Assembly (NCBI GenBank): GCA_028277445.1
Contig: JANQGG010000028.1
Coordinates: forward strand, 62,001-126,000
Source of the DNA: Chloroherpetonaceae bacterium
GTDB lineage: Bacteria; Bacteroidota; Chlorobiia; Chlorobiales; Chloroherpetonaceae
Length of the DNA stretch: 64,000 nucleotides
Direction of reading: 5' to 3'
The position numbers and the translations under genes were made by a program. The notes below the pieces were generated by a model. The model was not told the DNA's origin. It searched no databases and saw only the letters and a program-made list of their open reading frames with translations. Shown here one piece after another: positions 1 to 64,000 of the stretch. The stretch's first letter is position 1. The number at the start of each line of letters is the position of its first letter.

Positions 1-165
1 CAAAAAATTGTTGAGAGAATGCAATAAATCTTGGTTTTATGTTTAAGCATTTCTTATACTCATATTTGATGCATTAATTAAATTTCAGTCAAATCAATTT
101 TAAATCATTTAGATTGTTGAAAATTTGAAATACCTGCTTATAGCTATCTCTAACCATCTTTTGCC

Positions 166-801
166 ATGAAATTTACCGTTGATAAAAAAAAGGAACTGAC
201 CATATTCAAACTTATGGAATCTCGCCTGGATGCAACGATTGCCCCGGACCTGAAATCTGAATTTGTTATACTTATTGAAGCGGAAGGAAAAAAATACATT
301 ATTGTTGATATATCCCAGGTTGAGGCGATCGATTCAAGCGGTATCGGCGCTTTATTAATGGCACACCGGCAAACTGCCGATCGTGAAGGTTTTGCTGCAT
401 TTGCCGGCGTAAAAAATCGTGTGCGCGACCTTCTGAAAATGACCGGCCTTGATAAACAACTCTTTATATTTTCATCGGTTCAAGAAGCATTGAATTCAAT
501 TGAGACGGTTGATAGTGATGACACGGAAACCGAAAAACCCACAAAAAAGCGTTCATCGCAGCGAAAGTCCAAAAAGAAAAAAGCATCCGAGGTTGATTTC
601 GAAGAAGATGAGCTGATCGGCGATATTCCGGAAATTGCCAGCGCAGACTTAGATATTGATGATATTAACGAAGAAATGTCATTTAACGATGATTTTGAAA
701 CCATGCCCGAAGAGGATGAAAACGCGGCGCAAGCTTCTGATCAAAAAAAATCCGGTAAAAAAAACAGTTCATCAAAATCAACTCGTAAAAAAAGTAAGTA
801 G
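166..801 (+). CDS. STAS-domain (anti-sigma factor antagonist-like) protein with charged tail
   Basis: Residues 1-105 form a STAS domain of the SpoIIAA/RsbV type. The signature D56-S57-S58-G59-I60-G61 is present, and Ser58 sits where anti-sigma antagonists are phosphorylated by a partner kinase. From about residue 120 the protein becomes a low-complexity tail: first Lys/Arg/Ser-rich, then strongly acidic (about 145-195), then Lys/Ser-rich again to residue 211. Classical antagonists are about 110 residues, so the tail is an addition that may bind partners or nucleic acid (inference). No kinase or sigma factor is adjacent. The next gene, 30 bases downstream on the same strand, is a sodium:solute symporter, so the two may be co-transcribed. 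Confidence 0.8.
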   Translation: MKFTVDKKKELTIFKLMESRLDATIAPDLKSEFVILIEAEGKKYIIVDISQVEAIDSSGIGALLMAHRQTADREGFAAFAGVKNRVRDLLKMTGLDKQLFIFSSVQEALNSIETVDSDDTETEKPTKKRSSQRKSKKKKASEVDFEEDELIGDIPEIASADLDIDDINEEMSFNDDFETMPEEDENAAQASDQKKSGKKNSSSKSTRKKSK

Positions 802-830
802 CTCATACTCTCATCTTGATTTAACAACTC

Positions 831-2300
831 ATGGCAACATTTACAGCCTTGGATTGGGCTGTGATGCTGATTTATCTGGTTGGCATCACAGCCTTCGGCA
901 TATTTAAAGGAGGAAAACAACGTTCATCAACCGATTATTTTTTATCCGATGAAAAAATCCCCTGGTTAGTGGTTTCCTTTTCCATTGTTGCAACGGAAAC
1001 TTCAGCTTTAACCTTCATTTCAATTCCGGGGCTTGCTTACCTGACCAATCTAAATTTTCTCCAAATAGCTATTGGCTATATTATTGGCAGGCTCATTGTT
1101 TCACAAATTTTTCTCCCTCAATATTTCAAAGGCGAACTCACTACGGTTTATGAGCTCATTGAAACCAAATTTGGCGCTAATTTAAGAAAGCTGACTTCGG
1201 CTGTCTTTATCGTAACCCGGTTGTTTGCCGATGGGGTCAGGCTGTATGCCACTGCAATTCCACTTACCCTGATTTTAAAGGGATACGGACTGTTTCAGGG
1301 CATTTCCGATCTGGAAATCTATTTGGTTGCCATTAGCCTGATTTCCCTTCTTACAATGCTTTATGTCCTTTATGGCGGTCTTCGGGCAGTGATCTGGACG
1401 GATTTGGTTCAACTCCTGATTTATACCCTGGGCGGGGTATTATCGCTCGTGTTCATTTTAACTTCTCTTTCCAGCCCAACCGATGCCGTTCAACATCTAC
1501 GCGATTTAGAAAAACTAACCATGTTCAATCTGGATTTCAGCGATATTTTCAGTAATCCCTATAATATGATTTTAGCCATATTTGGCGGCATGTTTCTTTC
1601 AATGGCATCTCATGGCACGGATTACATTATCGTTCAACGCTTATTTGCCACACAAAGCTTGGACGATAGTAAAAAAGCGCTTGTTTTTAGTGGAATTATG
1701 GTGTTTGTGCAGTTTTTGATATTCCTGGTTATTGGTTCGTTATTGTATGTTGTGTTTAATGGCGTAGAAATGAAAGCTGATGAGGTTTTTCCGATGTTTA
1801 TTATTGAGTCGCTTCCTCAAGGCATATCGGGATTAATTGTAGCCGGAATATTAGCTGCTGCCATGTCAACGCTCTCGAGTTCTATAAACTCAATATCCAG
1901 CGCTACGATTTTTGATATTCTCAAACCGTTTTCTAAACCACAATCAAAACCTAGTGTGAATATCTTAACGCTTTCGAGAAAGGTCAGTTTATTTTGGGGA
2001 TTGGTTTTAATCGGATTTGCTTTGTTTTTTACCCAATCTCAACAATCAGTCGTTGAAACTGCGCTGAGTATTGCTTCTGTTACCTATGGCGGCGTATTGG
2101 GTGTGTTTTTATTAGGGACATTTCGCGCAAATTACAAACCCTTGTCAGTTGCGATTGGCTTTATAAGCAGTTTAGCGGCAATGGCCGTTATCGTATTTTT
2201 CTTTTCAATCGCCTGGACTCTTTACACATTTATCGGCGCTTCGGTCGCTCTTTTAGTTGCGTTTCTTTTAGAGTCAGTTCCTACCAAGGTCAAAAATTAG
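831..2300 (+). CDS. Sodium:solute symporter family (SSS/SLC5) transporter
   Basis: A 489-residue integral membrane protein with about 13 hydrophobic segments and the layout of the SSS family, which couples uptake of sugars, amino acids or other solutes to sodium. N-terminal features include the stretch S-T-D-Y-F-L-S-D and the membrane-one motif W-L-V-V-S-F-S-I-V-A-T-E. The conserved A-A-M-S-T-L-S-S-S-I-N-S segment near residue 345 supports the family. The substrate cannot be told from sequence. It follows the STAS gene closely and converges with the DUF1343 gene, overlapping its 3' end by four bases. Confidence 0.88.
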   Translation: MATFTALDWAVMLIYLVGITAFGIFKGGKQRSSTDYFLSDEKIPWLVVSFSIVATETSALTFISIPGLAYLTNLNFLQIAIGYIIGRLIVSQIFLPQYFKGELTTVYELIETKFGANLRKLTSAVFIVTRLFADGVRLYATAIPLTLILKGYGLFQGISDLEIYLVAISLISLLTMLYVLYGGLRAVIWTDLVQLLIYTLGGVLSLVFILTSLSSPTDAVQHLRDLEKLTMFNLDFSDIFSNPYNMILAIFGGMFLSMASHGTDYIIVQRLFATQSLDDSKKALVFSGIMVFVQFLIFLVIGSLLYVVFNGVEMKADEVFPMFIIESLPQGISGLIVAGILAAAMSTLSSSINSISSATIFDILKPFSKPQSKPSVNILTLSRKVSLFWGLVLIGFALFFTQSQQSVVETALSIASVTYGGVLGVFLLGTFRANYKPLSVAIGFISSLAAMAVIVFFFSIAWTLYTFIGASVALLVAFLLESVPTKVKN

Positions 2301-3541
2301 TCATAAAGCAGGTATTTTTTCTGCTGGTTTATAAACGGTTCTATGGTTTTTCGCGCTTCAGCGATAATGGCTTTATGATCTTTGCCGTTTCGAACCATTT
2401 TACGCAATTGATCGGTACCGGCAAGGTAATCAATAAAGCTTCCACTGGCCAGAAGATTAAATTTTTTGGGGTATAATCGTTGCAATACCGTCAGTATAGC
2501 CACACCCACCTCAAACGGCTTAACGGTTTTTCTGTTAGTTACTTTTAGCTTTACCCCATAGCAGGTTTTGTTTAAGTACTTGGGGGTCAGCGCTTTTCCT
2601 TTGATGGACTTAGGCGTAAAACTCACCTCTTCGAAATGCACACCCTCTAAATTTAAAATTCTTAAATAAAAGACCAGGTCCTTAGACTGGATAAACGGTG
2701 CGCCAAATTGCAAAAATGGGTATTGAGTTCCGCGACCTTCGCTCACATTTGTCGCTTCTAAAAATACCGTTGCCGGGTACAAAATCTCAGTTTCAACATC
2801 TTTTATATTTGGAGAAGGTGGATAGAACTCATTTACCCAACTAAATTGCTCATCAAAAAACTTACCCCTTTCCCAGCCATGTATTTTGTAAATCGTGAGA
2901 TTTAATTCAGGAAGCTTGTTTTCTTTAATATATGTGGCTATCTCGCCAACGCTCATACCATGTATAAACGGCAATTCTACAAGGCCGACAAATGAGCTGA
3001 ATTTTGGATTTAAAAAAAACCCATCGGGTTTAATGGGAGAAATGGGATTGGGGCGATCAAACACAACAAATGCTTTTTTATGGGCTGAACAGGCCTCCAT
3101 GACAAGCTTCATGGTTGAAATGTAAGTGTAGCATCGGGTACCAATATCCTGAATATCAAAAATCACCATATCCAGATCACGCAACATGGATGAGGTTGGT
3201 TTCTTTTGATCTCCATATAACGAAATAATTTCAATATCCTCCAATAATGACGTCGTTGTAATTTTTTGGCCGGCTTCTTTATTGAGATAAAATCCATGTT
3301 CCGGGGAAAATATTTTCTTGATGTTTATTCCATTTTCTTTAAGCACGTAATAATTTGATGCCCCGAAACGATCAACGCCGCTTTTATTTGTAACCAAGCC
3401 AATTGATTTTCCTTTTAATTCATTAATTCTAAAATCACAAACAATATCAAGCCCTGTTCTTAATTGAGCATATGCAGAATAAACGATCAATTGAAATACA
3501 ATAACTAAGCTAAATAATTTCATTTGTCTTGATACACTCAT
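2297..3541 (-). CDS. DUF1343 / NamZ-type exo-beta-N-acetylmuramidase-like secreted protein
   Basis: A 414-residue protein with a cleavable signal peptide (hydrophobic stretch about 8-25, ending A-Y-A-Q). It matches the DUF1343 family, whose characterised member NamZ removes terminal N-acetylmuramic acid from peptidoglycan fragments. Family features include the G-L-V-T-N-K-S-G-V-D segment near residue 50, the F-D-R-P-N-P-I-S-P motif near 162 and H-G-M-S-V-G-E-I-A near 195. A periplasmic cell-wall recycling role is the family expectation. It ends the minus-strand run that includes the EVE and TPR genes, and lies only three bases after the EVE gene. Confidence 0.85.
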   Translation of the reverse strand: MSVSRQMKLFSLVIVFQLIVYSAYAQLRTGLDIVCDFRINELKGKSIGLVTNKSGVDRFGASNYYVLKENGINIKKIFSPEHGFYLNKEAGQKITTTSLLEDIEIISLYGDQKKPTSSMLRDLDMVIFDIQDIGTRCYTYISTMKLVMEACSAHKKAFVVFDRPNPISPIKPDGFFLNPKFSSFVGLVELPFIHGMSVGEIATYIKENKLPELNLTIYKIHGWERGKFFDEQFSWVNEFYPPSPNIKDVETEILYPATVFLEATNVSEGRGTQYPFLQFGAPFIQSKDLVFYLRILNLEGVHFEEVSFTPKSIKGKALTPKYLNKTCYGVKLKVTNRKTVKPFEVGVAILTVLQRLYPKKFNLLASGSFIDYLAGTDQLRKMVRNGKDHKAIIAEARKTIEPFINQQKKYLLYD

Positions 3542-3544
3542 CGA

Positions 3545-3946
3545 TTAGGATACTGAGTTTAAAATTAATTTTAGATAATTTTCCTTTACAGGCATAACCG
3601 ATAATCTTGACAGGCGAATTAAATCAAAACCTTCAAACTGATCGTTATCTTTCATTTGTTTAAGCGTTAATAGTTTTTGATATTTTTCAAGAAACTTAAC
3701 ATCAACCACATATGAGTTTCTAACGTCTTGATTTTCGATATAAGCATCAGTGATTGCTTCAGCTAAGCCAACAATCTGCTTTTCCTTGCCGGTATGATAA
3801 ATAAAGCACTTATCACCTTTTTTTATATCTTTTAAATACTTTAACGCCAAATTATTTCTTACCCCATCCCAAACCGTATTATGGTCTCTCTCTAAATCAT
3901 CAATTGAATAATCATTAGGTTCTGATTTCAATAAATAATAAGTCAT
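3545..3946 (-). CDS. EVE domain protein
   Basis: About 133 residues, a single EVE domain (related to PUA and YTH folds, which bind modified bases in DNA or RNA). The start M-T-Y-Y-L-L-K-S-E-P-N-D-Y-S is the normal beginning of the family. The longer open frame upstream overlaps the TPR gene and is not needed. Further hallmarks are W-D-G-V-R-N-N-L-A near residue 27 and the K-G-D-K-C-F-I-Y-H-T-G stretch near 45. The start codon at 3944-3946 lies five bases after the TPR gene stop, so translational coupling is likely. Confidence 0.87.
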   Translation of the reverse strand: MTYYLLKSEPNDYSIDDLERDHNTVWDGVRNNLALKYLKDIKKGDKCFIYHTGKEKQIVGLAEAITDAYIENQDVRNSYVVDVKFLEKYQKLLTLKQMKDNDQFEGFDLIRLSRLSVMPVKENYLKLILNSVS

Positions 3947-3950
3947 AATA

Positions 3951-5180
3951 TTACCGTTTATAAGGTTTGTGAATATACTTCGTTGCATATTTATGCGAAT
4001 TGGCCACATCATCTAAATTAATGACCTTCTGATAATACTTTTTAGCTTTTTCTCTTTTACCAATCACATCATACATTTTACCAATTTCTAATTTGCTATG
4101 CACACAATAAAACGTAGAGTTATCATATTTAATTTTTGAGGAAGCAATATCTGATTCTATAAAATAAGAAAGCGCCGTTTTATGATCTCTATTGTAAGAA
4201 GATATTTTTCCTAAATAAAAATATACTTTTCTTAAAATATGATCGTTATAAGTTAATTTTTCACCGTTTATATCCATCAGCAATTGTTTATAAATATTTT
4301 GCGCCTGTTTAAAATTTCTTTTGTTATAGTAGGTTCTGGCTAAATATTCATAAAAGAATGTATTTTTTGGATATAAATTGTGAAGTTTTTTTGCATATAG
4401 ATTCGCTTTTCTATAATCTTTTTCAAAACCAAAATAAATCTTAGATAAAAAATAAGTGGCTTCGGTACTGGCGTATTTAGCCTTGTTCGATGACTCTATA
4501 AGTTGATTAATTCCTTTTTGCTTATCACCTTTTGGCAGAAACAAAGTTATCGGTTTTAAAAAAGGATATTTTTGAGGGATGGCATCGGCATAATAATTAT
4601 AAATACCCAAACCAAATTTAACGTCATGGTTATCAGCTTCAATTCGTTTTAAACGATCCACAAGAGGCAATGCATCTTTGGCATCACTTGCTGCTTTTAA
4701 CCATTTTTTTCGGTTAGCTCTTAAGCGTCCTCTAAATCCTAATGCCGCACTTTTATAAAATAACGCCTCATAATCGCTTCTATCTCTTAAAAGTTTTTGA
4801 TCACATTTATCAATGACAATATCCATTTTTTTTGAAAAAATGTCGTCATATTTTTCATTATGGATATCAATCATAATTTTCCACCAAGTAACCATTCCGT
4901 CATAAAAGAACCCAATTGGTCGCTCAGGATATTTTAATATTATTTTTTTAAAGAGCGTATTAGCCTTATCAAATTCTAAATTGTAAATATGATCTATCCC
5001 TCTTTTAATAATCTTTTCTTCATTTTTTCTGTCGTTATTGTCATCAGACCAACTCTCAAATGTTACCTGAGCATATAAATGTGTATTAACACACGCAAAT
5101 ACTAACAACAGAATAAGGGCTCGTATGTAAAAAAAAAGCCAAGTTAATTGACTTGGCTTTGGTGTTCTCTGATTCATCAC
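3951..5180 (-). CDS. TPR-repeat exported protein
   Basis: A 409-residue protein with an N-terminal hydrophobic signal segment (about 15-37, ending L-Y-A-Q) followed by tetratricopeptide-like helical repeats to the C-terminus (aromatic/alanine patterns such as Y-L-A-R-T-Y-Y-N-K-R-N-F-K-Q-A). Probably a periplasmic or outer-membrane scaffold. Its start codon overlaps the stop of the upstream 127-residue gene (ATGA arrangement). The first 16 codons also encode a strong intrinsic terminator (5129-5160), so either the start is really downstream or expression depends on read-through. No specific function is recognised. The neighbourhood links it to the Tol/AglRS-like operon. Confidence 0.75.
   Translation of the reverse strand: MMNQRTPKPSQLTWLFFYIRALILLLVFACVNTHLYAQVTFESWSDDNNDRKNEEKIIKRGIDHIYNLEFDKANTLFKKIILKYPERPIGFFYDGMVTWWKIMIDIHNEKYDDIFSKKMDIVIDKCDQKLLRDRSDYEALFYKSAALGFRGRLRANRKKWLKAASDAKDALPLVDRLKRIEADNHDVKFGLGIYNYYADAIPQKYPFLKPITLFLPKGDKQKGINQLIESSNKAKYASTEATYFLSKIYFGFEKDYRKANLYAKKLHNLYPKNTFFYEYLARTYYNKRNFKQAQNIYKQLLMDINGEKLTYNDHILRKVYFYLGKISSYNRDHKTALSYFIESDIASSKIKYDNSTFYCVHSKLEIGKMYDVIGKREKAKKYYQKVINLDDVANSHKYATKYIHKPYKR
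5129..5160 (-). terminator. Intrinsic terminator inside the 5' end of the TPR gene
   Basis: A perfect 10-bp stem (AAAGCCAAGT with ACTTGGCTTT, six-base loop, 5135-5160) is followed on the minus strand by nine T residues (5129-5137). It lies about 17 bases after the stop of the 127-residue gene, where the long operon would be expected to end, yet it is within codons about 7-17 of the next reading frame. Confidence 0.75.
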
Positions 5181-5560
5181 TGTCCTTGTGTTGTGTGCCT
5201 GATCAATCTGGAGGCTTCTATATCATTTGGCCTCTCTAAACGTTTATTCATAAAAATGATTCGCTTAGGCTGTTTTCTTATTAACCCGTTTAAGTTTTCT
5301 AATTTCTCGGTATCAACCGTTAAATCAATTGGAATTCTTTCCATAGCAAATTTTATTCGTGGGGTTTGAATTTTATACTTAATTTGAATTGTGCCTAATG
5401 TTAAATCTTTCAGTACTTTACCATCATCTTTTTTCTTGATGCTGGTTTTAGCATCAGTTCCAATTGGCTCGGAACTATCTTGAACCTGTGCAAAAACATT
5501 AATACCTGTAACTATTAATAATGCAGCAACCAGAATGACTATTTTGTTTAAAACCATCAT
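5177..5560 (-). CDS. Small secreted protein of unknown function
   Basis: 127 residues. Residues 1-25 form a signal peptide (hydrophobic core I-V-I-L-V-A-A-L-L-I-V, cleavage near F-A-Q). The mature part is short and Lys-rich, with a motif K-I-Q-T-P-R-I-K-F-A-M-E-R-I-P near residue 65 that recalls short hydrophobic/Pro patches used for docking, though I do not recognise a family. It follows the giant TPR gene by eight bases and overlaps the following TPR gene, so it is probably a component of the same envelope complex. Function unknown. Confidence 0.7.
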   Translation of the reverse strand: MMVLNKIVILVAALLIVTGINVFAQVQDSSEPIGTDAKTSIKKKDDGKVLKDLTLGTIQIKYKIQTPRIKFAMERIPIDLTVDTEKLENLNGLIRKQPKRIIFMNKRLERPNDIEASRLIRHTTQGQ

Positions 5561-5568
5561 AAAACTAT

Positions 5569-8500
5569 TTATTGATTTCTTTGAACTTCTTCTACATCAG
5601 GTTCTTTTAATGCTTTTCTTGCTTCACGTCTTTGTTTACCAATTTGCTTAACCAGAAGTTTAATTTGGTCGTCGGTTAATTTTGCAAAGTATAAAATATT
5701 TACCATAGCCTGAAGTCCCGTAGTTTCAATTGTTCCAGGTGTTTTTATGGCAACAATATTTTTTCCGTCTATAACAAATTTAGAAATATCTATAATGGTT
5801 TGTTTTGATCTTACCGTGCTATCTATTTCAACTTCTTCTAAAATTGATAGAGGTACTTCGTTATATATTGCTTCTATCAAATCACCGTTAATATAAATCT
5901 CAATTGAATCCAAAGATATATCATTTGAAATTACCAATTGTGCAATATCAGTAGCGCCATCATATTCAAATGATTTTCTGAAAAATACATTTTCAGGATC
6001 CGGCTCTGGAGGTGGTAAAAGCGTATTTGGATCAAAAATTACCATACCTGTACTATCTCTCCATACACCCAAAGAATCTTTAGTGCTTCCCGCATTTAAC
6101 CAATTCTGTACTGTAATAGAATCAGGTTGTGAAACCTGGCTAGTAAACCCCGTTGCTTGAAGGTTTGAAGCTCCTTCATTTGCAACGCCTGTGCTTGTGT
6201 CAGTTAAAACTTGAGAATTTGCATATGCTTTTTCTATAAAAAAGGTCTTGATAAAATATTGATTATTGAAATTAAGCTTGCCAGTTTCCTCACCAGTTTC
6301 ACTTCCTTCAGGTTTCAAATATTCTGGTGCAGGCGCATCCCACAAATCCGGTGTAGATTCCTTATCTTCGCTAGACTCCTCACTTTCACTTGTCTCACTT
6401 TCTTCTGAAGAACTCTCTTGACTTGATTCTTCCGAAGGTGATTCAGTTTGGGTTTCTTCTACTGACTCACTTTCGGTTGTTTCGGCTTCTTTTGAACCCT
6501 CCTCAACCGATTCAGATGTCTCTTCAGTTGGCGTTTCTTCTGCAGATTCACTCTCTACTGCTTCAGCTTCCGTTGAACTTTCTTCAACCGGTTCTTCTGA
6601 TGGCGCTTCAGCTGGTGCTTCTTCTACTGATTCACTTTCGGCTGCTTCTGCTTCTGTTGAACCTTCCTCAACCGATTCAGATGTCTCTTCAGTTGGCATT
6701 TCCTCTACTGCTTTACTCTCAGTTGCCTCAGTTTCAGTTTCCGTAGCAGGTTCTTCAGACAAAGTCTCCGTTGCTGGTTCTTTTAAGACGTCTTCTTCAG
6801 TTGTCTTTGTCTCCGGCAAACTTTCTTCAGGCTGCTGTGCATCAATAAACTGATTATCCAATGGTCGAGACATTAATGTATCAGGATATGATGGAGGTGT
6901 AAATGCCGGCTTATCAAGGGTTAGTGTTTTAAACCATATTGGTGTCACATCTTCAGTTTTCTGAACAAAATAAGATGTATCTTGATCCTCATACTTTCCT
7001 ACATATCTTAAAGTGCCTAAACCTTCATTTATAGTAGCATATTCCCATGAGCTATCATCAAATTTCTGTGTATACCAATTATCATCGCTAACATCTTTGG
7101 CCACTCTCCAGTCTGAATTTGTAGGCAAATTCATAATTTTCTTACTTTCCTGACCAATTGAAAACTTTCTTGGATCACTATTAACAAGCCTTCTTAATGC
7201 CTGCTGAGTAGCCTTGCTTTGAAATTTAAACTCATCAACAAAATCAACAACTTGTCCTAATACATTCTGGGCTGCAATTTTCCATAAGCTTGACAAGTTA
7301 TTGTAGGGCGCTTCAGCGTCACTATACCAATACTTGTTAAAATCATTGTTGAAGATTTGTGCAAATTCTTTAGAATAACGTTTGAAGTTTTCACTTCTTG
7401 ACATGCTTAAATCACCCAACTCAAAGATAAATTTCGTGGCTGTATCGGCAAGTGCATTAAGCTTAGTTTCAGTTGCACCTACATCTTTAAGCAATTGGTA
7501 TGTATTGTAATATTCACTAACAGCAGAGGTTGCCAGATTATTATAGTTGGTAATCACCAACTTCATTTTTTCAATTTTTAGCGTCAGCTCAATTTGATCA
7601 TCCGTTGAGAAACTTTGAATACTAGCTAATTTATCCCTGTATTCTTTATCTAGTTTATCAAAAAGCTTACCGGATGTTCGAGCTAATGAATCAATTCGTT
7701 CAGCAGCTTTTGGCGCTAAATTGATAATAGCTTTATTTGACAAATCTACATATTCATTTTCCAACTCAAGCTTTTTAGAGTTCTTGATACCAACTTCATA
7801 GGTTTTTATTGCATCAACAACAGAAGGTTGAACAAAATTACTAGCTATCTTAGACAAGGTTAATAGTTCAGTGATATCACCAATAAACAAAGGATTTTTC
7901 AATCGAATTCGTTTGATTCTTTTAATCTGTTTGTTCTTATCCTCTTCAGGAACCTGAGCATTTAACCATACATAGACGCTGTTCTCTTTCATTTTACCAG
8001 CTTTATAATACATCTCCGATATTTTTGACTTTGTTTTGTCTATCGTGGCATTTAAAGCGGCTAATTTTAAATTATCAGGAACATTACCTGTATTAGTAAG
8101 CAAGCTATCAATGATATAGCTTAATGCTTTTAATGACGTTGTATCAACTTTTGCAAAAGCCAACGAATCTCCTTCAACAGATGTGGTGTCTAATGCAGAA
8201 GCACCTTTTTGCTCCTCAAGTACGCGCTTTTTAGCTTTAGATAAATTTTTGTAGGCAACCGAATAATCGTTTCCTGCAACGGAATACCCTTGGCTTGCAT
8301 CAGCATTGGCCTGAGCAACATTTATATCTCTTTTTGTTTCTTTGATCTTAAGGCCTCTGAGACTGGTTGCCTTATAAAGAGTATCTGGAAGTGATGAATA
8401 ATTATCAGCTAAATTTTCAGATAAAAATCCTGGCGTATAATAGGCATCGATAACTCGGTATCCACCTAATTTGATTAACCTGACTGTATAATCACCTATT

Positions 8501-11500
8501 TTATCTTTTAAAACCAACTTCTCTTTATTGTCATATGAAATATCTTTTTGTTTCTGCTTTTTCTTTTTTGATTTCCGTCGTTTCTTAATTTTACGATCTT
8601 CCTGAAACGCAGTAGGTTTGATGACCATCTTAACCGGTGTTGCCTTGTAATCAGCGATTAAATATGATGTTAATTTGTAAAGGCTTTCACTTGCCCATAT
8701 TTCAGCTTGACCTTTTAATTTCTCGCTTCGATTAATGGCTTTTTCATATTCAACTTTCGCACTATCAATATTCTTTTTTCTTTCTAAATACTCACCTCTT
8801 CTAAAATAAGCCTTAACACTCAATGGTTTATCAACAAAACGATCTGCAAATTCACCGTAGGCATCAAATACACCTTCATCATTTCCTAATTTTGCATTTA
8901 AATCAATTTTATTAAAAGCAATGTCAGGCGCCTCTTTGGAATCCGGAAACCGTTCTAAATATTTATCAGTTACGCGGATAGCATTTTTCCAGTTTTCACT
9001 TCTCATACTTGCCTTAATAGATTTCTTCAAACTCTCTTCAGCAAGTTTAGTTGAATCTGGAAATTCATCCGCAATATTTTCTAATGCACCTGAAAGACTA
9101 TCATAATTTTCAGATTTCTCATAAGCTAAAACGATACCTTTGTAAGCCTTAACCTTATATTCAGGATTATCGCTAGCCTTTGTAATAAGATAATTATTCA
9201 CCCGAATAGCATCTTCAGTTCTACCCGCCAACACATAGTTATCTGATGCTAATACGGATGCTTGATTGGCTTCTTTCCATTCAGGAACTGTTATTGCAGC
9301 ACGTTCAAATTGTTTGGCGGCCAAGAAAAAGTTTTTCTTAGCTTTATAAAACTCAGCTTGCTGTGTTATAGATTCACCAATTCTTTTATAAGCAAATTCC
9401 TTACGTTTTTTATCCTTTTTTGAATCTCCATAAGGACCATAATAAATGGCTTTTGCCAACTGTTCACTTTTCACATAATCTTTTTCATCAAATAATGCAT
9501 AATCTGATAAGCTGACTAAAATCCCGGGATCAATCTGTTGAATAGGGTAGTATTGAAGTAATCGTGAATTTACTTCTTTATAATTATCGGTATAACCTTT
9601 TGCTAAATAAATATTTGATAAAACCTGCAAAGATGGAACCGCAAGCGAATCATGTGGATACAACCTGACAAGTGTTTCTAAAACAGATATATAATCTTTT
9701 TCTTCCTTAAGAAGTGAATCAGGCTTGCCTGTAAAATTTGCCATGGTATCAATACCTGGCGTAAACTGCGCAATTTGCTTAGTTTGAACTTGTTCAGTTG
9801 AAATCACATAAGCATTGATTATTGCAGGCTTTCTAAAATAATCCCATGCGAAGTTTTTTGAAATATCCAAATACCCTTCTAACGCACCCTCTTTTTTATC
9901 AAGCTTTGTATCTAAAATAAATGACTTTTGAAATAACGCGTAATAAGCAGTTGAATCATATCTTGAAAAGAACTTTACATAATTATCAACATCTTTAACG
10001 ACTTGTTCATATAAAAGCTTGGCTTTAGCTTTGTCTTTATTAACAACAATACCTAATGGCGGTTCAATAGAGCCATCTAACAATTGAGCTCTGCTTACAC
10101 CATAAACAACATTTTGAAAAAGTGCTTCTTTAGATATCTGATCAATTTCTTCTAAGATTACAGGATCAATCCGCTCTCTTGTCATACCAACACCTGCATA
10201 TGCACTTGTATCACCCCTGGATTGTAATTCTACTCGCTTTTTTAAGTTATCATACCATTTACTGTTTCTCCCATAATTGTAAAACAAACGCATCCGTTCT
10301 TCATACAATTGAATTTCAAGATCATCCCGGTCTGTACGACCTTCTTCTAATGTCGCCTGATCCAATTGCTTAATGATTTTCTGTGCTATGAATGGGGCTT
10401 TCTGATATTCGGGAAACCGCTTAAGAAGTATTTTATAAACGTTAATGATTTTGTTGGGTTCTTCTAACAAATCCTCATAAGCTTCACCTAATTTTTCATA
10501 AACAATCGGTTCGTAATACCTTTTGGGGGATAACCTTGAAAAATATTTTTCTACACGATCAACCGCTGATTTCGTATCATCAATTTTCTTTTGAATAGAG
10601 ACAAAATTAACAGCAATGTATTCTAAAGCTTCGTCTTTTAAGCGTGGATCAATAAAGTCAGGTAACGTTTCACCCAAGTATATTTCTTCGGCACGTTCGA
10701 GATCGTCACAAAGTGCCGTGAAATAGGTAATGGATTCCAAGTAATTCTCAACATTGATGTTTCCGATACGAAAATACGCCCAACCAAGTTTATATAGTAC
10801 CTGATCATAGTATTTGGAATCGGTTTCTTTTTGGGATACGATATCCAGAACCTTCTTATAATAAGGAATGGATTCAATTGTTTTTCTGGGTTGATAACGT
10901 GAAGGTGAATCAAACAAATATTCTGCAATCAACATGTAGGACTCTAAATTATACCTACTATCAGGATACTTTCGAGTTATCTCTCTTAAAATTGCAATCG
11001 CTTCATTACGCTTTTCAGGAATATTTTCTCCATATACAAATGCCTTTCCATATAATGCATCAACGACATATGGACTCTCCGGCATATTATTGATAATTAA
11101 ATCATATAGGTCTACTACTTTTTCAAATCCATAATCTGGCTCAACCGGTTCTATAGGTTTCTCTGCAATTTCTCCGCGATCATATTTATCAAGTAAATCC
11201 GCATATTCTAAACTTTTATTTGCGTACTCAATGTATTTCCTATCAAAATCATCTACAGATTTTTCATATAACAAATCTGCTTGACGAATAACTAACTCAT
11301 CAATGACATCACTTTCAGAGAAAATGTTTATAAACTTACGCCCAACATCTAATGAAACATCAGCAAATTCTTCCTTTTCAGATTTCAACACATCCATTTT
11401 TTTGGTGTATTCCTTAATCATTAATTCAATTTGATTAATAGAATAGTTTGAAAACACCTTATCCGTTAATGGATCACCTGTATTGGCTTTTAAGGAATTA

Positions 11501-11700
11501 TTTGGGATTAAGCGCGATAATTTTGTCAGCCGTGTTTCACTGATTTGATTTTTCTGCTTTTCTGAATTGGCTAACGAATCATTCCCATCCTTTGCAATTA
11601 AAGGAGTTATAAGAAAGGACATCATTATTACTAATAATAATGATGTCAATTTACTTTTATGAAACAGCATGTGGGTTTTTATAACATGTTTACGCTTCAT
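5569..11700 (-). CDS. Giant TPR-repeat envelope protein (about 2043 residues) with acidic repeat region
   Basis: I place the start at the codon ending at 11700 (M-K-R-K-H-V) because it is followed by a signal peptide (hydrophobic L-L-L-V-I-M-M-S-F-L-I). A longer frame upstream would overlap the TonB-like gene. Residues about 150-1000 are rich in tetratricopeptide-type helical repeats. About 1000-1040 there is a very basic patch (R-K-S-K-K-K-K-Q-K-Q), and 1200-1550 is predicted helical/coiled. About 1637-1790 is an extremely acidic Glu/Ser/Thr repeat. About 1820-1985 has beta-rich segments resembling carbohydrate-binding-type folds (F-F-R-K-S-F-E-Y near 1900). TPR proteins of this size beside ExbB, ExbD and AgmX-like genes occur in FCB bacteria and recall the myxobacterial Agl/Glt envelope machinery. 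The exact role is unknown. Confidence 0.8.
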   Translation of the reverse strand: MKRKHVIKTHMLFHKSKLTSLLLVIMMSFLITPLIAKDGNDSLANSEKQKNQISETRLTKLSRLIPNNSLKANTGDPLTDKVFSNYSINQIELMIKEYTKKMDVLKSEKEEFADVSLDVGRKFINIFSESDVIDELVIRQADLLYEKSVDDFDRKYIEYANKSLEYADLLDKYDRGEIAEKPIEPVEPDYGFEKVVDLYDLIINNMPESPYVVDALYGKAFVYGENIPEKRNEAIAILREITRKYPDSRYNLESYMLIAEYLFDSPSRYQPRKTIESIPYYKKVLDIVSQKETDSKYYDQVLYKLGWAYFRIGNINVENYLESITYFTALCDDLERAEEIYLGETLPDFIDPRLKDEALEYIAVNFVSIQKKIDDTKSAVDRVEKYFSRLSPKRYYEPIVYEKLGEAYEDLLEEPNKIINVYKILLKRFPEYQKAPFIAQKIIKQLDQATLEEGRTDRDDLEIQLYEERMRLFYNYGRNSKWYDNLKKRVELQSRGDTSAYAGVGMTRERIDPVILEEIDQISKEALFQNVVYGVSRAQLLDGSIEPPLGIVVNKDKAKAKLLYEQVVKDVDNYVKFFSRYDSTAYYALFQKSFILDTKLDKKEGALEGYLDISKNFAWDYFRKPAIINAYVISTEQVQTKQIAQFTPGIDTMANFTGKPDSLLKEEKDYISVLETLVRLYPHDSLAVPSLQVLSNIYLAKGYTDNYKEVNSRLLQYYPIQQIDPGILVSLSDYALFDEKDYVKSEQLAKAIYYGPYGDSKKDKKRKEFAYKRIGESITQQAEFYKAKKNFFLAAKQFERAAITVPEWKEANQASVLASDNYVLAGRTEDAIRVNNYLITKASDNPEYKVKAYKGIVLAYEKSENYDSLSGALENIADEFPDSTKLAEESLKKSIKASMRSENWKNAIRVTDKYLERFPDSKEAPDIAFNKIDLNAKLGNDEGVFDAYGEFADRFVDKPLSVKAYFRRGEYLERKKNIDSAKVEYEKAINRSEKLKGQAEIWASESLYKLTSYLIADYKATPVKMVIKPTAFQEDRKIKKRRKSKKKKQKQKDISYDNKEKLVLKDKIGDYTVRLIKLGGYRVIDAYYTPGFLSENLADNYSSLPDTLYKATSLRGLKIKETKRDINVAQANADASQGYSVAGNDYSVAYKNLSKAKKRVLEEQKGASALDTTSVEGDSLAFAKVDTTSLKALSYIIDSLLTNTGNVPDNLKLAALNATIDKTKSKISEMYYKAGKMKENSVYVWLNAQVPEEDKNKQIKRIKRIRLKNPLFIGDITELLTLSKIASNFVQPSVVDAIKTYEVGIKNSKKLELENEYVDLSNKAIINLAPKAAERIDSLARTSGKLFDKLDKEYRDKLASIQSFSTDDQIELTLKIEKMKLVITNYNNLATSAVSEYYNTYQLLKDVGATETKLNALADTATKFIFELGDLSMSRSENFKRYSKEFAQIFNNDFNKYWYSDAEAPYNNLSSLWKIAAQNVLGQVVDFVDEFKFQSKATQQALRRLVNSDPRKFSIGQESKKIMNLPTNSDWRVAKDVSDDNWYTQKFDDSSWEYATINEGLGTLRYVGKYEDQDTSYFVQKTEDVTPIWFKTLTLDKPAFTPPSYPDTLMSRPLDNQFIDAQQPEESLPETKTTEEDVLKEPATETLSEEPATETETEATESKAVEEMPTEETSESVEEGSTEAEAAESESVEEAPAEAPSEEPVEESSTEAEAVESESAEETPTEETSESVEEGSKEAETTESESVEETQTESPSEESSQESSSEESETSESEESSEDKESTPDLWDAPAPEYLKPEGSETGEETGKLNFNNQYFIKTFFIEKAYANSQVLTDTSTGVANEGASNLQATGFTSQVSQPDSITVQNWLNAGSTKDSLGVWRDSTGMVIFDPNTLLPPPEPDPENVFFRKSFEYDGATDIAQLVISNDISLDSIEIYINGDLIEAIYNEVPLSILEEVEIDSTVRSKQTIIDISKFVIDGKNIVAIKTPGTIETTGLQAMVNILYFAKLTDDQIKLLVKQIGKQRREARKALKEPDVEEVQRNQ
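6330..6790 (-). repeat. Coding tandem repeat: acidic Glu/Ser/Thr region of the giant TPR protein
   Basis: A degenerate in-frame repeat of about 168 bp (56 residues). The stretch around 6494-6535 recurs almost unchanged at 6661-6702, both reading T-E-E-T-S-E-S-V-E-E-G-S on the minus strand. Shorter sub-repeats of E-S-E-S-V-E-E fill the rest. Repeat number may vary by slippage. Confidence 0.75.
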
Positions 11701-11758
11701 GAGCATATATAATGTTGTTGAGCATTTATAATATCTCAAAATTGAGAATGCATCATAA

Positions 11759-12781
11759 TTATTGATCGGAAAAATCATACGGTATATCGACTTTTTGCAT
11801 TTCCTGCACGCTTACTGCAGAAAATCTAAAACGTCTTAATTTTGTTTGAATGCATTTCTCCAAACGACCATCTTTTATCGTCGATCTTACTATTCGGGTA
11901 GTTGCTACGCCACCATCGGGTCTAATAATCAAACTAACAACCATTTTACCGCCACTCAAACCTGCATTTACAGCTTTGGCTTGGCTGTAACAGTCCAAAA
12001 TAGCTTTTGAGTTTTTATTAATTACTCTTGATATCTCATCTTGAGTACGACCGCTATTACCACCGATTTTCATGCTCCTTAAACCGGCTCTAACCGTTAA
12101 ATTACCCATCCTTGATCCAACGCCAATGCCTTTTCTACCGCTTCCACCTAATCCTTTTCCTTTACCACCAAGCCCAATTCCTTTACCGCCGCCAATGCCG
12201 CCGCCTGTTCCGCCAAAACCAACATCGCCACCTGAACCAAAACCTGCGCCGCCTGTTCCCAAACCCGAACCACTTAATCCTCTTAAACCGCCACCTGCTC
12301 CAATATTACTTAAAATACCTTCACCTGTCCCAAGAGCGCCTTCCGTAGCAGTTGGTATACCACCACCTTCTCCAAAAATACCGGATGATAACGCCTCAGC
12401 TATACCTGCCTGAACACCTGACGCTACTGCACTAGCAACTGCCCCTCTCGCTTCTCCTGATGACATATCAGAACCACCGGATGCTTCGGTCCCGCCGCCT
12501 TCGCCTTCACCTGTTTCTCCTGTGGTTTCTTCCAATGGTGGGGGCGGTGGAATTAAATCCGGGGCAATTTTAACCTGAACGGTTTTTGCCACATCAATAT
12601 CTTCTTCTAATGCTTTTGCGATAAAATAGGATGCATTAGCCAGGACCACAATAGCAAACCCAATCAAAAAAGCTATAATTGAACGCTTTTGATAATCAAT
12701 CCTTAATTGATATGATAAAGGTTTTTGTGCCCACCAGTAAGTTTCCGGTGCAGCTGATAAACCCATTGATCTTGTTTTCAT
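11759..12781 (-). CDS. AgmX/PglI C-terminal-domain, TonB-like energy transducer
   Basis: 340 residues. There is a short cytoplasmic N-terminus, one membrane helix (about 35-56), a proline cluster (D-L-I-P-P-P-P-P-L near 75-83), a long Gly/Ser-rich linker (about 85-230), and a C-terminal TonB/AgmX-PglI-type domain (about 245-340; I-N-K-N-S-K-A-I-L-D-C-Y and V-V-S-L-I-I-R-P-D-G-G-V). The two cysteines in L-D-C-Y and E-K-C-I are typical of the AgmX/PglI C-terminal family. It should span the periplasm and be driven by the ExbB/ExbD-type motor encoded just upstream. It is followed by the giant TPR gene, a likely force-receiving partner (inference). Confidence 0.85.
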   Translation of the reverse strand: MKTRSMGLSAAPETYWWAQKPLSYQLRIDYQKRSIIAFLIGFAIVVLANASYFIAKALEEDIDVAKTVQVKIAPDLIPPPPPLEETTGETGEGEGGGTEASGGSDMSSGEARGAVASAVASGVQAGIAEALSSGIFGEGGGIPTATEGALGTGEGILSNIGAGGGLRGLSGSGLGTGGAGFGSGGDVGFGGTGGGIGGGKGIGLGGKGKGLGGSGRKGIGVGSRMGNLTVRAGLRSMKIGGNSGRTQDEISRVINKNSKAILDCYSQAKAVNAGLSGGKMVVSLIIRPDGGVATTRIVRSTIKDGRLEKCIQTKLRRFRFSAVSVQEMQKVDIPYDFSDQ

Positions 12782-12793
12782 TACTCTTGCTCC

Positions 12794-13357
12794 TTAATTT
12801 GTTTCCGATGGAACTGCATCTGGGTTTTCCAATTCGTCAATCTCTTGCTTTTCCTTATCATTCATATCAGCTAATGCAAATTTTCTTACGCCTGCATTAT
12901 ATACCTCATCAACAACATCAACCATACTTACATACTCAGCGTCTTTATCTACTTTTATAGTGGTAATAATGTATGGGTTAGATTTAACGAACTTCGATAT
13001 TTCATCTTTGATCTTATCAAATGGTAATTCCTGTGGTTTATCTAAGCCTTGATTTAAATATGCTTTACCAACTTTACTAATTCTAATTGTCAGCACATTT
13101 TCAGGCTTAATTTCAACCGCTTTTCCACCTTTTGATTCCTCGGGCAAACCCATTTCCATAACGTTTGGCTTAGCAAACGTTGTTGTCATCATAAAAAATG
13201 TCAGTAATAAAAAAGCAATATCAACCAGAGGGGCTAAATCAATATTGGCAACTTCATCTGACTTTTCTTTGAATTTTTTTGTTTTCCTGGCTTGAGAATT
13301 GGTTTTACCCAATCTCATTTGCTCTTTAGCGCCACGTGATCTTTCTAAAAGGCTCAT
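12794..13357 (-). CDS. ExbD/TolR family protein (first paralogue)
   Basis: 187 residues. A basic cytoplasmic N-terminus (about 40 residues, rich in Lys/Arg) precedes one membrane helix containing D-L-A-P-L-V-D-I-A-F-L-L-L-T-F-F, where the second Asp is the proton-pathway residue conserved in ExbD/TolR/MotB. The C-terminal periplasmic domain runs from about 65 and ends with an acidic tail. It lies between the second ExbD and the AgmX-like gene, with 12 bases to the latter. It shares its membrane segment almost exactly with the other ExbD, so the two probably form a heteromeric channel with the ExbB/TolQ protein. Confidence 0.92.
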   Translation of the reverse strand: MSLLERSRGAKEQMRLGKTNSQARKTKKFKEKSDEVANIDLAPLVDIAFLLLTFFMMTTTFAKPNVMEMGLPEESKGGKAVEIKPENVLTIRISKVGKAYLNQGLDKPQELPFDKIKDEISKFVKSNPYIITTIKVDKDAEYVSMVDVVDEVYNAGVRKFALADMNDKEKQEIDELENPDAVPSETN

Positions 13358-13409
13358 AGTTTAATATTTATTATGACCATTTTACATGATTTCTTTGCAA
13401 AGGAAGGCG

Positions 13410-13904
13410 TTAGTTTTCTAACTCAGTCATCAATTGTACATCTTTAAAATTAACTTTTTTCATAACAACCATCACATCCTGAACCATACCAAACTTAGCA
13501 TGCTTATCACATTTTAAGACTATTTTTTGACTGGGTTCAACTTGCCTGGCTACATTGAGAATACCATATAGTTGATCCTTTTTGACTTCAAACCCAGTTG
13601 TTTTCAATGCTTCTTTTTCAGAAATACCAATAACTGCCAACGCTTTTTGACGAACATGTTGTAAGTCGGCGTTGAAAACAATCGGATTTCCTGATAAGCT
13701 ATCACCAATTGTCACAGTGATATAGCGCGTGGTTGGTTCTTTTTCTTCTGAGGTTGATGCCGGCAATTTTAAAACAACTTCATCAGATACTTTAAATGTT
13801 GTTGTCATCATAAAAAAGGTTAATAACAAAAAGGCAATATCAACCAATGGTGCCAAATCGACATGATCATCACCGCCATGAAGAAAAAACGCAAAGAAAT
13901 TCAT
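13410..13904 (-). CDS. ExbD/TolR family protein (second paralogue)
   Basis: 164 residues. It has a very short N-terminus (M-N-F-F-A-F-F-L-H-G-G-D-D-H-V) before the same membrane motif D-L-A-P-L-V-D-I-A-F-L-L-L-T-F-F-M found in the neighbouring paralogue, including the essential Asp. The periplasmic domain (about 38-164) diverges from its neighbour. The pairing of two ExbDs with one ExbB/TolQ is typical of AglRS/Tol-like machines. It sits between the ExbB and first-paralogue genes in the same operon. Confidence 0.92.
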   Translation of the reverse strand: MNFFAFFLHGGDDHVDLAPLVDIAFLLLTFFMMTTTFKVSDEVVLKLPASTSEEKEPTTRYITVTIGDSLSGNPIVFNADLQHVRQKALAVIGISEKEALKTTGFEVKKDQLYGILNVARQVEPSQKIVLKCDKHAKFGMVQDVMVVMKKVNFKDVQLMTELEN

Positions 13905-13967
13905 AGTATTTAATTTTTATTGTCGTTCTCAGTATAATTATTAAGCTTAACTAAAAATTATGAGCTT

Positions 13968-14750
13968 TTATCCCTGCATTCTTTCTCGTTCTGAGATAAG
14001 ATTGCGCCTAGAAATTGTAAGCGTTTGAATTACTTCAAATGCCGCTTCATCAATAAAGTAAGTGAACTCATCAATTCTTGCTTTAAAATAGTTAAATGCA
14101 ATAGTACCAAGAATAGCACCTGCTAAACCAAAAGCTGTATTAAACAGAGCTTCAGAAATAGCAGCCGATAGTTTCGATGCATCAGCAGCGCCACCTGTTT
14201 CAGCAAGAGCCGCAAACGCTTTAATCATACCTAAAGTAGTACCCAACAAACCGATAAGCGTAGCAATTGTAGCAATGGTTTTAATTGGCGTGAGGTTTGT
14301 TTCATATTGAGCTGATTCAAAGTTAGCTGCTTCATCAATAGCTTTTTGAACTTCAGAAATTTTTGCATTGAAACGCGGTTCAACTTCATCAAGCGACCTG
14401 AATCGTTCTAAACCACTCATAATACAGGAAGCAACAGAACTTGCATGTCTTTCACATTTTTGCAGTGCTTCATTGATTGCACCACGCTCAATATCCTGTT
14501 TAACTGCTTTCAAGAGCTGATCCAGATTACCTTTACCATCGGCTTTTTTGTATGCAAGTGAACGTTCGAGTACTACAGTGAACAAAATCAAAAGAGTACC
14601 TACAAGTACACCGACCAAAAAACCACCTTCATGAAGGTTACCAAGTGCAGTTCCATGGGGCTGTGTACCTGTAAACACATAAAAGCCGTAACCAACTGCT
14701 TGACCCATAAAAATGAGTATCCACAAAAATAATTTGTTCTTTTTAGCCAT
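13968..14750 (-). CDS. MotA/TolQ/ExbB proton channel family protein
   Basis: 260 residues with the three-helix topology of MotA/TolQ/ExbB: helices at about 8-28 and 45-62, and a long C-terminal pair (about 150-215) containing T-L-I-G-L-L-G-T-T-L-G-M-I and F-N-T-A-F-G-L-A-G-A-I-L-G-T-I-A, the conserved channel motifs. Preceded by a good Shine-Dalgarno (GGAGG about 7 bases before the ATG). With the two ExbDs it forms the proton-driven motor of the envelope complex. Second gene of the operon, after the TPR gene. Confidence 0.93.
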   Translation of the reverse strand: MAKKNKLFLWILIFMGQAVGYGFYVFTGTQPHGTALGNLHEGGFLVGVLVGTLLILFTVVLERSLAYKKADGKGNLDQLLKAVKQDIERGAINEALQKCERHASSVASCIMSGLERFRSLDEVEPRFNAKISEVQKAIDEAANFESAQYETNLTPIKTIATIATLIGLLGTTLGMIKAFAALAETGGAADASKLSAAISEALFNTAFGLAGAILGTIAFNYFKARIDEFTYFIDEAAFEVIQTLTISRRNLISERERMQG

Positions 14751-14798
14751 AAATCCTCCAAAATTGAATTATAGTATAGAGTAATAAAAATTCGAATT

Positions 14799-17180
14799 CT
14801 ATTGTCGTTTTATTAGTAAGTGATCAGTACCATTGAAAAACGCTTTCCTAAAATCTCCGATAATGTCATCAAACTCATTTTGCAACACATCAACATTTTC
14901 GATCTTAACTTCAGCAACTTCACTCCTATCAATCTCTCTAAGATAAAACTCCATTTGGTCAATTTTTTTCCGAGCCGCATTCTTAAAAATATTAATTGTT
15001 TTTCGATAATGATCAATCAATTTTCGTTTATCTTTCACCTGCTCGTAAATTAACCCACTAAATGCATACTGCGCTGTTTCTCCTGCAAATTCAATATTAT
15101 TAGATTCGTAAAACTGACTTTCATTCAGAAGCGTCTTCATAAAGCTACTTCTATTTCTAATAATTTCTGCATTGTTCTTTAAGTAATGAACTAACGCCTT
15201 TTGATGCAAAGAAGAACCCTTAAATGCATTCAGTTTATTTAATTGTGACAAGGATTGATTTTCACTATTGTTTAAGCTTACTAAATAGTGGTCGATGTAT
15301 TCATTAAAATCTTGAACTTCGTTACTATAAAATATGCTTGAGTGTTCAACAAAAAGCTTTATTTCATCGGTTATAGGCTGAAGAGACATTTCAACAATTT
15401 TTTTATAAGCGCTATAACATCGCTGAGCAAAAGAAGCCAAATTTAAAAACCCTGTACTGGCCATTTCCTTTTTTGCATCTTCCAACTGAACCAAATACCC
15501 GCTTAGCTCTTGATGCTTTTCAGGGGAAAATAAGCTCGTATCAGAAACCGCAAAATTATTTCTATCGATATTAACTAATTTTAATGCTTGTTCAATTTTA
15601 GATAGAAGTTTTTCTGCAGCCGAACGCTCAATAGGCGAAGAGGATGATTTAATCACATTGAACACATTACGACGTTGTTGATCCAATATTCTTTTTTGTG
15701 TATAGAACTGCTTTAGATACTCATTAGCAGCCATGCCATTAAAGACATAATAATAGTCTTTTAATGAAGTTCTTGGATCAGTTGGATCTTCAACCTGAGC
15801 GATATGGCCCGACAAATAAAGCCCTTGATAAATAATATCCGATGACTTAAATCGCTTGATAAATGTCGCAACTTCGTCTTTACTATCATCGAAATCACTT
15901 TTCTTAAACTCTGCCCAGACACTTGCAAGTTTAGCAACTTCAAACTCAGGATAACCTTTGGATATTTGTTGAAAGTAGTATTCGGCATTTCTATAATGAT
16001 TCAATGCAAAACGACGCTGATAGACCGCTTGTTCAATCTGACCATCATCATAGAGCTGCTTTGCTTCTTTCATTTTGTTTTTACCTGCACGATACTTCAG
16101 ATATCCTAATTGAAGGTAAGCGCTGTTTTTAAGGTAGGTATATAACTTTTTTGACCACGGCCATACGGTCTGATTAACAACTTTTTTGAATTGTTTTTCT
16201 GCATTAACATCATCATCCAAATTCAAATAGACCGTACCCAATAAAAATAAGGTCATTTGATCCGATCTGCCATCATCAGACAAACCCTGGAGGTATTGAA
16301 TAGCTTTTTTATAATTCCGGTTTTGATACTCTATAGTAGCCAGAATAAAAATTGCTTTATCCTGCGAATGCTTATTAAGTGATAATGTTGATTGATAATT
16401 CCTATACACCGACGCGAGCTCATCAAAATCAGAATTCACATAATGAATAAATAGAATTCTATACACGGCATCAGATGCTTTTGAAGACTGAGGATAGGTC
16501 TTCAATAATGTACGATAAACATCCAGAGCTTCGGCATAAAACCGAAGACCAAAATCAGACTCAGCCCAATAAAACAAGACCTCATCCAAATTCCCTTTAT
16601 TTAATTGCTTATAAGATGTATATATGTCTCTAAATTGAATCCGAGAGGTTTGAAAATCACCAACTTTGTAGCTTCGTATGGCGCTAACCAATTCTTGCTC
16701 AAATAAAACAGACGATACTTTAGGGGCCGCATTTTTTATGATTGAATTTTTGTATGCCGATAAACGTTGATGGGTATTAAAATAATGCAGGTATTGAACA
16801 AAGCGCTCATAATCAATTTGAGTTGGGAAATTATACACTCTTCCTTCAGGCCCACCGATGTAACCAAAATCATTTATCGAAATCTTTTTTGGAGACCCAT
16901 GGCGACTTACATAACTATTGTAAGCCATAGAAAACTTATCTTCACCTATTGTTGAGCTAATAATCGACAAATTGGTGGATAGATAATCTAAATAACGTTC
17001 TTTTGACAATATGTCATCTAGAAACTCTGAGCTTCTTATTGCACCCGAAGTCATCGAACTCGCAAGATCTTGAGACTTTGCTGTTACAGGGGTAAAACAG
17101 TTAAAGCAAAGTGATACGAATAAAAGAGCTCCGATTGTCTTTATTGAACTGATCAGAGTTTTCATATAATCTTTTTTCAA
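14799..17180 (-). CDS. TPR-repeat exported protein, first gene of the Tol/AglRS-like operon
   Basis: 793 residues. A hydrophobic signal stretch (about 14-30, ending V-T-A-K) with Cys residues in the hydrophobic part could be cleaved by signal peptidase I or II. It is followed by tetratricopeptide repeats (about 150-430, e.g. F-G-L-R-F-Y-A-E-A-L-D-V-Y and Q-L-G-Y-L-K-Y-R-A-G-K-N-K) and a helical/coiled C-terminal half. An alternative start is the Met five residues in. Probably periplasmic or outer-membrane-facing. It is 48 bases upstream of the ExbB gene, and its own promoter must lie in 17181-17361. Family unknown beyond TPR. Confidence 0.82.
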   Translation of the reverse strand: MKKDYMKTLISSIKTIGALLFVSLCFNCFTPVTAKSQDLASSMTSGAIRSSEFLDDILSKERYLDYLSTNLSIISSTIGEDKFSMAYNSYVSRHGSPKKISINDFGYIGGPEGRVYNFPTQIDYERFVQYLHYFNTHQRLSAYKNSIIKNAAPKVSSVLFEQELVSAIRSYKVGDFQTSRIQFRDIYTSYKQLNKGNLDEVLFYWAESDFGLRFYAEALDVYRTLLKTYPQSSKASDAVYRILFIHYVNSDFDELASVYRNYQSTLSLNKHSQDKAIFILATIEYQNRNYKKAIQYLQGLSDDGRSDQMTLFLLGTVYLNLDDDVNAEKQFKKVVNQTVWPWSKKLYTYLKNSAYLQLGYLKYRAGKNKMKEAKQLYDDGQIEQAVYQRRFALNHYRNAEYYFQQISKGYPEFEVAKLASVWAEFKKSDFDDSKDEVATFIKRFKSSDIIYQGLYLSGHIAQVEDPTDPRTSLKDYYYVFNGMAANEYLKQFYTQKRILDQQRRNVFNVIKSSSSPIERSAAEKLLSKIEQALKLVNIDRNNFAVSDTSLFSPEKHQELSGYLVQLEDAKKEMASTGFLNLASFAQRCYSAYKKIVEMSLQPITDEIKLFVEHSSIFYSNEVQDFNEYIDHYLVSLNNSENQSLSQLNKLNAFKGSSLHQKALVHYLKNNAEIIRNRSSFMKTLLNESQFYESNNIEFAGETAQYAFSGLIYEQVKDKRKLIDHYRKTINIFKNAARKKIDQMEFYLREIDRSEVAEVKIENVDVLQNEFDDIIGDFRKAFFNGTDHLLIKRQ

Positions 17181-17361
17181 AATATGCTGGATTTCTGGTG
17201 AATTATAAAAAATGCCAAGATTACTATGGCACGCATTTCAATAGCGATGAATGCCCGACCAAATATAGCTATTGCTAGATAATAAAAACAAGTGTTCTAA
17301 TCTAAATTAAATTTGTTTAATGTTGTTTAAGAAAAACGACCAATTAGTAATAACTAAGATT

Positions 17362-18306
17362 TTAATCGTGTTCCTGCAAAAACCGCTCTGCATCAATTGC
17401 CGCCATGCACCCTGTACCAGCTGCGGTTATCGCTTGTCGATAAGAGCTATCCTGAACATCGCCACACGCATAAATGCCTGGAACCGAAGTATGGGTTGTC
17501 TTATTACCTGTCAGAATGTAGCCGTTTGAATCCAGGTTAATCTTATCTTTAAAAATTGAGGTATTGGGTGAATGCCCAATAGCCACAAAAACGCCATCAC
17601 ATTTTACGTCCTTAACTTTTTGAGTAAATTTCTCTCTAAGTTTAACGCCTGTTAATTTTTGACCATTGCCTATAAACTCTTCAACAGTACTATTAAGGAT
17701 AAAGTCAATTTTTGAATGTGATTTAACCCGATCTATTAAAATTCTTGACGCCCTAAACTCATCTCTTCTGTGTATAATTGTTACACTGGCAGCAAATTTG
17801 GTTAAAAATATGGCTTCTTCCAGCGCTGTATCACCGCCTCCTACTACCATAACTTTTTTTCCCTTAAAGAAAAAACCATCACATGTTGCACAAGCAGAAA
17901 TTCCAAATCCCATATACTTACTTTCAGAATCCAGACCAAGTAAATTTGCTTTTGCTCCCGAGGCAACAATGATTGTTTTGGCGCAAATTTCTTTATTATC
18001 ATCAAGTACTAATTTAAATGGTCTTTCATCTAGATCAACCTGAGTAACCTGACCGTAAAGAAATTCTGAGCCAAATTTTTTTGCTTGTTGACGAGTATTT
18101 TCAATTAAAGCCGGCCCCATAATTCCCTCGGGAAAGCCCGGAAAATTTTCCACATCAGTTGTAATCATGAGCTGTCCCCCAGGTTGTGACCCATCAATTA
18201 CAAGTGGATTTAAATTAGCACGTGCAGCATATATTGCGGCTGTAAGCCCGGCAGGTCCTGAACCAAGAACAACTACGTTATAGACCTGCCGTGTTTGCTG
18301 AATCAT
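17362..18306 (-). CDS. trxB: Thioredoxin-disulfide reductase
   Basis: 314 residues, the normal length. It has an FAD-binding G-S-G-P-A-G-L-T-A-A-I-Y-A-A-R-A near residue 15, the redox-active C-A-T-C-D-G near 140, an NADPH-binding G-G-G-D-T-A-L-E-E-A near 155 and a C-terminal FAD motif A-C-G-D-V-Q-D near 285. It reduces thioredoxin with NADPH in the cytoplasm. Its partner trxA lies 62 bases upstream on the same strand, so the pair probably forms one unit. Confidence 0.97.
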   Translation of the reverse strand: MIQQTRQVYNVVVLGSGPAGLTAAIYAARANLNPLVIDGSQPGGQLMITTDVENFPGFPEGIMGPALIENTRQQAKKFGSEFLYGQVTQVDLDERPFKLVLDDNKEICAKTIIVASGAKANLLGLDSESKYMGFGISACATCDGFFFKGKKVMVVGGGDTALEEAIFLTKFAASVTIIHRRDEFRASRILIDRVKSHSKIDFILNSTVEEFIGNGQKLTGVKLREKFTQKVKDVKCDGVFVAIGHSPNTSIFKDKINLDSNGYILTGNKTTHTSVPGIYACGDVQDSSYRQAITAAGTGCMAAIDAERFLQEHD

Positions 18307-18368
18307 TATTTGATCAAAATTAAACTATCTATTGGGAAACAATAACTAATTAAGTGTTGATGAGTAAT

Positions 18369-18704
18369 TTAAGCGCCTAACGCATCCAATTTTTCTGAAA
18401 GCACATTTTTAGGTACAGCGCCCACAACTTGATCAACAACTTCGCCATTTTTGAAAACCAGCAAGGTTGGAATGCTACGAATACCAAATTTCATGGATAC
18501 ATTTGGATTTTCATCCACATTTAATTTTGCGATAACTGCTTTTCCATCGTAGTCACTAGCCAATTCTTCAATCATTGGGGCAATCATTCGACATGGGCCG
18601 CACCATTCAGCCCAGAAATCTACCAATACCGGCTTATCGGACTTTAAAACTTCGGATTCAAAATTGCTATCTGTGGCAACTAAATATTTTGATTGTTCGG
18701 ACAT
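18369..18704 (-). CDS. trxA: Thioredoxin
   Basis: 111 residues with the canonical active site W-A-E-W-C-G-P-C-R near residues 31-39 and the cis-Pro loop S-I-P-T-L-L-V-F near 77. A cytoplasmic disulfide reductant, recharged by the TrxB encoded downstream. Confidence 0.97.
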
Positions 18705-18789
18705 ATTACTTTGGGTTAATAATTAATGGGCTCGTATAATATTTAAGAAAGATAAAAAAAATAATTTACTATCCATATTGTTGCATCAT

Positions 18790-21700
18790 TTAAACTGCAA
18801 GTTTGACATTTTCTGAGCCCAACAATTCTGAAAATCGCTCCAACACATCATTGGTTGCTTCAAGCGTTATTTTTCTTGCAAAAAGGTTTAAGGTTTGATA
18901 TGTATCATTCTGCATGATCTCCAAATCAATTCTTAATGGCAATGGGCCTTTATGTTCTTCACAAATAGATTTTACCTGTTTGATTTTCTTTAAAACATCA
19001 TCATTTAATTCTCTGATTTGCAAGATCACTTGATTGGCGCAACGCTCTCTTACCTCATCTATAGGAATCACTTCACTAACCAGAAGTTTGGTTTGCCCAT
19101 CTTTTAGCTCAGCTTCAGTGATAAGCATCACAATAGCGTCTTTTTTTAATATGTCTTGATAATGTTCATAGACGCTGGCAAAAACCGTAAAATCAGCTTT
19201 GGATTCAAAGTCTTCTATCACCCCAAACATCATGGTGTTTCCCTTTTTATCCAAATGCTTTTTTGTATCGGAAACCATTCCAATGACTTTTTGAAGCCGT
19301 TTGTTTTCATAATCCCTATCCGAAAGCCTAATGGTGCAAAAGGCCTCATAATCACGTCGGTAGCTTTCCAAGGGATGTTTGGATAGATAAAATCCCGACA
19401 AATTTTTCTCACGCTTCAGCTTTTCCATTTCTTCCCAATCCTCAACTTCCTCCATATCTACTATTGATGCAATATTTTCCTGGAAGTAAGCTTTGGTATT
19501 GAAAAAGCCTTCCTGACCCAACATTTCTTTCTTATTATGTTTTTGGCAAACGTCTACAATTTTCGAAAGGTTATGGAACAGCATTGCGCGATTAGGTAAT
19601 AACGAATCCATTGCGCCCGATTCGGTAAGGCACTCCAACGCTTTCTTATTGACTATTCTAAGATCAACCGATGTGCAAAAATCAAAAATATCATCAAACG
19701 GTTTTCCCTTGCGTTTTCGTACTCTTACAATTTCTTTAGCAGCCCCGCCAACATGTTTGATTGCACTAAAACCTGCCCGAATGGCCTTCTTGCCATCATC
19801 AGTAGCTTCAACGGTAAATAATGCATCGCTGATATTGATATCGGGTGAGAGCAGCGTCAGCCCTAAGCTTTTTGCTTCGTCTGTAAGCATTCGCATACGA
19901 TCAGTATCGCCGGCTTCGCTGTTCAGAATAGCGGTCATGAATTCGGCGGTATAATGGGCTTTCAGATAACCTGTCCAATACGCCAAAACGCCATACGAGG
20001 CTGAATGGCTTTTATTGAACCCATAACCGGCAAACTCCGCCATAAGATCAAACACTTTTTCAGCAATGGCTTTATCAATTTCCTGAGCAACCGCGCCCTC
20101 AATAAAATCATCCTTGAACTTTGCCATAATCTCGGGCTTTTTCTTACCCATGGCTTTTCGAAGCTTATCGGCTTTACCAAGCGTGAATCCCCCCATAATT
20201 TGGGAAATTTGCATGACCTGCTCTTGATAGACAATAACCCCGTAGGTTTCTGCCAGCACTTCTTCCAAAGAAGAGTGCATATATGCAATTTCTTCCCGAC
20301 CATTTTTTCGATCAACAAACAAATCCACCGCATTACGCCGCTCATCAATTTTGGCATTCAACGCGCCCGGCCTGTAAAGGGCGCTCATAGCGATAATATC
20401 GCCAATAACTGTTGGGCGCAACCGTTTCATGTATTTTTGCATGCCCCGCGATTCAAACTGGAAAATGCCGGCCATTTTAGCCTCCTGGAAAATTTTAAAG
20501 GTCGGCTTATCGTCCATTGGTATTTTTTCCAGGTCAATTTCGACCCCATACCGGCGTTTGATGAGTCGAAGCGTTTCATCCACAACGGCGAGAGTCTCAA
20601 GGCCTAAATAGTCAATTTTTAACAGGCCGGCCTTTTCAATCCAGTCTTTATCGAATTGAGAGACCACTTGCTTATCGCCGGCTGAGCTTTTATCCTGTGG
20701 GTCTTCTTCCTGCAAACTTTCCTCATCGGCATAGCGGCGTTCTTCGGTAACGATTTTGTTGGAAACATATAGCGGCACCACATCTTCGATCGGGCCATCG
20801 GTGATCACAACCGCTGCGGCGTGCATCGATACATTTCGGGCTCGCCCTTCGACTTCTTTGGCAAATTCCATCAGTCGCCTCAGCTTTTGATCGGGACTTT
20901 TTTCCAAATCCCTGAGTTCCTGAACCTGCTTAAATGCCTTTGCCAACGTGGTTCCTGGTTTTGAAGGCACAAGCTTGGCAATCCTATCAACGGTTTGAAG
21001 AGGCAAGTTTAACACCCGTCCCACATCCCGAATAGCCGCTTTAGCGCCCAGCGTACCAATGGCAATCACTTTGGCCACGCTTTCGGCGCCATATTTCTTA
21101 ATGGTGTAATCCAACACTTTCTGTTTTCCTACCGGCGTAAAATCAATATCGATATCCGGCATGGAAATACGCTCAGGGTTTAAAAATCGCTCAAACAAGA
21201 GTTTGTATTTGATGGGATCGATTTGAGTGATATCGGTCAGATAGGCGACAATGCTTCCGGCTGCCGAACCGCGTCCGGGGCCAACCGAATACCCCATTTT
21301 TCGCGATGCGGCGATCAAATCACTCACGATTAAAAAGTATGAGCTAAACCCCATCCCGGTGATAATTTCAAGCTCATACTCAATTCGCGTTTTAATTTCC
21401 CGACCGGTTTCGGCCATGGCATCCAAGTCGCCATATTTTCGGGCTGCACCTTCGTAAGTCAAAAATCGTAAATAGGCTTTTTCATCTTCAAATTCTTCGG
21501 GAATTGAAAAATGGGGTAATTTTGGCTCTTCATCTTCAAACTTATACGTGCATTTATCGGCGAGTTTTTTCGTATTGCTAAGCTCATTGTGTTCATTATC
21601 AAAAAGCGCCGCCATTTCATCCGGGGACTTCAAGTAGTATTCTTTCGTAGGAAGCTTGATTCTATCGGGCGCTGATAAAATTTGTTTGTTTTTAATGGCC

Positions 21701-22356
21701 TGCAAGGCATCCTGATATTGCCAATGTTTTTTTTCCAAATAATGCACATTATTGCTAGCTACTAGTTCAATTTCCAATTCGTTTGCCAATGCCACCTTTT
21801 CTTGGTTAAGTCGCTCATCATTTTCATTGAAATGGTTAGCCAGCTCTATGTAATAATCCTCACCAAATATCGACTTATAGGTTTTTGCACATTGCTTCGC
21901 GGATTGTTTATCGCCGGATAAAAGCAACCGTTCCAATTGACTGTGTTGAGACCCGGATAAACAAATCAAGCCTTCATGGTATTTTTTTATCAATTCAACA
22001 TCCGCTCGTGGTTTTTGTTTGTAAAAGCCATCACGCGCCGATGCCGAAAGAATCCGTGAAAGATTCTGATACCCTGTTTGCGTCTTAACAAGTAACACCA
22101 GGTTGAAAATCTCCTGTTCAACCTTATCCAGCATTGAGCCATCCACCATATAGAGCTCAGCGCCAATGATTAGTTTGATTCCTTCTTCATTGGCATAACT
22201 AAATAATTCCGGCATGTTAAATACGCTGGCATAATCTGTGACGGCAATGGCTTTCATCCCAAGTGTTTTACAGCGTTTAAAAAGCTGTTTGGGAAGAATG
22301 GTGCTTTCTTGCATCGAGAAATGCGTGTGGGTATGGAGATGAACAAAATCACTCAT
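18790..22356 (-). CDS. dnaE: DNA polymerase III alpha subunit
   Basis: 1188 residues, DnaE type. An N-terminal PHP domain (H-L-H-T-H-T-H-F-S near residue 6) is followed by the polymerase palm with catalytic P-D-I-D-I-D-F near 405, the A-A-A-V-V-I-T segment, fingers and HhH region, and a C-terminal OB-fold (about 975-1090). Several PHP metal-site positions are altered: T-D-H-G is T-D-Y-A, G-C-E is G-A-E, and S-G-C is S-G-S. The PHP exonuclease activity seen in some DnaE proteins is therefore probably lost, and proofreading must come from another subunit. No internal stop. It borders the accessory region that begins upstream of its start. Confidence 0.96.
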   Translation of the reverse strand: MSDFVHLHTHTHFSMQESTILPKQLFKRCKTLGMKAIAVTDYASVFNMPELFSYANEEGIKLIIGAELYMVDGSMLDKVEQEIFNLVLLVKTQTGYQNLSRILSASARDGFYKQKPRADVELIKKYHEGLICLSGSQHSQLERLLLSGDKQSAKQCAKTYKSIFGEDYYIELANHFNENDERLNQEKVALANELEIELVASNNVHYLEKKHWQYQDALQAIKNKQILSAPDRIKLPTKEYYLKSPDEMAALFDNEHNELSNTKKLADKCTYKFEDEEPKLPHFSIPEEFEDEKAYLRFLTYEGAARKYGDLDAMAETGREIKTRIEYELEIITGMGFSSYFLIVSDLIAASRKMGYSVGPGRGSAAGSIVAYLTDITQIDPIKYKLLFERFLNPERISMPDIDIDFTPVGKQKVLDYTIKKYGAESVAKVIAIGTLGAKAAIRDVGRVLNLPLQTVDRIAKLVPSKPGTTLAKAFKQVQELRDLEKSPDQKLRRLMEFAKEVEGRARNVSMHAAAVVITDGPIEDVVPLYVSNKIVTEERRYADEESLQEEDPQDKSSAGDKQVVSQFDKDWIEKAGLLKIDYLGLETLAVVDETLRLIKRRYGVEIDLEKIPMDDKPTFKIFQEAKMAGIFQFESRGMQKYMKRLRPTVIGDIIAMSALYRPGALNAKIDERRNAVDLFVDRKNGREEIAYMHSSLEEVLAETYGVIVYQEQVMQISQIMGGFTLGKADKLRKAMGKKKPEIMAKFKDDFIEGAVAQEIDKAIAEKVFDLMAEFAGYGFNKSHSASYGVLAYWTGYLKAHYTAEFMTAILNSEAGDTDRMRMLTDEAKSLGLTLLSPDINISDALFTVEATDDGKKAIRAGFSAIKHVGGAAKEIVRVRKRKGKPFDDIFDFCTSVDLRIVNKKALECLTESGAMDSLLPNRAMLFHNLSKIVDVCQKHNKKEMLGQEGFFNTKAYFQENIASIVDMEEVEDWEEMEKLKREKNLSGFYLSKHPLESYRRDYEAFCTIRLSDRDYENKRLQKVIGMVSDTKKHLDKKGNTMMFGVIEDFESKADFTVFASVYEHYQDILKKDAIVMLITEAELKDGQTKLLVSEVIPIDEVRERCANQVILQIRELNDDVLKKIKQVKSICEEHKGPLPLRIDLEIMQNDTYQTLNLFARKITLEATNDVLERFSELLGSENVKLAV

Positions 22357-22527
22357 GAAATGCCTAAAATTTAATTGCAGATTTCAATTAATCTACCAAA
22401 ATATTCTTAGACGTTTAATGCGTTATAGTATTTGTGAAAAACTAAAATTTTGCTATATTCCCATTGATCTTTTGTTAATGTTCTTTATTTGTTCTTTACG
22501 CTTCTCATTGTCATAGTTAATTGGAAA

Positions 22528-22567
22528 AGGGCCGTTGGCAGGATTATTCCTCCCGGCTCTTTTTTTA
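22528..22567 (+). terminator. Orphan intrinsic terminator upstream of the attI-like site
   Basis: A GC-rich hairpin with arms AGGGCCG (22528-22534) and CGGCTCT (22554-22560), followed by a run of seven to eight T. No coding gene on this strand ends before it. The dnaE gene starts divergently at 22356, so the hairpin may end a short untranslated transcript from about 22440. The rest of 22357-22670 shows no gene. Confidence 0.55.
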
Positions 22568-22670
22568 TTCGAATTTTTAACATTCAAAGATAGGAGGGAC
22601 TGTTTTTTACTTTTCTCAAACACTCAATTCAACTATATTTGTTTTGCTTATTATCAACTATGGCACCTGG

Positions 22671-22837
22671 CGTCTTACGCTGATCCGTATAAGACGCCTT
22701 CATAAATGATGAGTTTGGTATAAAGTGTTATAATAATTAATCTTATATGGTTTTATCAGAATATCCGCAAGCGTCTTATGCGGACTCAAAAGAAGTTTTT
22801 GGCGTTTTATGCGGAAACCATATAATCTATGTTATAC
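22671..22837 (+). other. attI-like integron insertion site (copy A)
   Basis: A 167-bp segment related to 33125-33293 (copy B). It begins with the dyad CGTCTTA/TAAGACG (22671-22677, 22690-22696), contains repeated 12-mers CGTCTTATGCGG (22772-22783) and a variant (22803-22814), and ends in the core site GTTATAC (22831-22837). The 23 bases before the core differ from copy B at one position. The cassette encoding the glycosyltransferase starts exactly after the core. No integrase remains beside this copy. Confidence 0.65.
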
Positions 22838-22849
22838 ACTAAATAATTT

Positions 22850-24154
22850 ATGAAGGTTTTGATCATTACGTTCGGTTCGCGTGGCGATGTTCAGCCATAT
22901 GTGGCGTTAGGAAGAGGGCTGCAAGCCGCCGGACACATGGTGACCATCTGCACTGCCAGTAGATTCGAATCCTTCATTGCAGATCATAACCTTGCTTATG
23001 GTTACATGACGGATGAATTGCTTAAATTGATGGATACCGATTTAGGACGGGATGCAATAGAAAATACAGTTGGACTATTCGGTGTGTTCAAGACAATGCT
23101 CAAGTTGGTGAAGTATCTCAAACCGCTAACGAAACAGATGATCATTGATTCCTGGGAAGCTGCACAGGCCGTCAATCCGGATCTTGTTATCTACCATCCG
23201 AAATCCCTGGGTGCTGTATCCATTGCAGAAAAAATGAAGATTCCCGTGATAATGGCAAACCTTCAACCCATGATTGTTCCGACAAGCGAATTTCCACTCG
23301 CGGGTATGCCAACAATACCTATTGGAGGATGGTACAACAGGTCAACATATGGTTTGATAAAACTGGGGTTGAGGATGTATGCCAAAATCATAAATGAGTT
23401 TCGGCAGCATGTTCTTAATCTTAATCCTTTCCCAAAGTCGTCAGGGATCCTTTACACTGCAGATGGAAAGCCTATTCCCATATTGCATGGATATAGCTCG
23501 CATGTTGTGCCACGACCAATGGACTGGCCTGGCAATGCCATGGTCAATGGATATTGGTTTCTGGACTCGTTGAACGATTGGAAACCCGACCCAAAATTAA
23601 AGGCTTTTCTCGATGCGGGAGACCCTCCTGTGTATATAGGCTTCGGCAGTATGGCCGGTCGTAATCCGCAACGATTGGCCAATATCGCGATCGAGGCATT
23701 ACGGAAGGCAAAATTGCGTGGAATAATAGCCACAGGACGGGGTGGCCTCAAAGCCGCTCAGCTGCCTGACAGTATCCTGAAAATCGACATGGCATCCCAT
23801 GATTGGCTTTTTCCGCGTATGGCAGCCATAGTTCATCACGGGGGCGCGGGTACCACAGCGGCAGCTCTACGTGCAGGCAAGCCGATGACTATTTGCCCTT
23901 TTATTGGTGATCAGCCATTTTGGGGAGAACGCATTCATGCATTAGGTGTTGGCCCGAAACCAATTCCACATAAAAAACTATCTGTTAGCAAGCTGACAAG
24001 CGCGCTTCATGAAATGTCAAAAAGTGTAACTATGCACAAGCATTCAAAGAAGCTAAGCATTTTAATTCAGAATGAAAATGGTATCAAGAATGCTATCGGA
24101 GTCATCGAGGATGTTTTCCAACGACACAAGCATAACGCAGTGTATAACCGATAA
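22850..24154 (+). CDS. Cassette gene: UDP-glycosyltransferase-like (GT1/GT28, sterol-glucosyltransferase type)
   Basis: 434 residues. The N-terminus M-K-V-L-I-I-T-F-G-S-R-G-D-V-Q-P-Y matches glycosyltransferase family 28 N-terminal domains. The C-terminal nucleotide-sugar domain has H-H-G-G-A-G-T-T-A-A-A-L-R-A-G near residue 325 and P-F-I-G-D-Q-P-F-W near 347, as in UGT/GT1 enzymes that glycosylate sterols, macrolides or other lipids. The acceptor is unknown. It is the first cassette after attI copy A: the core GTTATAC at 22831 is the exact reverse complement of the R'' site GTATAAC at 24142, and the stop codon falls inside the attC. This is typical cassette architecture and implies horizontal acquisition. 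Confidence 0.9.
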   Translation: MKVLIITFGSRGDVQPYVALGRGLQAAGHMVTICTASRFESFIADHNLAYGYMTDELLKLMDTDLGRDAIENTVGLFGVFKTMLKLVKYLKPLTKQMIIDSWEAAQAVNPDLVIYHPKSLGAVSIAEKMKIPVIMANLQPMIVPTSEFPLAGMPTIPIGGWYNRSTYGLIKLGLRMYAKIINEFRQHVLNLNPFPKSSGILYTADGKPIPILHGYSSHVVPRPMDWPGNAMVNGYWFLDSLNDWKPDPKLKAFLDAGDPPVYIGFGSMAGRNPQRLANIAIEALRKAKLRGIIATGRGGLKAAQLPDSILKIDMASHDWLFPRMAAIVHHGGAGTTAAALRAGKPMTICPFIGDQPFWGERIHALGVGPKPIPHKKLSVSKLTSALHEMSKSVTMHKHSKKLSILIQNENGIKNAIGVIEDVFQRHKHNAVYNR

Positions 24155-24197
24155 ATCCAGCGGACGCAAATGAGCGCCGCTGATTTTGTCATTATGT
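24142..24197 (+). other. attC site 1 (short, canonical)
   Basis: R'' GTATAAC (24142-24148), R' ATTATGT (24191-24197), 56 bp in total. The arms around CAGCGGACGC and GCGCCGCTG pair with single extrahelical bases, as in integron attC sites. The glycosyltransferase stop codon lies within it. Confidence 0.75.
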
Positions 24198-24207
24198 GAG
24201 TTTCAAA

Positions 24208-24717
24208 ATGGATTTCATTCAAAGATACAAAGAACTTGATGTATATTTCCAAGATGCAAATCATATCGATGTCAAGACAATAGAAAGTAATGTCGATTTA
24301 AGAGTTTTTGTTTCAGGGATGCTCTCTTACTGTCCTTGGTGGATGGTATCCCTATATCGAATCAGAGAAATTATTGTAGGTGTCCTTGGGCTTGTTCGTC
24401 ATGAAAAGCCAGAAACCTTGCCCTTACCAGAGAATCTCTCCTTTGAACCCGGCGAGAATGCATCATTCTTTATTGTGCGAGCTGCAAAAGAGGATACGTA
24501 TTGGGTTTCAGAAACACCAGAAGATAAACATTTAAAAGCTTTTTTGGGTGTTGTTGCAGAAAATCTAAGTCATGATCGCACCAGATTTCACGTATTCACG
24601 GTTGTTAAGTACCTTCACTGGACGGGGCCTGTGTATTTCAACCTAATTCGACCTTTTCATCACATTGTTGTATGGACCATGATGAAAGCAGGTACAAAGA
24701 AACGTAAAATCACATAA
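24208..24717 (+). CDS. Cassette gene: DUF2867-like protein
   Basis: About 169 residues from the ATG at 24208. A GTG at 24196 is also in frame but lies in the attC core. The segment S-Y-C-P-W-W-M-V-S-L-Y-R-I-R near residue 35 and the G-E-N-A-S-F-F-I-V-R pattern near 90 fit the DUF2867 family, which has no known activity. The cassette boundaries agree: the core TTATGT at 24192 is the reverse complement of ACATAA in R'' ACATAAC at 24712, and the stop codon TAA is part of that R''. No promoter of its own is obvious. Confidence 0.75.
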   Translation: MDFIQRYKELDVYFQDANHIDVKTIESNVDLRVFVSGMLSYCPWWMVSLYRIREIIVGVLGLVRHEKPETLPLPENLSFEPGENASFFIVRAAKEDTYWVSETPEDKHLKAFLGVVAENLSHDRTRFHVFTVVKYLHWTGPVYFNLIRPFHHIVVWTMMKAGTKKRKIT

Positions 24718-24829
24718 CAATGCACTCAAGTCGGACCTTGTGGCCTACGCCATTCCGAATATACTTCAGTAATCAGAGGCCTTTGCTTTTAAGCAAAACT
24801 CTGGAAGGCCCCTTAGCTCACCGTTATAC
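24712..24829 (+). other. attC site 2 (118 bp)
   Basis: R'' ACATAAC (24712-24718) and R' GTTATAC (24823-24829). The outer arms pair in the pattern TAAC..TG..CT.AG.GG.CC on both sides, with an internal GGCC-containing region, giving a long imperfect stem. Confidence 0.7.
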
Positions 24830-24859
24830 GTGACAAACTATAATAGATAAGGAAAGCTT

Positions 24860-25201
24860 ATGTCAAAGGTTGAGATATTACATAATCCCCGTTGCTCAAA
24901 AAGTAGACAAACTCTTGAAATCTTGAGAGAAAATGGGATAGAATTCAAAATCATTGAATATTTACAAGAACCATTATCTGAAAACGAGATTAAAGAGATT
25001 TCGCAAAAGCTTGGGCTTCCACCCTCTCAATTTGTTCGTAAAGGTGAATTCAAAAAACTCGGAATTACTATAGCAGAGACTGAGGAAGGAATTATTCAAC
25101 AGATGGCAGAACATCCTATACTCATTGAACGCCCGATTGTAATAAATGCAAATCGAGCTAAAATTGGCCGTCCCCCTGAATCTGTTAAAGATATTTTATA
25201 A
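24860..25201 (+). CDS. arsC: Cassette gene: ArsC-family arsenate reductase (glutaredoxin type)
   Basis: 113 residues of the ArsC/Spx family. The catalytic Cys is in N-P-R-C-S-K-S-R-Q-T near residue 12, and the C-terminal family signature R-P-I-V-I-N-A-N-R-A-K-I-G-R-P-P is present. These enzymes reduce arsenate to arsenite using glutathione/glutaredoxin, though several family members have other thiol roles. No arsenite pump is nearby, so arsenic resistance is inference. It is the first gene of a two-gene cassette with the next gene: the core GTTATAC at 24823 matches R'' GTATAAC at 25868. Confidence 0.85.
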   Translation: MSKVEILHNPRCSKSRQTLEILRENGIEFKIIEYLQEPLSENEIKEISQKLGLPPSQFVRKGEFKKLGITIAETEEGIIQQMAEHPILIERPIVINANRAKIGRPPESVKDIL

Positions 25202-25258
25202 TCGTATGGCAAATAGTTATTCACTTACGCATACTAAAAAAATTCTTCAATATTATAC

Positions 25259-25846
25259 ATGATGAACGAAGGTTTAAAAACGAAGAAGAAAATAACTTAT
25301 AATTTCTTTAACTCAGTTCTCAACACTCCCTCCTTTTTCATTATTCTAATCATTACATTGCAGGCCATATCCGTTTTAGCACAAGATAATAATAAATCAG
25401 TCTCGTTGCTCGATGCTGCCAAAGAAATCATGAGATCCGCAAAGTATTGTGCTTTAATCACTATTGACGATTCAGGATATCCCCAAGCAAGAACGATGGA
25501 TCCATTTGCTCCTGAAGATGATTTTATTGTTTGGCTTGGTACAAATAAAAACAGCAGAAAAGTTCGTGAAATAAAAGCCAATAGCAAAGTCACTTTATAT
25601 TATCAAGCTTTAAATGGTGCTGGATATGTTTCAATAAAAGGTTTGGCGGTTCTAGTTAATGACAAAGAATCAACTTCAAAATATTGGAAAGATGAGTGGA
25701 AACAATTTTATTCAGATGGGAAAGTGCATTATATCCTAATTAAGATTGTGCCGCAAAAACTTGAAATTGTTAGCTATAAACACAATTTAACTGGTGATCC
25801 ATTAACTTGGGAAGCGCCGTCTATAGATTTTAATACTCAAAAATAG
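25259..25846 (+). CDS. Cassette gene: exported pyridoxamine 5'-phosphate oxidase-like (split-barrel FMN-binding type) protein
   Basis: 195 residues. Residues 20-42 are a hydrophobic signal stretch ending V-L-A-Q. The remainder is a PNPOx-like split barrel related to general stress protein 26 (C-A-L-I-T-I-D-D-S-G-Y-P-Q-A-R near residue 62, F-I-V-W-L-G-T-N near 85, K-V-T-L-Y-Y-Q near 110). Most relatives bind FMN or another flavin in the cytoplasm, so export is unusual. The start may be the second of two adjacent ATGs. It shares a cassette with arsC and is followed by a truncated attC. Confidence 0.8.
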   Translation: MMNEGLKTKKKITYNFFNSVLNTPSFFIILIITLQAISVLAQDNNKSVSLLDAAKEIMRSAKYCALITIDDSGYPQARTMDPFAPEDDFIVWLGTNKNSRKVREIKANSKVTLYYQALNGAGYVSIKGLAVLVNDKESTSKYWKDEWKQFYSDGKVHYILIKIVPQKLEIVSYKHNLTGDPLTWEAPSIDFNTQK

Positions 25847-25867
25847 GTTCGTTTTAAAAATTTTAAC

Positions 25868-25874
25868 GTATAAC
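25868..25874 (+). other. Isolated attC R'' core (truncated attC 3)
   Basis: GTATAAC lies 22 bases after the stop of the PNPOx-like gene and is the exact reverse complement of the core that opens this cassette (24823). No matching R' is visible before the Zur gene, so the right half of this attC appears lost where the zinc locus begins. The rest of 25875-26062 shows no gene. Confidence 0.5.
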
Positions 25875-26062
25875 AAGTATGATTGATGACTGAAAACCAG
25901 ATCAAGACAGAATATGAATCTGGGAGATAAGTCGAAATGAGGTTGCTGTTCCAGAAAAACAACCTATCTGGCAATTGATTGTTTTCCTTTTCTGAATACT
26001 CTTTTCTCTCAGGCCAAAGCTGGCCAAACATCCCGTCAAAACAATTGACAAATTTTCCCTAA

Positions 26063-26084
26063 CGCAAATATATTGCATTAGCAA
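26063..26084. promoter_or_regulatory. Zur/Fur-type operator upstream of the zinc uptake operon
   Basis: The inverted repeat GCAAATATATTGC (26064-26076) overlaps a second dyad TTGCATTAGCAA (26073-26084), about 50-70 bases before the Fur-family gene. It resembles the two boxes at 36752 and 36798, so all are probably bound by the same zinc-responsive regulator. Confidence 0.65.
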
Positions 26085-26134
26085 AATACTTGTGTTATAT
26101 TTTCCCCTTTACTGATTAATTTCCAGAAGTGTTT

Positions 26135-26581
26135 ATGCCCACAAGCGCTGCCAAAATACCCAATGAGTATTTAGATATACTCCGCACTAACGGCGGACGG
26201 GTAACTCCGATTGTAAGTACCCTATTACTATGCCTACATGCCAGCAAGCAGATTTACTCACCCCAGCAAATCAAGGATGAATTGAGCGAAATGCTGAGTT
26301 GTGATGTGGGTTTCCCTACCATTTACCGTGCCATCGACCGGCTCATGCAGTGTAAATTAATTCACCGTATGCATAGAGATGACGGACAAACCATGTTTTT
26401 TGTCTGCCGAAATCCCGGAAATGAACATCATCATCATTTCATTTGCACGTCTTGCCACAAGGTGTTTGAGATCGATATGTGTCTGGCACACAAATACGAG
26501 TCGCATGTTTCGCAGCGCCTGGAAGCAACCATCACCAATCACATCATTCAATTGGAAGGGGTATGCAAGGAGTGTCAATAA
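26135..26581 (+). CDS. zur: Fur-family zinc uptake regulator (Zur-like), first paralogue
   Basis: About 148 residues from the ATG at 26135. A GTG six bases earlier is possible. The N-terminal winged helix has the recognition segment G-F-P-T-I-Y-R-A-I-D-R-L near residue 60. The metal-binding C-terminal half has H-H-H-H-F-I-C-T-S-C-H near 95-105 and C-K-E-C at the end, the two CXXC pairs of a structural zinc site. Adjacent znuACB genes point to zinc rather than iron. Repressors of this type bind zinc and shut off uptake, and the operator at 26063-26084 suggests autoregulation. Confidence 0.88.
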   Translation: MPTSAAKIPNEYLDILRTNGGRVTPIVSTLLLCLHASKQIYSPQQIKDELSEMLSCDVGFPTIYRAIDRLMQCKLIHRMHRDDGQTMFFVCRNPGNEHHHHFICTSCHKVFEIDMCLAHKYESHVSQRLEATITNHIIQLEGVCKECQ

Positions 26582-26604
26582 TCAGCTTCTGCAAGAAGAG
26601 AACA

Positions 26605-27483
26605 ATGATTCAAAATATACAAGATCTAACAGGTGTGCTGATGATGGTTTTCCTGGCCTCCTGTTCTAAACCCGAACTCAGCAATGAACGGGTGGCGTTT
26701 ACCAGCATTTTGCCACAAAGGGATTTTGTCCGGCATATTGCCGGTGATCGTTTTGAAGTTCATGCCCTTGTAGGTTCGGGTCAAAGTCCCCACAACTATA
26801 CACCTACCCCGGATCAGATGGTCCAACTTTCTAAGGCCTCTGTGTTTTTTCGTACTGGTATAGAGGTGGAGGATGGCGTGCTGCCCAAAATCGAAAAGAG
26901 CATGCCGAATATAAAAATCGTAGATCTGCGCCAGGGAATTGAACTTCGTGAGATGATAGAAAACGACCATCACGATCACGTGCATCACGGCAAAGATCCG
27001 CATATCTGGCTCTCTCCCCTATTAGCCAAACAAATGGCCTTAACCATTAAAGACGCACTTGTACAAATTGATCCACAGGGTCAAAAAGTGTATGAAGAAA
27101 ATGTGCGTGCGTTTAGTGGAAAACTTGATTCTCTTGATAATTACTTGCAAGTAATCCTCGAACCGGTGAAAGGAACCGAGTTGTTTGTATTTCATCCCGC
27201 ATTCGGCTATTTCACCGATGCATACGGTCTCATCCAGAAACCAGTTGAAACGGGAGGCAAAGAGCCCAGCGCCCGCGACCTGGCCAGGCTTATTGATGAG
27301 GCCCTCGAGCGTAAGCCAAAGGTGATTTTTGTTCAGCCTCAATACGCGGTCAAAAGTGCCGAAGCATTGGCAAACCAAATCGGATGTGTGGTAGTGCCTA
27401 TCAATCCATTACCGGAAGACTATTTAAAAGAGATGCGGGAAATGGGCGTAAAAGTTCAGAAGGGATTAAACGGAAATGACTGA
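26605..27483 (+). CDS. znuA: Zinc ABC transporter substrate-binding lipoprotein
   Basis: About 292 residues from the ATG at 26605, chosen because it gives a lipoprotein signal with lipobox F-L-A-S-C-S. The longer frame would overlap zur. It belongs to cluster A-I metal-binding proteins: the first ligand His is in S-P-H-N-Y-T-P-T-P, there is a His-rich loop D-H-H-D-H-V-H-H-G-K-D-P-H, and another ligand lies in F-H-P-A-F-G-Y-F. The His loop favours zinc. Its 3' end overlaps znuC by eight bases. Confidence 0.92.
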   Translation: MIQNIQDLTGVLMMVFLASCSKPELSNERVAFTSILPQRDFVRHIAGDRFEVHALVGSGQSPHNYTPTPDQMVQLSKASVFFRTGIEVEDGVLPKIEKSMPNIKIVDLRQGIELREMIENDHHDHVHHGKDPHIWLSPLLAKQMALTIKDALVQIDPQGQKVYEENVRAFSGKLDSLDNYLQVILEPVKGTELFVFHPAFGYFTDAYGLIQKPVETGGKEPSARDLARLIDEALERKPKVIFVQPQYAVKSAEALANQIGCVVVPINPLPEDYLKEMREMGVKVQKGLNGND

Positions 27484-28282
27484 CCAACATGCAGTTCTGA
27501 AGTTCAGCCATGTGTGCTTTTCTTACGATCAGGAAGAAGTTCTCTGTGATATCACTTTCGATATAAGCAGCAGGTGTTTTGTAGGGATTGTCGGCCCGAA
27601 CGGTGGAGGAAAGACAACGCTTTTACGGCTGGCATTGGGACTTGAAAGGCCCAGCGAAGGAACCGTGCAGCTATTTGGTAATAGCCCCTCGGAAAACCGG
27701 CAAAATGTGGGCTATGTGATGCAGCGCCAGCAATTTGATGAGCGGTTTCCGATAAAGGTTCTGGATGTTGTACTCCTGGGGCTTTCTCAAGGGTGCAAGA
27801 TCGGTTTTTTCGGTAAGTCTGAAAGGAGAACTGCTTTGGATGTTCTGGATCGGGTCGGTATTGCGAGCCTGGCAGGCCGGTCGTTCGCAGAACTCAGCGG
27901 CGGGCAACGTCAGCGCGCACTGATTGCACAAGCAATTATCGGCAAGCCCCGTTTGCTCATGCTGGATGAACCAACGGCAAACATTGATTCGGAAGGGGAG
28001 GCAGAAATTCATGAATTGCTGCGCAGCCTTGCCGGTGAGCAGACGATTATGATGGTATCACATAATGTAAATACTGTACTTGAATGTGCCACTCATGTTT
28101 TATGCGTCAACCGGGTTGTTGCATTAAGTTCGTTATCGGACATGCATCCCGATATTCTCCAGCGGGCCCGGGGTGGCGGGATTGCCGTTCTGCACCATGA
28201 ACTTACCTGCAGTGTTCATAACAGGCCCGTTTCATGCTCTCGCACGACCACACCCGGTAAGAAAGAAGTTGGTATAGACTGA
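27476..28282 (+). CDS. znuC: Zinc ABC transporter ATPase
   Basis: 268 residues. Walker A G-P-N-G-G-G-K-T-T near residue 39, Q-loop near 83, signature L-S-G-G-Q-R-Q-R-A near 142 and Walker B L-L-M-L-D-E-P near 161. A tail of about 40 residues contains Cys and His (V-L-H-H-E-L-T-C) as in many ZnuC proteins. It overlaps znuA upstream and touches znuB downstream, so the three are translationally coupled. Confidence 0.95.
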   Translation: MTDQHAVLKFSHVCFSYDQEEVLCDITFDISSRCFVGIVGPNGGGKTTLLRLALGLERPSEGTVQLFGNSPSENRQNVGYVMQRQQFDERFPIKVLDVVLLGLSQGCKIGFFGKSERRTALDVLDRVGIASLAGRSFAELSGGQRQRALIAQAIIGKPRLLMLDEPTANIDSEGEAEIHELLRSLAGEQTIMMVSHNVNTVLECATHVLCVNRVVALSSLSDMHPDILQRARGGGIAVLHHELTCSVHNRPVSCSRTTTPGKKEVGID

Positions 28283-29172
28283 TGATGGTTTTCTTTGAGG
28301 ATCTTTTTCACTACCCATTTCTGCAATATGCGCTTTTGGCTGCAGTGTTATCTTCGGTAGCCGTAGGTATTACGGGAAGTCTTACGGTGGTCCGCAGGTC
28401 TACTTATATCGCCGGCGCCATATCGCACTGTGTACTGGGAGGGTTGGGTGCAGCGCGTTATTTCCAAGTCGTTCATGATCTTGACTGGTTTCATCCTCTG
28501 GCCGGGGCTTTTTTTGCAGCCATCCTGGCGGCTGTTATCATTGCCTGGGTCACGGTTTCGGCCCGTGAGCGCATTGATACGGTTTTGAGTATCGTTTGGG
28601 CGCTGGGTATAGCTATCGGAATCAGTTTTATTATGAAAACGCCAGGGTACAGTCAGGATCTTATGAGTTACCTTTTCGGAAGCATACTCATGGTGTCGCC
28701 TTCTGATCTCTTTTTGATGGCATGTCTTGATGCTATCTTACTTGTTGCGGTTTTGCTTTTTTACCATCCAATTCTTGCTGTGTGTTTCAATGAAGAAGCC
28801 GCAAGAGTGAAAGGGACGCCGGTGGTATTGGTAACATTCATTCTGACCATTATGACAGCCATAACAGTTGTGCTGCTTACCCAGATCGTTGGAATCGTTT
28901 TAGTGATTGCGCTCCTTTCCATACCCGCAGCTGCGGCCTCGCGCTTTTCGGGATCGCTTCTATGGATGATGGCCGGGGCAACGATACTATCAATGCTCTT
29001 CATGGTTCTTGGACTTGCTTTGAGCTATGCCCCAAGGCTGCACACGGGGGCCACCATTATCCAGGTAGCTGTAGTTGGATATGGTGTCGCGCTCTTATCG
29101 GTTCATTATTTGCGGCATCTGAAAAGGAGAAAAACTCATGGAACAAGAAGACTCAATAATCCTGATGACTAA
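28282..29172 (+). CDS. znuB: Zinc ABC transporter permease
   Basis: 296 residues with eight to nine hydrophobic segments of the ABC-3 family (R-R-S-T-Y-I-A-G-A-I-S-H near residue 35; G-I-V-L-V-I-A-L-L-S-I-P-A-A near 205). It forms the membrane channel for ZnuA-delivered zinc and starts at the znuC stop codon. Confidence 0.94.
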   Translation: MMVFFEDLFHYPFLQYALLAAVLSSVAVGITGSLTVVRRSTYIAGAISHCVLGGLGAARYFQVVHDLDWFHPLAGAFFAAILAAVIIAWVTVSARERIDTVLSIVWALGIAIGISFIMKTPGYSQDLMSYLFGSILMVSPSDLFLMACLDAILLVAVLLFYHPILAVCFNEEAARVKGTPVVLVTFILTIMTAITVVLLTQIVGIVLVIALLSIPAAAASRFSGSLLWMMAGATILSMLFMVLGLALSYAPRLHTGATIIQVAVVGYGVALLSVHYLRHLKRRKTHGTRRLNNPDD

Positions 29173-29232
29173 TGTAAATATGTTTGCTGAACCTGAAAAA
29201 TTCGATTTAATGTTAGCCAGAGGGAGCCGCAG

Positions 29233-30360
29233 ATGAGCGATTTAAAAACCAGAAACCTGCCTTTTTTTACGGTCAGTGATGCGCTGCTAGTGGCAGTTGG
29301 AACATCATTGCTGTTTTTCCTCTTTTTCCCGGCTCCGCTTGGCATTCCGCGCCATGTGTTCGCTCTGACCTGGTCTTCTATTTTTCTTGAGGCATTGAGC
29401 TTCATGCTCATTGGTTCCATTGTCAGTGGTGTGGTTGAGGCATTTGTTCCGAGTGGGATTATCGAACGACTGGTCCTGGGAAACCGCTTTGCGGTTGTAG
29501 CCGGTTCGGCATCCATGGGTATGTTTTTTCCGGTCTGCGAGTGCGCTATTGTTCCAGTGGCAAGGCGATTGCTGAAAAAGGGTGTGCCTCTTTCTGCCGG
29601 GATTGCATTTATGCTGGCCGTTCCGATTGTAAATCCGGTGGTTATCTGGTCAACCTCCGTTGCGTATCAGGGGGAATGGTCTGTGGTGCTCACACGTCTG
29701 CTGATAGGCTTTGGGATTGCCTGCACGGCAGCTATGATTATGGGTAGAGCATTTTCAGACAAAAAAGCATTGCTTTCAAGTGTTTATCCGGCAAAAAAAC
29801 AAAAAGCTTGCAGCCATAACCATGATCACAAGCATGAACATAACCATAGTCATCACCATGACCATAAGCATGACCATGGCCCGGGGTGTTCACACACACA
29901 TCATGTAATCCATTCCGAACCTCATAAAACCGGGATGTTCGGATCTCGCGTTATTTCAAGTTTGCAGCATGCGCGTGATGACTTTTTTGATGTGGCGCCG
30001 TTCCTTGTTATTGGCACACTTATCGCTGCCATTATCCGCTCATCTATACCCACATCGGTTATTGAGCATCTGGCCCAGAGCCCTGTTCTTGAAACAGGCA
30101 GTATGATGTTTCTTGCCTTTGCACTGAACCTTTGCAGCGAAGCCGATGCATTCATCGCAGCTTCATTCACCGGAATTATTACCCTTACCGGCCAGATGGC
30201 TTTTATGGTTCTGGGACCCATGCTTGATATTAAGTTGCTGCTTATGTATCGCTCCGTATTTCGAGCAAAATTCATTGTTGTGTTGGCAAGCGTTGTTGTT
30301 GTTCTGGTTTTTTCGGTCATAATGTTTATTCGATATTTGAACGGCGCGGGTGGACTATGA
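29233..30360 (+). CDS. Permease of the DUF318/UPF0718 (YcgR/ArsP_1-like) family with His-rich loop
   Basis: 375 residues. Two hydrophobic halves (about 20-175 and 250-370) carry family motifs F-F-P-V-C-E-C-A-I-V-P-V-A near residue 96 and N-L-C-S-E-A-D-A-F-I-A-A near 298. Between them lies a cytoplasmic-type loop (about 195-235) packed with His and Asp (H-D-H-K-H-E-H-N-H-S-H-H-H-D), a probable zinc sensor or store. Relatives are described as metal (Zn/Cu) or arsenic permeases. A role in zinc handling is inferred from the operon and the His loop. It overlaps the next gene by four bases. Confidence 0.82.
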   Translation: MSDLKTRNLPFFTVSDALLVAVGTSLLFFLFFPAPLGIPRHVFALTWSSIFLEALSFMLIGSIVSGVVEAFVPSGIIERLVLGNRFAVVAGSASMGMFFPVCECAIVPVARRLLKKGVPLSAGIAFMLAVPIVNPVVIWSTSVAYQGEWSVVLTRLLIGFGIACTAAMIMGRAFSDKKALLSSVYPAKKQKACSHNHDHKHEHNHSHHHDHKHDHGPGCSHTHHVIHSEPHKTGMFGSRVISSLQHARDDFFDVAPFLVIGTLIAAIIRSSIPTSVIEHLAQSPVLETGSMMFLAFALNLCSEADAFIAASFTGIITLTGQMAFMVLGPMLDIKLLLMYRSVFRAKFIVVLASVVVVLVFSVIMFIRYLNGAGGL

Positions 30361-31076
30361 GAAAGATATTGGTTAAAGTGGTTTCAGTTCTTTGGGCCCT
30401 GTTATTAGTGAGCCTTCTTTTGCCAGACAATAACGGGGCAACAACGCTTCACACCTTTCTCAAGCCTGATCTGTGGTGGCTTGTTGCAGGTGGAGCTCTT
30501 ATTTATGTAATGTTCTTGCTGGTGCCATTTTCAGATTGTGGATGCACGCACAACCATGTAAAAAGCAGAGTAGGCGCTTTTATTAAGCCACTCATTTTAC
30601 TGGCGCCTGCCCCATTCATTCTTGCTTTTGGCAATGCGGAATATGGTACCGACGGGCTTGCTACAAGGTTGGTTAAGAGAAATATTCAATTGGAAACAAG
30701 CACGAAATCTTTAACCGTCCCGGAGTTGGGAGACCGGGATTCCATAGCGCTTACTGATTTCCTGAAACTGACTACTGAGCCCGAATCCTTTCTCGGACGG
30801 CGTGTAAAAACAATCGGTATGTTGTATCAGGATGGTCAGGGTTCGGATGATTATCTGCTTGGTTTCAGATACGTGATGTCTTGTTGTGCGGCTGATGCAA
30901 TGCCCGTAGGCGTTCTTATCAATAAGCCTCAGGATTTTATTCTTGAAAAAGACGCCTGGTATGAGTTTGAGGGAACCGTTCAACCTGATTCTATTGAAGG
31001 CTATTTTGTGATTAAAATGGATGATGTTCTCATACGGCCAATCGAGAAACCAAGCCAGACATGGCTGTATCCATAA
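30357..31076 (+). CDS. TIGR03943/UPF0703 (YcgQ-like) membrane protein
   Basis: 239 residues with two N-terminal membrane helices (about 8-25 and 40-58), a short Cys/His motif C-G-C-T-H-N-H, a third helix near 80 and an extracytoplasmic domain containing R-Y-V-M-S-C-C-A-A-D-A near residue 176. This matches the UPF0703 family, which is regularly paired with the DUF318 permease (B. subtilis ycgR-ycgQ). The pair is thought to move or sense a metal, mechanism unproven. The ATGA overlap with the permease indicates coupling. Confidence 0.8.
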   Translation: MRKILVKVVSVLWALLLVSLLLPDNNGATTLHTFLKPDLWWLVAGGALIYVMFLLVPFSDCGCTHNHVKSRVGAFIKPLILLAPAPFILAFGNAEYGTDGLATRLVKRNIQLETSTKSLTVPELGDRDSIALTDFLKLTTEPESFLGRRVKTIGMLYQDGQGSDDYLLGFRYVMSCCAADAMPVGVLINKPQDFILEKDAWYEFEGTVQPDSIEGYFVIKMDDVLIRPIEKPSQTWLYP

Positions 31077-31151
31077 GAAACAATGTTGTTGGTTTCTGAT
31101 ATCACTTCATTACACTATCTTTATGTTTTTATTATAGAAAGGAAGTAACCT

Positions 31152-31568
31152 ATGTCAGTAAATGAACTTGAAGAAGGCACGAAGCTCATGCTTGATTTTA
31201 AAAAGTTGAGCTCGATAGCCGAAAAGAATTGTGATGTCCTGCCGGTAGCGGTACAAAATGCTGATACAAACGAGGTGATCCTGGTTGCCTATGTGAATGA
31301 TATGGCGCTCCAACACTCATTAAGTACACGCAATGCGACATTTTGGAGCACATCCCGCAATGAGCTTTGGGAAAAGGGTAAAACTTCCGGAGAGACGTTT
31401 GAACTGCTTGAGGTTTATGTAAACTGCGAGCAGAACTCACTGGTGTATAAAGTCAGGCCCAGGCGAGGCAATATCTGCCATACTAAAAACAAAGCGGGCA
31501 ATCCAAGAAACTGCTTTTACCGGCGTCTTAATATGATTGATCAAACTCTGATCAATATTGATCCCTGA
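31152..31568 (+). CDS. hisI: Phosphoribosyl-AMP cyclohydrolase-like protein (HisI paralogue in a zinc operon)
   Basis: 138 residues of the HisI family, preceded by a strong Shine-Dalgarno (AAAGGAAG). The conserved T-F-W-S-T-S-R-N-E-L-W-E-K-G-K-T-S-G core is near residue 54. Three Cys metal ligands are retained: one in V-N-C-E-Q, two in I-C-H-T...N-C-F-Y-R, with an eight-residue insertion between the last two. The usual C-D-x-D is C-E-Q, so the secondary metal site is changed. HisI normally opens the histidine-pathway purine ring with zinc. A copy in a Zur-type operon may be a low-zinc replacement (inference from described Zur regulons). Confidence 0.83.
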   Translation: MSVNELEEGTKLMLDFKKLSSIAEKNCDVLPVAVQNADTNEVILVAYVNDMALQHSLSTRNATFWSTSRNELWEKGKTSGETFELLEVYVNCEQNSLVYKVRPRRGNICHTKNKAGNPRNCFYRRLNMIDQTLINIDP

Positions 31569-31608
31569 TCAAAGGCAGTGAAGTTTGCTTTAAACTCCGA
31601 AAGTTATA

Positions 31609-32652
31609 ATGCAAAAACAGCTAATACCCGTGCATATTCTTACGGGATTTCTCGGCAGCGGAAAAACCACCCTGCTGAACCATCTCGTAAGCTCGCCGCA
31701 GTTCAGCAAAACCTTTGTTATCATTAACGAGTTTGGGGCAGTTGGATTGGACCATCTTTTGGTAAAAAGCGCCAGCGAAACCATGATTGAAATGAGCAGT
31801 GGCTGTATCTGCTGCACCATCCATAGCGATCTTAAAAAAACACTCAAAGATATTCTTTGGCGATTTTCCAGGAATGGCGTTCGCGGGTTCGATCGGGTGA
31901 TTATCGAAACAACCGGCCTTGCCGATCCGGCGCCAATTATTCATACGATCATGAGCTCGCCGGAACTCTGCGGTGAGTATGAATTGAGCTCTGTAATTGC
32001 CACCATCGATGCCACTTGTTTTACCAAAACTTACAACGAACAATTTGAAGCGCGAAAACAGGCTGCTGTTGCCGATAGCCTGATTATAACAAAGACCGAC
32101 CTGGCGGAGAGAACCGAGCGGCTTGAGATCGAAGAATTTATCCGCAGTGTAAATCCCTCTGCGCCAATATTTGAAGCAACCAATGGCGTGGTTGATATTG
32201 ATAAGCTGTTTCAGGCACGACCGTTTTCAATCCATCATAAAAGGCCGGATGTTAAAGAATGGCTCAATGAAGAAGTTTACCGCGAAAAGCATAATGACCA
32301 TCATGAGCATCATCAAAATATAAACCGGCATGGCAAAGATATTTCGGCATTTTGCATTACCCGTGATGAACCTATACCGGAAAAAGCCTTTATGATATGG
32401 ATCGAGTTTTTGTTAAAATTCATGGGGGAGGGCGTGCTGCGTATGAAAGGGATCGTGAATATCGCCGAATACAATAGTCCTTTAATTGTTCAGGGTGTTC
32501 AGCATATTTTGTATCCGCTTTATCAAATGGAAGAGTGGCCGGATAGCGATAGAAGTTCGCGACTTGTATTTATTACCAAAGGCATTAGTAAAGCTACATT
32601 TGAAAGCTCATTGCAAAGTCTTGCTTTGAGTAAAGAGAAATTGAAGAGGTAA
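31609..32652 (+). CDS. COG0523/CobW-family GTPase, putative zinc metallochaperone
   Basis: 347 residues. Walker A G-F-L-G-S-G-K-T-T-L-L-N-H near residue 12, the metal-binding C-x-C-C motif in S-S-G-C-I-C-C-T near 66, E-T-T-G-L-A-D-P near 105, and G-specificity I-T-K-T-D-L near 160. Then a His-rich linker H-N-D-H-H-E-H-H-Q-N near 227 and a CobW C-terminal domain (about 245-340). Zur-linked members of this family (ZNG1/YciC type) deliver zinc to client enzymes. Its place beside znuACB and the HisI-like gene supports that. It is the last gene of the zinc operon. Confidence 0.88.
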   Translation: MQKQLIPVHILTGFLGSGKTTLLNHLVSSPQFSKTFVIINEFGAVGLDHLLVKSASETMIEMSSGCICCTIHSDLKKTLKDILWRFSRNGVRGFDRVIIETTGLADPAPIIHTIMSSPELCGEYELSSVIATIDATCFTKTYNEQFEARKQAAVADSLIITKTDLAERTERLEIEEFIRSVNPSAPIFEATNGVVDIDKLFQARPFSIHHKRPDVKEWLNEEVYREKHNDHHEHHQNINRHGKDISAFCITRDEPIPEKAFMIWIEFLLKFMGEGVLRMKGIVNIAEYNSPLIVQGVQHILYPLYQMEEWPDSDRSSRLVFITKGISKATFESSLQSLALSKEKLKR

Positions 32653-32907
32653 CGATAAAAGTCTTTATAATAGGTTTCATAAGTTCAAATACAGATTCCC
32701 GGCATGATAAACCCCTTCAAGGAAGAGAGTTCTGGGTTATTCTTTTTTTTGAGCGAAGTTGAACTCCGAATCATTGCTTTGGTTGCCTTGAATCCTAGAA
32801 TTACCGGATTCTATAGTGTTTGGGCTGGTTTAAAACCCGCCCATCTTTGTAGCCTTTTTCAATCAGGGTTTGTTTGGAGAGCTTTATCCCGGAAAGGTTT
32901 ACGTTGA

Positions 32908-33120
32908 TTTGATCCACTTCGGCCTCTTGATTTGACAAAACGGGCAACATTCCATACTTTCCAGCATTCTTTTGCTACACATCTTTTGGAGAGCGGCTAT
33001 GACATCAGAAACGTGCAGGAACTGCTTGGACACAAGGATTTGAAAACTACTATGATTTACGCCCATGTTCTAAATCGCGGTCATTCAGGCGTACGTAGCC
33101 CAGTAGATGGACTAAAATAA
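32908..33120 (+). pseudogene. intI: Integron integrase (IntI-type tyrosine recombinase) C-terminal remnant
   Basis: Only about 70 residues remain, opening after an in-frame stop at 32905. The segment [14 protein letters not shown], then [18 protein letters not shown] and the ending G-V-R-S-P-V-D-G-L are characteristic of integron integrases (IntI1 ends similarly, G-V-R-S-P-L-D). The nucleophilic Tyr is kept, but the H-x-x-R box reads H-T-F-Q, so the catalytic Arg is lost. The core-binding half and the integron-specific patch are absent. It points toward the attI-like site, which starts five bases after the stop, so integrase and cassettes share one direction. Nothing coding is recognised in 32653-32907. 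Confidence 0.8.
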
Positions 33121-33124
33121 CACA

Positions 33125-33293
33125 CGTCTTATACTGACCCTTATAAGACGACTTCATAAATGCTGAAGTGAGTATTAACTTGTTTAAAAATAAAACGTTA
33201 TATAACTTCAAAACAGTTATTCGCAGGTGTATTATAAGGACAAAAAAGCAGTGTTTAAAGTCTTATGCGGAAACCATATAATCAATGTTGGGC
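33125..33293 (+). other. attI-like integron insertion site (copy B)
   Basis: 169 bp related to copy A at 22671-22837. It starts with a perfect dyad CGTCTTATA/TATAAGACG (33125-33133, 33142-33150), holds the repeat AGTCTTATGCGG (33259-33270) and ends in GTTGGGC (33287-33293), a perfect GTTRRRY core. It directly follows the integrase tail and directly precedes the cysteine-rich-peptide cassette. Confidence 0.7.
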
Positions 33294-33335
33294 AATCATT
33301 AACGTCAGTAAAATTTTCTTTGAAGGAGGATGATT

Positions 33336-33602
33336 ATGATTAAAGAGTTAAATGACAAAGAGTCCCGCGAAGCCATGAAAAATGCAATTGAGAGCGCCAC
33401 TGAAGAGGCAAAAGCATTATCAGAAGCTGATTTGAAACTTGATGATAAAGCTCCAACTGGCGCATGTTGCCTTTACACATATGGAGTATCAAGTTGCACA
33501 GGTAGCATTACTGAAAAAGCATGTCGAACAGCGGCAAATAATACTGGCACCATGTACAAATGGAAAAAGGGAAAATCGTGTTCTGAGATAAGTTGTCCGT
33601 AA
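33336..33602 (+). CDS. Cassette gene: small leader-plus-cysteine-rich-core peptide
   Basis: 88 residues from the ATG at 33336, which has an ideal GGAGG spaced six bases before it. Residues 1-40 are charged and helical (K-E-L-N-D-K-E-S-R-E-A-M-K) with no signal peptide. From T-G-A-C-C at about 41 the protein turns into a six-Cys module with the spacing A-C-C...S-C-T-G...K-A-C...G-K-S-C-S-E-I-S-C-P. That spacing resembles the short G-A-C-C...C-P modules seen in secreted proteins of planctomycetes and relatives. The leader/core layout also recalls ribosomally made peptide precursors, but no modification enzyme is nearby. Cassette boundaries match perfectly (GTTGGGC at 33287, GCCCAAC at 33630). 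Function unknown. Confidence 0.65.
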   Translation: MIKELNDKESREAMKNAIESATEEAKALSEADLKLDDKAPTGACCLYTYGVSSCTGSITEKACRTAANNTGTMYKWKKGKSCSEISCP

Positions 33603-33629
33603 GAGGTATCGTCAAAAAATAAATTGGTT

Positions 33630-33706
33630 GCCCAACCAATCATTCCAGCGGTCGGCGTGGGCTAGAGCGAAGCGGCAGCCCACGCAACCTGAACTCGTCA
33701 TTGGGG
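33630..33706 (+). other. attC site 4
   Basis: R'' GCCCAAC (33630-33636) and R' ATTGGGG (33700-33706), 77 bp. The apical part forms a strong stem from GCGTGGGCT and AGCCCACGC. The first 22 bases are identical to those of the attC at 35449. Confidence 0.7.
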
Positions 33707-33810
33707 TCCTGAGAATATGGATACCACTTTGATATAGTGAGGGATAGGAAACGTGGTTTTTTAACTGAACCTTATGATATTTACAACCTAAGGTAAAAAG
33801 AGGGGGAAAC

Positions 33811-34065
33811 ATGAGCGAGACTATCTACGCCATCTGTCTTGATGCAGAATTGGATATGAATCCAGACTATTGGGTGATCGCTAGCGACTATGACTCGGAG
33901 TCAGAGGCACTCGCTGAGACGTCGCTACGAAATAGGGAGGAGTACCGGATAACACGGGAGCGTTACGACGGTAAAAAACTCAAGTCAGGAACTTACGCCG
34001 TGGGAGGCCAGATATTGAATGGAGGAGTCTATAAGCTTATTAATAAGGAGGAAGATAGCCCATGA
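33811..34065 (+). CDS. Cassette gene: hypothetical 84-residue protein
   Basis: 84 residues, acidic, no signal peptide, preceded by the purine-rich GAGGGGG. Aromatic and acidic residues cluster at the N-terminus (Y-A-I-C-L-D-A-E-L-D-M-N-P-D-Y-W). I do not recognise a family. Its stop overlaps the start of the following lipoprotein gene (ATGA), so the two are co-translated within one cassette bounded by attC 4 and attC 5. Confidence 0.6.
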   Translation: MSETIYAICLDAELDMNPDYWVIASDYDSESEALAETSLRNREEYRITRERYDGKKLKSGTYAVGGQILNGGVYKLINKEEDSP

Positions 34066-35351
34066 AACGTTCAATCGTAATTCTGTCCCTGATTTTCATT
34101 TTGTCCGGCTGTGTTGGAAATCAGCTGGTTACACATCGATTCAAGAGCGTGGTTTGGAATACTAGCCCTCCAAAAGAATTGATAAGCTTGCACGTTATCG
34201 CTTTTGACCCTCCTTCGACGGCTACGCCTGCAGAACCAGCGATTCTGTCCTTATCAGATCGTGGACAGGCGAGTTACATTGACGCAGTAAAGAATTCGAG
34301 CGATCTTTTGCAAATGATCGCCAAACCATTTCCTAAAAAGAAAGCTAATGGTTTGGATGATCGAACGAAAATCAAAAAATCGATCGTGTTAAGCGTTATG
34401 AAGACCGATGCACTGCTATTCACCGATGGTGACCCTATTACCGAAGCTGATCGAATCGCCAAGATAGAACTCAGACTAACGCGCGGAGATACTTGGTACC
34501 GATTGCAGAGTTGGGACAAGCTCGGTACTGTCTACGGCGTGATCGACTTAGGCAAAGTTATGCGGGAGTCATCGGGTTCGTTCAACGCTAAACTCTCGCC
34601 GACGCTATCTGGCACTATCGTTGGTGCTGGGGAGATTGGAGCTGGAAAAAACACAAAGATAAATGAGGAACTCATGCTTAAGGCGCGCCACATAGACGTT
34701 TCAGGCACTCTGACTCCAGCTGAAGGGATAATTATTCAACATGGCGGTATAGGCCGCGATCTAGAGGGCAATGTATCCGTTGTACTTTCCGTTAAGATAG
34801 ATGGTAGCAATGTCAACTTGGTGAAAATGGGGCAACTTTTCGATGACAATGGCACACTTCAGAAGCCTGAGGATATCACACCAAAGATAATTAAAACACG
34901 CATTCCATACCGACTTGATAGAGCCAAAGATGTCAAGTTGGACGTGAGTGCCGACTACATTTTTCGTCATGTAACGAAAGGAAAAGAAAGCATCATTGAA
35001 GGCGATGACGTTGTTACTCTATACAAGGGTACGGTAACGAAACAGGAATCCCTTGTCTTACTCACTGAAGCCGAATACATCCAATTGTCTGAATATTATC
35101 TTATTAAAGATATCAATGGGAAAGAGCCTGTGCATATCAGTTCAGTCAGTAAGAAGTACAACTTGGCTTTCGCGAGTCGCGACGAATGGAACGAGCTTAA
35201 GAAATGGTTATCAAAAATAGATAAAAAGCAGTTCCCTATCAGCATGGGGAAAGGAGCAAATAGCTGGGTCCTTACCTACAAAGGGCGGCAATTGGAAAAG
35301 GAAGACGTCTCCAATTTAGGAGCTTACCCGGAGTTTAGGGTGAAGAAGTGA
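34062..35351 (+). CDS. Cassette gene: hypothetical lipoprotein
   Basis: 429 residues. A lipoprotein signal (I-L-S-L-I-F-I-L-S-G-C, lipidated Cys at 17) is followed by a protein with no recognised domain. Residues 90-230 look beta-rich (I-E-L-R-L-T-R-G-D-T-W-Y near 145, and G-S-F-N-A-K-L-S-P-T-L-S-G-T near 185). The C-terminus is mixed alpha/beta. Probably inner- or outer-membrane anchored in the periplasm. It is coupled to the 84-residue gene. Cassette cores agree at five of six positions (TTGGGG at 33701, GCCCAA at 35449). Confidence 0.65.
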   Translation: MKRSIVILSLIFILSGCVGNQLVTHRFKSVVWNTSPPKELISLHVIAFDPPSTATPAEPAILSLSDRGQASYIDAVKNSSDLLQMIAKPFPKKKANGLDDRTKIKKSIVLSVMKTDALLFTDGDPITEADRIAKIELRLTRGDTWYRLQSWDKLGTVYGVIDLGKVMRESSGSFNAKLSPTLSGTIVGAGEIGAGKNTKINEELMLKARHIDVSGTLTPAEGIIIQHGGIGRDLEGNVSVVLSVKIDGSNVNLVKMGQLFDDNGTLQKPEDITPKIIKTRIPYRLDRAKDVKLDVSADYIFRHVTKGKESIIEGDDVVTLYKGTVTKQESLVLLTEAEYIQLSEYYLIKDINGKEPVHISSVSKKYNLAFASRDEWNELKKWLSKIDKKQFPISMGKGANSWVLTYKGRQLEKEDVSNLGAYPEFRVKK

Positions 35352-35448
35352 AAAAAAAGAGTAAAACATTCGCTGTTTGCCGCTTCTGATGATCTAAAAT
35401 CAGGTACTGGATGGCCTGTTGAGCAGATTTCACAACTTCGCTCTATTC

Positions 35449-35506
35449 GCCCAACCAATCATTCCAGCGGACTCGCTGAAGCTTGCAGCTTAACAGCACG
35501 TTATCT
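35449..35506 (+). other. attC site 5
   Basis: R'' GCCCAAC (35449-35455) and R' GTTATCT (35500-35506), 58 bp. The left arm copies attC 4 while the right arm pairs only weakly with it, as if this were a recombinant or mutated site. Elsewhere in 35352-35694 I see no gene. Confidence 0.5.
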
Positions 35507-35694
35507 CTGAAGTTGATTTTGATATTAAGCCGTATTTAGCATTAAGAATGTCGCTCATGCCAGATGGCATTTCGTCTCAACAGCTAAATCTTCATCAGAT
35601 AGTAATCTCAACTCAACTTGGTCTGCTACCAAACTTAAAGACTTAGTTTATAGGCAGAATTCTTAACAACCTACAATTTATTGAGAAGTTAAAC

Positions 35695-36063
35695 ATGAAA
35701 ACAAATGAAATAACAGCGCTTTTTGATGAGTGGAATAATGCGCTAAAAACGTTAGATCCCAAAAAGGTAGCGGCTTTGTACGAACCCAACAGCATTCTGC
35801 TTCCTACGGTATCCAACAAGGTTCGCCACAATCAGGAGGAAATTGAGGATTATTTTGTTCATTTTCTTACCAAAGAACCGGTGGGTAAAATTGATGAATC
35901 AAATGTCCGGATATTTGGTGAAATTGCCATTAACTCAGGCATCTATACCTTTACGCTCAAAGATGGCAGCGTTGTGCCTGCACGATTCACCTTCGTGTAC
36001 CGGTGGAATGGCGAGCGATGGATGATTGCAGAGCATCATTCCTCACAAATGCCGGAATCTTGA
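35695..36063 (+). CDS. SnoaL/CaMKII-association-domain-like protein
   Basis: 122 residues, one NTF2-like fold close to the calcium/calmodulin kinase II association domain family (I-T-A-L-F-D-E-W-N-N-A-L near residue 6, V-A-A-L-Y-E-P-N-S-I-L-L near 25, F-T-F-V-Y-R-W-N-G-E-R-W near 95). Bacterial members are small dimeric proteins of unsettled function. It follows attC 5, so it is probably a cassette gene, but the matching R'' AGATAAC is not found downstream. A second zinc locus begins there instead. Confidence 0.8.
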   Translation: MKTNEITALFDEWNNALKTLDPKKVAALYEPNSILLPTVSNKVRHNQEEIEDYFVHFLTKEPVGKIDESNVRIFGEIAINSGIYTFTLKDGSVVPARFTFVYRWNGERWMIAEHHSSQMPES

Positions 36064-36092
36064 TTTTTCCATATAAACACACTTTTTATGTC

Positions 36093-36114
36093 ATGCCGGA
36101 CTCTGATCCGGCAT
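36093..36114. repeat. Short intergenic dyad
   Basis: A perfect 8-bp inverted repeat, ATGCCGGA and TCCGGCAT, with a six-base loop, about 30 bases after the NTF2-like gene. A T-rich run starts nine bases later, so it might act as a weak terminator. Similar dyads are common intergenic repeats in many bacteria, and a partial relative lies near 62676-62698. Confidence 0.5.
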
Positions 36115-36318
36115 CCAGGAGGTTTTTTCTTTTAGCATGTTATTAGATATGTGAAAACAAGGATGATATCATCGTAGGTTTGGAAAAGGATGTAGTGTGG
36201 ATTTGATCAGCCTGAATGGCAATCTCTAGAATAAATGAACAGAAGGTTTATTAGGACATACCCTGATCTCTTAAGCCACCACTTGTGTTGAAGCATTTGC
36301 CAAAAATCCACTCACTCT

Positions 36319-36699
36319 TTAATGAGACTTGTTGTGGCAAGACCGGCAAACGCCGTATAAATAAATCTCGTGATCTTCCAACAAAAAACCATCTGGCGCC
36401 GCTTCTTTTTCGTTGAGGGCGCATCCTGGAAGATCGTAGGCTCGGTTGCATTTACGGCAATGAAACAGGTGGTGATGCCCTTTTCCGGTTCGTTCATAAA
36501 GTGTCCCAAGCGTTGGATGTACAATCTTATTCAGCCACCCTTCTTCCGTGAGATTATTAAGATTCCGATAAACAGTCGCCTGGTTGAGTTTTTCAACAAT
36601 TGCGCGACCGAATTCCAGCACCTCATTTACCCCTAATGGCCTTTTATGCTGGTTGAATACCTGTTCTATGGCCATTCTCTGTATGGTGTTACGTTTCAC
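36319..36699 (-). CDS. Fur-family regulator (Zur-like), second paralogue
   Basis: 126 residues starting at GTG (36697-36699), with GGAGGT spaced about 11 bases before it. The winged-helix recognition segment [13 protein letters not shown] is near residue 38. Metal-binding C-terminal part: [11 protein letters not shown] near 75 and C-R-S-C at the end. It differs clearly from the other Fur-family gene at 26135. It is divergent from the AztD-like gene, with two palindromic boxes between them, so it probably controls both itself and that gene in response to zinc. Confidence 0.87.
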
Positions 36700-36751
36700 T
36701 GTTATGTTAATACCTCCTTTTTTTTGAAGTTTAGGTTTTATTCGATATTAA

Positions 36752-36767
36752 TGCAAATATTTTTGCA
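36752..36767. promoter_or_regulatory. Zur/Fur-type operator (box 2)
   Basis: TGCAAATATTTTTGCA, a 6-4-6 inverted repeat (TGCAAA/TTTGCA), placed near the start of the minus-strand Fur-family gene in the divergent intergenic region. Confidence 0.75.
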
Positions 36768-36797
36768 ATAAGGCTAAGATTATATTATTCTCCTTTT

Positions 36798-36815
36798 ATG
36801 CAAATGATTTTGCAT
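36798..36815. promoter_or_regulatory. Zur/Fur-type operator (box 3)
   Basis: ATGCAAATGATTTTGCAT, a perfect 7-4-7 inverted repeat 32 bases before the AztD-like start codon, well placed to block its promoter. Same half-sites as box 2 and closely similar to the box at 26063. Confidence 0.8.
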
Positions 36816-36846
36816 TATCATAAAATTAACTAAGGAGAATAAAACC

Positions 36847-38157
36847 ATGAAAACCTTTCTCAAACGCCCGACTTTGCTTTTTGCTTTCCTCATTATGTGT
36901 CTTCCTTTCTTGTTGACAGGATGCGACGATGATGACTGTCCGACTGATCCTGGTAATGGCAATGGCAGTAGTGATCCATCGAAAAACCCACTTGCATGGG
37001 TTTGGGGGTATGACACCGATACCAAAATCTTAACCGCCTACCACTCCCGCGGTGGAAAGCGTGTTGCGTTTACTACCGACATACACCCCAACCTTACGAT
37101 TCATCACTCACCCTCGAACCATATATGGATGGGCTTTTCAAAAAATGCCATCAGTTTCACCAACGGATTCCATCTGCATGGCAACCACGATCACATGGAA
37201 ACCCCTGAAAAATTTATATCAACTACTGGTGGTTATTGTGCACACATGGGTTTCTCTACAGACGGTAGATGGGTAGCCGTTGCCAATAACGACTCTACCT
37301 TTAACTGGATCGATACAGACAACAATATTGTAACGACAGTAGATAGCGGCTCAGGCCACTCTGCAGCGCTTGTTACCAAGGACAATTATATTCTCTCCTA
37401 TGATGCAGCTAATAACTGGGCTCGAATCATTGACGCGCCAAACAACACCGTATTGGCAGAGATCACTATTGGAGACGGTGCACATGGCGAAGCTTACAAT
37501 AAAACTACTGATAAAGCCTTTATCCCAGTCAATGATGGCATCGATGTCATCGACATCTCTACAAAGACCGTAACAAAACGGATTGCTTATCCAAATTTTG
37601 CCAGTGATTCAATACGGACATACATTATGTATCATGATCGTACCGGTCAGGTGCCTGTGGCTGTATGCCCTGCCTGGGATCTGAGAAAATCCTACCCGGA
37701 TACAGAGTCCGACAGAGTTTTCCTTTTACACATGGGTAATGAAACGCTTGAAACTGTCATGATCCCCGGCGCAAGGCTGGCCTGGAAAAAAGCAGGTTAT
37801 TTTGATCTTTCCAAGGATGGAAAAACAGCGGTCTTCTCTGACCTGAGCGCTGCATTAATTTACATCATTGATGTCGATCCCTCTTCAGCTACGTATAAAA
37901 AGTATACCACCATCACCACACCGGCTGCTGGATTGCCTGTGGCTGTAGGTTACAAGGGTGATCATATTTTTGTATTGCACCAGAACAAAGTCTACCCGGT
38001 CGATGTAGAAGCCGGTACTGTTGATTTAGACGGCGCTTTAACTATCAAAGATGATACCGATTGGATCTATGTTACTTCTCCTCAATTTGGTGATGATGAT
38101 GTGGTTGATGAAAGCGTGGATAAAGGTGATACAATTCAGAATCCCGAAGACATGTGA
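36847..38157 (+). CDS. AztD-like zinc metallochaperone, lipoprotein form
   Basis: 436 residues, preceded by AAGGAG. A lipoprotein signal (F-L-L-T-G-C, Cys near 28) leads into an acidic D-D-D-D-C stretch. The remainder is a beta-propeller-like protein with recurring blades (I-D-T-D-N-N-I-V-T-T-V, I-D-V-I-D-I-S-T-K-T-V). A His-rich loop F-H-L-H-G-N-H-D-H-M-E near residue 105 resembles the zinc-binding flap of AztD, the periplasmic chaperone that loads zinc onto the AztC binding protein in the aztABCD system. No AztABC is adjacent. ZnuA encoded at 26605 is a possible client (inference). The two Zur-type boxes upstream and the terminator downstream make a complete zinc-regulated unit. Confidence 0.72.
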   Translation: MKTFLKRPTLLFAFLIMCLPFLLTGCDDDDCPTDPGNGNGSSDPSKNPLAWVWGYDTDTKILTAYHSRGGKRVAFTTDIHPNLTIHHSPSNHIWMGFSKNAISFTNGFHLHGNHDHMETPEKFISTTGGYCAHMGFSTDGRWVAVANNDSTFNWIDTDNNIVTTVDSGSGHSAALVTKDNYILSYDAANNWARIIDAPNNTVLAEITIGDGAHGEAYNKTTDKAFIPVNDGIDVIDISTKTVTKRIAYPNFASDSIRTYIMYHDRTGQVPVAVCPAWDLRKSYPDTESDRVFLLHMGNETLETVMIPGARLAWKKAGYFDLSKDGKTAVFSDLSAALIYIIDVDPSSATYKKYTTITTPAAGLPVAVGYKGDHIFVLHQNKVYPVDVEAGTVDLDGALTIKDDTDWIYVTSPQFGDDDVVDESVDKGDTIQNPEDM

Positions 38158-38216
38158 TGATAAATTAATGAATGCTAAGACCTATCATTAGCAATCAGTT
38201 CTTTTGTAAAACTTAC

Positions 38217-38247
38217 AGGACAGGATTCAAACCCTGTCCTTTTTTTC
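38217..38247 (+). terminator. Intrinsic terminator of the AztD-like gene
   Basis: A perfect 8-bp stem, AGGACAGG (38217-38224) and CCTGTCCT (38233-38240), followed by eight T, 60 bases after the stop codon. Confidence 0.85.
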
Positions 38248-38475
38248 CCCCCCACATGCTTACCTGGCAAAGTTGTACACATGATACATGTTCTCTTTGG
38301 CTGGCTCTGGGAACAGCCTTTTTAAGAGGAGTTAAATTCGACAGCAAGACAAAGTGTCGTTGTATTAATGTGTCAGCTGCCTTTGGAAGCCCAAGCTTTA
38401 AACTATTTGCTGAGCATCAAGATTTTATAGAAGAGTTCAAGAGTAAACGATTAAACCTTCCCATATTATTTGTAG

Positions 38476-39152
38476 TTTGTACTGTCGAATTGCGCCTCTC
38501 ACACCACCGTGTCCTTCGGCTTAGCTCAAGATAAACAAGGCGGGTCTTACTGAATCAAATTCGGATAGGCTATATGCGGCGGTTCATTAACCTTTGGCAA
38601 CGTCTCTTTTAGTTACTGTGTTCCTCTTCATGACGGGCTTGACCGGGACTATGACTCTGCTTTACATCCTCAATCATCCCAACTTAACTCGGAACGGCTA
38701 ATGTTCTACCCTTCTCCTGATCTACCAATAATCAGGATACTATGTCTGGCTTCTGCTGATTTCTCAACATGGCTGCCGAGATATCCCTGGCTGGGTAAGG
38801 CGCTTATCCTTAAAGTCTTTGACGGCTGCATCTACACAGCATTGTTTATTGGCTACGGGCTTCGTAAAGATGTGGTTACTTACCCACAATGTTGCGCCTC
38901 TTATGCAATTCCTGTTCGTCCGTATAGACTCTCGCAGTTTTGCTTCCTTCAGACTTCCGGTCACACGAAACGCCCTTGCATCTTACTAATGGACTTTGCC
39001 AACTCGCCCATAATGAATTTGCATCCTCAGGATAACCTGTGTTATCTTCCTTAAATGAATTTAACACGTGCCTTATCGGGCACACATAAATCACTGCACT
39101 GGATTTTTATTCCGCTGCGCTCCCTAAAAACCAGTGAGTTCGACAGTTCGAT
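38476..39152 (+). other. attC site interrupted by a group II intron remnant
   Basis: The left arm ACTGTCGAA (38481-38489) is complementary to TTCGACAGT (39139-39147). Inside it, CACTGG-A-TTTTTA (39097-39109) pairs with TAAAAACCAGTG (39125-39136) with one bulged A, an attC-like extrahelical base. R' is GTTCGAT (39146-39152). About 600 bases of intron-like sequence split the left arm. The coding content of 38248-38475 is unclear: a plus-strand frame runs through it but matches nothing I know, and it may be the 3' end of a lost cassette gene. Confidence 0.55.
38490..39085 (-). mobile_element. Group II intron remnant lacking its reverse transcriptase gene
   Basis: On the minus strand a GUGYG-type 5' end (GTGTGCCCGATAAGG, 39085 to 39071) is followed by a structured region of about 300 bases. 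Then comes the sequence AATCAGCAGAAGCC...CATAGTA, typical just ahead of intron-encoded reverse transcriptases. The 3' part holds ACGGTGGTGTGAGAGG (38495-38510), typical of the end of domain IV/V. Nearly the whole reverse transcriptase frame is missing, so it cannot move by itself. It lies opposite to the cassettes inside an attC, the arrangement described for group IIC-attC introns. Confidence 0.6.
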
Positions 39153-39163
39153 GGAAATAATCG

Positions 39164-39192
39164 TTGACAAGTATACGGCAATGCCGTATTTT
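39164..39192 (+). promoter_or_regulatory. Promoter and palindromic operator of the HigBA module
   Basis: TTGACA (39164-39169) and TATTTT (39187-39192) with 17-base spacing. The perfect palindrome ATACGGCAATGCCGTAT (39173-39189) sits between them, where the XRE antitoxin would block polymerase. Transcription would begin about at the HigB start codon (39200). Confidence 0.7.
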
Positions 39193-39199
39193 TATCTTT

Positions 39200-39511
39200 A
39201 TGGTATTCATTGAAACAACTATATTTACAAAGTTATTACCGAAATACTTAACTGATGATGAATATCGGTTATTTCAATGGTATCTGCTTCTTAACCCAGA
39301 AGCCGGAGACATAGTTCGTGGAAGTGGGGGCGTCAGGAAGGTTAGATGGGCGCCAGAGGGAAAAGGTAAAAGCGGTGGAATAAGAATCATGTATTATTGG
39401 AAAAAATTGGATCAGGAAATATGGTTACTTACTCTCTATTCTAAAAGTGAAAAAGCAACTATTCCCGGCTATATCCTTAAAAAGATTGCGGAGGAAATTG
39501 AAAATGAGTGA
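39200..39511 (+). CDS. higB: Cassette gene: HigB/RelE-type toxin
   Basis: 103 residues from the ATG at 39200. Upstream in-frame codons overlap the promoter. It is a RelE-superfamily mRNA interferase of the HigB type (A-G-D-I-V-R-G-S-G-G-V-R-K-V-R-W near residue 36, G-G-I-R-I-M-Y-Y-W near 60, L-L-T-L-Y-S-K-S-E near 77). The toxin precedes the antitoxin, as in HigBA, and overlaps it by eight bases. Cassette cores match perfectly (GTTCGAT at 39146, ATCGAAC at 39797). Toxin-antitoxin cassettes with their own promoters are known to stabilise integron arrays. Confidence 0.87.
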   Translation: MVFIETTIFTKLLPKYLTDDEYRLFQWYLLLNPEAGDIVRGSGGVRKVRWAPEGKGKSGGIRIMYYWKKLDQEIWLLTLYSKSEKATIPGYILKKIAEEIENE

Positions 39512-39791
39512 TCGTAATATCGGCCAAGAAATATTAGATGGAATAAATGAGATAAAGCGTTTTAAAAAAGGAGAAATCGAATTAAAAACACGCACATTGA
39601 ATGAACCATCTCCTGCAAAAACTATCAGGAAAAGGTTGAAACTATCGCAATCAGCTTTTGCTAGTTTAATGGGTGTAAGCCCACGTACTATACAAGATTG
39701 GGAGCAAGGAAGAAGAAAACCTAAAGGTCCTGCAAAATCACTTTTACGAATTGCTGAACAGCACCCTGGAATATTTATTGAAATCAGATAA
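39504..39791 (+). CDS. higA: Cassette gene: HigA-type XRE antitoxin
   Basis: 95 residues. The C-terminal half is a helix-turn-helix of the XRE/HigA kind (L-S-Q-S-A-F-A-S-L-M-G-V-S-P-R-T near residue 50, then W-E-Q-G-R-R-K-P-K-G-P-A). The N-terminal part wraps the toxin in related systems. It starts inside the end of higB and presumably represses the palindromic promoter at 39164-39192. Confidence 0.88.
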   Translation: MSDRNIGQEILDGINEIKRFKKGEIELKTRTLNEPSPAKTIRKRLKLSQSAFASLMGVSPRTIQDWEQGRRKPKGPAKSLLRIAEQHPGIFIEIR

Positions 39792-39796
39792 ATCAC

Positions 39797-39856
39797 ATCG
39801 AACATTTCACTTGTGACGACCTAAAAAAACAGGGCAGCACAGTTCAACCGTTATAA
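39797..39856 (+). other. attC site 6
   Basis: R'' ATCGAAC (39797-39803), just after the higA stop codon, and R' GTTATAA (39850-39856), 60 bp. R'' is the reverse complement of the core opening the HigBA cassette. R' is the reverse complement of the R'' closing the next cassette. Confidence 0.65.
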
Positions 39857-39917
39857 TTCTCTGCATTTGACGATATAGTTTTTACTTTTAGAATCTAAAG
39901 TTTTGTAATTTTGGTTT

Positions 39918-40760
39918 ATGATTGATTTAGCAAATATTTCCCGAAAAGCAATAAAAGAGTTTGCAGGTGAAGTGATTTACAATCGTGGTCTCGATTATTT
40001 TGAAGATGACATGGTTGAAAATTTTGAATATGACCCAAAACTCTCTTCTATCCAATCAATGGTTCATGGTAGCTATGGCTTATACGATATCGAAATTTGG
40101 AATAATCAAGGTCATCTGGAAGCAAATTGCAATTGCCCATATGACGGTTATCCTTGCAAGCATATAGTTGCAGTACTTTTGTATTATTTAGAAAATAGAA
40201 ATAAATATTTAACAGAACTTGAAAAACAAAGCGACCTTGAATCAACAATGAATGAGGAATTATCAAGATTATCAAAAAATGAACTTATCAAAATGATACT
40301 TTCATTCTCAAGAAATCACTCAACTATAAAACGAGAATTATTGTTGCTTTTATCGATAGATAATGAAAAGAGTTATAGATCGTTTGATAAAGCAATCGAT
40401 AAGATATTTTTTAAGTGTGAGAGAGATAATTTTTCTACTTATGAAATCAGCCGCGATTTGAAAAAGATTCTAAAGCAAATTGAACTTGCAGCTCCTGATT
40501 TTCAAATAAAGATATTGTGGAAAATAACAAATGGCGTTTTGTACCAACTTAATGAGTATGGGATGAATGATATTCCCTTTGAAGATTTAGCGATCAATAC
40601 ATTGGGAAAATTAGTGGATTTATTTCAGAATGTTCCCGGTTTAAAAGAAAATAATCCGGACATTATATCTGAATTAAAAGAATACTGTGATTGGCAAAAT
40701 TGTGGAATATCCGATGAAATTCGTGAAGCATATGATACAATTACAGAAGTTGATGATTAA
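39918..40760 (+). CDS. Cassette gene: SWIM zinc-finger protein
   Basis: 280 residues. An N-terminal SWIM domain has C-N-C-P-Y-D-G-Y-P-C-K-H-I-V-A near residues 72-86, the C-x-C-n-C-x-H zinc finger. The rest is helical with several Leu/Lys-rich stretches and no catalytic domain. SWIM proteins bind DNA or proteins and often accompany helicases, but none is nearby. Cassette boundaries are perfect (GTTATAA at 39850, TTATAAC at 40769). Confidence 0.83.
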   Translation: MIDLANISRKAIKEFAGEVIYNRGLDYFEDDMVENFEYDPKLSSIQSMVHGSYGLYDIEIWNNQGHLEANCNCPYDGYPCKHIVAVLLYYLENRNKYLTELEKQSDLESTMNEELSRLSKNELIKMILSFSRNHSTIKRELLLLLSIDNEKSYRSFDKAIDKIFFKCERDNFSTYEISRDLKKILKQIELAAPDFQIKILWKITNGVLYQLNEYGMNDIPFEDLAINTLGKLVDLFQNVPGLKENNPDIISELKEYCDWQNCGISDEIREAYDTITEVDD

Positions 40761-40768
40761 TGCACGCA

Positions 40769-40903
40769 TTATAACAATTGCATTAAGTCGGACGGCAAAA
40801 CACGGTGATTTTTTTGAGGCTCTATATTTACATTCAACATAATTATGGTATGTGCTACTGAGCTTCCGGCGCTTTTTCAGCTACTAATGCATAACCGCTA
40901 TAT
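40769..40903 (+). other. attC site 7 (135 bp)
   Basis: R'' TTATAAC (40769-40775), left arm with GCATTAAGTCGG, right arm with CTACTAATGC. R' reads GCTATAT (40897-40903), a one-base change from GTTATAT found at 42896. The next 64 bases belong to the 68-bp repeat. Confidence 0.6.
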
Positions 40904-40966
40904 GGATTTATTACAAAGCATTCATGTGATCTTGAGGAAATCAGAATTTATTTCAATAAAAAAGGC
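40899..40966. repeat. 68-bp direct repeat, copy 1
   Basis: Identical over 68 bases to 42898-42965, offset 1999 bp. It begins at the core site of attC 7 and ends three bases into what would be the stem of the ahcY terminator, so it is a copy of the chromosomal edge next to ahcY. Confidence 0.9.
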
Positions 40967-41034
40967 CAGGCTATGTCGGTAGAAAAATACTGTTTTATTA
41001 TTAAATCGGTGGTATAGTACTGAGAAAAGATAAT

Positions 41035-41078
41035 CCCAAATCGATCAATAGGTTAAAATTTCTAATGACCGATTTGGG
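41035..41078. repeat. Inverted repeat next to the IS630-like remnant
   Basis: CCCAAATCG (41035-41043) and CGATTTGGG (41070-41078) form a perfect 9-bp dyad about 30 bases before the transposase fragment. It may be the remains of an IS end or a terminator. Confidence 0.5.
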
Positions 41079-41105
41079 GTAATAATATACTCATATCTTT
41101 TTGGT

Positions 41106-41394
41106 ATGAAAAAAAACAGATTTAAGAACATCGGGAAAAGAAACCAAAGAAGCCATTCGTAAGACCGCGATACGAATGCTTGCTCAAGGCAAAAGTCAAA
41201 CAGAAGTCTGTGAGCTTTTAGGTGTCAATAAGAATTCCGTCAGTTCATGGAAGAAGAAACATCAAAAAGATGGAATAAAAGGACTTGAGGAAAAGCCAAA
41301 AGAGAAAACTGCAGGCGCTTTTCGGGAGCTGATAGGAGAAGTTGCACAGCAGCGCGTTAGAGATATCTACCTTGACCCAGAGCATCTATTTTGA
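41106..41394 (+). pseudogene. IS630-like transposase N-terminal fragment
   Basis: Residues about 1-85 of a helix-turn-helix region typical of IS630-family transposases survive (R-M-L-A-Q-G-K-S-Q-T-E-V-C-E-L-L-G-V-N-K-N-S-V near 41173-41240). The start M-K-K-N-R-F at 41106 is in another frame, separated by a run of eight A, so either slippage or a frameshift is needed. The catalytic DDE half is gone: the reading frame ends at 41394 just before the ArsR-type gene. A dead remnant that may have mediated local rearrangement. Confidence 0.65.
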
Positions 41395-41435
41395 TATATT
41401 TCTAATTAGACTTATAATCAAAATAGGAGGTAGAT

Positions 41436-42029
41436 ATGGCAACAGGTGAACTTCAAACCCTACTAGGTTTTTTCAATGCTTTGGCCAACGAAAATCGACT
41501 CAAGATCCTGGGTATCTTGGCCAACCGTGAGTGTAGCGTGGAAGAGTTGGCAACACTTCTAGATTTAAAGGCACCTACTGTGTCCCATCACTTGAGCAAG
41601 CTGAAAGAGCTTGGACTAATAGGTATGCGCCTGGATGGCAATGATCACCTACATCGACTGAACCCAGAAAGCTTGCTGGCAATGAGCAAGGAGGTCTTCA
41701 GTTCCTTCACTCCAGAGAAGGTAGCTACCTTGGGCAACGATGCGGAGTATGATACTTGGGAACGGAAGGTGCTGAGCAACTTTCTGGAAGAGGGTCGCAT
41801 CAAAGCTATTCCTACTGGTTACAAAAAGCGCTTGGTCGTTTTGAAATGGCTGGTGAATCACTTCGAAGAGGGAGTGAGATACAACGAGGTAGAGGTCAAT
41901 GAAATCATCGAGAGGTATCATCCTGACTACTGTACCCTTCGCCGAGAGTTCATTACCAACAGGTTGATGGAACGTGAAAACAGCATCTACTGGAGAATAG
42001 AATGGCAAATCCCGGAATTAGCTGGGTAG
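41436..42029 (+). CDS. ArsR-family transcriptional regulator with DUF2087 domain
   Basis: 197 residues, preceded by AGGAGGT six bases before the ATG. The N-terminal winged helix (L-A-N-E-N-R-L-K-I-L-G-I-L near residue 16, T-V-S-H-H-L-S-K-L-K-E-L-G near 47) is ArsR-like. The C-terminal part (G-Y-K-K-R-L-V-V-L-K-W-L near 127, then R-Y-N-E-V-E-V-N-E-I-I) matches DUF2087, a combination usual in stand-alone regulators. No metal-site Cys pair is evident. It lies in the 2-kb segment between the 68-bp repeats, upstream of a DinB-family gene that it may regulate. The stretch 42030-42289 shows no gene. Confidence 0.85.
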   Translation: MATGELQTLLGFFNALANENRLKILGILANRECSVEELATLLDLKAPTVSHHLSKLKELGLIGMRLDGNDHLHRLNPESLLAMSKEVFSSFTPEKVATLGNDAEYDTWERKVLSNFLEEGRIKAIPTGYKKRLVVLKWLVNHFEEGVRYNEVEVNEIIERYHPDYCTLRREFITNRLMERENSIYWRIEWQIPELAG

Positions 42030-42289
42030 CAACTCTTCTAAAATACTCTGATCCGGGTTGCCGACGCCTAATCCACGTTAGCGCTCTTCTAGTTCCGGCA
42101 CATGGAATTGACTTAGGAAGGTGACTTGCCCGTGCAATTTCAGAGAGTGAGAAGAGCTAAGAAATACTCTTTGACAAAAAAAGAGCGTCAGGGAAGATGG
42201 GAAGAACAAAGTGACGGCATATCGCACATAATGGTTTAAAACATTGTAGGGATTGTGAGTTTACTCACCAGACGAAGAAAGGAACAAAT

Positions 42290-42787
42290 ATGCACTCGAT
42301 CGACCTTATTCGAGAGAATCTGAAACGGAGCGAAACAATCGTCCTTGCACGCATCGAAGACATGCGAGAGTATGGCATGGTTCTATCCACCCCACGAGGC
42401 GGATGCCACACAGTATGGGTTCTTGGTCATCTCGCCTACATCGAAGCCCTGGTGATGCGCAAATTTATGCTCGGCGAGCCAAACCCTCTGGCGGAGTGGG
42501 AAATCCTCTTCGATGGAGCTAGCGTTTCCGAGAACGCTGCGCTCTTTCCCTCATTTGATCAAATTCTCCAGGACTGTCGAAGCATCCGCGCATCGACGAA
42601 CTCACTCCTTGATTCCTTCACCGAGCATGACCTGGACAACACAAGTATGCATGTGCCTGACGGCGCAGAAGAACTCTTTGGCACCTACCGACGTTGCTTC
42701 CAGTACGCTGCCGACCATTGGTTTATGCATCGGGGACAACTGGCTGATGCACGTCTTGCGGCAGAGATAGAGCGGATGTGGTACTGA
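42290..42787 (+). CDS. DinB-superfamily protein
   Basis: 165 residues, a four-helix DinB/YfiT-type bundle. The metal-ligand histidines fit the pattern: one in W-V-L-G-H-L-A-Y near residue 46 and two in H-W-F-M-H-R-G-Q near 145-149. Members include thiol-dependent transferases and detoxification enzymes, and this one's substrate is unknown. Preceded by GAAAGGA. It is followed by the core GTTATAT at 42896 without a recognisable R'', so cassette status is uncertain. Confidence 0.83.
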   Translation: MHSIDLIRENLKRSETIVLARIEDMREYGMVLSTPRGGCHTVWVLGHLAYIEALVMRKFMLGEPNPLAEWEILFDGASVSENAALFPSFDQILQDCRSIRASTNSLLDSFTEHDLDNTSMHVPDGAEELFGTYRRCFQYAADHWFMHRGQLADARLAAEIERMWY

Positions 42788-42897
42788 TACCACAAATTGT
42801 CGTATCATGGGAGGCGTTAGAGGCTATGACAAACCGTTCCAAATAAGAAAAAGAAATCTGTAAAAAAAACCTGCGTTTGCTTTGTGTCGCAACGCGT

Positions 42898-42965
42898 TAT
42901 ATGGATTTATTACAAAGCATTCATGTGATCTTGAGGAAATCAGAATTTATTTCAATAAAAAAGGC
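42898..42965. repeat. 68-bp direct repeat, copy 2
   Basis: The second copy of the repeat at 40899-40966. It follows the core GTTATAT (42896-42902) and runs into the terminator of the ahcY gene, so this is the probable ancestral copy at the edge of the integron array. Confidence 0.9.
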
Positions 42966-42983
42966 AGCCACAAGGACTACCTT
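42957..42983 (-). terminator. Intrinsic terminator of metK-ahcY
   Basis: On the minus strand, GGTAG and CTGCC arms (42977-42981 and 42963-42967), extended by CC/GG pairs, are followed by six T. It lies about 30 bases after the ahcY stop. Confidence 0.7.
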
Positions 42984-43012
42984 CAAGCAAATTATTTTCG
43001 CTAAGTAAAAAT

Positions 43013-44323
43013 TTAATACCGGTAGTGCTCAGGTTTAAATGGTCCTTTCACATTTACCCCAATGTAGTTGGCTTGTTTTTCATTCAACGTATCGAGTTCA
43101 ACGCCAATTTTAGCCAGATGCAATTGGGCAACTTTTTCATCAAGAAACTTTGGCAACGTATAAACTTTATTTTCATACTTTTCAGGGTGGTTATAAAGTT
43201 CAATCTGAGCCAATGTTTGGTTTGAGAATGAGTTTGACATGACAAACGACGGATGACCGGTCGCACAACCCAGGTTCATCAATCGGCCCTGTGCAAGCAC
43301 AATAATGTCTTTACCATCAATTGTGTATAAATCAACCTGTGGCTTGATCTCATTTCGCGTACCGCCGTAATTATTGTTTAACCATGCCATGTCAATTTCG
43401 GTATCGAAATGGCCAATGTTGCTTACAATACACTTATCTTTCATTGAACGGAAATGGCGCTCGGTGACGATATCGCAGTTACCGGTTGCGGTAACCACAA
43501 TGTCGGCTTCTTTGACCGCATCATCCATTTTTTTAACTTCGTAGCCTTCCATTGCCGCCTGAAGCGCGCAAATCGGATCGATTTCGGTGACGATCACACG
43601 AGCGCCGGCGCTTCGGAGCGATTCGGCCGAACCTTTCCCAACATCGCCATATCCGGCAACTACAGCCACTTTACCGGCAATCATTAAATCCGTTGCACGA
43701 CGAATGGCATCCACACAGGATTCACGACAACCGTATTTATTATCAAATTTAGATTTGGTTACCGAGTCGTTGACATTAATGGCAGGAATGTTGAGCGTGC
43801 CTTTTTTCTCACGTTCGTAAAGACGAAGCACACCTGTCGTGGTTTCTTCGGATATGCCTTTAATGCCTGAAGCAAGTTCGGGGAATTTTTCAAAGACCAT
43901 TTCGGTAAGATCGCCGCCATCATCCAAAATCATGTTCAGAGGCTGACCGTCTTCAAAAAATATGGTTTGTTCGATACACCAGAAGAACTCTTCTTCGCTC
44001 ATTCCCTTCCAGGCATAAACCGGCACGCCTGCCGCAGCAATGGCAGCCGCTGCGTGATCCTGGGTTGAGTAGATATTACAGGACGACCATGTAACTTCGG
44101 CGCCTAACTCAATCAAAGTCTCAATTAAAACGGCGGTTTGAATGGTCATATGTAAACAGCCGGCAATACGAGCGCCTTTTAAAGGCTGTTGGGCTTTATA
44201 TTCTTCACGGATTTGCATTAAACCCGGCATTTCCGCTTCAGCCAACCGGATTTCTTTACGTCCCCATTCTGCCAGTGAAATATCTTTAACTTTATATTGT
44301 AATTTTTTCTCTTGAGTCGTCAT
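43013..44323 (-). CDS. ahcY: Adenosylhomocysteinase (SAH hydrolase)
   Basis: 436 residues, full length. NAD-binding [11 protein letters not shown] near residue 225 and the C-terminal [11 protein letters not shown] ending are diagnostic. It splits S-adenosylhomocysteine into homocysteine and adenosine, clearing the product of methylation reactions. It is 44 bases downstream of metK in one operon, so synthesis and recycling of the methyl donor are controlled together, probably through the leader upstream of metK. Confidence 0.97.
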
Positions 44324-44367
44324 AAATATTCGTTTTAAAAGTTAAAAAGCTTATGTCGTAATCATCT

Positions 44368-45570
44368 TTATTTAAACGCCTGCTTCAATTCATCCACTTT
44401 ATCTGTTTTTTCCCAAGGGAAAATATCTCTTCCAAAATGGCCATAGGCAGCGGTATCCTGGAAGCACCATCCAGATGGTTTATTCAACCCAAATCCTTCA
44501 ATAATAGCAGCCGGTCTCAAATCAAAAATTGATTCAACTTTTTCCTGGATATCGGCATCTTTCATTCCGTTAACCGCTGTTCCATGCGTATCAACAAAGA
44601 TGGATACAGGACGTGCAATACCGATGGCATAGGAAACCTGGATCGTGCAACGCTCAGCCAAATCAGCAGCAACCACATTTTTAGCAATATAACGAGCCGC
44701 ATAAGCCGCGCTTCTATCAACTTTCGATGGGTCTTTACCGCTAAATGCGCCGCCGCCATGAGGAGCTGCGCCGCCGTAAGTATCCACAATAATCTTTCGT
44801 CCGGTTAAACCTGTATCACCATGAGGTCCGCCTACTTCAAACCGTCCGGTTGGGTTAACAATAAATTTAGTTTTATGATCAATTAGTTCTTCAGGAATGA
44901 CTTTACGGATCACACAGCCAATGACATCTTCTTTAATTCGATTTTGCCATTGCTCTTCATTATAGCCTTCAGCCTCAGGATCGTGTTGCGTTGAAATCAA
45001 AACCGTATCGGCTCGCACAATTTGAGTGCCGTCATATTCTAAAGTCACCTGGCTTTTTGAATCTGGTCGGAGATAATTGATTGAATTTCCATCTTTACGA
45101 ACGTCGGCCAGAGTTTTAACTAAGTTATGTGCGTACTGAATGGCTGCCGGCATAAGTTCCGGGGTGTCTTTACAAGCAAACCCAAACATCAAGCCCTGGT
45201 CGCCGGCGCCAATGCGATCTAATGGATCAGGGATTTCTTCTTTACGATCAACACCTCGGTTAATATCAGGCGATTGCGCATGAAGGGCCGATAAAATACC
45301 GCAAGATTCAGCATCAAATTTATATTCTGACTTTGTGTAACCAATTTTTGTAATGACCTTTCTGACGAGGGTTTCTACATCAACATTTCCTTTGGAAGTT
45401 ACTTCACCACCAACTACCACTAGACCTGTGGTACAAAACGTTTCACATGCTACGCGAGAATTCGAATCCTGTCGTAAATAATCATCAAGCACTGCATCAG
45501 ATATTTGATCAGATACTTTATCCGGATGCCCCTCTGAAACGGACTCTGAAGTAAATAAAAATCTTGCCAT
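44368..45570 (-). CDS. metK: Methionine adenosyltransferase
   Basis: 400 residues. Signatures [10 protein letters not shown] near residue 125 and [14 protein letters not shown] near 270, with the N-terminal [11 protein letters not shown]. It makes S-adenosylmethionine from methionine and ATP. It is the first gene of the operon, behind a structured leader with an intrinsic terminator that could attenuate transcription. Confidence 0.98.
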
Positions 45571-45614
45571 TTTGATCGTTTTTTGTGAGTTAAAAAATGC
45601 GTTCGGAAAATTGC

Positions 45615-45649
45615 AAAAAAAAAGCCTTCAGCTTTTTATGGCTAAGGCT
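45615..45649 (-). terminator. Attenuator-type terminator in the metK leader
   Basis: Minus-strand hairpin AGCCTT...AAGGCT (45649-45644 and 45628-45623) followed by nine T, about 45 bases before the metK start, so it lies upstream of the gene it would block. The loop segment AAGGCT at 45728-45723 could compete for the first arm and act as an antiterminator. Confidence 0.7.
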
Positions 45650-45760
45650 ACCTAACAATGCTAAAACTATGTCAGGACACGGTACAAAACTCCCAACAAC
45701 GCTGGTGAATTTCATATGCATAAGCCTTTGACACCGTGTCCAAAGATATTGGGAATGTCA
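45650..45760 (-). promoter_or_regulatory. Structured metK-ahcY leader, candidate SAM-responsive riboswitch
   Basis: Minus-strand order: TCCCAA (45754-45749), GGACACGGT (45741-45733), loop, TTGGGA (45696-45691), ACCGTGTCC (45683-45675). The 9-bp and 6-bp helices cross, forming an H-type pseudoknot, a shape used by some SAM-binding RNAs. Chlorobi metK-ahcY operons are known to carry a SAM-Chlorobi RNA motif in this place. I cannot align to its consensus here, so identity is inference. A possible promoter (TTTGGA near 45801-45796, TATATT near 45777-45772) lies upstream. Confidence 0.6.
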
Positions 45761-45831
45761 AATACGAGGTGAATATATTATAGTATGTTTAATAATCCAA
45801 AGCCGTTCTATTGCAAATGATTGATTTTTAA

Positions 45832-46812
45832 TCAGTGGAAATCAACTTCCGATGAATCGCCGACATTTAATTTTCTAAAGTTACCGTTTAAGATCGCATT
45901 CGTACCCACAATGGAACTGTTTAACAGCAATCCATTGACTTTTGCTTCCCTTCCTATAATGGAATGCTTAACAATAGCATCTTTGATTTCAGCTCTGGCG
46001 CCAATGGTTGTATATGGACCGATGATGCTGTTTTCGATTTTAGCATCTGGAGATATAAATACAGGAGGATGAATCACGCAAGTTTTTGTGCATTTATACT
46101 CATTAGCTTTTGTATGCAATAAAATTTCATTGGTTAAAAGTAACGTTTCCGGTTTTCCGCAATCATACCAACCTTCAACGTGAAATGTAGAGAATTGTTC
46201 GCCGCGCTCAATCATCAACTGAAGCGCATCGGTTAATTGGTATTCTCCTTTTGTGCGAATATCATGTTCGATTTCATAATCCAAGCACTCATAAAGTAGC
46301 TTTGTATTTTTAATGCTGTACAACCCAACCAATGCCAGATTACTCACCGGGATATCCGGTTTTTCAACCAATTTGGCAACAATTTTATTTTCTAAAACTG
46401 CCACGCCAAAGCGTCGGGGATCATCTACGGATTTCACACCTAGTGAGGATTGATTGGAATGAATCACATCTTTTAAATCCACTTCAAAAATTGTATCACC
46501 AAGGATTATCAGCACGTCCTCATCCATTTTGATATGCTCTTTACACATCCATATGGCATGAGCCAAACCTTTTCGCTCTTCCTGTTCAACAAAATTAAAT
46601 TTGATATTATAATTTTCGGTGAGGTATTCTTCAATCATATCGCCTAAGTAGCCGATTATTACAACAGCCTCGCGAATGCCCTCTTCAATAAGTTTATCAA
46701 CAATATGACCAATGATGGGTTTTCCGGCCACATTTAATAAAACTTTCGGCAATGTATGTGTATGAGGTCTTAAACGACTTCCGACTCCGGCAACAGGGAT
46801 AATGGCTTTCAT
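45832..46812 (-). CDS. Sugar-phosphate nucleotidyltransferase with left-handed beta-helix tail
   Basis: 326 residues. The N-terminal Rossmann-like nucleotidyltransferase domain begins K-A-I-I-P-V-A-G-V-G-S-R-L-R-P-H-T with the P-K-V-L-L-N-V-A-G-K-P motif. The metal Asp is in L-I-I-L-G-D-T near residue 105. The C-terminal part has hexapeptide-type repeats (I-E-N-S-I-I-G-P-Y-T-T-I-G near 262) as in long RmlA/GlmU-like enzymes. It activates a sugar-1-phosphate with NTP. Whether the sugar is glucose, mannose or another cannot be settled from sequence. Confidence 0.88.
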   Translation of the reverse strand: MKAIIPVAGVGSRLRPHTHTLPKVLLNVAGKPIIGHIVDKLIEEGIREAVVIIGYLGDMIEEYLTENYNIKFNFVEQEERKGLAHAIWMCKEHIKMDEDVLIILGDTIFEVDLKDVIHSNQSSLGVKSVDDPRRFGVAVLENKIVAKLVEKPDIPVSNLALVGLYSIKNTKLLYECLDYEIEHDIRTKGEYQLTDALQLMIERGEQFSTFHVEGWYDCGKPETLLLTNEILLHTKANEYKCTKTCVIHPPVFISPDAKIENSIIGPYTTIGARAEIKDAIVKHSIIGREAKVNGLLLNSSIVGTNAILNGNFRKLNVGDSSEVDFH

Positions 46813-46918
46813 GGTTTTTGATTTTAATGTAGAAAAGCTTTTTTGGTTAGTTAAAGCGCATATGATGAAAGCAATTAATAATCCACTGCATTTTTTTCAA
46901 TGCTTCCATTTTTAATGC

Positions 46919-47644
46919 CTAAGCGACAAAAATTAAACCTAAACCGCAAAAAACCAATACCCCAACCAAAATATCGTATTTGGTGAAGCGCATTTCAACA
47001 TGAGTTTGAGCAACATAAACGCCTCGCAATTCCATGGATAGATTCATTTCGTATGATCGCTGAATATTTATTAAGAGCAAAGGAATAACAAGCGGCAAGA
47101 ACTTTTTTGGGCGCAGTAAACTTGTGGGTTTTAAGCCTCTAGAGCGCTGAACTTCAATAATTCTAAGCGCTTCCTGACTCATTAACGGGAAAAACCGAAA
47201 CACTGTCGCAATCAGTAGGCTAATTTCAGAGGGAAACTTTAAAGCGTTAAACAACAACTGAAGCTCACGCGCATCCGTTGTTTTTACAAATAAAATATTT
47301 GCTAACGCCAAGGGAAAAATACGCATTAAAAAAAGCGCGCCTTCATATGCGCCCATGGTTATTACCGTTTGGCTAAATCCCTTTTCAACCCCAAAAGAAA
47401 TCACAAAAATAGCCATCGTTGTTGGCGCGCTTAATAGTAACGCCATTATAAGCCATTTAAAAGCGCCCAATGTTGCGTTACGTAAATAAAACCCGCCTAT
47501 TATCAATCCCAAAATAAGCAGAAGCGGCGTTAAAGAAGCGATAAAAAATACCGATACCGTAATACTTAGGAACATTGCAAGTTTTGTTAAAACATGCAAT
47601 TGTGGAAGTCGAGTGTTTTTTTGCGTTTTTAACGTGTTTATCAT
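46919..47644 (-). CDS. ecfT: ECF transporter transmembrane (T) subunit
   Basis: 241 residues, five to six hydrophobic segments, with the coupling motifs A-R-E-L-Q near residue 125 and S-R-G-L-K-P near 170 (an E-x-x-R-S/A-R-G pattern) that contact the ATPases. It overlaps the ATPase gene by four bases. It forms the energy-coupling core shared with the S subunit two genes upstream. Confidence 0.88.
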   Translation of the reverse strand: MINTLKTQKNTRLPQLHVLTKLAMFLSITVSVFFIASLTPLLLILGLIIGGFYLRNATLGAFKWLIMALLLSAPTTMAIFVISFGVEKGFSQTVITMGAYEGALFLMRIFPLALANILFVKTTDARELQLLFNALKFPSEISLLIATVFRFFPLMSQEALRIIEVQRSRGLKPTSLLRPKKFLPLVIPLLLINIQRSYEMNLSMELRGVYVAQTHVEMRFTKYDILVGVLVFCGLGLIFVA

Positions 47645-49290
47645 TGAAGTTTGCTTAATGCACCTAATATTTCTTGACTTCCAAACGCCTCTTGCGTTCC
47701 CACATCCCCTTGGATCAACTGTAACGCAACCGGCAATCGAAACCCGTATTCCGTCAATAACGAATTCGTGAGGTCTGATTTTTGCACATCTGCCAACACA
47801 GCGCCCCGGCCTAAAATGATAAATCGCGTTGCCACGTTTAATGCAAAATCCAAATCGTGGGTCGCAAAAACAACGGTTTTATGCTCGACCCGACTTAAAT
47901 CGCACAATGTCTTCTCCAACATCTTGATGTTATGTTCATCCAACGCCGTTGTAGGTTCATCAAGAAAAATTAACTCGGGCTCTGAAACTAATATTGACGC
48001 TAAAGTAAGCCGGCGTTTTTCGCCATAGCTTAAGCTAAATGGTGAGCGATTTTGGAAACTATTCAGCCCAAAGTATTCAAGCCATTTTTCTACTCGCAAT
48101 GCAATGGTGGGTTCATCGCAGTTTAAATTCCTTAATGCATAGCCGCACTCACTTTTAACCGTGTGATCAAACAATTGGTAATCCGGATTTTGAAAACAGA
48201 ACCCTATTTTCCCAACTTGTTTTTCAGGCCGCCATTTTTTTTGAAGCTCGCCCTTAAAATAAAGTCGCCCTTCCGAAGGCGATACCAATCCTGAAAAACA
48301 TTTCAGCAATGTGGTTTTTCCAGCGCCGTTTTTGCCAAGCAAGGCAATTCGCTCTTGCTTATTTACCGACAACGAAAGATTTCTTAAAACCGAATTCTTT
48401 TTATGATAGCCGCATGAGATATTTTCAACCCGAATTAACGGCTGAGTTTGATTGGTTGGTAAATTGTTTTCGGAATGTAAGCACAACTTGCCTTTTAAAA
48501 ATGACTTGGTTTCTTTAATTAACTCTCTTGGGTGAAAGGTCTGAAGCTTGGCATTATTTAGCTTGGCCAGTTCTAAAGCCACCTGAAAAAATCGGGGTTT
48601 TAATGCCGATTGATTCAACCATTTTCGCAGCGGCGCATCAATGACGATCTTCCCCGCTCGCATTTCAACAACCCTATCCGCCCACTCTGTTAAAAGCTCC
48701 AAATTATGCTCGATCATCACCTGGGGCATGCTTAAATTTTTCAAAATCTCAAGCAGCTTCCACTGTAAATCGCTATCCAAACTATTTGAAGGTTCATCGA
48801 ACACAAAAAGCGATGGGTTTTGAATCAAAAATGCCGCCAGAACCACGCGCTGTTTTTCACCTAACGACAACGCGTTTAAATCCCGCCGCTCATATCCCGC
48901 CAGGCCTACTTCATTAAGCGCACTGTGAATTTTATCCTGAAAGCGTTCGCCGTAACCCAACGTCATTTCTTCGATGACCGTGTTTGAAAATAGCTGACTT
49001 TCAGGATTTTGCAGAATCATCGCCGGGCGAAACGCCAATGCGTTTTCCCGATTGGAAGATGAGCTAAACTCAACGCCCTGAATCAAAATTTGGCCGCGAG
49101 TATAACCGGTTAAAGCTTTTTGATGCAATGCGCAAAGGTGAAAGCACAACGTGGTTTTGCCCGAACCCGAAGGTCCAACCAAACCTACGCGTTCGCCCGG
49201 TTCAATCTTAAAATTGATCTCTTCCAATAATGTTTGATTGGTATCCTGGGCTTTAAAGCTTAGGTTTTTTAATTCAATTGTCGGGTACAA
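47641..49290 (-). CDS. ecfA: ECF transporter ATPase, two fused A domains
   Basis: 549 residues made of two ABC ATPase domains. The first (about 1-225) has Walker A G-P-S-G-S-G-K-T-T-L near 37 and Walker B L-F-V-F-D-E-P near 160. The second (about 285-500) has Walker A G-K-N-G-A-G-K-T-T-L-L near 320 and the signature L-S-Y-G-E-K-R-R-L. The fusion replaces separate EcfA1/EcfA2 proteins. It overlaps the S-subunit gene by 17 bases and the T gene by four. Confidence 0.93.
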   Translation of the reverse strand: MYPTIELKNLSFKAQDTNQTLLEEINFKIEPGERVGLVGPSGSGKTTLCFHLCALHQKALTGYTRGQILIQGVEFSSSSNRENALAFRPAMILQNPESQLFSNTVIEEMTLGYGERFQDKIHSALNEVGLAGYERRDLNALSLGEKQRVVLAAFLIQNPSLFVFDEPSNSLDSDLQWKLLEILKNLSMPQVMIEHNLELLTEWADRVVEMRAGKIVIDAPLRKWLNQSALKPRFFQVALELAKLNNAKLQTFHPRELIKETKSFLKGKLCLHSENNLPTNQTQPLIRVENISCGYHKKNSVLRNLSLSVNKQERIALLGKNGAGKTTLLKCFSGLVSPSEGRLYFKGELQKKWRPEKQVGKIGFCFQNPDYQLFDHTVKSECGYALRNLNCDEPTIALRVEKWLEYFGLNSFQNRSPFSLSYGEKRRLTLASILVSEPELIFLDEPTTALDEHNIKMLEKTLCDLSRVEHKTVVFATHDLDFALNVATRFIILGRGAVLADVQKSDLTNSLLTEYGFRLPVALQLIQGDVGTQEAFGSQEILGALSKLQ

Positions 49291-49870
49291 ACGCTATCCT
49301 CCTCGCCATTTGGCTTGAGTGAATTCGCCCGTAAACCTCTTTTGTCAAATACGCGCCGAGTGCCCAAACTATTAAATTGGTCAGCATTTGCAGACCAAAC
49401 AATATTTGAACCACCTTTAACCAAGGCATTCCCAATGCCAGCTTTAAACCGAAAAACACGATTGTTGATATTGCCCCTCCTACAATGGCCGATATATACA
49501 AACGCGACGTGGGAAATCTTTTAAAAGCCGTCATCAAAGCGTCCAAAATCAACCCTTGAGAAAGCGCGGGCAAAAGCTTTAAAAATCCCGGCAACCCAAA
49601 CGCTCCCGGCATCGCCAATACCGCCAGCAATCCCCAAACGCCTTCATAAAGAATTAACACCCCGAATCTATCGATCATGACCCGGGTTAAAAGCATGAGC
49701 ATAAAGGGAACAACCATATCAATACGTACCACGTTTAAAATATGCGTGGGCGCCAATAGATTTTTAACCACCATGCCAAAACCAAAATCAGCCGCAATCA
49801 TAGAGGCCAAAAACACGGTTTGTATTGGTGTTAGAAAAAATGACTTTGGATTGCTCTGTTGTGTGTTCAT
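49274..49870 (-). CDS. ECF transporter substrate-binding (S) subunit, substrate unassigned
   Basis: 198 residues with six hydrophobic segments. Its size, topology and position ahead of the ECF ATPase mark it as an S component. It does not show the His-rich N-terminus of CbiM/NikM. The locus (NikR, TonB receptor, methyltransferase) suggests cobalamin, a metal chelate or a metal, but the sequence alone does not decide. Confidence 0.72.
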   Translation of the reverse strand: MNTQQSNPKSFFLTPIQTVFLASMIAADFGFGMVVKNLLAPTHILNVVRIDMVVPFMLMLLTRVMIDRFGVLILYEGVWGLLAVLAMPGAFGLPGFLKLLPALSQGLILDALMTAFKRFPTSRLYISAIVGGAISTIVFFGLKLALGMPWLKVVQILFGLQMLTNLIVWALGAYLTKEVYGRIHSSQMARRIAFVPDN

Positions 49871-49904
49871 CCGAGAAAAATTAAAAAAAAATTAAGCGTT
49901 TGCT

Positions 49905-50270
49905 TTTTTTGAGGTCATTGCGAGCTAAATATTTGCCAATAAACAAACAGAAAATGACACTCTTTTTTCTAGTCATGCTGAACATGTTTCAGCATCTCAA
50001 CCAAATAGGCATTTTCTGAGACCCTGAAATTAATTCAGGGTGACCAATAACGTAAATGTGTCATTGGAAGCTTTGCGAAGAAGCAATTCAGACGATTACT
50101 GGATCGCCACATGCCTTTCAGGCATTCGCGATGACTTTTTTTACACTTGCACTGTTTTAGCCTTGTTACTTAATCACCTAACTTGTTCATAGTATAAATT
50201 TGAAATGCGCCCTCATCTAAATCTTCTCCCAATGGGAGAGGGCCAGGGTGAGGAGAACAATTTTCATGCT
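49905..50270. repeat. Mosaic of intergenic repeats
   Basis: No gene is visible. The region holds fragments of common dispersed intergenic repeats: a GTCATTGCGAGC-type element whose two halves (49914-49925 and about 50065-50133, ending CGCGATGAC) are separated by other repeats. Those include a GTCATGCTGAAC...TTTCAGCATC dyad (49973-49997), CCCTGAA...TTCAGGG (50022-50040), and a GGGAGAGGGCCAGGGTGAGG element near 50235-50254. Confidence 0.55.
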
Positions 50271-50304
50271 TGTTTCTGCTGACTCAATCATGAAAGTCAC
50301 CTCT

Positions 50305-51171
50305 TTAATTTTCACCCACCTTCCAAAGCATTTCGCCAATCATGCCTTGCTTGCGCTCTAAAATTTTTCCGCTCTTGGCGCGCGGTTGTAAATATTCCTC
50401 GATACAATGCCGAAGCTCCGAGAGCTGAGGCTGAACTTTTTCAATTAAGGCGGCATAACAATCCACCGAATAGCTAATCGCTTCTTCTTTTTGCCAATCC
50501 ACCCCATGAAACCAAACTTCCGGAAACATGTTTCGCGTCATTAACAAATTAAAAATAAGTTGAAACTGGTTGTTGGCTTTATTTCTTGGCTCGCCGGTCG
50601 CGTGCCGCCACACTTCATCCAAAGGCGTATCGATACGCTTCCCCGCCCAGGCGGCATAATAGCACCAACCGCAACTGGCCGCTAAAATTTTTTCAAATTG
50701 GGGTAAAGAATTGCATGCCGGCGTCATTCGGGCAAACACCAAATCAAACTGCTTTAGAAACCCTTCACGATCCAGATCAACGGTTTGCCAATCTGCAATC
50801 ATGGGACGAACGCGTTCTCGCTGCTTTGTAGATAAGTCACGTTTTAAGACGTCAATCATTTTTGGCGAAACATCCAAGGCCACGACTTCGGCGCCGCAAT
50901 CGGCAAACGCTTTGGCAAAATTGCCTGGCCCACATCCTAAATCCAGCACGTTTGCGCCTTTAAAAAGAATCCCTCGATCTAAAAGCAATCGAACCAAATC
51001 AGCTTCGCGCCGCTTGCGTTCCGAAAGATCGGTTTCAGACTTGTTATACCCGGAAGCCATGTTATCCCAGATTTTGGGATTTCGATAAGCTTCGCCTAAT
51101 GGATTGTTTTTGGAAACTTCTAACCAGGTTTCTTCCCAAAATTCAGACTGCGTGTATCTTGAGTACGCCAT
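50305..51171 (-). CDS. Class I SAM-dependent methyltransferase
   Basis: About 288 residues from the ATG ending at 51171. A longer frame would run into the TonB receptor gene. The Rossmann SAM-binding motif V-L-D-L-G-C-G-P-G-N-F-A-K-A-F lies near residue 75, with motif II V-V-A-L-D-V-S-P near 95. The substrate is unknown. It starts 15 bases after the receptor gene stop, so it probably belongs to the same uptake operon. It may modify a metal chelate, corrinoid or other small molecule (inference). Confidence 0.85.
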   Translation of the reverse strand: MAYSRYTQSEFWEETWLEVSKNNPLGEAYRNPKIWDNMASGYNKSETDLSERKRREADLVRLLLDRGILFKGANVLDLGCGPGNFAKAFADCGAEVVALDVSPKMIDVLKRDLSTKQRERVRPMIADWQTVDLDREGFLKQFDLVFARMTPACNSLPQFEKILAASCGWCYYAAWAGKRIDTPLDEVWRHATGEPRNKANNQFQLIFNLLMTRNMFPEVWFHGVDWQKEEAISYSVDCYAALIEKVQPQLSELRHCIEEYLQPRAKSGKILERKQGMIGEMLWKVGEN

Positions 51172-51185
51172 AAGTATTTCATCCG

Positions 51186-53267
51186 TTAAAACCGCGTTTC
51201 CAGACGCAACGCGTAGGTTCGGCCAGGCTGCCACTCATAATGCCAAAGCCTGTAGGCCGTATCTCCTAAATTTTTAGCCGTTATTGAAATGCGGTAATTC
51301 TCTAAAAAATGCGCCGCCAGCAACACATCAATGGTATTAAAGGCCTCGAATGGCCGGTTCTTAAAATCAAAAAAGTACCCATCCCCGGTGTAATTATAGG
51401 AGACTTCCGTTTCCAAGCGAACATCTGAAATGTTCTGCCAACCATAGAGGCTCAGGTTGTAGCGGTGGCGCGAAGTTTGAAATGTAAAATCGTCCGGATC
51501 CAAATACGTGTATGCGCCTTTAAACGTTATTTGACGATGAGGATTTAAAACCAGCCCAATTTCGACGCCGCTCGGAGAATAGCTGCCTAAATTTTTTCGA
51601 TAGTTAAACGAGAGCGTATCTATGCTTCCATTTTCAGATACGGCCACTCGGTAACCATTTCCCGTTGAACCTAATTTATCATTGATAATTAAATCCGTTA
51701 CGTTCATGGTATAATAAGAGATTTCTAAACTGCCCCAATCTGAAAAACGCTGGAAAATGCCGATATCAAAATTTTCGGTCTTTTCCGGCTTGAGATTTGG
51801 ATTGCCATAACCTCCCAACGATTTTGAAAAAAGCCCTTGAATAGCCGGCGCGCGAAACCCTTTACCATAATTAAGTTTTAAGTTGGTTGTAAATCGGTTG
51901 AAACGAAAGACTTCTATCGCGCTTCCAATTTTAGGATTGAATACCGTCCCAAATTCGGAATGCCTATCCAACCGAGCGCCCGCCACCAGATTGATTCGGT
52001 TATAAAACTTGTGCTCATACTGAGTAAAAAACGCAAGATTCCAAAGAGTATTGCGCTGTTTATTATCGCCATAACTACCGGTATAAAAATCAACGGCCTT
52101 ACCATCAACGTTCTTTACCCCTTGATAAGCTAACGCCACTACGGTTTGCCGATCCAGAGACTCCGCATCGTCTATTGTAGCGTCCAGGCCTATCTTAAGC
52201 AAACCCTGGTTATTCAATATTCCCAATGTGTAATCGGCGATCAGGCCATACCGAGAGGCATTGTAGCCTGTTTCAACATCCGATTGAAGCGAAAGCTCTT
52301 CAAAATCAGCATTGTTGTAATACGCTCGCATATCTAAAAGCCCAACCGGCAAAGCGTAGTTTATATGAGCGTCTAAACTAAAATAACGATAGTCCTGCTC
52401 AGAAGGCACCCGATCGGCGCGGTTTTCCCATGCGTTGACATGCCAATTGACGCTTAAAGCGCCTTTAAGTTTCTCCGAAAATGTGCGACCCAATTTGTAG
52501 CCGACATCCATATTTTCCCAATCGTTACGATTTTGGTTTGTTGTAAAGTTTTCTTCCGCCGAACGGTATCCTAACGCCAGAAAATGATTAATGTCGTTGC
52601 CTCCATAAGATGTATTGAACTGAAGATTGGTAACCGCTACATCCGGGCGCCCATATCCTTCGGCTGTGTTATCATCTATTGTTTTTGCTGCGTTAACTTC
52701 TCTGGCCAAAGACACCCAGGCGCGCCATCCTGACTCGGGCTTTCGGGTCATGATATTGACAACCCCGGCTGTCGCCCTGGAGCCATAAAGCGCCGAGCTT
52801 GCACCTTTAACCACTTCAACGCGCTCAACCAGTTCCGAAGGTAGCATGTTAAAATTCAAACCGCCGCTCCAAGCGTTGTTTATCGGGCGTCCATCAATCA
52901 ACACCAAAGTTTTATCGGAAGAAGGTCCGCCATTTAGCGAACGAATTGAAAGCCCGTAATTTGCGCCGACCGTGCTGCCGGAACGAATAATCCTAACGCC
53001 GGGCAACGCATCCAGCATTTCCCCTACGTTATATTGATACCGACGCTCAACTTCAGCTTTGGTAATCAGTGCAACCGGTTGAGGAACTTTTTCAGGACGC
53101 AGCTCGCTTCGCGTTGCGGTAATCACCACCTCGCGCGTTTCATAAACTTGCCCCACGTTTTGCTCGCTGTTTAAACTATCTGTTTTTGCGTCGCTCTCCG
53201 AGAGCATAATCAGGTTCAAAATACCAACAAGCCATGCCCACTTAAGGAGCTTCTCTCTTTTATGCAT
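51186..53267 (-). CDS. TonB-dependent outer-membrane receptor (BtuB/siderophore type)
   Basis: 693 residues. Signal peptide (about 1-28), a TonB-box-like segment T-R-E-V-V-I-T-A-T near residue 43, a plug domain (about 55-165; V-E-R-V-E-V-V-K-G-A-S-S-A-L-Y-G near 150) and a 22-strand barrel ending in L-R-L-E-T-R-F with the terminal Phe. Its size and plug resemble BtuB-like receptors. NikR encoded directly upstream and the ECF genes downstream suggest it imports nickel, cobalt or a corrinoid complex. Confidence 0.92.
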   Translation of the reverse strand: MHKREKLLKWAWLVGILNLIMLSESDAKTDSLNSEQNVGQVYETREVVITATRSELRPEKVPQPVALITKAEVERRYQYNVGEMLDALPGVRIIRSGSTVGANYGLSIRSLNGGPSSDKTLVLIDGRPINNAWSGGLNFNMLPSELVERVEVVKGASSALYGSRATAGVVNIMTRKPESGWRAWVSLAREVNAAKTIDDNTAEGYGRPDVAVTNLQFNTSYGGNDINHFLALGYRSAEENFTTNQNRNDWENMDVGYKLGRTFSEKLKGALSVNWHVNAWENRADRVPSEQDYRYFSLDAHINYALPVGLLDMRAYYNNADFEELSLQSDVETGYNASRYGLIADYTLGILNNQGLLKIGLDATIDDAESLDRQTVVALAYQGVKNVDGKAVDFYTGSYGDNKQRNTLWNLAFFTQYEHKFYNRINLVAGARLDRHSEFGTVFNPKIGSAIEVFRFNRFTTNLKLNYGKGFRAPAIQGLFSKSLGGYGNPNLKPEKTENFDIGIFQRFSDWGSLEISYYTMNVTDLIINDKLGSTGNGYRVAVSENGSIDTLSFNYRKNLGSYSPSGVEIGLVLNPHRQITFKGAYTYLDPDDFTFQTSRHRYNLSLYGWQNISDVRLETEVSYNYTGDGYFFDFKNRPFEAFNTIDVLLAAHFLENYRISITAKNLGDTAYRLWHYEWQPGRTYALRLETRF

Positions 53268-53329
53268 ATCTTTTTGATTTACAAAGTTACATTATGCCAC
53301 GTTTTTCAAAAAGTGTGTTACCCTAGTTT

Positions 53330-53353
53330 AAAATAATATCCGGCGAACCGGAT
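53330..53353 (-). terminator. Intrinsic terminator after nikR
   Basis: ATCCGG and CCGGAT (53338-53353) with a TTCG loop on the minus strand, followed by an A/T-rich run. It separates nikR from the receptor gene, which should therefore have its own promoter in 53268-53330. Confidence 0.6.
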
Positions 53354-53394
53354 TTAAGTTATTCTAATTTCAGTTGTCTAATAGGTTAGCTCGC

Positions 53395-53796
53395 TTAATC
53401 GGCGCCGCTCATCACCAACTTCCCGTCTTTAATACCTTTCATGCCGATCAAACGATCAGAAAGAGCAATGAGCCTGCTGGCTTTACCTTTAACCGCTATA
53501 GTTTCCAGGCAAAAATCGTGTCTGAGATGAAAATGTTGCGTTGCTAAGATAACATCGTGATATTCATGCTGGATATCGGTAGATTTGCTCAAAATGTCAC
53601 GTTTATGATGATCGTAAGCCATTACAATAACCCCGGCCACAAGTTGATCCGATTCCCATTTTTTTTCAATCAAATGCGTTTTTACAAGATGACCAATGGC
53701 CTGAGAACGGTTTGAAAAATGTCTATCACGTACAAACTTATCTAAAGAATTAAGTACATCTTCTTCTAAAGAAACCCCAAACCGCTTAACGCTCAT
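53395..53796 (-). CDS. nikR: Nickel-responsive regulator NikR
   Basis: 133 residues from M-S-V-K-R-F-G-V-S. The longer frame upstream runs antisense through the tRNA genes and is not real. The N-terminal ribbon-helix-helix (R-F-G-V-S-L-E-E-D-V-L-N-S-L) is followed by a C-terminal ACT-like nickel domain with Q-H-F-H-L-R-H-D-F-C-L-E. That supplies the two His and the Cys of the high-affinity nickel site, and another His lies in H-E-Y-H-D. It binds operator DNA when nickel is abundant. The receptor/ECF operon directly downstream is the natural target. Confidence 0.92.
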   Translation of the reverse strand: MSVKRFGVSLEEDVLNSLDKFVRDRHFSNRSQAIGHLVKTHLIEKKWESDQLVAGVIVMAYDHHKRDILSKSTDIQHEYHDVILATQHFHLRHDFCLETIAVKGKASRLIALSDRLIGMKGIKDGKLVMSGAD

Positions 53797-53977
53797 AAAT
53801 AAAATTAAGTCAAAAATGTTATAAACGAAATAACAAATTAAAACCATGCCAATGCATTTGCCGAGGGTGTAATATCTTAAGAAAAAATCACAAAACAATA
53901 ACAAAATAAAATGATGAATCGCCGCATTTAGTTTGGATAATTGGCGACTTAAGCTTATAATAGGGGCTCTATTGTTT

Positions 53978-54050
53978 CGGGGTATGGCGCAGCTGGTAGC
54001 GCGCCTGCTTTGGGAGCAGGAGGTCCCGAGTTCGAGTCCCGGTACCCCGA
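53978..54050 (+). tRNA. tRNA-Pro (TGG)
   Basis: Acceptor CGGGGTA pairs with TACCCCG. The anticodon arm CCTGC-TTTGGGA-GCAGG gives anticodon TGG. The T-arm GTTCGAG is intact and CCA is not encoded. First of a cluster of four tRNAs. Confidence 0.95.
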
Positions 54051-54059
54051 CATAGTACT

Positions 54060-54133
<74 letters not shown>

Positions 54134-54164
54134 CAACACGCAAAGCTCTTTTAGAATTTGACAT

Positions 54165-54239
54165 GGTGATTGTAGCTCAGCAGGTTAGAGCGCCAGGTTG
54201 TGGCCCTGGAGGTCGGGGGTTCGAGTCCCCTCATTCACC
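54165..54239 (+). tRNA. tRNA-His (GTG)
   Basis: Begins with the extra 5' G characteristic of tRNA-His. Acceptor GTGATTG pairs with CATTCAC (one mismatch). Anticodon loop TTGTGGC, anticodon GTG. Confidence 0.94.
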
Positions 54240-54251
54240 CACACAAATTTT

Positions 54252-54323
54252 GGCCCCATCGACTAGTGGTTAGGTCATCACCCTTTCAAGGTGGAAGCAC
54301 GGGTTCGAATCCCGTTGGGGTCA
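54252..54323 (+). tRNA. tRNA-Glu (TTC)
   Basis: Acceptor GGCCCCA pairs with TGGGGTC. Anticodon loop CTTTCAA, anticodon TTC. T-loop TTCGAAT. Last tRNA of the cluster, followed by a terminator. Confidence 0.95.
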
Positions 54324-54333
54324 CATCAAAAAA

Positions 54334-54366
54334 GCTCTGGTTAAACTGCTTAATCAGGGCTTTTTT
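54334..54366 (+). terminator. Intrinsic terminator after the tRNA cluster
   Basis: An AGCTCTGGTTAA / TTAATCAGGGCT stem with a short loop and six T, directly before the pheT start codon at 54386. Confidence 0.8.
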
Positions 54367-54385
54367 AACTTAAACCCGCTTCAGA

Positions 54386-56812
54386 ATGAAAATTTCATTA
54401 AACTGGTTGAAAAACTTTGCCCCTTCTTTATCCGAATCTTCTCAAGACATTGCCAACAAATTAACCTCATTAGGTTTGGAAGTTGAAGCTTTAGAGGAAA
54501 AAGACGCTAATTTTTCCAACGTGGTTGTAGGAAAAGTTCTGGATACCAAGCCTCATCCAAATGCCGACCGCTTAACCGTCTGCAAAGTTAGTATTGGTGA
54601 AGATGAACCTTTACAAATTGTTTGCGGTGCGCCAAATGTTGCGCCAAACCAACTGGTGGCTGTGGCTAAAGTTGGCGCAATATTGCAACCCGGAAGTGAA
54701 AAAGCCTTCAAAATTAAAAAATCAAAAATTCGCGGCGAGCTTTCACAAGGGATGATATGCGCTGAAGATGAATTGGGCTTATCGGATAACCATGAGGGCA
54801 TTATGGTTCTTGATGAATCGCACATGATTGGCTCGCCTTTTGAAAATTATATTACGAAAGATACGGTGTTTGAAATCGGCATCACCCCAAACCGCCCTGA
54901 TGCACTTTCGCATCATGGCGTCGCAAGGGATTTGATTGGTTACAGGAACGTGGCACGTTTGGACGAAGCCGATATTGAGTTCAAACCTGCTGGAAATGCC
55001 ATTACAGTTGAAGATAAAGCCGGATGCCCGATTTATACCGGGGTTATTATTCGCGGCGCAACCATTAAGGAATCGCCCTCTTGGCTTAAAGCGCACCTTC
55101 AATCCATAGATATCCGCCCGATCAATAATGTGGTGGATATCACCAATTACATCCTTCATGCTTTAGGACATCCGCTTCATGCGTTTGATCTTAAACAATT
55201 AGCTGAAGAAAAGATTAGTGTTAAAAGCGATCTGAACACGCCATTTACTACCCTTGATGATAAATCCCGGCAAATCCTGCCAGGCATGGTTATGATCTGT
55301 GATGCCGAAAAACCGGTTGCGGTTGGCGGCGTAATGGGCGGGCAAAATTCGGAAATTTCCGAACAAACCACCGATATTCTTTTGGAAGCGGCGTACTTTA
55401 AACCCAATCGAATTCGCAAAACCTCAAAAACTCTGGGCATTTCAACCGACTCTTCTTACCGATTTGAGCGGGGCGTTGATTATGGCAACATCCATCATGC
55501 ATCGAAAGCCGCTGTAAAGCTTATCCTTGAATTGGCCGGCGGCAAAGTTGAAGACGCGTTTGAATGCCTATCCGAACTCCCTGAAAAAAAGCCAGTTCAG
55601 TTTCGTCCCGATCGCGTCAATCAGATTCTTGGCGCTTCAATTGCGCCCAGCCTGATGATTGAAATTCTGGAAAACCTTGGATTCAAGGTTTTGACCAAAG
55701 ACTTGCCTGCCTATGACATCGAAATCCCAAGTTTCAGACCGGATGTCGAGCAAGAAATCGACCTTATAGAAGAAATTGCGCGTATTTATGGTTACGATAA
55801 TATCGTGGCTTCGGAAAACTTAATTGCCACCTATCCCGATCATCGCGATAAAAAAGAATACTTTAGCGATTATGTCCGACAATTAATGATCGGATTAAAT
55901 TTCAAGGAAGTATTAACCAACCCCATGTTGCAAACCAAAGACGCCGAAGAGTTTAGCAATCATCTCGTTAAAACGCTTAATCCGATCAGTGAGGATATGG
56001 AATCGCTGAGGCCTAGTCTGGTTCCGTCGTTTTTGAAAATCATCTCGCGAAATTGCCATTTTGGAACAACCAATCAACAGATATTTGAGGTTGGCCATAC
56101 CTTTGAGCAAATCACAAACCAAAACTATTCCACGGAAAACGAATTTGTGGAAGGATATATCGAAAAAAACGTGCTTTGTTTTGCACTCACCGGTCAGAAA
56201 GAACCGCAGGGATGGAATCAACACTCTGCAGCGATTGATTTTTTTGATTTGAAAGGTGTTGCAGAGCTTTTACTTCGAAAGCTAAAACTTCTTGAAAAAT
56301 CAAAGTTTATGTTGTATAATCGTTCCTGTCTCCTTTTGGAGATTGAAAAGGATACGAAAGGAAAAACAACTGACGTTGTTGTAGCAGGTAAGCTTGAAGA
56401 AGTTTCCACAAGTGTTCTGAAACGATTTGATATTTCACAGCCCGTATTTGTTGCAGAGTTTGATGTGAATGCCCTAAAGGTTTTGTCGGGATTTGATGTG
56501 GATTATGAACCACCTGCCAAGTATCCTGTTGTTCAAAAAGATTTAGCATTTCTTATATCTAAAGACATACGCTCGCAAGATATCATTCAAACGATTAAAT
56601 CTTGCAGTAACTTAATTAAAGCGGTCAATGTCTTTGATGTTTATGAAGGAAGCGCTAAAGACTCAACATTTACTAACAAGCGGAGCATTGCTTTTTCTTT
56701 GACGATTGTATGCCAAACCCATACATTAACCGATAACGAAATTCATGCTCTTCTCAATAGAATTATTGACAAGGTAAGTCAAAAGCATGGTGCGGCCCTG
56801 AGAGATGCTTAA
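54386..56812 (+). CDS. pheT: Phenylalanine-tRNA ligase beta subunit
   Basis: 808 residues with the full bacterial layout. An EMAP-like tRNA-binding domain (about 40-150; V-V-G-K-V-L-D-T-K-P-H-P-N-A-D-R-L) is followed by B3/B4 editing domain (about 210-390; G-G-V-M-G-G-Q-N-S-E-I), B5 (about 405-480), the catalytic-like core, and a C-terminal anticodon-binding FDX-ACB domain (about 715-808; K-Y-P-V-V-Q-K-D-L-A-F). It forms the alpha2beta2 enzyme with PheS, which is not in this window. Confidence 0.97.
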   Translation: MKISLNWLKNFAPSLSESSQDIANKLTSLGLEVEALEEKDANFSNVVVGKVLDTKPHPNADRLTVCKVSIGEDEPLQIVCGAPNVAPNQLVAVAKVGAILQPGSEKAFKIKKSKIRGELSQGMICAEDELGLSDNHEGIMVLDESHMIGSPFENYITKDTVFEIGITPNRPDALSHHGVARDLIGYRNVARLDEADIEFKPAGNAITVEDKAGCPIYTGVIIRGATIKESPSWLKAHLQSIDIRPINNVVDITNYILHALGHPLHAFDLKQLAEEKISVKSDLNTPFTTLDDKSRQILPGMVMICDAEKPVAVGGVMGGQNSEISEQTTDILLEAAYFKPNRIRKTSKTLGISTDSSYRFERGVDYGNIHHASKAAVKLILELAGGKVEDAFECLSELPEKKPVQFRPDRVNQILGASIAPSLMIEILENLGFKVLTKDLPAYDIEIPSFRPDVEQEIDLIEEIARIYGYDNIVASENLIATYPDHRDKKEYFSDYVRQLMIGLNFKEVLTNPMLQTKDAEEFSNHLVKTLNPISEDMESLRPSLVPSFLKIISRNCHFGTTNQQIFEVGHTFEQITNQNYSTENEFVEGYIEKNVLCFALTGQKEPQGWNQHSAAIDFFDLKGVAELLLRKLKLLEKSKFMLYNRSCLLLEIEKDTKGKTTDVVVAGKLEEVSTSVLKRFDISQPVFVAEFDVNALKVLSGFDVDYEPPAKYPVVQKDLAFLISKDIRSQDIIQTIKSCSNLIKAVNVFDVYEGSAKDSTFTNKRSIAFSLTIVCQTHTLTDNEIHALLNRIIDKVSQKHGAALRDA

Positions 56813-56924
56813 CATCAACCATTTAGATGTTACTTATTGTTTGGTAATTTTGGACATATCATGAATTCATTTGTATCGCATTGATTTTCTGAGAAGTGCT
56901 ACTTTCATTAATTTTTTGAAATAC

Positions 56925-57251
56925 ATGATGGTAAGCAACGAAGACTATAAAGATTACATCATTGAACTCACCCAAAATATCCAACATCTGAAAAATGAAG
57001 TTCATCTTCTTAGGAACGAAAAGAAAATTGTGCAACGGCATTTAAACAGCTTAATTCAGGACGTTCATACGTTAGATTTGGAGCTAAACCATTCTATGAC
57101 CATGAGTAATGAGATCCGTCAAAATCTTAACGATGCTGCAGGAACGAATGAGTTCCCAAACTTCGTGATGACTCATTCAGAGAAGTTGTTAATTAAGGAA
57201 AAGCTCCGACAAATGATTGAAAAAATCGAGTTTGAACTACAGCGGTTTTAA
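56925..57251 (+). CDS. Small coiled-coil protein
   Basis: 108 residues from two adjacent ATGs (56925 and 56928). A TTG-initiated longer form is less likely. The sequence is heptad-rich throughout (I-I-E-L-T-Q-N-I-Q-H-L-K-N-E-V-H-L-L, then L-I-Q-D-V-H-T-L-D-L-E-L) and predicts a long coiled coil. It is 32 bases upstream of zapA, so a role with cell-division factors is plausible, but I do not recognise a family. Confidence 0.6.
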   Translation: MMVSNEDYKDYIIELTQNIQHLKNEVHLLRNEKKIVQRHLNSLIQDVHTLDLELNHSMTMSNEIRQNLNDAAGTNEFPNFVMTHSEKLLIKEKLRQMIEKIEFELQRF

Positions 57252-57283
57252 CGATAATTTTAGATCACAATTGATCTCTGTTT

Positions 57284-57559
57284 ATGGAATTACTTAAAGT
57301 CAGGATTTTTGGTGAAGAATACCCTTTGCGCGTTGAAGATAAACACACAACGCTGGAAGCTGCAACAACAGTAGAAACCCTGATGAAATCGTACAGGGTT
57401 AAAGCCCCTGACCTTAGTCTACAACAATGTGCCGTTTTATCAGCTATCTATTTGGCTGAAAAAAACAAACTTGTTGAATCTCGATTAAACGAACTGATCA
57501 CAGAAATCAAACGATTAAATAGCATTACAAAGCCTGAAACGTTTGATAATGCCGAATAG
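57284..57559 (+). CDS. zapA: Cell division protein ZapA
   Basis: 91 residues, ZapA family. The N-terminal beta part begins L-L-K-V-R-I-F-G-E-E-Y-P-L-R and leads into a long helix with L-Q-Q-C-A-V-L-S-A-I-Y-L-A near 50. ZapA bundles FtsZ filaments at the division site. It precedes the 6S RNA region, a neighbourhood found in many bacteria. Confidence 0.85.
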   Translation: MELLKVRIFGEEYPLRVEDKHTTLEAATTVETLMKSYRVKAPDLSLQQCAVLSAIYLAEKNKLVESRLNELITEIKRLNSITKPETFDNAE

Positions 57560-57596
57560 AGAATCTGCTCTTTAAATTGATTTGTCCATTAAAGTT

Positions 57597-57815
57597 ATCC
57601 GCACCAGTATTTCCAAGGTCAGGTTTCTTACGCAGAAGAACCTATTTAAGAAACAGGGAGCTCATCTCTCTTTGTGAATTGCAGGCCTCAAGCCTTTGTG
57701 CTCGAGAATTCGTTCTCACAGTGGAAGCAAAACACACGGAGGAAGCGCCCACTGTGTTTAGGCTTCGTTCTTCTTGCCTATCACTGCCTTGGATTTTCAG
57801 TGCGGATTTTTTTTA
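57597..57815 (+). ncRNA. ssrS: 6S RNA
   Basis: A rod-like RNA of about 210 nt. ATCCGCAC (57597-57604) pairs with GTGCGGAT (57800-57807); CCAAGG (57613-57618) with CCTTGG (57787-57792); AGAAGAAC (57634-57641) with GTTCTTCT (57767-57774). The middle, including CACAGTGG (57717-57724) with CCACTGTG (57749-57756), carries the apical stem. A run of eight T follows. Size, rod shape and the place after zapA match 6S RNA, which mimics an open promoter and holds RNA polymerase. Confidence 0.75.
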
Positions 57816-57949
57816 TCCCACCCATTGACTTACCACGCTTAGCTTGAATTACTATAACTGATTTCTTAAACATTTAATCTGTATTACAACACTGATAAGC
57901 CGCTTCTCGAATGGTTTATTCAGTTTTACATAACAGGAGGTTAATTTAT

Positions 57950-59524
57950 ATGGACATCATGATTAATTTTACTTTGCTCATTGTTGCTAGCGTTCTATTT
58001 TTCATTGTTGGTTTTTTTATCGGACGGATATTATTAGAGCGCATCGGCACTACGAAAATTTTGGAAGCCGAAGAACGCGCCGTTCAAATTATTCAGGAAG
58101 CCCAACGTGAAGCCCAGGAATTGCGGGATATGAAGGTCGCTGAAGCCAACGACGAGTGGAAACGCAAAAAGCGCGAATTTGACCAGGAAGTCTCCATTAA
58201 AAACAACAAATTTTCTCAAACGCAAAAACAAATTCGCACCAAAGAAGAGACGCTTAACCGTAGAGGCGATCAACTCCAAAAACGTGAGCGGGCGCTGGAT
58301 GATCAAAACAAGGAACTCGCCCAAAAAATGCAGTACATTGAAGATCGCGGCAATGAATTGGAGCAACTGCTGAGCGAACAAAATCAGCGTTTGATTAGCA
58401 TTAGCGGATTGAATGCCGAAGAGGCCAAAGCTATGCTGATTGATAATATGATCTCAAAGGCCAAAGAGGAATCGGCTGAACAAATCAAAGCGATTTACGA
58501 AGAAACTGAAAAAACCGCTCAGAAAACCGCTCAGAAAATCATCCTGCAGTCCATTCAACGCGTTTCGATTGATCAAACCAGTGAAAATGCTATTTCAGTG
58601 GTTCATCTTCAAAATGATGAATTGAAAGGCCGCATTATTGGCCGAGAGGGACGAAACATTAAAGCGTTTGAAAACACAACCGGCGTGGATATTATTGTGG
58701 ATGATACCCCCGAAGTTGTGATCCTTTCATGCTTCGACCCAGTTCGCCGCGAGCTGGCCAAATTAACTTTGCAAAAACTCCTGGTTGATGGCATCATCCA
58801 CCCGGCAGCCATTGAAAAGGCATTTGAAGAATCCGAAAAGGAATTGGAAGAAATTATCATTAGCACGGGTGAAGATATCATTACCTCGCTTGAAATACCG
58901 AACATTCATCCGGATCTGATGCGTCTGATCGGTAAGATGAAATACCGCACCACTTATGGCCAAAACTTATTGCAACACTCCAAAGAAGTAGCCATGATTG
59001 CCGGATTGATGGCCGCCGAGCTAAAACTGGATACCAAACTGGCCAAACGTGCTGGCTTGCTGCACACCATCGGTCTAATGCTGGATCAACCCGATCAACC
59101 ATATGCGATTGCCGGCATGGAGTTTTTGAAAAAGTACCGTGAAAACAATATTGTGCTTAATGCTGTCGGGGCGCATAATGGCGATGTACCCAAAGAGCAT
59201 CCGATTGCTGAACTGGTTGAAGCGGCAAATGTGATTTCGAGTTCGCGGCCTGGCGCCCGGGGTGCTATTACACCGGAAGGTTATATCCGCCGTTTGGAAA
59301 GCCTGGAAGAAATTGCCAAAACCTTCCCGGGTGTTCAGAAAACTTATGCATTGCAAGCGGGCCGGGAAATTCGTGTGATTGTTGAAGGCACCAAAGTGAG
59401 TGATGCCGAAGCCGAAGTTCTTGCTCACGATATTGCCGATAAAATCCAAAACACCGTTGAATACCCTGGGCAGATCAAGATTTCCGTTGTTCGGGAGCGC
59501 CGAAACGTCGCCTACGCGAAGTAA
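57950..59524 (+). CDS. rny: Ribonuclease Y with degenerate HD domain
   Basis: 524 residues from the ATG at 57950, which has AGGAGG nine bases before it. An N-terminal membrane helix (about 5-27) is followed by a long coiled coil (about 35-190), a KH domain (G-R-I-I-G-R-E-G-R-N-I-K near 225) and an HD-type domain (about 335-430). The usual metal ligands are largely missing. His343 remains, but H-D is H372-T373, the following P-H is P384-Y385, A-H-H is A408-H409-N410, and the downstream Asp is Asn427. RNase Y normally starts mRNA decay at the membrane. This copy may lack nuclease activity. Confidence 0.93.
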   Translation: MDIMINFTLLIVASVLFFIVGFFIGRILLERIGTTKILEAEERAVQIIQEAQREAQELRDMKVAEANDEWKRKKREFDQEVSIKNNKFSQTQKQIRTKEETLNRRGDQLQKRERALDDQNKELAQKMQYIEDRGNELEQLLSEQNQRLISISGLNAEEAKAMLIDNMISKAKEESAEQIKAIYEETEKTAQKTAQKIILQSIQRVSIDQTSENAISVVHLQNDELKGRIIGREGRNIKAFENTTGVDIIVDDTPEVVILSCFDPVRRELAKLTLQKLLVDGIIHPAAIEKAFEESEKELEEIIISTGEDIITSLEIPNIHPDLMRLIGKMKYRTTYGQNLLQHSKEVAMIAGLMAAELKLDTKLAKRAGLLHTIGLMLDQPDQPYAIAGMEFLKKYRENNIVLNAVGAHNGDVPKEHPIAELVEAANVISSSRPGARGAITPEGYIRRLESLEEIAKTFPGVQKTYALQAGREIRVIVEGTKVSDAEAEVLAHDIADKIQNTVEYPGQIKISVVRERRNVAYAK

Positions 59525-59566
59525 ATTATAAAGCCGCCTTAGATGCGTTCAGGGCGGCTTTTTATT
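59445..59566. repeat. rny 3'-end repeat, copy 1
   Basis: The last 80 bases of rny plus its terminator. A diverged copy occurs at 59955-60073, offset about 510 bp. They share long identical blocks such as CTGGGCAGATCAAGATTTCC and the same GCCGCCTTAGATG terminator arm. Confidence 0.85.
59531..59566 (+). terminator. Intrinsic terminator of rny
   Basis: AAGCCGCCT (59531-59539) pairs with AGGGCGGCTT (59551-59560), followed by five T. Confidence 0.85.
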
Positions 59567-59590
59567 GTTTTATAGTTTAAACTTGTGAGT

Positions 59591-59878
59591 TTAAATACGT
59601 CTTTTATTTAGTTCAGCTTTTAATTGCTCAGTTGTATAAACATTCCCTTTTTCAACATCTGTTAGCCCTCGGTAAACTGACTCAATGAATGATTTTTGGT
59701 AAATAAGCTCGTCGTAATCTTCTGGTGAAAGTACTACACCAGCTGGTTTTCCATTTTGTGTAATCACCATCGGTCGCCGGTTTGTTTTAAGGCTGTTTAA
59801 ATATTTGGAAATTTGTAGTTTAAACTCCGCAACAGGAACAATATCATTTGAAATATTTATTTGCATCATTGTAATCAC
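59591..59878 (-). CDS. Phd/YefM-family antitoxin without adjacent toxin
   Basis: 95 residues (a Met nine bases inside is an alternative start). The Phd/YefM N-terminal DNA-binding fold is recognisable (I-V-P-V-A-E-F-K-L-Q-I-S-K-Y-L near residue 12, then P-M-V-I-T-Q-N-G-K-P-A-G-V-V-L). The C-terminal tail that would bind a RelE/YoeB/Doc toxin is short and basic. No toxin frame follows; instead the rny terminator region does. An orphan antitoxin carried between the two rny-tail repeats. Confidence 0.8.
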   Translation of the reverse strand: MITMMQINISNDIVPVAEFKLQISKYLNSLKTNRRPMVITQNGKPAGVVLSPEDYDELIYQKSFIESVYRGLTDVEKGNVYTTEQLKAELNKRRI

Positions 59879-59954
59879 CTATATTTTGATCTTTTTTTCA
59901 ACCTTAATATAGGTCTATATTAATTCGTTTCAAATCATTGTTTTTTTGATCTTT

Positions 59955-60073
59955 TCCAAAGCACCGTTGAATATCCTGGGCAGATCAAGATTTCCGTTGT
60001 TCGGGAACGCCGAAGCATGGTTTGTGCTGAAGTAATTAAAAAAGCCGCCTTAGATGTCTAGGGCGGCTTTTTA
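59955..60073. repeat. rny 3'-end repeat, copy 2
   Basis: A diverged copy of the rny tail: it still reads V-E-Y-P-G-Q-I-K-I-S-V-V-R-E-R-R in frame, then departs and keeps the terminator hairpin (60041-60073). With copy 1 it brackets the orphan antitoxin. Confidence 0.85.
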
Positions 60074-60099
60074 TATGTTGTTCAATGGGGTTTATTGAC

Positions 60100-60511
60100 T
60101 CAATTCTTTTTTCCTTTGTATGGAAGTATGATCTGTTCAATCATTTCTTCTACCTGTTGAAATTCGGGATCCTTATGTACAAGTACCGCTGAATGTTTTT
60201 TTGCTAAACCAGCAATCTGCAAAGGACATAGCATACAATGCCTTCAATTCTCCAATGGTGAGAACATCATGATAACTGATTGAATGTTGAATGATGGGTA
60301 AATCGTTTAGCAATTCAAGCCGGTCTTTTGCTATTGTTTTATTTTGTTCCTGGCATGTGATGTAAAAAATTTCAATACAACTAATGACTGATATAAGCAA
60401 CTCATGCTTCTTATCTAGTGCCTCAATTAATAGGTTATCGATCTTTTCAGAGCCTTTTTCATTTTCGATATAGGCAAGCAATGCCGATGAATCGAGAACA
60501 TATTTTGTCAT
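60100..60511 (-). pseudogene. vapC: VapC-type PIN-domain toxin, frameshifted
   Basis: The PIN fold starts normally (Y-V-L-D-S-S-A-L-L-A-Y near residue 4; E-I-F-Y near 47; S-F-A-D-C-W near 96), then goes out of frame and stops at 60173. The next frame continues with G-L-A-K-K-H-S-A-V-L-V-H-K-D-P-E-F to a stop at 60100-60102, a normal VapC ending. The break fits loss of one copy of an 8-base direct repeat (ATTGCTGG) in the S-F-A-D-C-W-I-A-G region. The toxin is probably inactive. It overlaps its antitoxin gene by four bases. Confidence 0.75.
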
Positions 60512-60735
60512 TGAAGCTTATCCATTTGGCGTTTTTGCAGTAAGGATTCCAACAAATGGCCAGTTCCTGATCCTCTTAGTTTTTTCATAGCCTCCAGTGC
60601 TTTTTGTCGTTTTACCAATTCATATGCAGCTTTGTCATCTTCAATGATGACCGTTAACCTTGTTTCTGAGGGTATCTTCGCAGTATGAGCTAAGGCTTCA
60701 AATTCAGAAAGCGTAATATTTGATAACGTGGTCAT
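60508..60735 (-). CDS. vapB: VapB-type antitoxin
   Basis: 75 residues. A short N-terminal DNA-binding part (T-L-S-E-F-E-A-L-A and R-L-T-V-I-I-E-D) is followed by a basic helical tail (K-R-Q-K-A-L-E-A-M-K-K-L) that would cover the PIN toxin. It is placed directly upstream of vapC with a four-base overlap. Since the toxin is frameshifted, only DNA-binding may remain. Confidence 0.65.
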   Translation of the reverse strand: MTTLSNITLSEFEALAHTAKIPSETRLTVIIEDDKAAYELVKRQKALEAMKKLRGSGTGHLLESLLQKRQMDKLQ

Positions 60736-61008
60736 TTTACTTCAATTTAAATTTTATAATTTTCTTCTCAATAATTAACTATCATTGAAGTTGATACAGA
60801 TATTAATGTTTTAAATATAGCCCACCATCAGTTCGTTTCAAATGATAGTTTAGTGATGATCTAACTCATGAACTCTTAAACTTAACATTTACACCTTTGC
60901 CATAAGAGCGCTCAACAACCGGATTGGTTTTGATGGGTTGTTTCTAGTTGCATTTCAAGCTGATCGCATATTGAATTTCAATTTGAAACCAAAAAACAAT
61001 ACGAAACA

Positions 61009-61614
61009 TTAAATCACCCCTTTGGTTGAAGGCATTTGCCCGGAAGTTATTTTTACTGCCAGCCTTAACGAAACCGCCAGCGCTTTAAACAATGCTTCCA
61101 CTTTATGATGCGTATTTTTCCCGTAACAGATCTCCAAATGGATATTGGCTTTCAAGTGTTCGGCAAGGGAAATGAAAAAGTGCTCCACCATTTCCATGGA
61201 AAACCCATTGATTTCCGGTCGGCCAAAACTGGCATTGTAAATCAGTACGCTCCGGCCTGATAAGTCTATTGCGCCGCGCGCCAACGTTTCATCCATCGGG
61301 ATCAACGCCCAGCCGTAACGTTCAATGCCTTTTTTATCACCCAAAGCTTTTAAAATGGCCTGGCCAATAACTATGGCTACATCTTCCACCGAATGGTGGT
61401 CGTCGATGGGCAAATCACCCTTGCAGGAAATACTCATATCGATGCGCGAGTGCTTGCTGAGGCTTTCGAGCATGTGATCAAAAAAGGGCAAACCGGTGTG
61501 AATATCGTAATTACCCTGGCCATCCAGGTTTAGTTCAACCGTAATGTCTGTTTCTTTGGTTTTTCGCGAGACTTTGGCGATACGAGCCTCAATAGAGCTA
61601 ATGGATTCAGCCAT
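61009..61614 (-). CDS. hisB: Imidazoleglycerol-phosphate dehydratase
   Basis: 201 residues, monofunctional HisB. The two metal-binding motifs are D-D-H-H-S-V-E-D near residue 70 and K-N-T-H-H-K-V-E-A near 165. Catalyses the sixth step of histidine synthesis. No other histidine genes adjoin it. The DUF2905 gene is eight bases upstream in the same direction. Confidence 0.96.
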
Positions 61615-61622
61615 GTTTTTTG

Positions 61623-61853
61623 TTACCCCTTTCTGAAAAAAAATAAAATGGCGCTCAGAATTAATGAAATCAATATGGATGTTCCCAACGGGAAATAAAA
61701 AGTAAAGTTTTCTTTTTCAATTTTAAAATCCAGCGGCGTTTTGCCCAACCAGGAAAAGATGTTCGGATCGGCGCGCTGAAGCGCCCATAACAGCGCACCA
61801 ACTACAATAAAAACAACACCTAAAGCGATGAGCATTTTGGAAAAAGTTTCCAT
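61623..61853 (-). CDS. DUF2905 small membrane protein
   Basis: 76 residues with two membrane helices (about 8-26 and 50-72), the usual DUF2905 pattern ([13 protein letters not shown] near 7; L-G-K-T-P-L-D near 36; Y-F-P-L-G-T-S-I near 53). Inner-membrane protein, function unknown. Confidence 0.83.
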
Positions 61854-61928
61854 AATGAAAGACTGAATATTGATATAAATATCATTAATGTGTACATTAT
61901 GGGCTTAAATTAAAACACTACTCTTGAA

Positions 61929-62285
61929 ATGCATACATTTATAGTTGTACTTGCGATTATTGTTGCGATTTTGCTCATTTTTGCCGTTTTGTTGCAAAGC
62001 AGTAAGGGATCGGGGCTTGCCGGAGGATTTGGTTCATTGGGGTCTGTGCAAAGCATGGGCGTTCGACAGACTGCGGATTTTTTAAGTAAAACCACCAGCA
62101 TTTTAGCGGCTGTGTTTATGGTATTATGCGTTCTGGCTGAAATTACAATGCCGTCTGCATCGGATGATGACGTTAAAGAAAGCGTGATTCAAAAGAATGT
62201 GAAGCAAACGCCGATCTCGCCATCGGTACCATTACCGGGCAATTTTCAACTGGATGATATCCCGGCTAAATCCGATACGAATTAA
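61929..62285 (+). CDS. secG: Preprotein translocase subunit SecG
   Basis: 118 residues: two membrane helices (about 4-22 and 55-74) around the conserved S-S-K-G-S-G-L-A-G-G-F-G loop, then an extended polar tail of about 40 residues. SecG assists the SecYE channel. Divergent from the DUF2905 gene. Confidence 0.93.
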   Translation: MHTFIVVLAIIVAILLIFAVLLQSSKGSGLAGGFGSLGSVQSMGVRQTADFLSKTTSILAAVFMVLCVLAEITMPSASDDDVKESVIQKNVKQTPISPSVPLPGNFQLDDIPAKSDTN

Positions 62286-62455
62286 CGTTTATTTTTTGCT
62301 CTGTAACATATTGTCTTTCCTTCGAAAAAAGGAATCCATTGACTTCTACTCTCCACAGGAGCAACGTATTAAATTGATCTTGATTAGTTACGATTGAAAG
62401 ATTTGTACAAAGCGCTGTTACAATGCGTTTGTTATTTGAAGCTTTCAGAGAGCAT

Positions 62456-62528
62456 GCGTCCGTGGCTCAATTGGTAGAGCAACTGACTCTTAATCAGTGG
62501 GTTGAAGGTTCGAGTCCTTCCGGGCGCA
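62456..62528 (+). tRNA. tRNA-Lys (CTT)
   Basis: Acceptor GCGTCCG pairs with CGGGCGC. The anticodon arm ACTGA-CTCTTAA-TCAGT gives CTT, reading AAG. The T-arm GTTCGAG is intact; CCA not encoded. The flanks 62286-62455 and 62529-62732 show no gene. Confidence 0.95.
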
Positions 62529-62732
62529 CACGTTTTTTACGCTCCCAAAATTCTAAACCTCGATTTCTAGTAATTACAAATGAACCAACGCGCCGCAAGC
62601 CACGAGTTAGTTTATTAACGATGTCTGAATCTAGGGGCAATTCATGAATTGCCTCTACAACATTTTCGTTTGCCGGATGCCGGATCGAGCGTCCGGTATA
62701 ACATTTGTTTGTTGGAATTACCCCCTAAAATT

Positions 62733-64000
62733 TTAAAAACTCACGGCTTTTGCATTTCGGGCTTCGGCAATGAACTGGTTTTTCCAGTCTTTACCGGAAA
62801 TTTTTTCAGCCAGATCAACCACGATATGTTTTGGCTCAATCCCCATATCACGATTTCTACCCAATCCCTGAACGCATGAAGGGCAATTGGTGAGCATTAC
62901 CGTAGCATTGGTTTCTTGGCTGGCTTCTTTGATTGCTTCACGTTTGCGTTGCAGCATAGAGTCGGTAATATCGGGGCGTGAAAGCGCCAGCGTGCCGGCT
63001 TCCGAGCAGCAATTCGGGACGGCTAACACATCATCAAACCCGCCGATATTCTTTAGTACCTCTTTGGCGCATGCGTTCAGAGAATCATGGCAAGGGGCAT
63101 GGTAAAGGTACGATCCGTTGCTAGTCAACCGGAGACCTTTTTGTTGAAGATACATGGCCGCATCCATCACCTGACCGCCAAAAAGCGCGCCTACCTCGAT
63201 TTTCTCCAAACCTTCCATACATGTTCCGCATGAAATCACGCACGCATCAAAGTTCAAATACGAAAACATTTCGCGAATCTGGCTGAACATCACGGTATTT
63301 CTCAGAACGATTTTATTGTATTGATCGTCCTTGGCATTGACATGCGCCGGGAATCCGCAACATAAAAACGGCGGTGGCAAGATCACCCGAATATCCTGGC
63401 TGTTCAAGATATGCAAGGCTGCCATTGAAATGTTTGAGTTCAACCGCTCGGAGCCGCATCCGGGAAAATATAACACTGTTCCCTTTGCTTCTTGCGCAGT
63501 ATCAAACACCAACACCTGATCGGGCTCACAATGCGGCAACACATCGCGCAAAGTTTTGGATTCAACCGGTTGCACCGATGAACGCAACATTTGCAGCGGG
63601 TAAAATTTTGGCGCCTTATCGTGAGGTTGAAGCGGCGATGTAAGCTTTGAGCCCGCCCGTTGAACCGCTCCGCCCATTTTCACAACCATACTCCTGAACA
63701 AATTGTTGTAATTTGGCGATTGGCTGTTGAGATAGTTCAAAGTTTGCTTGGTCATAAAGGTGGTATGCTTATAACCCCACCCTTCCAAAATGCTTCGTTC
63801 GTTGATAGACACTTCGGCGGTGTCGATATCAACCGGACAAGGCTTCAAACATTTATGGCAAATGGTGCAATGATCGGCCACTTCTTCCAACCATCGCAAT
63901 AATTTGAAATCTGTGGATCGCGCACGCTGGGCGTCGTATAGCAATGCTTCAATAAGCGACCCGATGGCCAGATTTTTATTGCGCGGGTGATAGAACATGC
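62733..64000 (-). CDS. Fe-S oxidoreductase C-terminal region (heterodisulfide reductase/GlcF-like, 5' end outside window)
   Basis: At least 421 residues; the frame probably continues beyond the right edge. The first part holds a 4Fe-4S motif C-T-I-C-H-K-C-L-K-P-C-P-V-D near residue 42, followed by two CCG-type domains (C-C-G-F-P-A-H near 212 and C-C-S-E-A-G-T near 330, with C-x-x-C pairs), as in HdrB/GlcF proteins. The segment R-S-T-D-F-K-L-L-R-W-L-E-E resembles the C-terminal part of large FAD-linked oxidase/Fe-S fusion proteins (DUF3683 type), so an N-terminal FAD oxidase domain may lie outside. Substrate unknown, possibly a 2-hydroxy acid or lactate. Confidence 0.85.
   Translation of the reverse strand, partial: MFYHPRNKNLAIGSLIEALLYDAQRARSTDFKLLRWLEEVADHCTICHKCLKPCPVDIDTAEVSINERSILEGWGYKHTTFMTKQTLNYLNSQSPNYNNLFRSMVVKMGGAVQRAGSKLTSPLQPHDKAPKFYPLQMLRSSVQPVESKTLRDVLPHCEPDQVLVFDTAQEAKGTVLYFPGCGSERLNSNISMAALHILNSQDIRVILPPPFLCCGFPAHVNAKDDQYNKIVLRNTVMFSQIREMFSYLNFDACVISCGTCMEGLEKIEVGALFGGQVMDAAMYLQQKGLRLTSNGSYLYHAPCHDSLNACAKEVLKNIGGFDDVLAVPNCCSEAGTLALSRPDITDSMLQRKREAIKEASQETNATVMLTNCPSCVQGLGRNRDMGIEPKHIVVDLAEKISGKDWKNQFIAEARNAKAVSF

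Follow-up and report, generated by a model that had tools for sequence, protein, structure and literature searches.

A SAM-Chlorobi RNA upstream of metK-ahcY in a Chloroherpetonaceae bacterium: a putative attenuator with a competing downstream helix

Introduction

In the SAM-II, SAM/SAH and preQ1 riboswitches, which are small H-type pseudoknots, the expression platform makes use of the pseudoknot 3′ strand; SAH riboswitches switch genes on. The metK-ahcY leader analysed here would work like the former in this sharing of a strand, with no membership claimed: no covariance match to these classes was found in the leader, and the overlap between the P1a and pseudoknot strands is a feature of the SAM-Chlorobi motif. 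Its fold is also unrelated to that of the SAH riboswitch.

The closest described system is the SAM-Chlorobi motif itself (RF01724), reported by Weinberg 2010 (PMC2864571) as a metK-ahcY leader of the Chlorobiales with an upstream promoter-like element, a P1/P1a hairpin and a pairing of GGACACGG with CCGUGUCC. The hairpin and the pairing recur at the present metK-ahcY locus, together with a candidate promoter-like element. The sections of that paper dealing with the motif report in-line probing with SAM and SAH in which no binding was found, and describe no terminator or antiterminator, alternative helix or copies upstream of metH, features that were found or predicted here. A later survey also gives the motif as associated with metK-ahcY only (PMC4239095). 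In the literature searched, SAM-Chlorobi has remained an orphan motif since 2010: it is conserved beside SAM-cycle genes, and no ligand has been found. A similar set of SAM-cycle targets, here metK-ahcY and metH, is found in the SahR or SAH-responsive regulons of Proteobacteria, the core SahR regulon including ahcY, metH, metF and metK (PMC4239095).

Results

A SAM-Chlorobi RNA precedes metK-ahcY

The window, that is, the whole stretch of 64,000 nucleotides that was analysed, carries on its minus strand metK (SAM synthetase, 44368..45570, start codon at 45570), named in the original prediction and by sequence resemblance, and downstream of it ahcY (SAH hydrolase, 43013..44323), which adjoins metK in most relatives. 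The metK of the window is 71–84% identical to the motif-adjacent metK of relatives. The leader is placed upstream of both genes as a potential 5′ UTR of the operon, and every sequence string previously read in it was found again on the minus strand of 45615–45760; unless stated otherwise, all features below are on this strand. A covariance search with Rfam located a SAM-Chlorobi RNA (aptamer-like domain, 45673..45760) with 46.3 bits, so that membership of RF01724 (gathering cut-off 35), raised before as a possibility for this leader of metK-ahcY, is not in doubt. No other Rfam model was above its cut-off in the leader region: the matches to SNORA40, PCGEM1 and IS128 were below it and at chance level, no SAM-I riboswitch (RF00162) was among the region matches up to E = 10, and the Rfam SAH riboswitch gave no match in the region.

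Elsewhere in the window, a Group II intron D1-D4-3 domain (RF02001, 98.2 bits) was detected at 38800–38970 (minus strand), four tRNA genes are clustered at 53978–54323 (plus strand) and a further tRNA lies at 62456–62528. Downstream of ahcY, an ORF at 41436–42029 (plus strand) resembles by eye an ArsR-type regulator; in Proteobacteria these genes are controlled by SahR, itself a member of the ArsR family.

Promoters of Bacteroidota have a -7 element of consensus TAnnTTTG and a -33 element TTTG. In the window, a candidate -7-like element, TATATTCA (45770..45777), matches four of the six fixed positions of TAnnTTTG and lies 9 nt upstream of the motif, with a -33-like TTTG (45798..45801) 20 nt further upstream. 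Most non-Chlorobiaceae leaders likewise have a TAnnTTTG-like octamer, placed 6–12 nt before the motif, and transcription is expected, from these sequences, to start just upstream of the SAM-Chlorobi motif. The literature search revealed no paper on mapped transcription starts in Chlorobaculum tepidum.

The conserved fold consists of P1, P1a and a pseudoknot

The structure was tested on an alignment of 80 relatives compared to shuffles. The partner hairpin is formed by P1 (TTTGACAT/GTGTCAAA) and P1a (CCAA/TTGG), neither of which was in the original prediction. In P1, the 5′ strand UUUGACAU (45755..45762) pairs with the 3′ strand GUGUCAAA (45727..45734), the outer three U-A pairs being read from the window sequence alone. 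Its five-pair core was paired in 98.8% of cases, with 49 both-side changes versus 10 in shuffled alignments, values that somewhat favour P1 because 12 of the 80 rows had been shifted by one base where this improved it. P1a, with CCAA as 5′ strand (45749..45752; CCAU in most relatives) and UUGG as 3′ strand (45740..45743), was paired in 100% of cases and showed four both-side changes versus 0.1 shuffled; a compensatory change from U-A to A-U was present in three sequences, that of the window included, and a G-C replaced one of those pairs in L090.

The 9-bp pseudoknot helix of the original prediction proved to be real and to be part of RF01724, as the pairing of GGACACGG with CCGUGUCC. From RF01724 and the alignment, its 5′ strand is GGACACGGT (RNA GGACACGGU, 45733..45741) and its 3′ strand ACCGTGTCC (RNA ACCGUGUCC, 45675..45683), the latter being also the strand contested by the antiterminator proposed below. 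This helix was 98% paired across the 80 relatives and nearly invariant, so that its covariation is thin (two both-side cells); a variant, GGACGC/GCGUCC, was found in L102. Both G residues of the P1a 3′ strand are common to the pseudoknot 5′ strand and, as P1a, P1 and the full 8-bp pseudoknot share G residues, not all of these pairs can be formed simultaneously. By contrast with the pseudoknot, the 6-bp helix formerly proposed between TCCCAA (45754–45749) and TTGGGA (45696–45691) was not conserved, with 33.6% of cells paired versus 31.8% in shuffles of the 80 relatives and only its two outermost pairs recurring. A small terminator-like hairpin, CCAGCGUUGUUGG followed by GAGUUUUG, was noticed inside the aptamer at 45693–45705.

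The fold also includes a variable hairpin, P2, and both P2 and the linker differ in length and sequence among relatives. This variability bears on a possible control by a translated leader peptide (translation-coupled attenuation): the window leader can be read in a short frame that begins with ATGAAATTC, but no short frame common to the relatives was seen by eye and the conservation is of structure instead, which makes such a mechanism highly improbable.

The motif is restricted to one order and also precedes metH in one lineage

RF01724 was found in 87 of the 395 genomes of the phylum, all of them within the order of the window genome, and in no member of the approximately 297 other genomes of the phylum. 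Within the order, 88 of 98 genomes had a match at E ≤ 0.1, with all nine genera represented. Exact matches to the core were found 14 times among 84,980 genomes, all 14 in Chlorobi. For comparison, genomes were grouped as f1 (with the window genome and G005), f2 (Chlorobiaceae), f3 ('Candidatus Thermochlorobacteriaceae' plus one 'Chloroherpetonaceae' MAG, nine genomes in total, here the Thermochlorobacter group) and f4 (a Chlorobiales MAG).

In the first set of loci, 86 of 88 were directly upstream of metK, the exceptions being those of G121 and G269, which preceded metH. A second model, R1, was constructed from 30 sequences and used to search the whole order. It matched twice in every one of the nine f3 genomes, once upstream of metK and once upstream of metH. 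Five R1 matches, L098 to L102, were outside the training set; four of them had E values of 1.4e-8 to 3.9e-6 and L102 one of 0.011. Those metH copies that Rfam scored did not exceed 32 bits, the cut-off being 35, and metH was identified by its N-terminal sequence instead of by family search. No motif was found at the metH of the examined f1, f2 and f4 genomes by searching for GGACAC or, in all but one, with model R1, and the order-wide R1 search gave no further convincing SAM-Chlorobi copies. These matches suggest that the motif may also be used to control metH, the methionine synthase gene, in one lineage, the Thermochlorobacter group. The longest leader was an outlier at metK, L006 of G296, in which 256 bases separate the motif from the gene, about 150 bases more than in the other leaders.

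Predicted terminators are lineage specific

The U-tailed hairpin originally noticed before metK was upheld by folding. The hairpin AGCCUUAGCCAUAAAAAGCUGAAGGCU (45623..45649), followed by a U tract (45615..45622), has a predicted energy of -9.9 kcal/mol, which was equalled in one of 40 shuffles, and is present in the minimum free energy fold of the whole window leader (z=-2.95). It was not listed by a simple consensus terminator scanner, probably owing to its bulge. With a custom scan for a hairpin of ≤ -8 kcal/mol plus a U tract between motif and gene, terminators were predicted in 16 of the 21 non-Chlorobiaceae leaders (Chloroherpeton- and Thermochlorobacter-like) versus 5 of the 75 from Chlorobiaceae, and for most of those 21 leaders none of 40 dinucleotide shuffles was as good. 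In genus g6, no clear terminator was seen in the metK leaders of G121 and G269 or in the metH leader of G387, and the metK leader of G387 had a poor one only. Because most Chlorobiaceae leaders lack a terminator, terminator coupling is not a family-wide feature.

The pseudoknot 3′ strand has a second potential partner

Folding of nascent RNAs that end at the terminator loop gave, for most of the metK leaders in f1 (G005), f3 and f4, a pairing of the linker and pseudoknot 3′ strand with the pre-terminator stretch and the 5′ arm of the terminator. Examples are L037, where GAGAGAAAUUUCCGUG pairs with CACGGAAGCCUUCUC, and L041, where GCGGAAACGCUUUCGUG pairs with CACGAAAGCCUUUUCUGC. In eight of the nine metK leaders tested besides that of the window, this alternative helix had p values of 0.002–0.02. 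In the window, the proposed antiterminator 5′ strand (45676..45698) and 3′ strand (45640..45662, overlapping the terminator 5′ arm) would form a helix of -10.6 kcal/mol, compared to -9.9 for the terminator, at p=0.20; because this helix is weak, the switch is argued from the family and is least certain for the window leader itself. Against shuffled downstream sequence, p ≤ 0.05 was reached by 47/75 Chlorobiaceae leaders, 7/18 of f3, 1/1 of f4 and 1/2 of f1. The helix was at chance in the metH leader of G133 and the metK leader of G387, and not significant in the metH leaders of G121, G129 and G269.

Matched strands were then compared with partners swapped between leaders. Matched partners paired better in the non-Chlorobiaceae leaders (z=-5.9, n=18) and in the Chlorobium-type leaders (z=-5.5, n=32); the small g4 group gave z=-2.0 (n=8), with z=-1.8 for a far control target there. 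Control segments containing neither the linker nor the 3′ strand of the pseudoknot had |z| ≤ 2.3, mostly < 2. With only the spacer and terminator arm as target, 14 terminator-bearing representatives gave a Fisher p=6e-11 and a swap p=0.0002, nearly all of them with 4–6 pairs in the pseudoknot 3′ strand and 5–15 in the terminator arm. The representatives share common ancestry, for which the swap test corrects only by way of the control segments. The analysis of this helix was also exploratory, the helix having first been seen in the sequences then used to test it, with several test variants. Control segments and the sliding of pairs described below answer these points in part.

In an alignment of 42 Chlorobium-type leaders, the alternative helix was 81.3% paired versus 42–60.5% when slid, a test that favours the helix because nine g3 leaders, mostly not fitting the anchor pattern, had been excluded beforehand. 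Both-side cells numbered 27 versus 14.1 (sd 3.1) in shuffles and the covariation score was 0.216 versus 0.159 (sd 0.013), values reached in none of 500 shuffles in either case; the number of pairs changed on both sides was not unusual (118/500 shuffles). RNAalifold predicted the helix unprompted. In addition, the metH leader of G285 (L102) has GGACGC as pseudoknot 5′ strand, GCGUCC as 3′ strand and GGACGC again in the downstream strand before the terminator, where its f3 relatives L091, L098 and L099 have GGACAC, GUGUCC and GACAC. Read from these sequences, this three-strand change is a single event that alters the predicted pseudoknot and the alternative helix at once, which is what the sharing of a strand would require. 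The comparison of about 100 relatives thus suggests that one strand of the SAM-Chlorobi pseudoknot can alternatively pair with a downstream strand.

The original prediction had also placed terminator/antiterminator logic in this leader. Its coupling to a terminator is supported in most non-Chlorobiaceae leaders in a different form, through the linker and pseudoknot 3′ strand, and not through the strand that it had assigned, AAGGCT in a loop. This AAGGCU (45723..45728) is the 5′ strand of P2 and was supposed to pair with AGCCUU of the terminator arm, alongside the TCCCAA/TTGGGA pseudoknot helix. The window does contain this 6-bp match, three metH leaders (L089, L092 and L093) have similar ones, and the broader P2 5′ segment was mildly better matched than swapped in non-Chlorobiaceae leaders, being the largest of the control signals (z=-2.3, p=0.014). 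However, the window complementarity is at chance (helix p=0.19, duplex p=0.78), matched strands were no better than swapped ones (p=0.95), the match is absent in the nearest relative, G005, and the accompanying TCCCAA/TTGGGA helix is the one not conserved in the alignment. AAGGCT was therefore rejected as the antiterminator, and we regard a switch built on it as very unlikely.

Some Chlorobiaceae lack the aptamer

Ten Chlorobiaceae genomes had no motif match, and in eight of these assemblies no metK match was found either. In two Chlorobium-type genomes, G114 (L131) and G339 (L130), metK is present and its leader retains the promoter-like element and the 3′ portion, while the whole aptamer is missing; alignment of the G114 leader to that of G225 shows a gap of 110 bases where the aptamer would be. 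Such a loss of the aptamer with retention of its surroundings, together with the lack of SAM or SAH binding on in-line probing in the account of the motif in PMC2864571, would fit a leader that senses no metabolite and instead binds a regulatory protein or acts as a stability element or fixed attenuator, the alternative helix being a folding intermediate. Against this, members throughout the order have kept the core CCAUUANNUAUGGACACGG and the structure, with two covarying folds in competition, as would be typical of ligand-controlled switches, and the reported ligand tests covered only SAM and SAH. We consider an explanation without a metabolite unlikely, though it deserves more weight than the leader peptide or the AAGGCU strand.

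SAM-I riboswitches serve other methionine genes in the same genomes

The SAM-I riboswitch was above cut-off in 88 of the 98 genomes of the order. Like SAM-Chlorobi, it precedes methionine genes, and the window genome is among those that carry both; its fold and its targets, MetY-like and MetX-like genes, are different. With gene functions judged by sequence resemblance, four of the five SAM-I loci examined (L125 to L129) preceded a MetY-like gene and one a related sulfhydrylase/lyase gene, and in both f1 genomes and in G102 a gene of MetX-like sequence came next after the SAM-I-linked gene. These five loci, L125 (G000, contig 27) and L126–L129, belong to genomes that use SAM-Chlorobi for metK-ahcY.

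Discussion

On balance, we favour, as rather probable, the reading of the metK-ahcY leader as a SAM-Chlorobi attenuator with two exclusive folds, on the Chloroherpeton/Thermochlorobacter side of the order. The leader would fold into the P1/P1a hairpin, the variable P2 and the pseudoknot of GGACACGG with CCGUGUCC. In the OFF state, the pseudoknot would hold its own 3′ strand, the U-tract hairpin would form and RNA polymerase would stop before metK. In the ON state, the linker plus pseudoknot 3′ strand would pair with the pre-terminator stretch and the terminator 5′ arm, destroying both pseudoknot and terminator. That the two folds exclude each other in the cell, that they act in this direction and that there is a ligand, we infer.

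Chlorobiaceae keep the alternative helix without a terminator, which suggests a different output there, in translation or RNA decay. In this family, the loop of the alternative helix has a conserved sequence, GACAU or GUGAAAU, with complementarity to AUGUCAC at the start of metK. Sequestration of the start codon by this loop was tried as an explanation and set aside as an idea only, the pairing being weak (median p 0.29 and 0.055).

A metabolite or factor that stabilises the pseudoknot would repress metK-ahcY, plus metH in the Thermochlorobacter group, whereas the SAH riboswitch activates its genes. Repression through a stabilised pseudoknot is easier to reconcile with SAM or methionine feedback than with activation by SAH, but no SAM binding was seen in the probing reported in PMC2864571. 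As SAM-I riboswitches are present in the same genomes, a ligand other than SAM would be worth testing for SAM-Chlorobi. A speculative extension, to which we give only slightly more credit than to a leader sensing no metabolite, is that SAM-Chlorobi responds, as a riboswitch, to some compound of the methyl cycle that is neither SAM nor SAH (such as methionine, homocysteine or a signal linked to folate or cobalamin), controlling metK, ahcY and metH where SAM-I serves homocysteine synthesis, with the pseudoknot 3′ strand as antiterminator strand.

For this orphan motif, a covarying alternative helix and lineage-specific terminators would provide a testable on/off mechanism, in which termination could be used as a read-out for candidate ligands. 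The copies before metH would extend the targets of SAM-Chlorobi to more of the SAM cycle.
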